From positions 1 through 28,486 of IMG/VR virus record IMGVR_UViG_3300044955_000087: DNA of 28,486 bases; one strand, 5' to 3'. The stretch comes from a virus. The stretch's first letter is position 1; each line of letters opens with the position of its first letter. Under the pieces are notes generated by a model. The model was not told the origin of the DNA. It saw only the letters and a program-made list of their open reading frames with translations, and searched no databases. The translations under genes and the position numbers were made by a program. Below are positions 1 through 28,486 of the stretch, piece after piece.

Positions 1-2
1 AT

Positions 3-212
3 CAAGAGGCCTGCTATTGCATTCAAGGGCATGGGGTTATTAAGAACCTCGAAACAGGTGAGCAATATCAAGTCGGCCCAGATGCGATGTACGTCTTGGA
101 TAGTCACGAAAACCACACTTTTGAGGCGTTTACTGATGTAATACTTATTTCAGTGTTCAACCCTCCGTTGACAGGGAATGAGTGCCACAAGGAGGACGGA
201 AGCTATGAGTGA
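3..212 (+). CDS. ectC: Ectoine synthase-like cupin, C-terminal half (5' end outside window)
   Basis: Reading frame 3 is open from the window edge to a TGA at 210-212 and gives 69 residues. It reads as the second half of L-ectoine synthase, which closes the ring of N-gamma-acetyl-diaminobutyrate to the compatible solute ectoine. Seen: EACYCIQGHG, DAMYVLDSHENH and the family signature VFNPPLTG, then a CHKEDGSYE tail. Known: the iron ligands of the Paenibacillus lautus enzyme are Glu57, Tyr85 and His93. The window has E2, Y30 and H38, which is exactly the same spacing. A full enzyme is about 130 residues, so about half is missing to the left. The stop overlaps the start of the next gene by 8 bases, so it belongs to the same operon. 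It could be a related cupin with another substrate, because ectA and ectB are not visible. Confidence 0.85.
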   Translation, partial: QEACYCIQGHGVIKNLETGEQYQVGPDAMYVLDSHENHTFEAFTDVILISVFNPPLTGNECHKEDGSYE

Positions 213-726
213 TTATGTAAGTCCAGTATACAACGTGTTGCGCGTGCCTATCGAAAAGGTAACTAGCAATGATTACAACCCAAACGCGGTAGCGCCACCT
301 GAAATGGAGCTTCTGGAAACTTCGATCTGGGAAGATGGGTACACAATGCCAATCGTCACATACCGGGACGAAGAGAATGATCGCTATATCATCGTTGACG
401 GCTTCCACCGATATTCGACTATGCGGCGCTCACAGCGCATCTATGACCGCGAGAAGGGCCACCTGCCTATTGTTGTGATTGACAAGGCCCTTGGCGACCG
501 TATGGCGTCAACGATCCGTCACAACCGGGCGCGCGGCTCTCACAATATCGAGCTTATGAGCAGTATCGTGTCTGAGCTTGTCGAGATGGGGAAGGGTGAC
601 CGCTGGATTTGTAAGCATATTGGTATGTCGCCAGATGAGCTTTTGCGCATGAAGCAAATCACCGGACTTTCTAGCCTGTTTGCTAACAAGAGCTTTAGTG
701 AGGCGTGGGAGGCTGAGCTTGATTAG
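205..726 (+). CDS. ParB-like nuclease-fold protein, IbrB-type
   Basis: 173 residues from ATG 205, chosen because AAGGAGG at 189-195 sits 9 bases upstream; an in-frame ATG at 178 lacks a site. The N-terminal two thirds is a ParB/sulfiredoxin-fold domain: a VPIEKV start, an SIWEDGYTMPIVTY segment, an IIVDGFHRY segment (the DGxHR core), and an IRHNRARGSHN block typical of IbrB-like proteins. A C-terminal helical part follows (SSIVSELVEMGKGDRW, then MSPDELLRMKQITG), probably HTH-like. Known: IbrB acts with the PAPS-reductase-like IbrA as a co-activator of prophage gene expression, and phages often carry the pair. Inference: a transcription or nucleic-acid-acting regulator. The next two genes also belong to the IbrA/IbrB neighbourhood, but no full IbrA is present. 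Confidence 0.75.
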   Translation: MSDYVSPVYNVLRVPIEKVTSNDYNPNAVAPPEMELLETSIWEDGYTMPIVTYRDEENDRYIIVDGFHRYSTMRRSQRIYDREKGHLPIVVIDKALGDRMASTIRHNRARGSHNIELMSSIVSELVEMGKGDRWICKHIGMSPDELLRMKQITGLSSLFANKSFSEAWEAELD

Positions 727-1132
727 GTTTAAGCGCGTCTGGCACCCAGTGGAGGATTGGGAGGAAATCCAGTACAACATGTGGGGCGCGGTCGATGATC
801 GCGCCTTATACCTGCAAAACGCCATAGAGTTTACAGGTGATTGGGATTTGTATGGCGACCATATGGATCTGGTTGTGCAGGAGTGGCCGATTAGTTGTGA
901 AAACGCCCTTACTGATTACAGCTTGAACCGCAAGGCGTGGGTAGGGCATGCGGCTTGCGCGTTGTATATGAACTGCCCAGAGGACATAACTAGAAAAGCT
1001 TGGGGGTACTTAACCGATGAGCAACGGAAGATGGCAAATAGACGAGCAGCTATTGCAATTAGGACGTGGGAGGAAAACTACGCAGCGCGTAAAGGAATAC
1101 GTCTCGATGTGGGAGGGCAGATGTTATTCTAG
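719..1132 (+). CDS. Conserved phage protein of the IbrA/IbrB neighbourhood
   Basis: 137 residues from a TTG at 719. This start is preferred over a longer frame beginning at 680 because GGGAGG (707-712) is well placed, the overlap with the previous stop is only 8 bases, and the resulting LIRFKRVWHPVEDWEE start resembles related phage proteins. The centre contains SCENALTDYSLNRKAW, then VGHAACALYMNCPEDITR and a WGYLTDEQRKMAN segment, which I recognise as conserved in phages next to ParB/IbrB-like genes. The C-terminus is helical and Arg-rich. No catalytic motif or membrane segment is visible, and no biochemical function is known to me. The 3' end overlaps the next reading frame by over 100 bases if that gene uses its upstream start. 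Confidence 0.7.
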   Translation: MIRFKRVWHPVEDWEEIQYNMWGAVDDRALYLQNAIEFTGDWDLYGDHMDLVVQEWPISCENALTDYSLNRKAWVGHAACALYMNCPEDITRKAWGYLTDEQRKMANRRAAIAIRTWEENYAARKGIRLDVGGQMLF

Positions 1133-1331
1133 CGGCATCCCTGATGAGGTGCCGGACTTACTGGCAAAAACAAATCGTGCGCCGAGTTGGAAAAAGATTG
1201 CTATTTGCTTGCTAAAAAATGACATGAAGTTGAGAGGTTTGGGGTTTACAGAGGTAAGTTATAACGCTAGTCTTGTGAAAGGAATTGAGGCTATGTCAGC
1301 CGACGACACACAAGGAGACCTATTCGCATGA
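1017..1331 (+). CDS. Orphan DUF3440-like tail domain (IbrA C-terminus-like)
   Basis: 104 residues from ATG 1017 or 74 residues from ATG 1107; both have weak purine-rich sites upstream. The block RVKEYVSMWEGRCYSSGIP, followed by DEVP, APSWKKIAICLLKND and LRGLGF, resembles the C-terminal part of DUF3440/IbrA-type PAPS-reductase-like proteins. The sulfotransferase/reductase domain is absent. Conservation appears to include RVKEYV, which favours the upstream start and a long overlap with the preceding gene. It shares ATGA with the next gene. Inference: a stand-alone adaptor domain that works with the IbrB-like protein, or the relic of a deleted IbrA. Uncertain: exact start and function. Confidence 0.6.
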   Translation: MSNGRWQIDEQLLQLGRGRKTTQRVKEYVSMWEGRCYSSGIPDEVPDLLAKTNRAPSWKKIAICLLKNDMKLRGLGFTEVSYNASLVKGIEAMSADDTQGDLFA

Positions 1332-1546
1332 AACAAACGATAACACTAACAGTTGAGGTTGACGTGTCTGGCAATCGTATCAGCGACCCAGAAACCGGGC
1401 CTGATGAGGTGGTTGATATTCGCGTCGATGAGTTGCGACTGAGCCAGGGTGACTCGTTCACTTGCAAGCAGGCTGAGGCGCATTTCGGTGATTTGATTGA
1501 CTTCGCGCTGGATGAGATTGACTCGATGGCATGGGAGGATGAGTGA
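1328..1546 (+). CDS. Small acidic hypothetical protein
   Basis: 72 residues, rich in Asp and Glu. The N-terminus is beta-prone (KQTITLTVEVDVSGN), followed by an acidic stretch (DPETGPDEVVDIRVDELRL) and a helical acidic tail ending in WEDE. The ATG overlaps the previous stop as ATGA, with AAGGAG 10 bases upstream (1311-1316). No family recognised. Its overlapping position between phage genes and its phage-like charge pattern support translation. An acidic small protein of this size could bind a host DNA-binding protein, but nothing in the sequence shows that. Confidence 0.6.
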   Translation: MKQTITLTVEVDVSGNRISDPETGPDEVVDIRVDELRLSQGDSFTCKQAEAHFGDLIDFALDEIDSMAWEDE

Positions 1547-1770
1547 TGGCGATGCGTAAGGATACGAGTGCGCCAAAGAAGGATAAGCCAAAACGTAAGT
1601 GGCGCGCGGGTGTTAAGTATCGGTGCACCCACTCTGCATCACCGGGCTATAAAGTCGGTGATGTATATGAGGTGTATGCAAATGATGATGGGCATATGTG
1701 CATGAAGGGCCGTGATGGATTGGAGGATCTGTGCGTTATGCTGGTGAGTGAATTTAAGGAGGATGAGTGA
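1546..1770 (+). CDS. Small basic-then-acidic hypothetical protein
   Basis: 74 residues from ATG 1546, preferred to the GTG at 1543 because GGAGG at 1534-1538 is then 7 bases upstream and the start shares one base with the previous stop (TGATG). The first 20 residues are Lys/Arg-rich (KDTSAPKKDKPKRKWR). They are followed by an SH3-like beta pattern (GVKYRCTHSASPGYKVGDVY, then EVYANDDGHMCMKGRDG) and an acidic end. The GYKVGDVYEV element is seen in many small phage proteins with a beta-barrel fold. Function unknown. Translationally coupled on both sides. Confidence 0.6.
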   Translation: MAMRKDTSAPKKDKPKRKWRAGVKYRCTHSASPGYKVGDVYEVYANDDGHMCMKGRDGLEDLCVMLVSEFKEDE

Positions 1771-1979
1771 TGAACCACAACATATTCAGCGTAATGGTTG
1801 CGCCGGGTCCAGACGGTGATCTAACAGTTAACGTGGTGACTGATGATGGCAACGTTACGGGCGTTTTGATCACGGGTGGCGCGTTGACTGTTCTACCTGT
1901 TGCTACGGCCTTGATTAACGCGATTGCAACGGGCGCATATATTGACGCGCAGGACGTAGTAAAGGGGATGATGCAGTGA
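1770..1979 (+). CDS. Small hypothetical protein
   Basis: 69 residues from ATG 1770, with AAGGAGGA at 1757-1764 placed 5 bases upstream; a GTG at 1767 is in frame but less well placed. The protein starts MNHNIFSVMVAPGPDGDLTV, continues with beta-type segments, and has a hydrophobic Ala/Val/Leu-rich stretch (TGGALTVLPVATALINAIAT) that is more like a buried helix than a membrane span. No family recognised. The start shares one base with the upstream stop, and the next gene begins within its last codons, so it is part of the same tightly packed operon. Confidence 0.55.
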   Translation: MNHNIFSVMVAPGPDGDLTVNVVTDDGNVTGVLITGGALTVLPVATALINAIATGAYIDAQDVVKGMMQ

Positions 1980-2215
1980 CGGACCGGACGCTAGACACAA
2001 CCCGGAAAGACTGGGAAGAACACCTAAGCAAGATCGTGCGTCTAAGTGGCACTGGAACGCGCGTGCAGTACTGGAAAGGCGCTACAGACGTAGACCCCAT
2101 GGGCAAGCGTAAGGAGGTGTTTAATGCGGTTCGTGAGTATGCGGATCGTGAGGCGCTGCATCTGTATCAGCGGCGCGTTGATGGTGGTTATTCGTATTGT
2201 TTTGAGGTGCGGTGA
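1976..2215 (+). CDS. Small charged hypothetical protein
   Basis: 79 residues from a GTG overlapping the previous stop as GTGA. Composition is highly charged (RTLDTTRKDWEEHLSKIVRL, then YWKGATDVDPMGKRKEVFNA), with a C-terminal aromatic beta segment (YQRRVDGGYSYCFEV). No recognised family, membrane segment or catalytic motif. It is the last gene before a new promoter, and no terminator hairpin is evident between them, so read-through from this operon into the nucleotide-metabolism operon is likely. Confidence 0.55.
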   Translation: MTDRTLDTTRKDWEEHLSKIVRLSGTGTRVQYWKGATDVDPMGKRKEVFNAVREYADREALHLYQRRVDGGYSYCFEVR

Positions 2216-2244
2216 TTGACCGTGGAGTACCGGGCGTCTATGAT
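2216..2244 (+). promoter_or_regulatory. Sigma70-like promoter of the HD/dUTPase/RNR operon
   Basis: TTGACC at 2216-2221, a 17-base spacer, and TATGAT at 2239-2244 (five of six consensus bases in each box). Transcription would begin near 2251. An AGGAGG site at 2264-2269 lies 7 bases before the ATG at 2277. The -35 box begins directly after the stop codon of the preceding gene. Not experimentally supported, but the same TTGAC-N17-TA layout recurs at several other gene starts in the window. Confidence 0.7.
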
Positions 2245-2276
2245 GGGCGTCTGGGCTATCTATAGGAGGATATGAT

Positions 2277-2798
2277 ATGAGGCATGGCGACTGGATGCAG
2301 ACGTTCACGGGGCGTAAGTTTTGGCCTATTGATCCAAGGGCAGAAGATATTTGCATTGAAGATATTGCGCACGCATTGTCAATGATGTGCAGGTTTAATG
2401 GTCACTGCAAAAAGTTCTATTCTGTTGCAGAACACAGTGTTCTGGTTAGTAGGGCTGTTTCTGATGAATATGCTCTATGGGGTCTTCTACATGACGCTAC
2501 AGAGGCTTATATTGCTGATATCGTTAAGCCAGCCAAACCCTACATTGAAGGGTATGCAGCGGTTGAGTCTAGATTGATGGAAGCGGTGTGTGATGCTTTT
2601 GGTCTTGACCATGATATGCCAGAGGAAGTAAAGGTAGCAGATTGCGCTGTTCTTGCTGATGAGGCCGATCAGATTATGGGCGATCACCCCGATGATTGGA
2701 ACTTGCCATTTGAGCCAAGCGGTCAAAAGGTTGTGGGATTTAATTCAGATATGGCTAAGCGTGTGTTTATTAACAGATTTTATGAGGTCACGTCATGA
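2277..2798 (+). CDS. HD-domain phosphohydrolase (YfbR/DatZ-like nucleotidase)
   Basis: 173 residues of the HD superfamily, metal-dependent phosphohydrolases acting on nucleotides. Visible motifs: an RFNGHCKKFYSVAEHSVLV segment with His43 and His53, the diagnostic LLHDATEAYIADI with His72-Asp73, and a later acidic metal ligand in VADCAVLADEAD (Asp122). The family includes YfbR-like 5'-nucleotidases and the phage dATPase DatZ. The gene lies directly upstream of, and overlaps, dUTPase and ribonucleotide reductase, so control of dNMP/dNTP pools during phage replication is the best inference. No PurZ-like gene is visible in this window, so nothing here supports a 2-aminoadenine genome. Own promoter upstream, strong RBS AGGAGG. 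Confidence 0.8.
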   Translation: MRHGDWMQTFTGRKFWPIDPRAEDICIEDIAHALSMMCRFNGHCKKFYSVAEHSVLVSRAVSDEYALWGLLHDATEAYIADIVKPAKPYIEGYAAVESRLMEAVCDAFGLDHDMPEEVKVADCAVLADEADQIMGDHPDDWNLPFEPSGQKVVGFNSDMAKRVFINRFYEVTS

Positions 2799-3229
2799 AA
2801 CTACCAGTAAAACTAATCCACCCCAAGGCAGTCTTGCCAGAGTTCCAAACTGATGGAGCGGCTTGCTTTGACCTGCAGGGGGTGTCGCGTGACATCAAAG
2901 GCAACACGGCCATTTACGGAACCGGGTTAGCGTTTGATATCCCAGACGGTTACATGCTGGAAGTGTATAGCCGCAGCGGACACGGGTTTAAGCATGACCT
3001 GTGTTTGGCTAATTCGGTAGGGATCGTGGACAGTGATTACGTTGGAGAGGTCAAGGTCAAACTAACCTACAACGGCCCGTCATACGCCAGGCCTGAGTGG
3101 CCTTATAAGGATGACCGGATTGCACAAGCTCGACTGGTGCGCACGGTCAAGACAGATATCGTTGAAGTAGAAACACTAAAAGAAACCAAACGCGGAGATA
3201 ATGGATTTGGCAGCACCAATGAACGATAA
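2795..3229 (+). CDS. dut: dUTP diphosphatase
   Basis: 144 residues, the usual size for a trimeric dUTPase, which converts dUTP to dUMP and diphosphate. This keeps uracil out of DNA and supplies the substrate for ThyX, encoded downstream. All five family motifs are present: I, DGAACFDL (20-27); II, YSRSGHG (58-64) with the binding serine and arginine; III, GIVDSDYVGEV (76-86) with the catalytic aspartate; IV, DRIAQA (107-112); V, the Gly-rich RGDNGFGST (133-141) of the mobile arm. The start overlaps the stop of the HD gene (ATGA), and the 3' end overlaps the ribonucleotide reductase frame, indicating translational coupling. Confidence 0.93.
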   Translation: MKLPVKLIHPKAVLPEFQTDGAACFDLQGVSRDIKGNTAIYGTGLAFDIPDGYMLEVYSRSGHGFKHDLCLANSVGIVDSDYVGEVKVKLTYNGPSYARPEWPYKDDRIAQARLVRTVKTDIVEVETLKETKRGDNGFGSTNER

Positions 3230-5132
3230 CATGAATGACTATCAGAAGTTTATCGCAGTGTCACGATATGCACGGTGGTTGCCAGAAGAACAGCGCCGGG
3301 AGACTTGGGCGGAGACGGTAAAGCGATATGTTACGAATATTGTCACCCCTAAAATGGTTGACGATGTATCATGTTATGATTTCTCGGGGTCAATCGATGA
3401 CGCAATCATCGATCAAGACATCATGCCATCCATGCGCGCTTTGATGACCGCTGGTCCTGCTTCTGAGCGTGACAACACCTGCATTTACAACTGCTCTTAC
3501 CTGCCAGTTGATGACCCCAAGTCGTTTGATGAGGCAATGTTTATCCTCTTGTGCGGTACGGGTGTTGGGTTCTCTGTTGAGCGGCAGTATGTATCCAAGC
3601 TTCCAGAAGTTCCGTCTGCAATGCGAAGTGTTGATAGCACTATTGTAGTGGATGATAGCAAGGAGGGATGGGCGTATGCTTACCGTGAGCTTCTAGCAGC
3701 GTTGTGGGCTGGTGCCATTCCTAATTGGGATGTGAGCCGTGTTCGTCCTGCTGGGGCAACGCTGAACACGTTTGGAGGTCGCGCGTCTGGACCTGATCCT
3801 TTGGTTGATCTATTCAACTTCACGATTGCTATTTTCCGCAAGGCTATCGGTCGCAAACTGACGTCTATTGAGTGTCATGACTTGATGTGCAAGATCGGTG
3901 AAGTAGTGGTTGTTGGTGGAGTGCGTCGTTCTGCCATGATTAGCCTGAGCAACCTTAGCGATGATCGGATGCGCCACGCTAAGTCTGGTCAATGGTGGTC
4001 AACAGATCCACAGCGCGCCCTGTCTAATAACTCCGTGGCGTACACGGATAAGCCCGATGCGGAAAGCTTCATGCGTGAATGGCTGGCGCTTATGGAAAGC
4101 AAGTCAGGCGAACGTGGTGTGTTCAACCGTGAGGCCAGCAAAGCACAAGCGGCAAAGAATGGGCGTCGTGATGCGGCTTGGGACTTCGGAACCAACCCTT
4201 GTAGTGAAATCATCCTGCGCCCGTATCAATTCTGTAACCTAACAGAGGTAGTGTGCCGCGCTGATGATACACTTGAGGATCTAAAGCGCAAGGTGAAGCT
4301 GGCAACGATCCTGGGGACCATTCAAAGCACGTATACTAATTTCCCGTATCTGCGTGATGTGTGGCGTGAGAATACTGAGGCTGAACGGTTGCTTGGGGTT
4401 TCACTTACTGGGATTATGGATTGTGATTTGCTAAATCAAAAAGTGTACGAGCTGTCTGATATCCTTTACGATCTCCACCAGGCCGCAATCGACACCAACA
4501 AGGAATGGGCAGATCGCCTTGGTATCCCTGCCAGCGCCGCTATCACTTGCGTAAAACCAAGCGGCACGGTGTCGCAGCTAACAGACACGGCAAGCGGTAT
4601 CCACGCGCGTCATAGTGAATACTACATCCGCACAGTCCGTGGAGACAACAAAGACCCGTTGACGGAATTCATGAAGGCGCAGGGCATTCCTAATGAGCCT
4701 GACGTAATGAAGCCTGACACCACAACTGTTTTCAGCTTCCCCATGAAGTCACCGGATGGCGCGGTAACTCGTAACGACATGACCGCCCTTGAACAGCTAG
4801 AGTTCTGGCTGGTGTATCAGCGCCATTGGTGCGAGCATAAGCCAAGCGTTACTGTGACTGTACGTGACCATGAGTGGCTTGAAGTTGGGGCTTGGGTGTA
4901 TAAGCACTTTGACGAGGTGAGCGGTATTAGTTTCTTGCCGCATTCTGATCACAACTATCAGCAGGCACCTTATCAGGAAATTAGTGAGCGTGAATACAGT
5001 GAAATGCTTTCGTTGATGCCTGATGAAATTGACTGGTCTGGCCTTGCTGAGTTTGAGCGCGAGGACACGACAAAGGGCAGTCAGACAATGGCTTGCAGTT
5101 CCGGTGTCTGCGAGATGGTTGATATTAGCTGA
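3201..5132 (+). CDS. nrdJ: Adenosylcobalamin-dependent (class II) ribonucleotide reductase
   Basis: 643 residues; reduces ribonucleotides to deoxyribonucleotides with a B12-derived radical. It looks like the single-chain (Lactobacillus leichmannii RTPR) type. Seen: SRYARWLPEEQRRETWAE near the N-terminus, a DNTCIYNCSYLPVDD segment near residue 95 holding the first redox cysteine, CGTGVGFSVER, an NPCSEI radical-site segment near residue 333, KPSGTVSQLTDTASG, and a C-terminal CSSGVC pair (Cys632, Cys637) for re-reduction. No ATP-cone is obvious. The start at 3201 overlaps dUTPase by 29 bases; ATGs at 3219 and 3231 are also possible because the conserved region begins near YQKFIAVSRYARW. A B12-dependent enzyme needs no oxygen and no small subunit, and it depends on cobalamin from the host. 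Confidence 0.93.
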   Translation: MDLAAPMNDNMNDYQKFIAVSRYARWLPEEQRRETWAETVKRYVTNIVTPKMVDDVSCYDFSGSIDDAIIDQDIMPSMRALMTAGPASERDNTCIYNCSYLPVDDPKSFDEAMFILLCGTGVGFSVERQYVSKLPEVPSAMRSVDSTIVVDDSKEGWAYAYRELLAALWAGAIPNWDVSRVRPAGATLNTFGGRASGPDPLVDLFNFTIAIFRKAIGRKLTSIECHDLMCKIGEVVVVGGVRRSAMISLSNLSDDRMRHAKSGQWWSTDPQRALSNNSVAYTDKPDAESFMREWLALMESKSGERGVFNREASKAQAAKNGRRDAAWDFGTNPCSEIILRPYQFCNLTEVVCRADDTLEDLKRKVKLATILGTIQSTYTNFPYLRDVWRENTEAERLLGVSLTGIMDCDLLNQKVYELSDILYDLHQAAIDTNKEWADRLGIPASAAITCVKPSGTVSQLTDTASGIHARHSEYYIRTVRGDNKDPLTEFMKAQGIPNEPDVMKPDTTTVFSFPMKSPDGAVTRNDMTALEQLEFWLVYQRHWCEHKPSVTVTVRDHEWLEVGAWVYKHFDEVSGISFLPHSDHNYQQAPYQEISEREYSEMLSLMPDEIDWSGLAEFEREDTTKGSQTMACSSGVCEMVDIS

Positions 5133-5142
5133 CATAAACCGC

Positions 5143-5171
5143 TTGACTTGCAATACGGCCTGCCCTATAAC
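5143..5171 (+). promoter_or_regulatory. Sigma70-like promoter embedded in the nrdJ terminator
   Basis: TTGACT at 5143-5148, a 17-base spacer, and TATAAC at 5166-5171. The -10 box is the loop of the terminator hairpin. Initiation near 5178 would fall in the 3' arm, so transcripts from this promoter cannot form the hairpin while transcripts arriving from upstream can. The arrangement saves space and isolates the two operons. Confidence 0.7.
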
Positions 5172-5187
5172 GGGGCAGGTCTTTTTG
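5157..5187 (+). terminator. Intrinsic terminator after nrdJ
   Basis: A perfect 7-bp stem, CCTGCCC (5159-5165) with GGGCAGG (5173-5179), a 7-base loop, and a T-rich tract TCTTTTT at 5180-5186. It lies 26 bases beyond the ribonucleotide reductase stop. The loop contains the -10 box of the next promoter, so the element has two roles. Confidence 0.85.
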
Positions 5188-5204
5188 TATAGGAGGATAT
5201 GACC

Positions 5205-5975
5205 GTGAGACACACACGCGATATTATGCACAACGGAAAAACTCCAAAACACATCCTAGAGCAGCATAAACTATGGGTGGAAGGTAAAGGTGGTGAACGT
5301 GCCAACCTGCGCGACGCCGACCTGCGCTACGCCGACCTGAGCGGTGCCAACCTGCGCAACGCCGACCTGATCGTTGCCGACCTGAGCGGTGCCTACCTGC
5401 GCGACGCCGACCTGCGCGGTGCCGACCTGCGCGGTGCCGACCTGCGCGGTGCCGACCTGCGCGGTGCCTACCTGCGCGGTGCCTACCTGCGCGGTGCCTA
5501 CCTGCGCGGTGCCGACCTGCGCGACGCCGACCTGCGCAACGCCAACCTGCGCGGTGCCGACCTGCGCGACGCCGACCTGCGCGACGCCGACCTGCGCGGT
5601 GCCGACCTGCGCGGTGCCGACCTGCGCGGTGCCTACCTGCGCGGTGCCGACCTGCGCGGTGCCTACCTGCCTAACTTCCAGCTTCCACCATCTGAGGGAA
5701 GTTTTATTGCGTGGAAAAAAACAACGAAGGGGGTTGCTAAAATTAAAATCACAGAAGACGCAAAACGCACCTCTAGCCTTATTGGCCGTAAATGCCGCGC
5801 ATCTAAGATTGAGGTTCTGGAAGGCTTTGAAGGCGCAACTGGTCCGAATTACGGCGGCTTGATTTACGAAACGGGCGCTGTTATTGAGGTGGAAGATTAC
5901 GATGATGATATTCGTGTAGAATGTACGCGTGGTATCCATTTCTTTATGACGAAAAAGGAGGCAGAAGAATGGTAG
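5205..5975 (+). CDS. Pentapeptide-repeat protein with C-terminal DUF5758-like domain
   Basis: 256 residues from GTG 5205, which places AGGAGG (5191-5196) 8 bases upstream; the ATG at 5199 is in frame but only 2 bases from that site. After a short N-terminus ([20 protein letters not shown]) come 25 uninterrupted A(D/N/Y)LxX repeats, predicted to fold into a right-handed quadrilateral beta-helix. Some such proteins mimic DNA (MfpA/Qnr), others are scaffolds. The C-terminal 95 residues ([23 protein letters not shown], a [20 protein letters not shown] segment, [14 protein letters not shown]) match the DUF5758 domain found after such repeats in phage proteins. Inference: a DNA-mimic or protein-binding early protein; its target is unknown. 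The repeats are nearly identical at DNA level, so copy number may vary between isolates. Confidence 0.88.
5301..5675 (+). repeat. 25 tandem 15-bp repeats encoding pentapeptide repeats
   Basis: Unit gccgacctgcgcggt with variants that change only the second codon (gac, tac, aac) and the last codon (ggt, gac, aac, tac, gtt). 25 units were counted without interruption. The core 'ctgcgc' is conserved in most units even at synonymous sites, which suggests recent expansion by slippage or recombination rather than long divergence. Confidence 0.95.
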
Positions 5976-6151
5976 AACGCAAGCGCCCGCAACGTGAGCA
6001 AGACCTAGCATGGCTGTGTCGCGCGTCATTCGAAGCTGGATACCGCGCTAACGGTGACGCTGATGGTTGGCGTGATGCGTGGCGGAACAGTAAACCGCGC
6101 GCCACTCTAGTCGCAATGGGATATATCAAGGAAGAGGATGTGTGGAGATGA
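5969..6151 (+). CDS. Small hypothetical protein
   Basis: 60 residues from ATG 5969, chosen because AAAAAGGAGG (5952-5961) lies 7 bases upstream; the start overlaps the previous stop by 7 bases. A longer frame opens at 5921 but has no site. Sequence: a basic N-terminus ([20 protein letters not shown]), then [17 protein letters not shown] and an Arg/Lys stretch. The E(A/S)G-x-R-A-N-G pattern and helical character are common in small phage proteins. No function recognised. Coupled to both neighbours. Confidence 0.65.
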
Positions 6152-6342
6152 TGTGCTACAAAGACATGACGTTCTGCTCTGCGGAATGCGTTAACCGTGA
6201 GTGTCGTCGCAACTATTCGCCAGAGGTGCATCAAGGCGCTCGTAAATGGTGGTCACATGATCCAGACAATGCACCAATTGCGATAAGAGACTTTAGCGCT
6301 ATGTGTGATGATTTTATGCCGCATAAGGAGATGTTTAAATGA
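6148..6342 (+). CDS. Small Cys-rich protein, possible zinc-binding
   Basis: 64 residues from ATG 6148, overlapping the previous stop; ATG 6151 and GTG 6142 are alternatives. Four cysteines cluster near the N-terminus (CYKDMTFCSAECVNRECRRN), a spacing compatible with a zinc knuckle. They are followed by a conserved-looking SPEVHQGARKWW and an acidic PIAIRDFSAMCDDFMP. It resembles small proteins near nucleotide-metabolism genes in other phages, but I know of no assigned function. Its stop overlaps the thyX start as ATGA. Confidence 0.65.
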   Translation: MMCYKDMTFCSAECVNRECRRNYSPEVHQGARKWWSHDPDNAPIAIRDFSAMCDDFMPHKEMFK

Positions 6343-7016
6343 AAGCTGAACTAATCGACTACATGGGGGACGACTTGGCCGTGGTCAATGCCGCGCGTGT
6401 GTCGTTTGATAAGGTGAGTGAGTGGGATGTTAACTATGATCAAGTGCCTTGTGGAGTGGAGCGCCTATCAGACGCAGACACCCGCCTAATCCAATACCTA
6501 GCCCGAAACAACCACTGGAGCCCGTTCAGCCACACTGCAATCAGTCTTCGTATGTCTGCGCCTATTCCTATTCGGACGCAGTGCTTCAAGCATAAAGCTG
6601 GGCTAACTGAGAATGAGGAGTCACGCCGTTACATCTCATCACGTCCAGATGTGTTTGTGCCTGATGAGTTCCGCGCTGCACCCGATGGAAGTGTTAAGCA
6701 GGGTAGTGGGGGTGTGCATCATAGAAGTGAGGAATGGAGGGCGGTGTATGAGGTCCATACGCGAGATATGGTTGACACGTATATGGCTATGATTGATGAT
6801 GGCGTGGCACCAGAACAAGCCCGATTCATCCTGCCACAAGGTTGCATTGTGAACTGGATCTGGACTGGCAATCTTGTGGCGTTCGCGCGGTACTACAATC
6901 AGCGTACATACGATAACGCACAGAAAGAAGGCCGCGACTTGGCACGGCAGGTTGCGGATATTATCAATCCGATGTATCCAGTGAGCTGGGCGGCATTGAC
7001 GGAGGACCACACATGA
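6339..7016 (+). CDS. thyX: FAD-dependent thymidylate synthase
   Basis: 225 residues, typical for ThyX, which methylates dUMP to dTMP using methylene-tetrahydrofolate and FAD/NADPH. Seen: NHWSPFSHTAISL (58-70) and the ThyX signature region at 79-99, RTQCFKHKAGLTENEESRRY. This is a phage-type variant of RHRxxSxNExSxR with Lys for two Arg residues and Thr for the usual Ser. The C-terminal FARYYNQRTYDNAQKEGRDL matches the second conserved block with the catalytic arginine region. It complements dUTPase, which makes dUMP, in the adjacent operon. Overlaps the neighbours by ATGA on both sides, with RBS AAGGAG at 6325-6330. The substitutions in the signature suggest altered FAD contacts but occur in other phage ThyX proteins. 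Confidence 0.92.
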   Translation: MKAELIDYMGDDLAVVNAARVSFDKVSEWDVNYDQVPCGVERLSDADTRLIQYLARNNHWSPFSHTAISLRMSAPIPIRTQCFKHKAGLTENEESRRYISSRPDVFVPDEFRAAPDGSVKQGSGGVHHRSEEWRAVYEVHTRDMVDTYMAMIDDGVAPEQARFILPQGCIVNWIWTGNLVAFARYYNQRTYDNAQKEGRDLARQVADIINPMYPVSWAALTEDHT

Positions 7017-8098
7017 AACTAACAATCACGCAACCAGACCTGTTAACAGTGCTAACCAAATCGGTTGGCGTGGTGGAGCGAAAGAACACCATCCCTGTGC
7101 TGTCTAACGTGAAGCTGCAAGCGGCCATGGCGTTGACTGTTACAGCGTCTGATATGGATATCGAGGTGATGGCAACGGGGCGGGCTGATGTTACCGCGCC
7201 AGGATCAACCACAGTGAACGCAGACACCCTAACCAGTATCGTCAAAAAGCTTGGCAAGTCAGCTATGGTGACGCTTGAACTGGCTGATAGCTGGCTAACG
7301 GTATCGGCGGGTCGGTCTAACTTCAAGCTGGCAACGCTTCCGGCTGAAGACTTCCCAGACATGGCAAGCAGCGAGTATGACCACAGCGGAACCATCCATG
7401 CTGACACACTGTCTCAAATGCTGAACAAGACCAAGTTCGCTATGTCCACTGAAGAGACACGCTTCATGCTCAACGGCGTGTACATGCACAACGACGATGC
7501 AGGAGATTTGATCACGGTTGCAACTGATGGTCACCGACTGGCAAAGATGACATCTGAGGTGGATCTAACCGTTGCGCCAGTGATCATCCCGCGCAAGACC
7601 GTCCTTGAGTTGGTCAAGCTTCTCGATGATGCGGATGACGTCACGGTTGAGACAAGCGAGACCAAACTTAGAGTGTCAGGCGATGGGTTCACTATCACGT
7701 CCAAGGTGGTTGACGGTACATTCCCACAGTATGAGCGCGTCATCCCAACTCGCAACGATAAGCCCATGACAGTATGTGCCAAGGAGTTCTCAGACGCATC
7801 AGCGCGCGTGTCCCTGGTGTCTGATGATCGCACTAGGGCAGTTAAGCTAAACGTGTCTGACGGTGCTTGTGTGCTGTCTGTGCGAGGATCTGGTGGCAAT
7901 GCTGTGGAAGAGGTGGCTGTTGAGTATAGCAGCGCTGATCTTGAGGCGGGATACAACAGCAAGTATCTGGCAGAGATGATGGCTCAGGCTGAAGGTGGCA
8001 ACGTGGAAATGACGTTTGGTTCACCTATGGACCCGGCTTTGGTCAAGTTGTCAGAGGTTGAAGGGTTCGTGGGTGTTACAATGCCTATGCGGATCTGA
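7013..8098 (+). CDS. dnaN: DNA polymerase III beta subunit (sliding clamp)
   Basis: 361 residues, close to the usual 366-375 of bacterial beta clamps, with the expected three-fold domain layout. Seen: VERKNTIPVLSNVKL near the N-terminus, a central VATDGHRLAKM, the domain-3 region YNSKYLAEMMAQAEGGNVEM, and a C-terminal MPMRI almost identical to the MPMRL end of bacterial clamps. The clamp dimer encircles DNA and tethers host Pol III. A phage-borne clamp could recruit host polymerase to phage DNA, replace a degraded host clamp, or avoid host regulation. The gene overlaps thyX by ATGA and is the last of this operon before a terminator. No clamp loader or phage DNA polymerase is visible in the window. 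Confidence 0.93.
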   Translation: MKLTITQPDLLTVLTKSVGVVERKNTIPVLSNVKLQAAMALTVTASDMDIEVMATGRADVTAPGSTTVNADTLTSIVKKLGKSAMVTLELADSWLTVSAGRSNFKLATLPAEDFPDMASSEYDHSGTIHADTLSQMLNKTKFAMSTEETRFMLNGVYMHNDDAGDLITVATDGHRLAKMTSEVDLTVAPVIIPRKTVLELVKLLDDADDVTVETSETKLRVSGDGFTITSKVVDGTFPQYERVIPTRNDKPMTVCAKEFSDASARVSLVSDDRTRAVKLNVSDGACVLSVRGSGGNAVEEVAVEYSSADLEAGYNSKYLAEMMAQAEGGNVEMTFGSPMDPALVKLSEVEGFVGVTMPMRI

Positions 8099-8108
8099 TG
8101 GCGAGAGG

Positions 8109-8137
8109 CGCGGGCTGTGATGGTCCGCGTTTTTCTT
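8109..8137 (+). terminator. Intrinsic terminator after dnaN
   Basis: Stem CGCGGG (8109-8114) with TCCGCG (8124-8129, one G-U pair), a 9-base loop and the tract TTTTTCTT at 8130-8137. It directly abuts the -35 box of the next promoter. Confidence 0.7.
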
Positions 8138-8138
8138 G

Positions 8139-8167
8139 TTGACAGGGCGTTGTGGGTTGCGTAGGGT
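8139..8167 (+). promoter_or_regulatory. Sigma70-like promoter for the 8192 gene
   Basis: Consensus TTGACA at 8139-8144, a 17-base spacer, and TAGGGT at 8162-8167. The -10 is weak, but the same TTGACA-N17-TAGGGT combination recurs at 25193-25221, with a close relative at 20431-20459, which supports a shared phage promoter class. Confidence 0.55.
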
Positions 8168-8191
8168 GGGTATAGGAAAAGGAGATTAGCC

Positions 8192-8374
8192 ATGCAATTC
8201 GCAACATCGTCACACCAATCTGTCGCAGCCAAACACACGCCTAGCGGAACTGTTAAAAAATTCGATAATGTCGTTGATAGAAGTGACTATGTGACAGAAG
8301 AAATTAGATCGTCGTGGGAGTTCTTCTTTGTCGCGCCAAATGGTTATGAGTGGGGCCACGAAACATTTAAATAA
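8192..8374 (+). CDS. Small hypothetical protein
   Basis: 60 residues from ATG 8192 with AAAAGGAG (8177-8184) 7 bases upstream. A monocistronic unit with its own promoter and a strong terminator immediately after the stop. Sequence: QFATSSHQSVAAKHTPSGTV at the N-terminus, a basic-acidic middle, and an aromatic end (WEFFFVAPNGYEWGHETFK). No family or membrane segment recognised. The dedicated promoter suggests an early or constitutively expressed host-interaction peptide, but this is inference only. Confidence 0.6.
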   Translation: MQFATSSHQSVAAKHTPSGTVKKFDNVVDRSDYVTEEIRSSWEFFFVAPNGYEWGHETFK

Positions 8375-8379
8375 AAACA

Positions 8380-8403
8380 CCCCCGCCTAACAAGCGGGGG
8401 TTT
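8380..8403. terminator. Bidirectional terminator between converging operons
   Basis: Perfect 7-bp GC stem CCCCCGC (8380-8386) with GCGGGGG (8394-8400) and a 7-base loop, TTTCTT to the right and, on the minus strand, a T-rich tract (complement of 8371-8377). It lies between the rightward gene ending at 8374 and the leftward gene ending at 8409 and would stop both. Confidence 0.9.
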
Positions 8404-8408
8404 CTTAC

Positions 8409-8609
8409 TTACAGCAAGTCCCTATCAATGCGCGCCAAATCCATCAAGGCCAGTTCTCGCAGGCCATTATCTGTCAGATACGCAGTACCTAACTGCCAAC
8501 CAACGAGCCCTTCACTGATTAGCACGCAGTATTGCGAATACCATCGTTTGTGCCAAGCGTTAGGGGATTTTGCTAGGCATAGTAGGCGGCGGCGTCGGGC
8601 GTTATCCAC
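8409..8609 (-). CDS. Small basic hypothetical protein
   Basis: 66 residues from a GTG at 8609, chosen because it overlaps the upstream stop by 8 bases with GGTGAGG just before it; a longer frame to 8678 would overlap the neighbour by 77 bases with Arg-rich shadow-like sequence. The N-terminus is basic (DNARRRRLLCLAKSPNAWHK), followed by WYSQYCVLISEGLVGWQLG and TDNGLRELALMDLARIDRDL. The last part resembles a winged-helix wing and helix, so it may be a small DNA-binding protein. Last gene of the leftward early operon. Confidence 0.5.
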   Translation of the reverse strand: MDNARRRRLLCLAKSPNAWHKRWYSQYCVLISEGLVGWQLGTAYLTDNGLRELALMDLARIDRDLL

Positions 8610-8928
8610 GACTAGCAGCCTCACCAGCCAATGCGGCATATGCCGCGCCGTCAATGAAGCTATCTGCGCGATACGCACCCTGATTTGAACGAACCATCTT
8701 CAGCACCTCCATAAACTGCCAGCCTTGTTGCTCTGTCATGGTTACGCCAGTAACCGCTGCAAACGCCTTTACTGTTGCCGCCATACTTCGCTCACCTTGC
8801 GGCTTGTCGTATGTCTTGGCACGGTCACGCATCTCACTAACTGCCTGCTCTAGGATCATATCAGCACTCAGCTCCACCTCATCATCCCAGCCAGATAGGC
8901 TATACGGGTTGTCCACCAGCTCACTCAT
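8602..8928 (-). CDS. DUF6378-like phage protein
   Basis: 108 residues. It contains MILEQAVSEMRDRAKTYDKP, then a helical core GVTMTEQQGWQFMEVLKMVR and a final SFIDGAAYAALAGEAA. This pattern (an ILE-A-x-x-RxxxYG-like segment, a VLLK-like helix, and D-x-A-GYAAL) is that of the DUF6378 family of phage proteins, often compared with small all-alpha nucleotide pyrophosphatases. A role in nucleotide or RNA housekeeping is possible but unproven. RBS GGAGG lies 11 bases upstream on the minus strand. It overlaps both neighbours by 8 bases. Confidence 0.7.
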   Translation of the reverse strand: MSELVDNPYSLSGWDDEVELSADMILEQAVSEMRDRAKTYDKPQGERSMAATVKAFAAVTGVTMTEQQGWQFMEVLKMVRSNQGAYRADSFIDGAAYAALAGEAASRG

Positions 8929-9064
8929 CTTCCAACACCTCCTGCATTACTCGAATCAAGTCTTCCATGTCCTCTGGGCCAATATTCACATCGCCCATGT
9001 CTGTATGAAGGACTAGATAACCGTCCTCCACAACGTATTCAATATCTCCGCTGCTACCGTGCAT
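8921..9064 (-). CDS. Small acidic protein (47 residues)
   Basis: A short frame fitting exactly between its neighbours: the ATG at 9064 shares one base with the stop of the metallophosphoesterase gene (TGATG), and the TGA at 8921 overlaps the start of the DUF6378-like gene. It reads MHGSSGDIEYVVEDGYLVLH at the start and is strongly acidic, with a beta-hairpin-like first half and a helical second half (GPEDMEDLIRVMQEVLEDE). The coupling geometry on both sides makes translation likely. Function unknown. Confidence 0.65.
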   Translation of the reverse strand: MHGSSGDIEYVVEDGYLVLHTDMGDVNIGPEDMEDLIRVMQEVLEDE

Positions 9065-10251
9065 CAAAACCACTCCGTTAATCTATGTTTCTGCCCCTCT
9101 TGGGGATGGTGCAAGAACGCCTCAACTGCCTGCCTGTTCAAATATCCATTTCTGTGGTGCCATCCATCTGCAGGGCTGGGGCTTCTTACGTACTCAATCT
9201 TACTAGCACCACTTTCCATTGATGGCAAACCAAGCGTGATTGCGGTCATGTTGCCAGTGTGATCCTTCTCGCTCTGGAATACGTCCATACCGCGCCGCTT
9301 GCTAATCTTGTGGTGTAGGTGGTGGCAGTACCAATAGAATAGATCACAGCCATTCACGATCAAGTCACGGGCCTCTGTCACCATGGCGGCGTATAGCTTT
9401 TCCTCTTTCGCACCATCGCCATGCGTCAACCCGATTGCATTGCGTCCAAAGCCGTAATATTTCCGGTGCATTTCAGACATGTTGTAATCAGTTGCGCGAA
9501 CACCATCAAGGCCAGACACACCAGCCGCGACGGCCTGGGATAACGCCCACCCTTGCCGCCAATCGTGATTACTTGGGCAGTGAACCATATCAACGTCCGC
9601 CACTGTACGGCACTCGCTAATCACATCCATAGAGGCCTGCAATGCCGCGCGCCATGACGTGAAGAACGTGCCATCCTGATCCTGTGGTGTGCCGCTGGTG
9701 GTGGAGCGTCCGTCTTCAGTGTGCAGAATATCGTTACCCATTACGAACAAAACCCGACCAACGCCATGGGGTTCAGCGCCACGCAGCAACGCCTTTGTGC
9801 CTTCCACAGCCCGATGCCGCGCGACCTCGATATTGTATTCGTTGCCAGTTTCACTTGTATCGCACAATTTGCCGAAGTGAACGTCTGCCAGATCCAGCAC
9901 TAGGAGGTGTTCGCCTTTGACGTTGTGGTTGATACGTGGCGCAAACAACCTTTGATCCAGCGGTTTATAATCATCAAGGCTTTCTTTGACCGTATCCAGC
10001 CAAGACGCGTCATCTTTTTTCGGGTCGAGGCGGATTGAATACCCTTCATCCTTAATCCAGACCATGCCAGGTTCCAACCCTGTTCCTACATGATCCATTG
10101 CGCGCTGAATAGCAGGGTCTTGACGCGCCGATTCCAACCGTGACTTAACTTGACGCTCTGTAATCCCCATCCGGTGCGCGATCTCTTTGCGGGTCAACCC
10201 ATCTGCTTTCATCCGCGCTGCCGTTACTTGCTCTTGCTTGGTGTCAGTCAT
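9064..10251 (-). CDS. HTH-containing metallophosphoesterase
   Basis: 395 residues. Residues 5-45 (GLTRKEIAHRMGITERQVKS) form a helix-turn-helix of the sigma-region-4/LuxR style. Residues 110-380 are a calcineurin-like phosphoesterase domain with metal ligands in LADVHFGK (Asp123, His125), MGNDILH (Asn173, Asp174), PSNHD (Asn228, His229), THGDG (His277) and the HHLHHK segment near 310. Similar fused or adjacent HTH-phosphoesterases are common in marine phages and resemble DNA-processing or nucleotide phosphodiesterases. Inference: a DNA- or nucleotide-directed phosphatase/nuclease recruited to DNA. Its ribosome site AGGAGG lies inside a hairpin with a U-tract just before the ATG, so expression looks tightly controlled. 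Confidence 0.85.
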   Translation of the reverse strand: MTDTKQEQVTAARMKADGLTRKEIAHRMGITERQVKSRLESARQDPAIQRAMDHVGTGLEPGMVWIKDEGYSIRLDPKKDDASWLDTVKESLDDYKPLDQRLFAPRINHNVKGEHLLVLDLADVHFGKLCDTSETGNEYNIEVARHRAVEGTKALLRGAEPHGVGRVLFVMGNDILHTEDGRSTTSGTPQDQDGTFFTSWRAALQASMDVISECRTVADVDMVHCPSNHDWRQGWALSQAVAAGVSGLDGVRATDYNMSEMHRKYYGFGRNAIGLTHGDGAKEEKLYAAMVTEARDLIVNGCDLFYWYCHHLHHKISKRRGMDVFQSEKDHTGNMTAITLGLPSMESGASKIEYVRSPSPADGWHHRNGYLNRQAVEAFLHHPQEGQKHRLTEWF

Positions 10252-10282
10252 AAAAAAACCTCCTATGTTTCCATAAGAGGTT
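10252..10282 (-). promoter_or_regulatory. Hairpin that is both terminator-like and SD-sequestering
   Basis: On the minus strand an 11-bp stem (arms 10282-10272 and 10267-10257, one G-U pair, otherwise perfect) closes on a GAAA tetraloop and runs into seven Ts at 10258-10252, directly before the ATG at 10251. This is an intrinsic-terminator layout for RNA arriving from the upstream gene. The 3' arm contains the AGGAGG ribosome site of the metallophosphoesterase, so read-through RNA would still be translationally masked. It therefore looks like an attenuator or RNA switch rather than a simple end-of-operon signal. Confidence 0.65.
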
Positions 10283-10308
10283 TAGCTTGTGTATGCGTGT
10301 GGTGCAAA

Positions 10309-10620
10309 TTAGGTAGGATCTCCTTGCGGTGTAGGTGCCATGCGCGAGAAATATTCACCACTCGCAATCAAACAAGTAATCTCATTCGGCGTTGTGACTG
10401 TGAAAGTCCAAGTCCCTGTATCGGTGTTTGCATACATCTCAGCAAGTCCGCCTGTAGATAGGCCTTGATCAACTACAACCTCGCCATACTTTTCTGCCAA
10501 GCGCTCAACTACCACTTCACGCGGTGCACAATTACGGCCCTGCGCCGCAACCTGTGACGCGAAAACGATAGAACCCATCAAGGCCCATGCGAGGATTTTA
10601 TCTACTGTGTTGGCTTTCAT
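10309..10620 (-). CDS. Secreted protein of unknown function
   Basis: 103 residues. The N-terminus is a Sec signal peptide: a Lys-containing start, the hydrophobic stretch ILAWALMGSIVFASQVAAQ, with cleavage likely after the VAA or AAQ segment. The mature part begins GRNCAPREVVVERLAEKYGE and ends in a beta-type domain (TGTWTFTVTTPNEITCLIAS). Two cysteines may pair in the periplasm. I recognise the CAPREVVVERLAEKYGE block from small secreted proteins of Rhodobacteraceae and their phages, function unknown, which is one pointer to the host. Inference: a periplasmic early protein that changes the infected cell surface or exclusion. The start overlaps the previous stop by 4 bases. Confidence 0.75.
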   Translation of the reverse strand: MKANTVDKILAWALMGSIVFASQVAAQGRNCAPREVVVERLAEKYGEVVVDQGLSTGGLAEMYANTDTGTWTFTVTTPNEITCLIASGEYFSRMAPTPQGDPT

Positions 10621-10808
10621 TTTCTCTCTCCATTGTGATACTCGTAAGATTTAGAACAATGGTCAAAACCAAACACGCAAACCCACGCGCGCCAGAACCA
10701 ATGCCTATGATATAGCCGCCAAGCCTTACTGCACCAGCTCTCATTGTCCCCGGTGATGTAAAGGCAAGTTAATCGACTGAGGTCAGCTAAGCACGAAATG
10801 AACCGCAT
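10617..10808 (-). CDS. Small Trp/Cys-rich protein
   Basis: 63 residues with a GGGGG-containing purine tract 6 bases before the ATG on the minus strand. It has a weakly hydrophobic N-terminus (RFISCLADLSRLTCLYI), then the distinctive ESWCSKAWRLYHRHWFWRAW block and VCVFGFDHCSKSYEYH. I recognise this Cys/Trp/His pattern from small proteins in alphaproteobacterial phages; no function is known to me. The cysteines and histidines could bind metal. It is coupled to the secreted protein downstream by a 4-base overlap. Confidence 0.65.
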   Translation of the reverse strand: MRFISCLADLSRLTCLYITGDNESWCSKAWRLYHRHWFWRAWVCVFGFDHCSKSYEYHNGERK

Positions 10809-11276
10809 GTAAACCCCCTAATATCGCGGCGTTGGTCTTTGTGATGTCCGGCGAGGAGGAGGGCACCATAACCACGGGGGACACAACGCCGCCAAAACCC
10901 CATATAGGTACGATACTCTATGCGTCTGTTATTGTAAAGTAAGCCCGCTTACCAGATGCGGGGACACTCTTTCGCGGTGCCAGTGCTCGTCGCGCCCGGT
11001 TGTTATTCATGCCGACCACACCGAGAGCGATGGCTACTGGCATATAGAACGCCGCGAGACAACTGCTGCACGTTCTAATTTGTTGAGCGCGGCGACCGAC
11101 GTATAGCCCGGCCCTTCAATATCTGCACCCGGTAATCCAGACGACTTATGACCGCGCTCATGAGGTGTGACACGTTATTCCGATTACTCACAAACCCGAA
11201 GGAACTGTTTCATCGATTGTAGTCACACCACATCAAAGCGGTTAGGGACGCCACTAAAGCCGCGCCCCTCATTCCT
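10809..11276 (-). other. 468-bp stretch without a convincing gene; structured, small open frames
   Basis: It lies inside the leftward early transcription unit. Seen on the minus strand: a 20-codon frame at 11272-11210 (MRGAALVASLTALMWCDYNR) opening five bases after the 22-residue peptide stop, and a 41-codon frame at 11043-10918 with an internal ATG giving MNNNRARRALAPRKSVPAS. None has a good ribosome site. A long-range inverted repeat, GCGGCGTTG at 10826-10834 and its complement at 10884-10892, encloses a nested TGTCC/GGACA pair. Another small hairpin lies at about 10937-10950. No tRNA-like arms seen. Possibilities: leader RNA, a small RNA, or decayed genes. Confidence 0.4.
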
Positions 11277-11345
11277 TCACATGCCAGCGGCGCGCAAAGA
11301 GTTGTCAATCACGGCAATAAACCAGATGAATGCAAAAACTCCCAT
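11277..11345 (-). CDS. 22-residue membrane-like peptide, first gene of the leftward operon
   Basis: Starts at ATG 11345 with AAGGAG (minus strand, 11360-11355) 9 bases upstream. It encodes MGVFAFIWFIAVIDNSLRAA then GM: a short hydrophobic helix with a polar end. It lies about 35 bases after a predicted promoter (11409-11381). The strong ribosome site and position favour real translation, either as a small membrane peptide or as a leader peptide for the structured RNA downstream. Too short for family assignment. Confidence 0.5.
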   Translation of the reverse strand: MGVFAFIWFIAVIDNSLRAAGM

Positions 11346-11380
11346 TGTGTTCTCTCCTTATGTTTCGTTGTCGTGGTGAT

Positions 11381-11409
11381 TAGATAGCATGGGTTGATGT
11401 GGCTGTCAA
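11381..11409 (-). promoter_or_regulatory. Leftward promoter of the early operon
   Basis: On the minus strand, a consensus TTGACA (11409-11404), a 17-base spacer and TATCTA (11386-11381). It faces away from the rightward promoter at 11455-11483; together they form a divergent control region of about 100 bases. Confidence 0.6.
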
Positions 11410-11454
11410 CACCCCTGTGTGAGAAAAGATGTTAGGTGGGTGCGAATTATTTTG

Positions 11455-11483
11455 TTGACGTGGTTTGGTGGTATAGCTATAAA
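11455..11483 (+). promoter_or_regulatory. Rightward promoter for the 11519-11991 genes
   Basis: TTGACG (11455-11460), a 17-base spacer and TATAAA (11478-11483). AAGGAGG at 11507-11513 precedes the ATG at 11519. One of the strongest promoters in the window by consensus match. Confidence 0.7.
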
Positions 11484-11518
11484 GGTATTAACAGAAACGC
11501 AGCGCCAAGGAGGCCACC

Positions 11519-11743
11519 ATGACTACCACAGCACAAACGATCATCGACACAATCGTTGCAATGCATAAAGATTACTGCGATTGTGATGTCATTGACTTGC
11601 TGGAGGGTAAGGCGCTTTTGTCTTGGCGGGTGGAAATCTTTAATGGTTTGGTTGAACACGAGACGAACGAACACAGCGCGCCAAACTGCGCACTTAACTG
11701 GCTGGCTGGTCGCATCACAAACAAAGAGAAGTTTGGATCATGA
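11519..11743 (+). CDS. Small acidic hypothetical protein
   Basis: 74 residues with RBS AAGGAGG 5 bases upstream of ATG 11519. The N-terminus is helical (TAQTIIDTIVAMHKDYCDCD), followed by VIDLLEGKALLSWRVEIFNG and a His/Asn/Glu-rich segment, ending LNWLAGRITNKEKFGS. Three cysteines (CDC and a later APNC) are present. No family recognised. First gene of a two-gene operon expressed divergently from the leftward early genes, so it may be an early regulator or host-takeover protein; this is inference from position alone. Confidence 0.6.
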   Translation: MTTTAQTIIDTIVAMHKDYCDCDVIDLLEGKALLSWRVEIFNGLVEHETNEHSAPNCALNWLAGRITNKEKFGS

Positions 11744-11991
11744 GAGGGCTTATTCAGGAACTTATAGCAGAAGATGCTAGAACTGAAATTGATGGGGTGA
11801 GGTGTCCAGAAATAGGCGATACCTTCACTGATGGTAGCGGTCACTCGTACAAGATCGGCGCAAGTCGTAGGGCCAATACAGTGTCAAACGTAACTCATAC
11901 TGAGTATGAATGTACTTGTTTATCAGGCCCAATTCATGTGGGTGTGGTGGTGTGGATCAAAAAGAAACACATTCAAGAGTATTTGCTGTAA
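11740..11991 (+). CDS. Small hypothetical protein
   Basis: 83 residues, starting in the ATGA overlap with the previous stop. It has a helical start (RGLIQELIAEDARTE), an SH3-like beta domain (VRCPEIGDTFTDGSGHSYKI, then SNVTHTEYECTCLSGPIHVG) and a hydrophobic VGVVVWIKKKHIQEYLL end. The CPEIGDTFTDGSG element is a 'small beta-barrel' pattern of the sort seen in many phage accessory proteins. Function unknown. Followed eight bases later by a terminator. Confidence 0.6.
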   Translation: MRGLIQELIAEDARTEIDGVRCPEIGDTFTDGSGHSYKIGASRRANTVSNVTHTEYECTCLSGPIHVGVVVWIKKKHIQEYLL

Positions 11992-11998
11992 AGTCCCA

Positions 11999-12029
11999 AG
12001 GCCACCCTAACCCGGTGGCCTCACTTTTT
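11999..12029 (+). terminator. Intrinsic terminator between converging transcripts
   Basis: Perfect 8-bp stem AGGCCACC (11999-12006) with GGTGGCCT (12014-12021), a 7-base loop, then CAC and five Ts. It ends the rightward operon. On the minus strand the sequence after the stem is only weakly T-rich, so it may be inefficient for the late operon. The last stem base overlaps the stop of the leftward gene. Confidence 0.8.
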
Positions 12030-12428
12030 CCAAGCGAACGCACCAGCGCCGCCAATACACGCAATCACGATCCACCCGGCCCATTCATCAAGTGGCGCTG
12101 GGTATGCTGCAATGGTCCACGGCTGCGGATAAGCACAACCAGCGCACCAGAATAGGTTATACAGCGTCACGGCGCCAAACCAAACCGCAACAGGAACGGC
12201 AAACATCAGCAGCAACCAAAACCCACCAGCCTGCATCCATGATGCGCGGTTCTCGTAGTATGACTTGACTACCTCACCTTCCTCACGCAGCGCCGAAATA
12301 CGCTCATCAGCCTTGATGCGCTCAGCTTCGTTTATGGCGTTTCGTTTGTCTGCATACGCGCCGCGCAATTCTCGAACGATGCCTGACAATCCACCGCCAA
12401 GGAGCCATTTAAATACCCCTGCGAACAT
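12021..12428 (-). CDS. Membrane protein with coiled coil, holin-like
   Basis: 135 residues from ATG 12428 (GTG 12431 is also in frame). Residues 1-25 form an amphipathic/hydrophobic start (FAGVFKWLLGGGLSGIVREL). A charged helix follows (ADKRNAINEAERIKADERIS, ALREEGEVVKSYYEN), likely a coiled coil. Two strong membrane segments come next: GGFWLLLMFAVPVAVWFGAV, and a C-terminal EWAGWIVIACIGGAGAFAW. A Cys-Ala-Gly-Cys motif lies between them. This is the layout of holin-superfamily proteins near phage lysis genes. Last gene of the leftward late operon, next to a small holin-like gene and the endolysin; one of the two is likely the holin and the other its partner. Confidence 0.65.
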   Translation of the reverse strand: MFAGVFKWLLGGGLSGIVRELRGAYADKRNAINEAERIKADERISALREEGEVVKSYYENRASWMQAGGFWLLLMFAVPVAVWFGAVTLYNLFWCAGCAYPQPWTIAAYPAPLDEWAGWIVIACIGGAGAFAWKK

Positions 12429-12588
12429 CACGCCACCAGCTTACGCCATAGGGAACAGCAAGCGCCACGACTAGAACAATCGCCTCCGTCACGTCACCCT
12501 GCATGTATTCAGGCAGCCATCCGTTAGCCACCAGCCAAGCCACCAATGGCGCAAATACGTGGCGCAGTAGTCTATTCAGTTCCTTCAT
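12409..12588 (-). CDS. Small putative holin (Pam3_gp28-like)
   Basis: 59 residues. The ATG at 12588 overlaps the endolysin stop by 4 bases. It has two hydrophobic segments (LLRHVFAPLVAWLVANGWL, and TEAIVLVVALAVPYGVSWW) joined by a short polar PEYMQGDV loop, and a basic tail (RDVRRGI). This size and pattern match the Pam3_gp28-type small phage holins I recognise: a first helix with an aromatic/Pro kink, a conserved Q/GDV linker and a second helix. Inference: forms or regulates the membrane lesion that releases or activates the endolysin. The 3' end overlaps the next gene by 20 bases. Confidence 0.7.
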   Translation of the reverse strand: MKELNRLLRHVFAPLVAWLVANGWLPEYMQGDVTEAIVLVVALAVPYGVSWWRDVRRGI

Positions 12589-13112
12589 TTCTTAAACATC
12601 CCCATGATAAACCGCAGCAGAGCCGCCCAATCAAACCCGGTAGAACGTGGCATCTCGGCCAAGTAGTCATCCGCATGTCCCGCGATAAGTGCCGCCTTAT
12701 CTGTGCCATTCACAACACGCCGCATTTGCGCGAACGTCGAATAATAACCCATAGACTTGCCAGTAAACCACCCCTCTTTCATGCCACGAACCAAGATCTT
12801 AGCTGAGACCTTTGGCTTCATAACCACGTCAGGATCAGTTGTCAGATCCAACCCCAACACCGCGCCCGCGTACTCATAGTTACGCTCCCAGGTCAACTGC
12901 ACATACCCGCGTCCATACCAAGGCCAGTACCGCAAGTTACCCTTCCGCCACGACTCACTCAGCCAGTACGCCTCTCGCACAGGCTTCATGGTGTGCGCTG
13001 TCTCATGATAAGCAGTTGCCAGAACGTAAGCTGTGTGCTCGTCGCTCAAGCCAGCTTTGCGGCACTCTTTCAGGATTAGCTGTGTGTCGCCTAATTTCCA
13101 GTTAACTTTCAC
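12585..13112 (-). CDS. Endolysin, GH19 chitinase-like glycosidase
   Basis: 175 residues. It has the GH19-type endolysin core: TAYVLATAYHETAHTMKPVR with the catalytic Glu in HET, EAYWLSESWRKGN, and the substrate-groove motif WYGRGYVQLTWERNYEYAG. A helical C-terminal part (ALLRFIMGMFKK) follows. It cleaves peptidoglycan glycan strands at the end of infection. There is no signal peptide or membrane anchor, so it needs a holin; candidate holins lie directly beside it, and the gene overlaps its neighbours by four bases on both sides. No cell-wall binding domain is apparent, as is usual for phages of Gram-negative hosts. Confidence 0.88.
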   Translation of the reverse strand: MKVNWKLGDTQLILKECRKAGLSDEHTAYVLATAYHETAHTMKPVREAYWLSESWRKGNLRYWPWYGRGYVQLTWERNYEYAGAVLGLDLTTDPDVVMKPKVSAKILVRGMKEGWFTGKSMGYYSTFAQMRRVVNGTDKAALIAGHADDYLAEMPRSTGFDWAALLRFIMGMFKK

Positions 13113-13294
13113 TTGTCACCCTCCAAATAACCTTCAATCTTAGCCACCCGCTCCCGAAGATCTGCAAGCGCATCTAGGATCTTAGCGCCAGGATCTTCCT
13201 TATCTCCACCTTTTGTATGCCACCAAATCCAAGCTATGAAAACCAAGGGTGCGCCATACGTTGTGAGTAGAGTTGTTAAAACATCATTTTCCAC
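13109..13294 (-). CDS. Single-span membrane protein with coiled-coil tail (lysis cassette)
   Basis: 61 residues. A short N-terminus leads into one membrane segment (TYGAPLVFIAWIWWHTKGG). A charged region follows, then a coiled coil with heptad spacing (AKILDALADLRERVAKIEGY). The shape resembles XhlA/hemolysin-like or spanin-like lysis accessory proteins, although the long, Cys-free periplasmic region expected of an i-spanin is lacking. Overlaps the endolysin start by 4 bases. Possible roles: an antiholin or pinholin-like partner, or an inner-membrane anchor for lysis control. Confidence 0.6.
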   Translation of the reverse strand: MENDVLTTLLTTYGAPLVFIAWIWWHTKGGDKEDPGAKILDALADLRERVAKIEGYLEGDK

Positions 13295-13703
13295 TTCTCA
13301 TGGCCTCTAGAAGCAACCATAGGTGCAATGGCAGAAACACCACGCTTGCATACAACCCTATCACGAAAACACCGCCACATAAAGCCGCCGAGTAAGACAG
13401 AATGAGAAACTGAACGCAATGAAGCGCCGCACCAACCGCAACCATCCAATATCTAACAGGCTTCATTAGGCCGATGATAGTTAACGCAGAAGTGGCCATG
13501 TTAATAAAAGCCCAACCAACAGCCGGAAACGAGTACGCTAGCCAACCCCAAGTCGATTCTTCAAACCCTGCACCGCCCGTCATGGCGTCTATCCAGAACA
13601 GAACCCCAATAAAGAACAAGGCGCACTGCATTGCCACCAAAAGCGGCCTGTGACGATCTAGGCTATTACTTGCCAGCCATCCTACTTTCACCTCACCAGC
13701 CAT
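13284..13703 (-). CDS. Four-span membrane protein of the lysis region
   Basis: 139 residues with four hydrophobic segments: PLLVAMQCALFFIGVLFWID, GWLAYSFPAVGWAFINMATS, VRYWMVAVGAALHCVQFLIL, and VFVIGLYASVVFLPLHLWLL. The N-terminus is polar (AGEVKVGWLASNSLDRHR). No catalytic motif. It lies between the tail genes and the endolysin in a run of overlapping membrane-protein genes (16-base overlap upstream, 11 downstream). Function unknown; association with lysis is inferred only from position. Confidence 0.6.
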   Translation of the reverse strand: MAGEVKVGWLASNSLDRHRPLLVAMQCALFFIGVLFWIDAMTGGAGFEESTWGWLAYSFPAVGWAFINMATSALTIIGLMKPVRYWMVAVGAALHCVQFLILSYSAALCGGVFVIGLYASVVFLPLHLWLLLEAMRSGK

Positions 13704-13981
13704 GTGACCCCCATCCAGGCACCGCCCAACACTAGCGCAACAACAGGCATAAACTCGGACCCCGCCATATAGACGCCAGCACCCCAGAAGAAACAGTCCT
13801 GATAATAGTCATGCTTCCGAGCGCCCGCATAACGGATCTGAAACATTTCCCACGCCACGAATAGCAGCGCGGCTGCGATCCAGCCAAACAGCACCGCCAG
13901 CGCCGCACCAAACACAACGTGACCGATCTGGTTAAGCCCTGCGACATATGGATTTGACCTGAAATCATCGGGTGCGAACAT
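13688..13981 (-). CDS. Membrane protein of the lysis region
   Basis: 97 residues. A polar start (FAPDDFRSNPYVAGLNQI) is followed by two or three hydrophobic segments: HVVFGAALAVLFGWIAAALL, and the C-terminal FMPVVALVLGGAWMGVTWLV, with a charged central part RYAGARKHDYYQDCFFWGAG. The RKHDYYQD segment between spans recalls small phage membrane proteins from marine siphoviruses, but no function is known to me. The ATG shares one base with the upstream stop (TAATG). Confidence 0.6.
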   Translation of the reverse strand: MFAPDDFRSNPYVAGLNQIGHVVFGAALAVLFGWIAAALLFVAWEMFQIRYAGARKHDYYQDCFFWGAGVYMAGSEFMPVVALVLGGAWMGVTWLVR

Positions 13982-14517
13982 TAGGCAGTATCTCCACCGT
14001 TAACCAAAGCCATAGCCGCAATCGTTGTAGTTGATGCGCCAGCCGCTGAAATCCTAATGTGAGACACGGCCCCCGCCGGAACCCCTACACTTCCAGATGC
14101 ATAACCAACAGCACCCGTGCCAGACGATACAGCATCGACAGAGCCATCCGCAAAATTAATAGTCACAGTGGTTGAGCCGACAGAATTAGCGCCTACTGTA
14201 GCCACTGTGAACGTGGCCCCAAACGAAACCCCGTCATCACTAATAGATATATCCATAGGCGCACCAGCACCAGCAATATTATGGTGATATACATGAATAA
14301 CAGCGCCAAGATACCCAGACATTCCAGCCAATGTTAAGTTGCTAGCAGCGGAACCAGCTATAGATTTATACCCTTTCGCCTTCGGAGATAATCTTGGCGC
14401 ACCATCCGCCCCCTCAAAAGCAGCAATGACGTTGTTATCCCAACGCTTACCAATCTCAGACGTTAGAGGCGCATCTGGGTCCGTCTGACTATCAATAGGG
14501 TCAACCCAAGTTGCCAT
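13981..14517 (-). CDS. Tail-tip/appendage protein, beta-rich
   Basis: 178 residues. The N-terminus WVDPIDSQTDPDAPLTSEIG followed by KRWDNN is a pattern seen at the start of virion appendage proteins (a short anchoring segment). The rest is Gly/Ala/Ser/Thr-rich beta structure (SISDDGVSFGATFTVATVG, and a VSSGTGAVGYASGSVGVPAG segment), likely a jelly-roll or fibre-tip domain. It lies directly after the tail-tip hub gene at the end of the tail module, which fits a receptor-binding or tip accessory protein. No chaperone or peptidase domain seen. Confidence 0.55.
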   Translation of the reverse strand: MATWVDPIDSQTDPDAPLTSEIGKRWDNNVIAAFEGADGAPRLSPKAKGYKSIAGSAASNLTLAGMSGYLGAVIHVYHHNIAGAGAPMDISISDDGVSFGATFTVATVGANSVGSTTVTINFADGSVDAVSSGTGAVGYASGSVGVPAGAVSHIRISAAGASTTTIAAMALVNGGDTA

Positions 14518-14532
14518 TAATCTCTAGCCCCC

Positions 14533-16296
14533 TCAAGAGAACACATATGCAGGACTCCCGTCACTCATCTTTTCGGTTGTATTATCAGCAAAGAAGGCGT
14601 ATTTAGCCTTTTCAGCATCGCTTGCAATAGTATAGTCCGGCGTAGTATTCGGCGCAATCAACGCATACTTCTGATCAAACTGGTACACCTGCGCCGTTAC
14701 TGTCATCTCATGTTTTGGCTTGTCGTACTTGATTGACACCGCCTGCATTAGTTTGTCTAGGTTAGCGCCAGTTTCGTCTTGGTGTATTCTACTATTGACA
14801 CGAATAACATCAGTAAGCTCTAGGTCTGGATCATATGTCACCGTGAACTTGTAAAATGACGGAGACCACCTAAAGCGGTTAATAAGCCGCTTGCCGATGA
14901 TGCGAATAGCGCTATCGTTGCCAGCACCTAGCCACCTAATATAGATCTGGCGAATACGGGTGTCACCGAATTCATTGTCTGACTGCGCGTCAATATCAAC
15001 GATCTGACGAAGCCGATTATAGCTGTCACCCTCAGTCGCGCTAATCGTTGGCGACATGATGTCACTATAGATGCCGATCTGGGTTAGCCGCTTGTCATCT
15101 CGGTCATCCACATCAATCGACTTTATATTGGCTTGGTCATTGAAATCAAATATAGTGTCTTCATCAGGCGGACGGTTAACCTTAAGACCGATATCTTGCG
15201 TTTGCCTATTCCACCATATACTGATACCAAGTGGTGCGATCTCGCTTAGTAGGCTATTAACGCCTGTTGGCTTGGTGATCTCTGCGGTTAGGTTCAAAGA
15301 TCCAGCCCATCGTGACACTTCATCTTGCCAATCGGTGAACGGGATAAACGCTGGGTCTATGTTGGCGTAGTCCTCTAGCAGCGTCTTAACTACGCTATCA
15401 ATCCGCACATCATCGACCCTGAACGTCTGCTGTACGCTATCACCAGATGAGTGAGACGACACATCCGTATCACTCAAACCGCGACCAGTTATTGTCATCA
15501 CGTCACCAGAGCGGGTGAATGACATGATCTCAGAACCAATGATGATCCGGCCTGATGCCTCGTACTCGCTATTACCGATCCCAGTAGGTGTCAGCGTGAA
15601 CTCTGTGTCCGTGTCCGTAATATCAGCGACCAGCTCACCAGTGTTTGCAATCGGGCAAGTGGCGCTTTTATCGTCAGCCAGCGTTAGGATGTCCTTTGCC
15701 TCAAATGAAGCTTGATTGCCGCTTACATCAACTGTCATGCCCGTGAGAACGTAATGGCGCGTCACAACATCGGTCAGAACACCATTATCAAAATACGCCT
15801 CATTCACACGACAAGCGCGTCCTGAATAGTACGGCCAGCGCGCTCTAAGCTTGCCAAAGAACGTGCCTCTTGATGCGGGGTCATAACCTATGCCGCTGGA
15901 CTGTGCGGCCCCTGTACGGCGCTCCAGTGCGTATTTATCGGTATATCCATCACCATATGCGAAGTCTGAACAGGTGAACGTGATTCGTTCCCGCTTACCA
16001 AGACCCTTTACATTTGGATTAGTGCCTGCAATGTTGACCTCGCCACTTGACGCTGATACCGTCTTAAGGCACGGAAATACGCCCGCCTCTTTTGGCAAGT
16101 TCTGTTGCGGCATATAAAACTTGTATGTAAGCGACCCTAGATCAAAGCTTTCCTTGACGGGGCAAGTCTTATAGGTATTGAAACACTTAGCCGCGCTATC
16201 AGTTCCAAGCACGGCAGGACATGACCCGACACCGTAATCTAACGTGCATTGATCAACGTCAATCTCCACCCATACAATCGGCTCACGTCCCGACAT
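14533..16296 (-). CDS. Tail-tip/baseplate hub protein with N-terminal Cys cluster
   Basis: 587 residues. The N-terminal 110 residues (REPIVWVEIDVDQCTLDYGV onward) contain six cysteines: 17, 26, 38, 45, 76 and 109, in DQCTL, GSCPA, AKCFN, KTCPV, FPCLK and FTCSD. The central region has beta domains (a DITDTDTEFTLTPTGIG segment, GRIIIGSEIMSFTR), and the C-terminal half resembles a baseplate-hub fold (RLTQIGIYSDIMSPTISATE, a RIHQDETGANL segment). Known: lambda tail-tip protein L carries an iron-sulfur cluster. A similar cluster here is inferred only from the Cys pattern. The position after the distal tail protein fits a tail-tip hub. It overlaps its upstream neighbour by 14 bases. Confidence 0.7.
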   Translation of the reverse strand: MSGREPIVWVEIDVDQCTLDYGVGSCPAVLGTDSAAKCFNTYKTCPVKESFDLGSLTYKFYMPQQNLPKEAGVFPCLKTVSASSGEVNIAGTNPNVKGLGKRERITFTCSDFAYGDGYTDKYALERRTGAAQSSGIGYDPASRGTFFGKLRARWPYYSGRACRVNEAYFDNGVLTDVVTRHYVLTGMTVDVSGNQASFEAKDILTLADDKSATCPIANTGELVADITDTDTEFTLTPTGIGNSEYEASGRIIIGSEIMSFTRSGDVMTITGRGLSDTDVSSHSSGDSVQQTFRVDDVRIDSVVKTLLEDYANIDPAFIPFTDWQDEVSRWAGSLNLTAEITKPTGVNSLLSEIAPLGISIWWNRQTQDIGLKVNRPPDEDTIFDFNDQANIKSIDVDDRDDKRLTQIGIYSDIMSPTISATEGDSYNRLRQIVDIDAQSDNEFGDTRIRQIYIRWLGAGNDSAIRIIGKRLINRFRWSPSFYKFTVTYDPDLELTDVIRVNSRIHQDETGANLDKLMQAVSIKYDKPKHEMTVTAQVYQFDQKYALIAPNTTPDYTIASDAEKAKYAFFADNTTEKMSDGSPAYVFS

Positions 16297-17089
16297 AGTA
16301 ACTTATCCTCATGGTCATCTGTGCCGCAATACCGCTCTCGATATATGAAGGCGACAACTCACCATCACTTTGCCCCCGCCAGCAGTATCCAATGTCACGC
16401 GCATCATAGGCCGGATTGCCAGCAAACGCGAATGGCTTACCTTCGTTAAAATGATCCTCAAACTCGGTCATAGTATCATTGACCCAATCGGCCCGCATCC
16501 ACGGGAATGAAACACTAATAGCGCCGCCTTTCTTGCGTACCTTCTGCGGTACGAACTGACCCCCCAAAGTATCACCGCCCATCACATCGACCTTTTGACC
16601 ATGGCGGAACCCAACGCGATTGCCTTCGATGCCGAATTCAAACGGCAAGCACACCCCTAGCATGATTACGCCAACATGCGCGTGTTCAGTTCCATGCCAG
16701 AAGCGCCAAACATCGCCTTCCACCTCATTAAACAGAACCATGATAGTGCTGTTGTCTTCCGGCTCAATTAGGTCAGTTGCATCTGTGAACGTGGACCCAC
16801 CATCTTGACTGTATTGGATCTTGAACCCACCACCAACTGTACCGTAGTCATGTGCCGCAACCACGACGCAGTTAGCGGGCGTTGACACCCCCATATCCAC
16901 ATCAAGCACAGGATTGACTACGCCTGTGTCCGGATACCAATAATCAGCCGTTGACGTGGTGATGACGTTCTCAGGCCCGAACCCAGCAGAATCTCCAGCC
17001 GTTCCAGTTAGCGTACCATCAGCGAATATGTTCTCGAATAGAACTGTAGGTTTGTTCGTGTCGTATGGCGTCCCATCAATATATATCAT
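16283..17089 (-). CDS. Distal tail protein (tail tip)
   Basis: 268 residues, directly after the tape measure gene (4-base overlap). Residues 1-150 look like a galactose-binding/F5-8-type beta sandwich (a PENVITTSTADYWYPDTGVV segment, VVAAHDYGTVGGGFKIQYSQ, with FWHGTEHAHVGVIMLG). The second half has RVGFRHGQKVDVMGGDTLGG then VSFPWMRADWV and EFEDHFNEGKPFAFAGN, typical of phage proteins that cap the tail tube. Inference: connects the tail tube with the hub protein encoded next, equivalent to lambda M or Dit. Confidence 0.65.
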   Translation of the reverse strand: MIYIDGTPYDTNKPTVLFENIFADGTLTGTAGDSAGFGPENVITTSTADYWYPDTGVVNPVLDVDMGVSTPANCVVVAAHDYGTVGGGFKIQYSQDGGSTFTDATDLIEPEDNSTIMVLFNEVEGDVWRFWHGTEHAHVGVIMLGVCLPFEFGIEGNRVGFRHGQKVDVMGGDTLGGQFVPQKVRKKGGAISVSFPWMRADWVNDTMTEFEDHFNEGKPFAFAGNPAYDARDIGYCWRGQSDGELSPSYIESGIAAQMTMRISYYVGT

Positions 17090-19101
17090 GCCGTTTGAAT
17101 TCCTGAGATGATTACACCGTCCTCGCTTTCGGATTGAATTCCCTTAATGATAGCGTCCAGCATAGGGCCAACCACCTCCGCCATAGTCCCTTCTAGCTGA
17201 ATTACGGTCTGCGTCTGTGGCGCAACCTCAGCAGCCGAAGACGTAGCGGTAACGCCAGCCGCCGAAGACGTGCCGCCAGCAGATATAGACCCTCCACCAC
17301 CTCTGCCAGCTCCGCTTAGTTTCAATACACCATTGGCGGCAATCAATCCCACCTGTGCCGCGCCGTATGCAGAAATAGTAGCAGCAGCAGGAGGGCCAGC
17401 GATAGGGCCAAGTTCAGCGAGCGCCCTAGTAGCTGCCACCGCTGTATTCTGAATTGCCTGCGCAATACTCAATCCTGTATTGATAGCGATAAGAGCCTTT
17501 GCCGCCCCCTCTGACCGACCGGCCAGAGTGCTTAGGAAGTCCATGGCGGCACCAGCGGCTGCGTTCTGCGCATCAACTACGCCTTCAGATTGAGATCTCT
17601 CAATCTCTGACAGCCTATCCATATACTCCATTTTAAGCCTAAGCTTAGCCTCCTCATGCTCCTCAATACCCAACAACTCAATAGCACGCTGATCTGCAAG
17701 CAACGTGTCTTGCTCAAGCTTCCATTGCTCCAGAACTTCGCGTTCTGTCATCAGGCTTGTTTTCAGTGCCTCAAGATCCGCAGCGTATTGGTCAACCTTA
17801 GCGCCACCACCGCCGCCGCGACCAACCCTGCCCGGCTTTTCGCCTGTAAGCTCTTCTTTAGTTGGCAGCAGGTCATCACCAACCTGCAACCCACCACCCA
17901 GCGGCGCGAATTCAACATTGGCCAGCGCATATGCCTCATTGTAAGCAATGCCCATAGACGCAGCCAGAGACGCCGCACGAATAGCCGCGTCATCAATATT
18001 CTTCAGATCAACTCCAGCAAGCTTAAGGATAGCGACCTCTGCCTTACCAAGCTCCTCAACCAGCTTTTGCTCTAGCCGGATCTGCTCCTGCATGCGAGCG
18101 CCATTCTCATTCCTGATACGCTGCTGCGCCTCAAGGAACATGTTTGCGCTTTCAAGTAGGTACTCTTGCTGCCCTGCCTTAGCGACAAGATCATCCATAT
18201 CACCATCAGCAGACTTAACAGCAGCCCCAAGAAGCTCCATCTGGTAAACGCTATTTGAAAGGTTCTTCCAGAACGCTAGCTGTCTATCGCTCATCTCACC
18301 AGAGACATCAACAGTTGACTTGAAGATGTCACGAACCCGTACAGCCGCCTCGTAACGGTCGCTCAGGTCAGCAGCGTTTTTCATCTCATTTAGCGCGTCA
18401 ACAAACAGGCCAACCTCTTCGCGGTTCGCCTTCCATACTGTGATATTGCCCCGAAGCTGTGTCTCCACGTCAAGCAAGTCACCAGCGTCACCAATAGCGC
18501 CAAGAGAGTAGCTGTAGTTCGTCACACTTTCCGCAAGCTCTACCGTGGCGGCGTTAATGCTATTCAGCGCCTCGATTTTAGCAATTGCAATTAGGTCTCT
18601 ATATGCGTCTGAAACCATGCGGACGTTATCAGCAGCAGCATCAAACGATTCACCGTTATTCCTATCAATTTCTTTCGCTAGACTAACGTATTCCTCCATC
18701 GCGGAGTTAGCGTCTTCGATAGCTTTCTTGAATTCATCAGTAGCATTTGACGCGCCTGTCATAGAGCTTATCAATGCAGGCAGCGCGATACCAGCAACAG
18801 TACCAATTATAGTGCCAGCGACCCCAAACGCCATGCCAATGTCAGCCGCCTGCACTGCAACAGCCTGACCTAGCTGCCCTGTAGCCGTATACATCTGACC
18901 GATCTGCGATAGCTGAGGCGCAAGCATACGCATGTTGACGCCAGACCTAGCAGTAGCAGCACCCAACTTGCGCTGCCCCACCGCCATCCTATCCGCACCA
19001 GCCTCAGCCCGTGCAGCCGCCGCAGTCATATCATCCAGATCACCAGCAGCCACAACAGCGCCAGAGCTATCAATTTTATAACCTAGCTCTGCGACTGCCA
19101 T
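17086..19101 (-). CDS. Tape measure protein
   Basis: 671 residues, the longest late gene, located after the tail chaperones as in most siphoviruses. It has a long helical N-terminus (DMTAAAARAEAGADRMAVGQ), then APQLSQIGQMYTATGQLGQA, and a hydrophobic segment (MAFGVAGTIIGTVAGIALPA) typical of the part that enters the host membrane. Coiled-coil segments follow (EEVGLFVDALNEMKNAADLS; a QQRIRNENGARMQEQIRLEQ stretch), then an Ala/Gly-rich C-terminus (AAAGAAMDFLSTLAGRSEG; AIAQ-type repeats). At about 0.15 nm per residue a tail near 100 nm is expected. Serves as ruler and scaffold for tail tube assembly. Confidence 0.88.
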   Translation of the reverse strand: MAVAELGYKIDSSGAVVAAGDLDDMTAAAARAEAGADRMAVGQRKLGAATARSGVNMRMLAPQLSQIGQMYTATGQLGQAVAVQAADIGMAFGVAGTIIGTVAGIALPALISSMTGASNATDEFKKAIEDANSAMEEYVSLAKEIDRNNGESFDAAADNVRMVSDAYRDLIAIAKIEALNSINAATVELAESVTNYSYSLGAIGDAGDLLDVETQLRGNITVWKANREEVGLFVDALNEMKNAADLSDRYEAAVRVRDIFKSTVDVSGEMSDRQLAFWKNLSNSVYQMELLGAAVKSADGDMDDLVAKAGQQEYLLESANMFLEAQQRIRNENGARMQEQIRLEQKLVEELGKAEVAILKLAGVDLKNIDDAAIRAASLAASMGIAYNEAYALANVEFAPLGGGLQVGDDLLPTKEELTGEKPGRVGRGGGGGAKVDQYAADLEALKTSLMTEREVLEQWKLEQDTLLADQRAIELLGIEEHEEAKLRLKMEYMDRLSEIERSQSEGVVDAQNAAAGAAMDFLSTLAGRSEGAAKALIAINTGLSIAQAIQNTAVAATRALAELGPIAGPPAAATISAYGAAQVGLIAANGVLKLSGAGRGGGGSISAGGTSSAAGVTATSSAAEVAPQTQTVIQLEGTMAEVVGPMLDAIIKGIQSESEDGVIISGIQTA

Positions 19102-19431
19102 CTAGTTGCCTTCCATCTTTCTCTTACGCTCTCTCCTCGCCTCATGGTACTTAATAGCATCAGGCATGGCAGAACGAAACGCGCGGTCCATTGCGTAGAT
19201 TATACCTTGATCCATCCTAGATAGCGAAACACCCGACCACGCCGACCACTCAGCAACGATGCTAGGACGTATCACATCAGCGTTATCGCCACAGAACCCA
19301 CGTAAATCCCAGAACCAACCCACATGCCTAGTACCTGCATCCGGTATGCCATGATCATCAACAGGCGCACCAATGTATCCATGCACATCGCGCCTGCTAT
19401 CACCATCCCAGCCCGGAAGATCCCATTTCAC
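19102..19431 (-). CDS. Second tail assembly chaperone frame (GT-type, made by -1 frameshift)
   Basis: 109 residues from the GTG at 19431, but the frame is open upstream to the slippery heptamer at 19476-19482, which lies in the end of the preceding gene. It continues as FYEALKVGLVNHIKSHVKWD. So the natural product is probably a fusion of about 265 residues made by -1 frameshifting, as with lambda G and GT. The segment contains DLPGWDGDSRRDVHGYIGAP and a helical, very basic end (KYHEARRERKRKMEGN). Its position between the first chaperone and the tape measure is exactly that of the T domain. Independent initiation at the GTG has no good RBS. Confidence 0.72.
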   Translation of the reverse strand: MKWDLPGWDGDSRRDVHGYIGAPVDDHGIPDAGTRHVGWFWDLRGFCGDNADVIRPSIVAEWSAWSGVSLSRMDQGIIYAMDRAFRSAMPDAIKYHEARRERKRKMEGN

Positions 19432-19457
19432 ATGTGACTTGATATGGTTAACAAGCC

Positions 19458-19898
19458 CTACTTTGAGGGCTTCGTAAAACCCGAAATTTCATCTACCTTC
19501 GCAGTGATCTGTGGTGCGAAAACAGGCATCCTCATAAAGATTACCTTGTTTTCATACGTACAATCTGGCTCACCATCTTCATCATTAACCAGCGCCTCGC
19601 CTTGGAAGTCCCAACGCGAAATGCAGGCAATGTATTTATCCGACACCTCAGACTGCCACAGCTTACCGCGATCACCTTCAGGAATGTCAACAGTCATGCT
19701 ATCGCCATCCACCTTGGAACTGCGCAACATCAGGTCGGTTGATTTAGCGCGATATTCCTCAGTGACAGCAACGGCGGCGTCACAGGTGATGTCTTTCACC
19801 CATACACGCCAGCCAGTCTTCTCGCCATCACCATCAAGCAATTCAAGCTCGAACTCTTGTTCGTACCCGTTACGATACGCCTTATCTGCAATTGCCAT
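19458..19898 (-). CDS. Tail assembly chaperone (G-type)
   Basis: 146 residues, with GGGGGAG about 6 bases before the ATG on the minus strand. It begins AIADKAYRNGYEQEFELELL, has WRVWVKDITCDAAVAVTEEY, and ends in DEISGFTKPSK. The length and position between tail tube and tape measure genes match lambda G-like chaperones, which coat the tape measure until the tube assembles around it. Four codons before the stop lies the GGGTTTT slippery sequence that leads into the next frame. Most ribosomes would end here and a minority continue. Confidence 0.75.
   Translation of the reverse strand: MAIADKAYRNGYEQEFELELLDGDGEKTGWRVWVKDITCDAAVAVTEEYRAKSTDLMLRSSKVDGDSMTVDIPEGDRGKLWQSEVSDKYIACISRWDFQGEALVNDEDGEPDCTYENKVIFMRMPVFAPQITAKVDEISGFTKPSK
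19476..19482 (-). other. Programmed -1 ribosomal frameshift site (GGGTTTT)
   Basis: On the minus strand, zero-frame codons read tcG GGT TTT. This is a canonical X-XXY-YYZ heptamer with X=G, Y=T, Z=T. After slipping back one base the codons are GGG TTT TAC, and the new frame is open without a stop through 19431 and on to 19102. The zero-frame stop follows six codons after the slip. Placement at the G/GT junction of the tail chaperones matches the conserved arrangement in siphoviruses. Confidence 0.8.
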
Positions 19899-19921
19899 AT
19901 TGGCTCCCCCTTATAGTTTAG

Positions 19922-20398
19922 TTAAACGTCAGTCGGATCTACCTGGATCACACCTTGGTTCAGCATCATGTTGAACGTCTTATTCAAGAACGCCTCGTTA
20001 TTACCAAGCTGATAAGACGGCAGGGAAATCAAGCCACGGTAATACAAAATAGTGTTAGTGACGCCGCCTGGGTTGTCGCCAATGTCGATCTTGAACGCAT
20101 AATTCAATTCAGTTGCAGCCGCAGTATCAAGAGCATCTGCACCAGTGCTATCAGGGTCGTAACCAATGGTAATGCTAGTTGTGCCGCCATCTTTCTGGCC
20201 TTTCTGGTGCTGCAACCATCCGCCACCCCAATAACCTTGTGATACGTCATTCTCCGACACTTCCAGATTGCCATGCTCCACGATCTTACCACAGTCAACG
20301 AATGTCAGCGCCTCGAACGCGGCTTGGTTAAGTTCATCGGCCTGTGCTGTGGCGCAGATGGAGAACGTCGCACCTTTTAGAATAGGGGTATTAGCCAT
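19922..20398 (-). CDS. Major tail tube protein
   Basis: 158 residues from ATG 20398 (GTG 20401 is in frame). Starts ANTPILKGATFSICATAQAD and continues as a beta-rich single domain (EHGNLEVSENDVSQGYWGGG, TSITIGYDPDSTGADALDTA, ILYYRGLISLPSYQLGNNEA). This is the style of phage tail tube proteins of the phage_tail_3/lambda V-like group. It precedes the tail chaperones and follows the tail completion gene across a reversed cassette, the canonical position. Highly expressed in other phages; forms the hexameric rings of the tube. Confidence 0.78.
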   Translation of the reverse strand: MANTPILKGATFSICATAQADELNQAAFEALTFVDCGKIVEHGNLEVSENDVSQGYWGGGWLQHQKGQKDGGTTSITIGYDPDSTGADALDTAAATELNYAFKIDIGDNPGGVTNTILYYRGLISLPSYQLGNNEAFLNKTFNMMLNQGVIQVDPTDV

Positions 20399-20430
20399 CA
20401 CGGCACCTCATAATTGTTTGAATTAGGTTG

Positions 20431-20459
20431 TTGACATGATATGCGATATGGTCTAGGTG
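20431..20459 (+). promoter_or_regulatory. Rightward promoter of the cassette inserted in the late operon
   Basis: Consensus TTGACA (20431-20436), a 17-base spacer and TAGGTG (20454-20459). The -10 is weak, but the layout matches the promoters at 8139 and 25193. It starts only 33 bases from the start of the divergent tail tube gene. TAAGGAG at 20477-20483 precedes the ATG at 20491. Confidence 0.55.
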
Positions 20460-20490
20460 TAGCAAATAAGCGGATGTAAGGAGAGAGCTA

Positions 20491-20628
20491 ATGGTTGACG
20501 TGACCGAGGAATATGTAATGAAAGCGGTTGGAATGTGTGGCATCCACGGGCTACATGGAACATCCGCCATGATTATGGACCTAATGAAGGAGCGTGTTCT
20601 ATCCCGCATCAAGGAACCCACCCCATGA
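20491..20628 (+). CDS. Small hypothetical protein, cassette gene 1
   Basis: 45 residues, preceded by AAGGAG 8 bases upstream. VDVTEEYVMKAVGMCGIHGL then HGTSAMIMDLMKERVLSRIK and a PTP end. Met- and Gly-rich, helical, no membrane span. The frame is rightward while all neighbouring virion genes run leftward. Its strong ribosome site, promoter and ATGA coupling to the next gene support expression. Function unknown. Confidence 0.6.
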   Translation: MVDVTEEYVMKAVGMCGIHGLHGTSAMIMDLMKERVLSRIKEPTP

Positions 20629-20786
20629 CCCCATCAGATCACAACCAAGCCGAATACATTCGCGGCATTCAAGCTGGAAAACGTATTGAGCGGCAACACC
20701 ACACCGCACGGCTCGTTAGCCGTGACGTGGCGTTCATATGCCTTGGGGTGGTAGTCGGTCTGATCTGGAAGGCGCTACTCTTCTAA
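20625..20786 (+). CDS. Small C-terminally membrane-anchored protein, cassette gene 2
   Basis: 53 residues from ATG 20625, overlapping the previous stop as ATGA; a longer frame to 20535 would overlap gene 1 without a site. A hydrophilic, basic N-terminal half (NQAEYIRGIQAGKRIERQHH) is followed by one C-terminal membrane segment (FICLGVVVGLIWKALLF). Predicted tail-anchored inner-membrane protein. Its stop overlaps the stop of the converging tail completion gene by four bases. Possible role in superinfection exclusion or host modification, by analogy with other morons only. Confidence 0.6.
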   Translation: MTPSDHNQAEYIRGIQAGKRIERQHHTARLVSRDVAFICLGVVVGLIWKALLF

Positions 20787-21196
20787 CCCCACCCCTCCCA
20801 GTACACCAAGCACGGCAACCGGAAGTGAGACCCATCACGATAGCCCGCCCCTGATACGGCGGGCTGTTTTGCGACACGTACTGAGATACCATCATATTCC
20901 ATTACGGCATCAGGCGCGAAGTAGTCACACAACGCACCCGCGAACTCGGCAGACTGCAAATCCGTCCATTGCAACGGCACCATGCAGTGAACAGCTAGAG
21001 ACCCCGTATGCCACTCTACGCCTTCCCAATACACACGGCTAGGATCAAACCGCACGTCATCAACGATCATATACGGCAGCGTAGGGTCTGGATCATCAAA
21101 CGATTGGCCGCCGTACACCACGTTAGCCGGAAGCCCAGGATAATCCTCCAGGTGATCTTTCAGCGCCTTCCAGATCTTTGCGTGTCTACTCGCCAT
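20783..21196 (-). CDS. Tail completion/terminator protein
   Basis: 137 residues: ASRHAKIWKALKDHLEDYPG start, a beta core (VVYGGQSFDDPDPTLPYMIV; GVEWHTGSLAVHCMVP) and a C-terminus GAGYRDGSHFRLPCLVYWEG. This layout (N-terminal helix, FDDPDPTLPYMIV-like strand, LPCxVYWE end) is seen in lambda U/HK97-gp10-adjacent tail terminator proteins of marine siphoviruses. It lies between the neck gene and the tail tube gene, as expected for a protein that caps the tail tube for joining to the head. Overlaps the neck gene by 11 bases. Confidence 0.68.
   Translation of the reverse strand: MASRHAKIWKALKDHLEDYPGLPANVVYGGQSFDDPDPTLPYMIVDDVRFDPSRVYWEGVEWHTGSLAVHCMVPLQWTDLQSAEFAGALCDYFAPDAVMEYDGISVRVAKQPAVSGAGYRDGSHFRLPCLVYWEGWG
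20842..20870 (+). terminator. Rightward terminator embedded in an opposing coding sequence
   Basis: Perfect 8-bp stem AGCCCGCC (20842-20849) with GGCGGGCT (20858-20865), an 8-base loop, then G and four Ts. It lies 55 bases after the cassette's last gene but inside the C-terminal coding region of the leftward tail completion gene. It would stop rightward RNA and, on the minus strand, has no T-tract, so it would spare the late operon. Confidence 0.7.
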
Positions 21197-21620
21197 GTAA
21201 TGTTTCCGCCTCTGTTACGAACTGCTGCCATTTAGCACCAGCGTTCTCTACAAAATAGTTGCCTGTTTGGTTATATGTGCGGCCTAGACTATCTGTGCCG
21301 ACGAAACCATAGTTTTGCCTAGGCGCATATGCAGCTTGGAATCCTAGGTATAGCGTTTCACCAGCCTCAACTCCAGCAATGACAAACTCCACGTTGCTTT
21401 GAGTGTAGTCCACAGCTACCCTGTCAACTTGCGGCATTTCAGTAGTGCTACCTGAAAAAGATCTACCGAGATTACCATCCCTGTGAGGTAGAAACCCACC
21501 ACTAGCCTTGGTTCGTATAACCTCTTTTGCCAGCTTGTATGCGGCATCACGAAAGATCAGCGTTGTGTTCTCTTTCGCGTCCACTGTGAACTGCTTAACT
21601 GTTGCTGAGAATGACACCAT
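21186..21620 (-). CDS. Neck/tail completion protein, HK97 gp10-like
   Basis: 144 residues. Begins VSFSATVKQFTVDAKENTTL and has a long first helix (IFRDAAYKLAKEVIRTKASG). A middle segment GETLYLGFQAAYAPRQNYGF is the typical gp10-type 'Y-A-x-x-x-E/N-x-G' region, followed by a C-terminal helix (YFVENAGAKWQQFVTEAETL). HK97-gp10-like proteins sit at the head-tail junction. The gene lies between the MuF-like head gene (26-base overlap) and the tail completion gene, agreeing with this role. Confidence 0.7.
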   Translation of the reverse strand: MVSFSATVKQFTVDAKENTTLIFRDAAYKLAKEVIRTKASGGFLPHRDGNLGRSFSGSTTEMPQVDRVAVDYTQSNVEFVIAGVEAGETLYLGFQAAYAPRQNYGFVGTDSLGRTYNQTGNYFVENAGAKWQQFVTEAETLHGE

Positions 21621-22680
21621 CAGCCCTCGCCTTCGCCCAATTTACCCTAATCAACAAACTACATGAGCAATTTATCGAATGCTTGGCCGGAATATCCGGC
21701 GCATGTGGGTATTGTATCAGTGTCCCGTCTGGCATACGAAACGGCGTTAATAGACCACTCACCTCGGTTTCATTCTCTGCAACGTGTTGAACACGCGGCT
21801 TCATACCACCGCCACCATGACGCCATTCCTTAATCGCGTACTCATAAGGGATGCCCTGCTTGTCCATGCCTTGACGGAACCCATCGAAACGCCCCTGCTC
21901 AACAGCAGCAGCCGTTTCTGTCCGCGCGATGGTATCACCACGCAGTTTAAGCAACCGATCAGAATACCGCCCAGACCATCTGTTAATCTGCGCCTCATTT
22001 GGGGACTTACCATCACGCAACAGCTTTAGAATACTGCGGTCAAAACGGCGATCCCGCTTAGAGAACGAACTACCTAGAGACCCATCGCGTTTAATCCAGA
22101 ACGCGGGTTCACCAGATTGTTTTGCCCATCCGTTACGCATTGCATCACGCATGTTACGGACGTGCAACTCTTGCTGCTGGTTTAGCCCCAACACGCCACC
22201 AGTCCGACGCCCATTAGGGCCAACACGGCCAACAACGTCTAGAGCGATCTGGCGCGGACCTTGACCTTTGGCGTACCCCTCACTCAGAGCCGTTCTAGCG
22301 GCTTCTCTGGTGGCCTCTGTGATGTCAGTGATAGACTTCCCCAACCACTCCCTAAGCGCCCTCTCAGCCACAGGGTTAGTCACGTCAAAGCGAACCACGG
22401 CGCGGGTTTGTGTAGGTGGATTAAACCGAACAGAACTCACCAACGCAACACCGGATTGCGCATATGCAGCGGTCAACTCTGCGCGCACGTTGGCGAATAC
22501 AGCGCTCTCGATGTTCATAGCATCTAAGGCGCGTTGAATATCGCCAGCATCAAGGGCCTCAATAACTCGGCGCAGGGTAACACTGTCACGCAAATCACGA
22601 ATAGCATCAGCAAAAGCACGGGCAACGCGCGGCCCATACTTCTTCTCAATGTCTGCTAGTGTGCGATCAAGATTTGCCAA
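21595..22680 (-). CDS. MuF-like minor head protein
   Basis: 361 residues. The middle contains a GGVLGLNQQQELHVRNMRDA segment and TIARTETAAAVEQGRFDGF, the RTE signature of the Mu F/SPP1 gp7 family. The C-terminus carries a His/Cys set, HSINCSCSLLIRV, typical of the end of this domain (H-x-x-CRC-like). A few copies per head are expected, near the portal; some are injected with DNA. Here the gene lies after the head-tail connector genes rather than beside the portal and capsid genes. Weak RBS. Overlaps the neck gene start by 26 bases. Confidence 0.75.
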   Translation of the reverse strand: MANLDRTLADIEKKYGPRVARAFADAIRDLRDSVTLRRVIEALDAGDIQRALDAMNIESAVFANVRAELTAAYAQSGVALVSSVRFNPPTQTRAVVRFDVTNPVAERALREWLGKSITDITEATREAARTALSEGYAKGQGPRQIALDVVGRVGPNGRRTGGVLGLNQQQELHVRNMRDAMRNGWAKQSGEPAFWIKRDGSLGSSFSKRDRRFDRSILKLLRDGKSPNEAQINRWSGRYSDRLLKLRGDTIARTETAAAVEQGRFDGFRQGMDKQGIPYEYAIKEWRHGGGGMKPRVQHVAENETEVSGLLTPFRMPDGTLIQYPHAPDIPAKHSINCSCSLLIRVNWAKARADGVILSNS

Positions 22681-22683
22681 TTG

Positions 22684-23019
22684 TCACTCTATTCCGAATA
22701 TTGCGTCTAGGGCGTCGTCTGGGATGTTCAGGTTTTCCGGTGCGGCCACCTTCAATAGCAGCCAGTGTGTGCGATGAATTTCAGCCGACGACGCCCAGAT
22801 GATGCGCGCCTTCGCTTCTTGAGCCTCCGGCATACCTTCAAGCATAGGAAGAAGTACGTTAGGCCAGCGCCCCTCTGCCGCCATCGTTGCATCAGCTGGT
22901 GTCAGAATTTCCCGGCTTAGCAGGGCCAGACAGAATGATTGTCGCGACATGGACGCGCTACTACGCCGAATGGACAGAGCATCAGCCTCGCTCATTGCGT
23001 TCACCTTGATAATACTCAT
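22684..23019 (-). CDS. Conserved phage structural-module protein
   Basis: 111 residues, all-alpha: ALSIRRSSASMSRQSFCLAL, then LLSREILTPADATMAAEGRW with PNVLLPMLEGMPEAQEAKAR and WLLLKVAAPENLNIPDDALD. The SREILTPADAxxAAxGxWP pattern is found in phage genes downstream of tail fibre genes, where it is annotated only as hypothetical. Overlap of 4 bases with the preceding gene, gap of 3 bases to the MuF-like gene. Possibly a tail-fibre assembly helper; not provable from sequence. Confidence 0.6.
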   Translation of the reverse strand: MSIIKVNAMSEADALSIRRSSASMSRQSFCLALLSREILTPADATMAAEGRWPNVLLPMLEGMPEAQEAKARIIWASSAEIHRTHWLLLKVAAPENLNIPDDALDAIFGIE

Positions 23020-23231
23020 GCCCCCACCCCATCTGTTAGATCTGACTCATCAACGGTCCAACTATCGCGCAAGGCTCGGTCTGTGTGGATTTCGGAGGCG
23101 TCCACGATCTTGAATGGCTTTCCGGTAGGCACGTCCTTGGCGGCGATTTCCTCAACCGTCAGGGCGCACTTAGCTGGAATAATGACGGCCACGCCATCGC
23201 TATCGTTTTTGTAAATGATGCGTTTTTCCAA
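23016..23231 (-). CDS. Small conserved protein following a tail fibre gene
   Basis: 71 residues from a TTG start at 23231, supported by GGAGG 6 bases upstream; no ATG is nearby. Sequence EKRIIYKNDSDGVAVIIPA, CALTVEEIAAKDVPTGKPFK, ASEIHTDRALRDSWTVD. This (M)KRIIYxxxDGGVxVxxP...EEIAxKDVPxGxPFxIVD pattern is very common beside tail fibre genes in phages and has no assigned function; it is small and likely structural. Starts one base after the fibre stop, ends in a 4-base overlap with the next gene. Confidence 0.7.
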   Translation of the reverse strand: MEKRIIYKNDSDGVAVIIPAKCALTVEEIAAKDVPTGKPFKIVDASEIHTDRALRDSWTVDESDLTDGVGA

Positions 23232-23232
23232 T

Positions 23233-24324
23233 TTAGCCTCCTATGACCATGACGCTGACATATGCGCTGTCTTTTGCAAAATTGCCGCGGCTGCATATGG
23301 ATACCGCCATGCTGCCGACAAGCGGCGCACGCTCTACCGCAGCCGATGTGTTGTTGGTGTTGTGAATGTTGATGATATGACTGTCTTGCGCTGCTTGTGC
23401 CTGACAAGAGGCGATAGCCATGTAGTCGGTATCTGCAAAGTCGTCCGTGAAGTTTACGATAAACGACCCAACCCCGTTGTCGGTGATGCTGGTCACGTTC
23501 AGACTGTCTCGGATTGCGACCGTGCCAGTGCCGTTGAAATTAACCCATGCTTTAACAGGTGACAGCCCCGCCTGAGCAGAAATAGCCTCCGCCGTCCGTA
23601 GCGGGGTCATATACTTATCGTTATCAGTCCCGGTCTCCGCCTCCAACTGCGTAGCTTTATCGGCAGCGGGAAGTGCATTATCCGCCTTAGTGCCTTGCGC
23701 CGCCGTTGCAAAGTCACCTGTTGCGGATGTTGCCGCAGTCCCCAATCCTAGGTTAGTCCTAGCTGTCCCCGTGTTAGCAATCCCAGCTAGGTTATCAGCT
23801 TTCGCCAGGAAATTTGTTGGGTTAATAGATGCCGCACTAACAGCAGCCTCTTGCGCAGATATAGCCGCGTCATCCGCATCAACAGCAGCCGCCGCCGCGT
23901 CAATGGCCGCGCTATCAGCAGCACTAGTTGCGGACGCAGCAGCAGCCTGCAATTGCGCGATGTATTCAGCAACGGTAGCGCCTTGAGGGGGCGCGATTGG
24001 TAGCAGGTCATTTAGATCATAAGGCCCACCAGTAGTAGGAACCTCGATCTTACCAGCATCAAAGACAAGAGGATTGGTCCCATTGTAGATATTAAGGCTA
24101 ACGCTATAAAACGTAGTGCGCTCGCCATCCTCATTAGACCACAGATCTACATCAAGAGCGCCCGTATCTGAAAGCACAGACGTTACAGATCTCGGCGCAA
24201 TAGTAACACCAGCAGTTGCGTCTGTGTCAAAACCCGTCATAGTAAACGTAACGCTAGACTTACTTGGAATAGTTCCATCTGGTAGCGCAATAACGCCTGT
24301 AATGCTGGTTGTTGTAATTGCCAT
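23233..24324 (-). CDS. Tail fibre-like protein
   Basis: 363 residues. N-terminal beta domain (ITTTSITGVIALPDGTIPSK and a VTFTMTGFDTDATAGVTI segment), as in many fibres that attach by this end. A long Ala-rich coiled stalk follows (LQAAAASATSAADSAAIDAA; AAISAQEAAVSAAS). Then a trimeric-fibre motif ANTGTARTNLGLGTAATSAT and a C-terminal receptor-binding-like beta domain (VNFTDDFADTDYMAIASCQA). Its place between connector and MuF genes is unusual for a tail fibre, and it could instead be a head or neck fibre (whisker). Confidence 0.75.
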   Translation of the reverse strand: MAITTTSITGVIALPDGTIPSKSSVTFTMTGFDTDATAGVTIAPRSVTSVLSDTGALDVDLWSNEDGERTTFYSVSLNIYNGTNPLVFDAGKIEVPTTGGPYDLNDLLPIAPPQGATVAEYIAQLQAAAASATSAADSAAIDAAAAAVDADDAAISAQEAAVSAASINPTNFLAKADNLAGIANTGTARTNLGLGTAATSATGDFATAAQGTKADNALPAADKATQLEAETGTDNDKYMTPLRTAEAISAQAGLSPVKAWVNFNGTGTVAIRDSLNVTSITDNGVGSFIVNFTDDFADTDYMAIASCQAQAAQDSHIINIHNTNNTSAAVERAPLVGSMAVSICSRGNFAKDSAYVSVMVIGG

Positions 24325-24678
24325 TTAGCCTTGCCTCACAAAATAAATTACCACGCTAGGATCACCAGCAGCCAAAACCTTTCGGCGTGAAATGATCGTG
24401 TGATTTGAACTGTCTATTTTCATTATACCCCCAATATCGAAAACCTGCGCTTCACCTGTTACGATAACCTTCAGATCCGTAGACAGAACGGTTTCATTAA
24501 CCTCCCACTTGGAAACGCCAGTCACAACCGCCTTAATATCCGTTGATGACTGCGACACAATAGGCGGATCGAATTCCGTAGCACCCTCTACCGTTGTCAC
24601 CGTAACTGCCTGCTGTGTATCACCGTACTTACTGATTAGGCGCGTGGCTGTCTTAGCCATCTTTGAACGCAGACTCAT
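24325..24678 (-). CDS. Head closure/connector protein
   Basis: 117 residues. SLRSKMAKTATRLISKYGDT start, then a beta-barrel (TVEGATEFDPPIVSQSSTDI; ETVLSTDLKVIVTGEAQVFD; RRKVLAAGDPSVVIYFVRQG). The pattern ISKYG-x-T...V-x-G-x-S/Y-x-x-x...VLSTDLKVIV...VxxAGDPxVVY belongs to small head-closure (Hc1-type) proteins. The preceding gene is a head-tail adaptor, giving the classical adaptor-closure pair. ATGA coupling with the adaptor gene. Confidence 0.72.
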   Translation of the reverse strand: MSLRSKMAKTATRLISKYGDTQQAVTVTTVEGATEFDPPIVSQSSTDIKAVVTGVSKWEVNETVLSTDLKVIVTGEAQVFDIGGIMKIDSSNHTIISRRKVLAAGDPSVVIYFVRQG

Positions 24679-25151
24679 ACCACAAACGCCGCAACACTAG
24701 CACCCCAACCAGAGCGCAGGAAAGGACGCAACAGAGCCTCAATCGTGTCATAACGTGGCGTGTTATCAACCACGCTATCATCAGCCATGCTATCCGAGTT
24801 CATGGGCGCATGATAGCTAACTGACAGCACGTCAACCTTTTCAGACGCAACAGCGCCAGATCCATTGTTAGACACGCCACCAGCAGTCAGAGCCGATGGG
24901 TCAGCGTCATATAGTAGCGCGGCCTCATATGTAGCGTTATCTACGCGCTCAGGTACCGTGGTAACGCCTGTGATGCCAGTACGCGGCCAAGCATCGCCAT
25001 AGGTATCGACTGGCTGGCCGATGTAGCGGTCCCAGTACAGCCCATCCAAATAAGCGCTCGCAACGTAGCGCAGCACGTCAGGATCGCCCGTCACCGTGCG
25101 CCCTGTGGATGCCGCATAGGCCGCTAACCCTGTATTGTCGCCGTATGCCAT
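24675..25151 (-). CDS. Head-tail adaptor (DnaT-like ssDNA-binding family annotation)
   Basis: 158 residues. AYGDNTGLAAYAASTGRTVT start, LRYVASAYLDGLYWDRYIGQ and RVDNATYEAALLYDADPSAL, then KVDVLSVSYHAP and a C-terminal YDTIEALLRPFLRSG. This matches phage proteins usually annotated as 'DnaT-like ssDNA-binding', which are head-tail adaptors (Ad1-like) by position. It binds the portal ring and is followed by the closure protein. AGGAG lies 6 bases before the ATG on the minus strand; just upstream is the divergent rightward cassette. Confidence 0.75.
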   Translation of the reverse strand: MAYGDNTGLAAYAASTGRTVTGDPDVLRYVASAYLDGLYWDRYIGQPVDTYGDAWPRTGITGVTTVPERVDNATYEAALLYDADPSALTAGGVSNNGSGAVASEKVDVLSVSYHAPMNSDSMADDSVVDNTPRYDTIEALLRPFLRSGWGASVAAFVV

Positions 25152-25192
25152 AGTTGCTCCTGTGGTTTGTGCTTAGGATAGCGTATTAGGTG

Positions 25193-25221
25193 TTGACAGG
25201 CGAATAAGGGGCGGTTAGGGT
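25193..25221 (+). promoter_or_regulatory. Rightward promoter of the surface-protein cassette
   Basis: Consensus TTGACA (25193-25198), a 17-base spacer and TAGGGT (25216-25221). The boxes are identical to those at 8139-8167. The site lies 42 bases from the start of the divergent adaptor gene. GGAGG at 25232-25236 precedes the ATG at 25245. Confidence 0.6.
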
Positions 25222-25244
25222 GTAGCTAAACGGAGGATACACCA

Positions 25245-25343
25245 ATGACCATCTTGAAAAACCTACTAACTGGACTACTAATGGGCACGATCATAGCCGC
25301 CGCGCTTTATGTCCCACTGATTATTGACCTAGGAGCTTACTAA
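25245..25343 (+). CDS. 32-residue membrane peptide, cassette gene 1
   Basis: ATG 25245 with CGGAGG 8 bases upstream. A Lys-containing N-terminus precedes one hydrophobic helix: LTGLLMGTIIAAALYVPLII followed by DLGAY. It may be a tiny inner-membrane protein or a signal-anchor peptide. The stop and the next ATG share one base (TAATG), so translation of the collagen-like protein is probably coupled to it. No homologue recognised. Confidence 0.6.
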   Translation: MTILKNLLTGLLMGTIIAAALYVPLIIDLGAY

Positions 25344-25858
25344 TGAAAACTCTTATCGCAACAACCGCCGTCATCCTCGTAATGTCTACAGCAGCAACAG
25401 CAAGCCCTAAGTCTTGCCCAGTTAAAACGGATACGAACGGTGTGCAGATCATCAAGAATGGTTGCGCTGCCTTTGTTGGTGCCACAGGCGCTCAGGGGCC
25501 ACAAGGAGAGCAAGGACCACAGGGTGAGCAGGGACTTACAGGGGCTGCTGGAACGAATGGAACAGATGGTATCAATGGCACTAACGGCGCTGATGGTAGT
25601 GACGGTGCTGATGGGGCTGATGGGGCTGATGGGGCTGATGCTGTAGCACCACTAGGCTCACTATCATTTGCGGCAGCTAGTGCGTCATTCGATGGTGACG
25701 GTATTGGCTTCGGTCTGTCTGACTCTAACTATGGTGACCTTGAAGGCTCTGTAGTGTTAGGGTTCGACCTTGATGGTGGCTGGCGTGTAGTTGCTGGCAT
25801 TACTACAAACTTCAAGGGTAAGACTGCTGGTTCAATCGGTGTAGGAGTTAGCTTCTAA
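25343..25858 (+). CDS. Secreted collagen-like protein with YadA-type C-terminal anchor
   Basis: 171 residues. 1-20: Sec signal peptide (KTLIATTAVILVMSTAATA). 21-45: short head with two cysteines (C25, C41). 46-99: 18 perfect Gly-X-Y triplets (GATGAQGPQGEQGPQGEQ, ending in GAD repeats), a collagen-like trimeric stalk. 100-171: 72 residues of alternating hydrophobic strands (GSLSFAAASASFDGDGIGFG; GSVVLGFDLDGGWRVVAGIT; AGSIGVGVSF) ending in Phe. The length, strand count, Gly pattern and terminal aromatic match the YadA/trimeric autotransporter anchor. Inference: a miniature trimeric outer-membrane surface protein made by the infected cell. Rightward gene inside the leftward late operon, with its own promoter. 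Confidence 0.78.
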   Translation: MKTLIATTAVILVMSTAATASPKSCPVKTDTNGVQIIKNGCAAFVGATGAQGPQGEQGPQGEQGLTGAAGTNGTDGINGTNGADGSDGADGADGADGADAVAPLGSLSFAAASASFDGDGIGFGLSDSNYGDLEGSVVLGFDLDGGWRVVAGITTNFKGKTAGSIGVGVSF

Positions 25859-25998
25859 TGACTGATACCGTACAAAACGCACTTGCTGACCTCGCAGACC
25901 GTGGGGACTACTGGTTCGAATTGGCTATGGAGGATGCCTTCCTAGACATGCTGGAGGAAGAACAGGAACAAGAGGGAACTAAAGATTACCACCTTTAG
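25858..25998 (+). CDS. Small acidic protein, cassette gene 3
   Basis: 46 residues. The ATG shares one base with the stop of the collagen-like gene (TAATG). TDTVQNALADLADRGDYWFE followed by LAMEDAFLDMLEEEQEQEG and a KDYHL end. Extremely acidic and helical, with no signal peptide, so cytoplasmic. It could be a chaperone or adaptor for its secreted neighbour or an independent host-directed peptide; neither is shown by the sequence. Confidence 0.55.
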   Translation: MTDTVQNALADLADRGDYWFELAMEDAFLDMLEEEQEQEGTKDYHL

Positions 25999-26030
25999 TA
26001 ATTGATAGGAGGTGTTCCCGTATCTGCCTT

Positions 26031-26050
26031 GGGCCGCTTAATAGCGGCCC
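26031..26050. terminator. Hairpin at the end of the rightward cassette
   Basis: Perfect 7-bp stem GGGCCGC (26031-26037) with GCGGCCC (26044-26050) and a 6-base loop. The following bases, TTGTGCTTT, are only partly T-rich, so as a terminator it is moderate. It lies in the gap between the converging cassette and late-operon genes. Confidence 0.6.
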
Positions 26051-26057
26051 TTGTGCT

Positions 26058-27224
26058 TTATCGCTCAGATACCCCGACAAGCCCACCTAACTCGGCTGTC
26101 ACGTCCCTATTGGCTGATGTGTTCTCAATCCAGATTTCGATCCGGTCGTTTTCTTCCAATTGCCCAAACGCGAATATCTCGACACCTTCAGCGCGCCCAG
26201 CAGCGTTAAGGGTTCGCACCCCAGATGTTGCAAGGTCAATATACCCAGCCGCACTATCATCCCATTGGCGCACGATCAACGAAACCTGATCACCGTTACT
26301 GCCAGAAACCGTCAGCAATGCCAGTACTTGAACCTCGACATCTTGCGTCGATATGTACACGAACTCGTTATCGTTAGCGCCCGTGAACCATTGGAGGTCG
26401 CTGTAGGTCGTTACCCCGGCAAGCTTGTTGGGGTTAGTGCCTCCACTCAGGACTGTTACCGCTGGCGTTGTTACCGACCATTGCCCGCCTACATACGTGT
26501 TACGCACGCCCTGACAGTTTCGGAACCGCGCCTTAACGCTTTCAGACGGCATGTTAGGGAACGCATCATACCCACCCGGCACACGTACGCCCTCCATAGA
26601 GAACGCAGCGTCGTTGGTGATATCAGCAGCGGCAATGTCAGTAAACACAGCACCGCCCAGTTGAAGCGCGTTGAAGTCTGAGCGGAATGACCCGTTGATA
26701 ACAAGCGCCGTGCCTTCTTTAAATACAGGACCAGTCATTGCACCAATGATAATAGCCGTGGTCGAGAAGAACCCGCCTGCCCATGTTCCAGACAGTGTTA
26801 GACCCGCAGTGCAGAAGATGAGCGCCAAATTTGTCCACAGCCCTTGCCTGTACGCCGTTAGCTCGCCCAAAGACGCACAGTTAGTGAAGTTTGTATCTAT
26901 GCACTCGACAGCGCCCAGATTGCCCGCGTTATTGAGGTTGAATACGGAAGGCGATGTAAACGTAAGACCCCTTACGAACAAGTCGCCGCTGTAAGGCTCG
27001 GTCCCTGTTACGAAGATCGACCCCGTTGACGTCAAGCTAGAGATCGTGACGCCGTGACCTTCTATCTGCAAGCCACCTTGGGGGACTGTAATGCTACCCG
27101 CCCCTAGATCAATAGCGCCATCGATCTTGTACAGAGTGTCGCTGCGCAGGTCGCCAGTTAGCTCGGATGCCGACTTTACGATGCGTTCATATACTGCAAC
27201 ATTGCCACTTCCGTAGCTGAACAT
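26058..27224 (-). CDS. Virion fibre/spike-like protein with beta-helix
   Basis: 388 residues. N-terminal YERIVKSASELTGDLRSDTL, then LYKIDGAIDLGAGSITVPQG, GLQIEGHGVTISSLTSTGSI and further short strand-turn rungs up to about residue 200, typical of a right-handed parallel beta-helix (pectate-lyase-like spike fold). The C-terminal 140 residues look like a jelly-roll (a VQVLALLTVSGSNGDQVSL segment; EENDRIEIWIENTSANRDVT). It could be a head fibre or decoration given its location right after the capsid and decoration genes, or a tail spike. No catalytic residues can be assigned by eye. Start overlaps the previous stop by one base. Confidence 0.65.
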   Translation of the reverse strand: MFSYGSGNVAVYERIVKSASELTGDLRSDTLYKIDGAIDLGAGSITVPQGGLQIEGHGVTISSLTSTGSIFVTGTEPYSGDLFVRGLTFTSPSVFNLNNAGNLGAVECIDTNFTNCASLGELTAYRQGLWTNLALIFCTAGLTLSGTWAGGFFSTTAIIIGAMTGPVFKEGTALVINGSFRSDFNALQLGGAVFTDIAAADITNDAAFSMEGVRVPGGYDAFPNMPSESVKARFRNCQGVRNTYVGGQWSVTTPAVTVLSGGTNPNKLAGVTTYSDLQWFTGANDNEFVYISTQDVEVQVLALLTVSGSNGDQVSLIVRQWDDSAAGYIDLATSGVRTLNAAGRAEGVEIFAFGQLEENDRIEIWIENTSANRDVTAELGGLVGVSER

Positions 27225-27496
27225 TACTCGGCCTCACCATATACCGTGGTAGACGACACTACAGCAGCACTAGGAATAATCATCCAAATGTCGCGCGCAG
27301 CACCCTCGCGTCGATATAGTTCATTAAACGGAATGTATTGTGTTTCACCCGGAGCCGGGGTAGCGTCACCAACATCTGTTACCACAACATTGATTTCACC
27401 AACTAGCCGCTCGGTTGCAGCAAACACAGTCGTATTACTGCCAACCTTTGTGTAGGCGAATTTATTAATCGCCGTAGCAAACGAACGAATAGCCAT
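27224..27496 (-). CDS. Small structural protein, capsid region
   Basis: 90 residues: AIRSFATAINKFAYTKVGSN, TERLVGEINVVVTDVGDATP, ARDIWMIIPSAAVVSSTTVY. Beta-rich, without Lys/Arg clusters, in the head gene cluster between a decoration-like protein and the fibre-like protein. RBS GGAGG 7 bases before the ATG. Probably a head decoration or fibre-attachment protein; the family was not recognised. Confidence 0.6.
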   Translation of the reverse strand: MAIRSFATAINKFAYTKVGSNTTVFAATERLVGEINVVVTDVGDATPAPGETQYIPFNELYRREGAARDIWMIIPSAAVVSSTTVYGEAE

Positions 27497-27498
27497 AA

Positions 27499-27846
27499 TT
27501 ACACCTCCAACAGTGACGCGGTAAGACCCGTGCCGCCAGTCATTGCGATGGTCCCAGAAAGGTACGCCTTGATATCCGCCAGATCCACAATAACAGTGTC
27601 TCCAATGCCGATAGACGCAAACGTATATCCGCCGGTCAGATCAACGTCACCAATACCAGCGACGTATTGAGTGGTTGCGCCGTCACCGTCGATGTTCGGG
27701 GTAAGCGCGCCCGCAGTGTCGTTACGCAGCACTAGGTATTGCGTCTTGCTGGCGTTGTAGGTGAATGTATCGGTCCCGTCCAGCGTGGTTTCGGTGACGG
27801 TTACGGGATCAATGGAAGTAAGGGAGGTTGCAGCGATAGTAGCCAT
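27499..27846 (-). CDS. Head decoration-like protein
   Basis: 115 residues from ATG 27846, which fits the conserved-looking start ATIAATSLTSIDPVTVTETT; a longer frame to 27924 would run into a terminator and lacks a site. Beta-rich with low charge (TLDGTDTFTYNASKTQYLVL; GIGDVDLTGGYTFASIGIGD; TVIVDLADIKAYLSGTIAMT). Composition and position immediately after the major capsid gene suggest a decoration or cement protein on the outer capsid surface. Separated from the capsid gene by an intrinsic terminator, so expression is lower or separately controlled. Confidence 0.62.
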   Translation of the reverse strand: MATIAATSLTSIDPVTVTETTLDGTDTFTYNASKTQYLVLRNDTAGALTPNIDGDGATTQYVAGIGDVDLTGGYTFASIGIGDTVIVDLADIKAYLSGTIAMTGGTGLTASLLEV

Positions 27847-27924
27847 TAGGTATGCCTCATGTGTGATTTGTTGTTGATTGTAGCAGAAAAGTGTTGACAG
27901 CGCACATGGTGGGCGACACCACAT

Positions 27925-27950
27925 AAAAAAACGGGGCCATAACAGCCCCG
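27925..27950 (-). terminator. Intrinsic terminator after the major capsid gene
   Basis: On the minus strand: CGGGGC (27950-27945), a 7-base loop, GCCCCG (27937-27932) and seven Ts (27931-27925). It lies 25 bases after the capsid stop and is one of the clearest terminators in the window. It must be partly read through, or a promoter must lie at 27847-27924, for the late genes further left to be expressed. Confidence 0.88.
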
Positions 27951-27975
27951 TCTAATCTCATCCAAAACCTAACGG

Positions 27976-28486
27976 TTAGGTCAGGGTGCCGCGACGAAGC
28001 GTGTTAGGCTTCTGGCAGTAGTACAATGGATAGGCGTGCACATGGTACTTAGCAAAGCGCGGAGTGGTCGGGAATGCAGCGTCAAGTTCCTGCACGGCAT
28101 AGACCGACTGGCCGGGAGTGTTGACATAAGGCATGAACTCGTCAGCAGGGGCCATTGCCTTGACAAAGATACCGTCACCACCAACCACGAAGAACTTAGC
28201 TTCGTTTACAGCGATTGCGATTTCCGAATTATCATCAGAACCACGGTAGTTGTGGAACGTGATGCCGCCGAACTCAAACTCCGAGAACGGGTCAACACCA
28301 CGAAGCTCAGCAGCCGATTGCCAGTTGATCCAGAACTTCTCAACATTCGGGTGGGTTACCAGAGCGTCAAAGAAGTCGTCACCGACAAGAGCGTGAACCT
28401 TCGACTGGCCGATAACCCAAGCGCCTTTAGCAGAACGCATGATCGAACGGGTAAGGTCACGACAGATACCAGCTACGTCAGTAGTG
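27976..28486 (-). CDS. Major capsid protein, C-terminal part (5' end outside window)
   Basis: The frame is open to the right edge; about 169 residues are visible, starting TTDVAGICRDLTRSI. Seen: KVHALVGDDFFDALVTHPNV, EKFWINWQSAAELRG, FSEFEFGGITFHNYRG, APADEFMPYVNTPGQSVYA and a final YPLYYCQKPNTLRRG. This is the C-terminal half of the HK97-fold, phage capsid protein E (lambda gpE-like) family: the GDDFFDALxTHPNVEKxxxNW and FGGITFxNYRG blocks are diagnostic. A full-length member has about 340 residues, so the N-terminal half lies to the right. First gene seen of the leftward late operon. Confidence 0.9.
   Translation of the reverse strand, partial: TTDVAGICRDLTRSIMRSAKGAWVIGQSKVHALVGDDFFDALVTHPNVEKFWINWQSAAELRGVDPFSEFEFGGITFHNYRGSDDNSEIAIAVNEAKFFVVGGDGIFVKAMAPADEFMPYVNTPGQSVYAVQELDAAFPTTPRFAKYHVHAYPLYYCQKPNTLRRGTLT

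Follow-up and report, generated by a model that had tools for sequence, protein, structure and literature searches.

Is the collagen-like protein encoded amid the virion genes of an uncultivated marine phage a part of the virion, or is it displayed on the infected cell's surface? The sequence examined (the window) comprised all 28,486 bases of an IMG/VR virus record, which is possibly a fragment. The cassette in question lies at 25193-26050 on the + strand, and the genes on both sides are on the - strand, with the head-tail adaptor gene Ad1 at 24675-25151 and the gene of a phrog_16509 protein at 26058-27224. Besides Ad1, these - strand neighbours include the virion genes for Hc1, the tape measure, the major tail protein, head morphogenesis and capsid E. 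The parts listed in a preliminary description of this DNA were all present, and their direction opposite to the surrounding virion genes was confirmed. The cassette opens with a promoter-like element on the + strand (TTGACA-N17-TAGGGT, 25193-25221), which has an exact -35 hexamer. Three ORFs follow on the same strand, encoding a 32-aa hydrophobic peptide (25245-25343, with GGAGG at 25232-25236), a protein of 171 aa (25343-25858, with AGGAG at 25331-25335; about 151 aa when mature) and a 46-aa acidic protein containing 14 acidic and 2 basic residues (25858-25998). TAATG stop/start overlaps chain all three ORFs, which are therefore probably translated jointly. A strand-neutral, terminator-like hairpin (26031-26050; -21 kcal/mol, z = -5.1 on the + strand) closes the cassette, and because it lies between convergent genes, it could terminate transcription in both directions.

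The element at 25193 was not reported by a generic sigma-70 scan, because its -10 hexamer is weak. The pattern nevertheless occurs exactly twice in the record, at 25193 and at 8139 (8139-8167), with identical -35, spacing and -10, and it was absent from all of 100 shuffles. This recurrence supports a genuine phage promoter type. The second copy begins another promoter-gene-terminator unit (8139-8410), with a 60-aa ORF (about 8191-8373) and a GC-rich hairpin followed by a T-run, which suggests a phage promoter type serving small accessory genes. Just upstream of the anchor gene in the relatives described below, the element was not found. The G+C content of the cassette (50.9%) was close to that of the whole record (51.5%) and thus gave no sign of recent import. 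The cassette had also been called a moron; by its sequence, the promoter-genes-terminator layout between phage genes suits that term, but neither lysogeny nor a cassette-free close relative could be demonstrated. No relative of the 46-aa protein was found in the fetched loci of the relatives, and the 32-aa peptide had none in annotated phages and no clear one in the fetched loci. This peptide (25245-25343) weakly resembles the signal peptide of one relative, L003 (34% over 29 aa), and may be a leftover or a copy of a signal sequence, although such a likeness carries little weight owing to hydrophobic bias.

The 171-aa protein begins with a predicted Sec-type signal peptide at residues 1-20 (25343-25402, + strand), which starts with MKT and ends with A-T-A before a serine (MKTLIATTAVILVMSTAATA followed by S). 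It was recognised by inspection and hydropathy, and its hydrophobic core has a Kyte-Doolittle value of 2.7. By the same approach, a Sec-type signal peptide was seen in every complete relative. The tip that follows (residues 21-45, 25403-25477) contains Cys25 and Cys41. It was 88% identical in L008-L010 and about 55-60% identical in L001 and L011, and it was absent in L003 and L005. The Cys pair directly before the collagen (25415-25467) was also present in L001, L008, L011, L012 and phiEco32 and absent in L003 and L005; its placement looks as if the pair may fix the triple-helix register. Then comes a collagen-like stalk at residues 46-99 (25478-25639, + strand; Pfam Collagen, E 9e-11), the only part of the protein recognised by Pfam. 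As the preliminary description had counted, it consists of 18 uninterrupted Gly-X-Y triplets, compared with a longest run of 9 in 20,000 shuffles of the protein. Judged by its sequence type, this segment between passenger and anchor would be a trimer-forming stalk. Only a few residues separate the collagen from the barrel domain, with no coiled-coil neck of the kind found in phiEco32.

The C-terminal domain (residues 101-171, 25643-25855, + strand), which ends in Phe, is predicted to be a membrane anchor of the trimeric-autotransporter type. An AlphaFold2 monomer model of this 71-residue domain, built with six natural sequences, gave a helix and four strands (pLDDT 82, pTM 0.68), with the helix at 106-113 and the strands at 120-127, 133-143, 147-156 and 161-169. 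In a Foldseek search of the PDB, the Hia and AtaA anchors took ranks 1-4 with a probability of 1.00, and YadA was at rank 7. In VIA-align, the top five rows of the PDB comparison were the solved anchors of Hia (three entries), AtaA and YadA, with Z of 6.6-7.5, a level at which values below 8 can reflect a common arrangement and unrelated rows reached up to 5.8. These alignments spanned 66-68 of the 71 residues, and each ran to the C-terminal end of its Hia, AtaA or YadA chain. BFVD ranks 1-15 all had a probability of 1.00, and where a name was informative, it mostly denoted a YadA-like anchor protein or adhesin of a phage, with phiEco32 and FSL SP-076 among the sources. The predicted fold therefore has the form of the type Vc anchor, about 70 aa with a helix and four beta-strands. 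In addition, the protein ends in S-I-G-V-G-V-S-F, the terminal Phe being kept in all intact relatives, and this I-x-V-x-V-x-F pattern fits an outer-membrane beta-signal for BAM.

Sequence profiles gave a weaker signal. The domain of the 171-aa protein itself did not match PF03895 (YadA_anchor), and the anchor alone had no significant family in Pfam, NCBIfam or PHROGs; searching the PDB sequences with the anchor profile also gave nothing significant. Sub-threshold PF03895 matches were located at the anchor domain in the records of seven of nine relatives (E 4e-4 to 0.014 per record), with 11.7-14.7 bits against the curated cut-off of 22.7 bits, and three of these seven records (L008-L010) are near identical copies. 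Among the aligned sequences, PF03895 also matched more members (3/6) than any other family did. In hhalign against 10 YadA anchors, the score was 21.5, and the best of 200 column shuffles reached 19.7, a narrow margin. Hence the 171-aa protein falls outside PF03895 as Pfam defines it, and the type Vc assignment rests on the fold and the layout. These weak sequence scores, as well as the VIA-align Z below 8, would also be expected if the protein were an unrelated small periplasmic beta-sheet protein with a coincidental match to the anchors. We regard such a coincidence as very improbable, since solved anchors came first in two aligners, the strand order, length and C-terminal end agree with those of the anchors, and the PF03895 matches of several relatives coincide in position. 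The lines of evidence for a trimeric-autotransporter anchor are moderate singly, and together they make a strong case for the predicted fold. Divergent anchors of this kind escape profile libraries and yet are found by fold comparison.

Relatives of the anchor were obtained by searching IMG/VR with the C-terminal domain, which yielded L001 and L006 (one contig), L002, L003 and L007 (one contig), L005, L008, L009 and L010 (with near identical proteins), L011 and L012. They represent several distinct uncultivated phages, and their anchor domains were 69-82% identical to that of the 171-aa protein. In pairwise comparisons of this domain with the relatives, dN was 0.11-0.18 and dS was 0.8-1.4 (dN/dS about 0.1-0.2); dN well below dS indicates purifying selection on the C-terminal domain. 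The stalks varied, with 13, 18, 24, 31 or 77 Gly-X-Y triplets, and L005 had none. In this 143-aa protein, about 50 residues of coiled-coil-like sequence replace the collagen, and a model of the mature protein, of low confidence (pLDDT 58), showed helices in the stalk and a recurrence of the anchor elements. Collagen and coiled coil are both trimer-forming, and their occurrence on the same anchor lends independent support to a putative trimer. Between L001 (5016-5228) and L003 (5019-5231), the anchor DNA was 93% identical, whereas the signal peptides, stalks and genome surroundings differed. The anchor thus appears to move as a module, with a recent exchange. In L011 (5698-6226), a stop together with a frame change interrupts the anchor gene close to its end, which would reflect either a decayed gene or sequence errors.

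Searches beyond these contigs returned no close source. At the sensitivity used, a tblastn search of annotated phages found no relative of the anchor of the 171-aa protein, plasmids queried with the L012 protein gave none, and no anchor relative was found in GTDB contigs. Among 395 Rhodobacteraceae genomes, gathered via a 16S signature pattern, the anchor profile had three weak matches, in frames unlike autotransporter anchors, and no cellular source was found. At BFVD rank 16, the collagen protein of S-ESS1 has a signal peptide, a Cys pair and collagen but carries a C-terminal extension and no sequence match; it is a possible cousin.

The location of the genes bears on whether the protein could be a virion component, namely a short fibre of collagen type whose trimeric C-terminal foldon merely resembles a membrane anchor. 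In L003, L005, L009, L011 and L012, the anchor gene lies among early, replication or nucleotide genes (ThyX, primase-helicase and PolA), which speaks against a fibre. In L001 and L002, as for the 171-aa gene, it is oriented opposite to packaging or head genes, and the relatives lie outside tail operons. Collagen-like tail fibres are marked by an N-terminal attachment domain and a gene in the tail module; the 171-aa protein has neither, and no N-terminal virion-attachment domain was recognisable in it. Every complete relative, on the contrary, has a signal peptide. The collagen repeats do match PHROG tail-fibre families, and "tail protein" is the label that annotators gave to a phage relative. 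The PHROG matches of the full protein were dismissed as evidence, however, because the best of them are centred on the collagen stretch. Also in favour of a fibre is a cyanophage YadA-domain protein found in virions (PMC9146016), such proteins also being described as structural (PMC6224464). When a T4-like phage lost a 6.5-kb region including a YadA-anchor ORF, its adsorption to exponential-phase hosts seemed lower, and the escape mutants were viable, with other ORFs and 10 tRNA genes also gone (PMC5449768); the lowered adsorption could hint at a virion role for that ORF. Taking both sides together, we consider a virion fibre improbable for the 171-aa protein. The Sec signal and the predicted outer-membrane barrel point to the envelope of the infected cell rather than the virion, and the gene positions agree. 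On the basis of the predicted fold, the signal peptide, the C-terminal beta-signal and the positions of the relatives, we therefore favour, as the preliminary description did, a miniature trimeric autotransporter over a tail fibre. That the protein is a miniature type Vc protein made by the phage and located in the infected cell's outer membrane seems to us highly probable, a judgement that covers its identity and location and not its benefit to the phage.

Proteins with this architecture were found in other phages. The phiEco32 protein phi32_119, called an "agglutinating adhesin", Salmonella phage TR2 gp24 and Salmonella phage Munch_428 all resemble the 171-aa protein in combining a signal peptide, collagen (22 triplets in phi32_119 and 44 in gp24) and a YadA anchor. 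Their genes lie outside annotated tail genes, like those of the anchor relatives, with TR2 gp24 adjoining dUTPase, and the phiEco32 protein shares the Cys pair before the collagen. They differ in their size of 226-441 aa and in a recognisable YadA-type anchor ending in Trp, and phi32_119 and the Munch protein have a coiled-coil neck between collagen and barrel, unlike the 171-aa protein. In the records of TR2 (L158, 1706-2683) and phiEco32 (L022, 1886-2683), these genes are labelled "tail protein" despite the signal peptide, collagen and YadA anchor, and the annotated start of the phiEco32 gene is probably 39 codons too far upstream. The bacterial type Vc proteins Hia, AtaA and YadA share the anchor fold, with a helix and four strands per chain; they are products of cellular genes and, unlike the 171-aa protein, have large coiled-coil stalks and heads. 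A chromosomal 222-aa ORF of Rhodobacteraceae (L155, 9129-9797) also combines a signal peptide and collagen with a YadA anchor, which scored above the Pfam cut-off, but it lies among ordinary bacterial genes and has a different head and a standard YadA-type anchor. Collagen in such a protein is therefore less exceptional than first described, given these phages and this chromosome. A YadA-anchor query matched 115 annotated phage records, and adhesin, hypothetical and tail protein were the usual labels. Such queries were generic consensus strings rather than database entries, and the architecture of the hits described above was taken from the records themselves. The matches also included P-EibA and P-EibD, trimeric autotransporters of the Eib group that are carried by prophages. 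Eib proteins are coiled-coil immunoglobulin binders of temperate phages, with a surface function in the lysogen. The 171-aa protein is also not the smallest of its kind, and the proposal that it is among the smallest needs qualification, since BFVD lists YadA-anchor proteins from phages with only 90 and 122 aa, and the L005 relative has 143 aa. In 2013, YadA homologues were noted in the Salmonella phages FSL SP-058 and SP-076; in the available part of that report, their function is left open, their genes adjoin dUTPase and are not close to tail-morphogenesis genes, and no collagen stalk is mentioned, while their anchor belongs to a different sequence family (PMC3728262). The VtaA proteins of Haemophilus (Glaesserella) parasuis are trimeric autotransporters with collagen-like repeats, like the 171-aa protein, but VtaA2 is bacterial, has 1225 aa and carries YadA-like head repeats (PMC6755704). 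These comparisons give good support for regarding the 171-aa protein as a very short and divergent new variant of the phage-encoded YadA-type surface proteins already known.

By analogy with the type Vc pathway, the phage promoter of the cassette would drive synthesis of the 171-aa protein in the infected cell, and Sec would export three chains. With the BAM complex, their three C-terminal domains of a helix and four strands would be assembled into a single trimeric barrel of 12 strands, embedded in the outer membrane. The Gly-X-Y chains would then thread outward through the pore and zipper into a triple helix. A collagen triple helix rises 0.86 nm per triplet, so that 18 triplets would give a stalk of about 15 nm. 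It would hold the small N-terminal tip outward, where a Cys link, possibly a disulphide, may fix the register. Such a bristle would alter the surface of the infected cell.

As to the benefit, the likeliest candidate, which we hold tentatively, is the hindering of adsorption or DNA entry by further phages, either by shielding the cell or by binding of the tip to a receptor. Superinfection exclusion is known to be served by small phage outer-membrane proteins such as Cor and Llp. The early-region position of the gene in relatives fits this role, as does a stalk of variable length beside a conserved anchor and, in most relatives, a conserved tip. Against it, the literature search found no link between trimeric autotransporters and exclusion. 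The second candidate, which appears rather doubtful, is adhesion of infected cells to one another or to particles, which would clump or fix the cells so that progeny meet new hosts. Autoagglutination is a classical activity of trimeric autotransporters. For the collagen-containing VtaA2, a role in promoting attachment is described, with its binding to collagen due in part to the collagen segments (PMC6755704). The 171-aa protein, however, has no recognisable adhesive head domain and only a 25-residue tip. For either role, the literature search turned up no publication that tested the function of a phage trimeric autotransporter. A wider proposal, which we consider speculative and somewhat unlikely as a whole, is that unrelated lytic marine phages share a swappable, mobile anchor that shows interchangeable trimeric stalks (collagen or coiled coil) on the infected cell, as a dedicated, early-made device for superinfection exclusion or aggregation. 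If that proposal is true, these proteins would be a functionally new class among the outer-membrane proteins of phages, in which a collagen triple helix adjoins the barrel directly, without a coiled-coil neck. The family offers a minimal model, its tip, stalk and barrel together making up about 150 residues in the mature protein, and would allow a direct approach to the question of what phages gain by coating the infected cell with trimeric bristles. Blocked adsorption would add a new route to superinfection exclusion, and a short, self-anchoring scaffold for collagen display may have practical use.

The hosts of these phages can be suggested only from gene identities. In the annotated phage collection, this phage had no near relative, and the relatives found carry the anchor gene at other sites. 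The window encodes a ribonucleotide reductase that shares 74% identity with its counterpart in a Lentibacter phage, and for the primase of L009 the identity to a Roseobacter phage primase was 67%, whereas the terminase of L001 points elsewhere (68% to a Pseudomonas phage). Two further genes of the window were noted. A pentapeptide-repeat gene at 5199-5975 contains a 15-base repeat array, and its antisense strand is open for 252 codons, probably as a by-product of the repeat. At 7013-8098, the phage encodes a full-length bacterial-type sliding clamp with all three DNA polymerase III beta domains.
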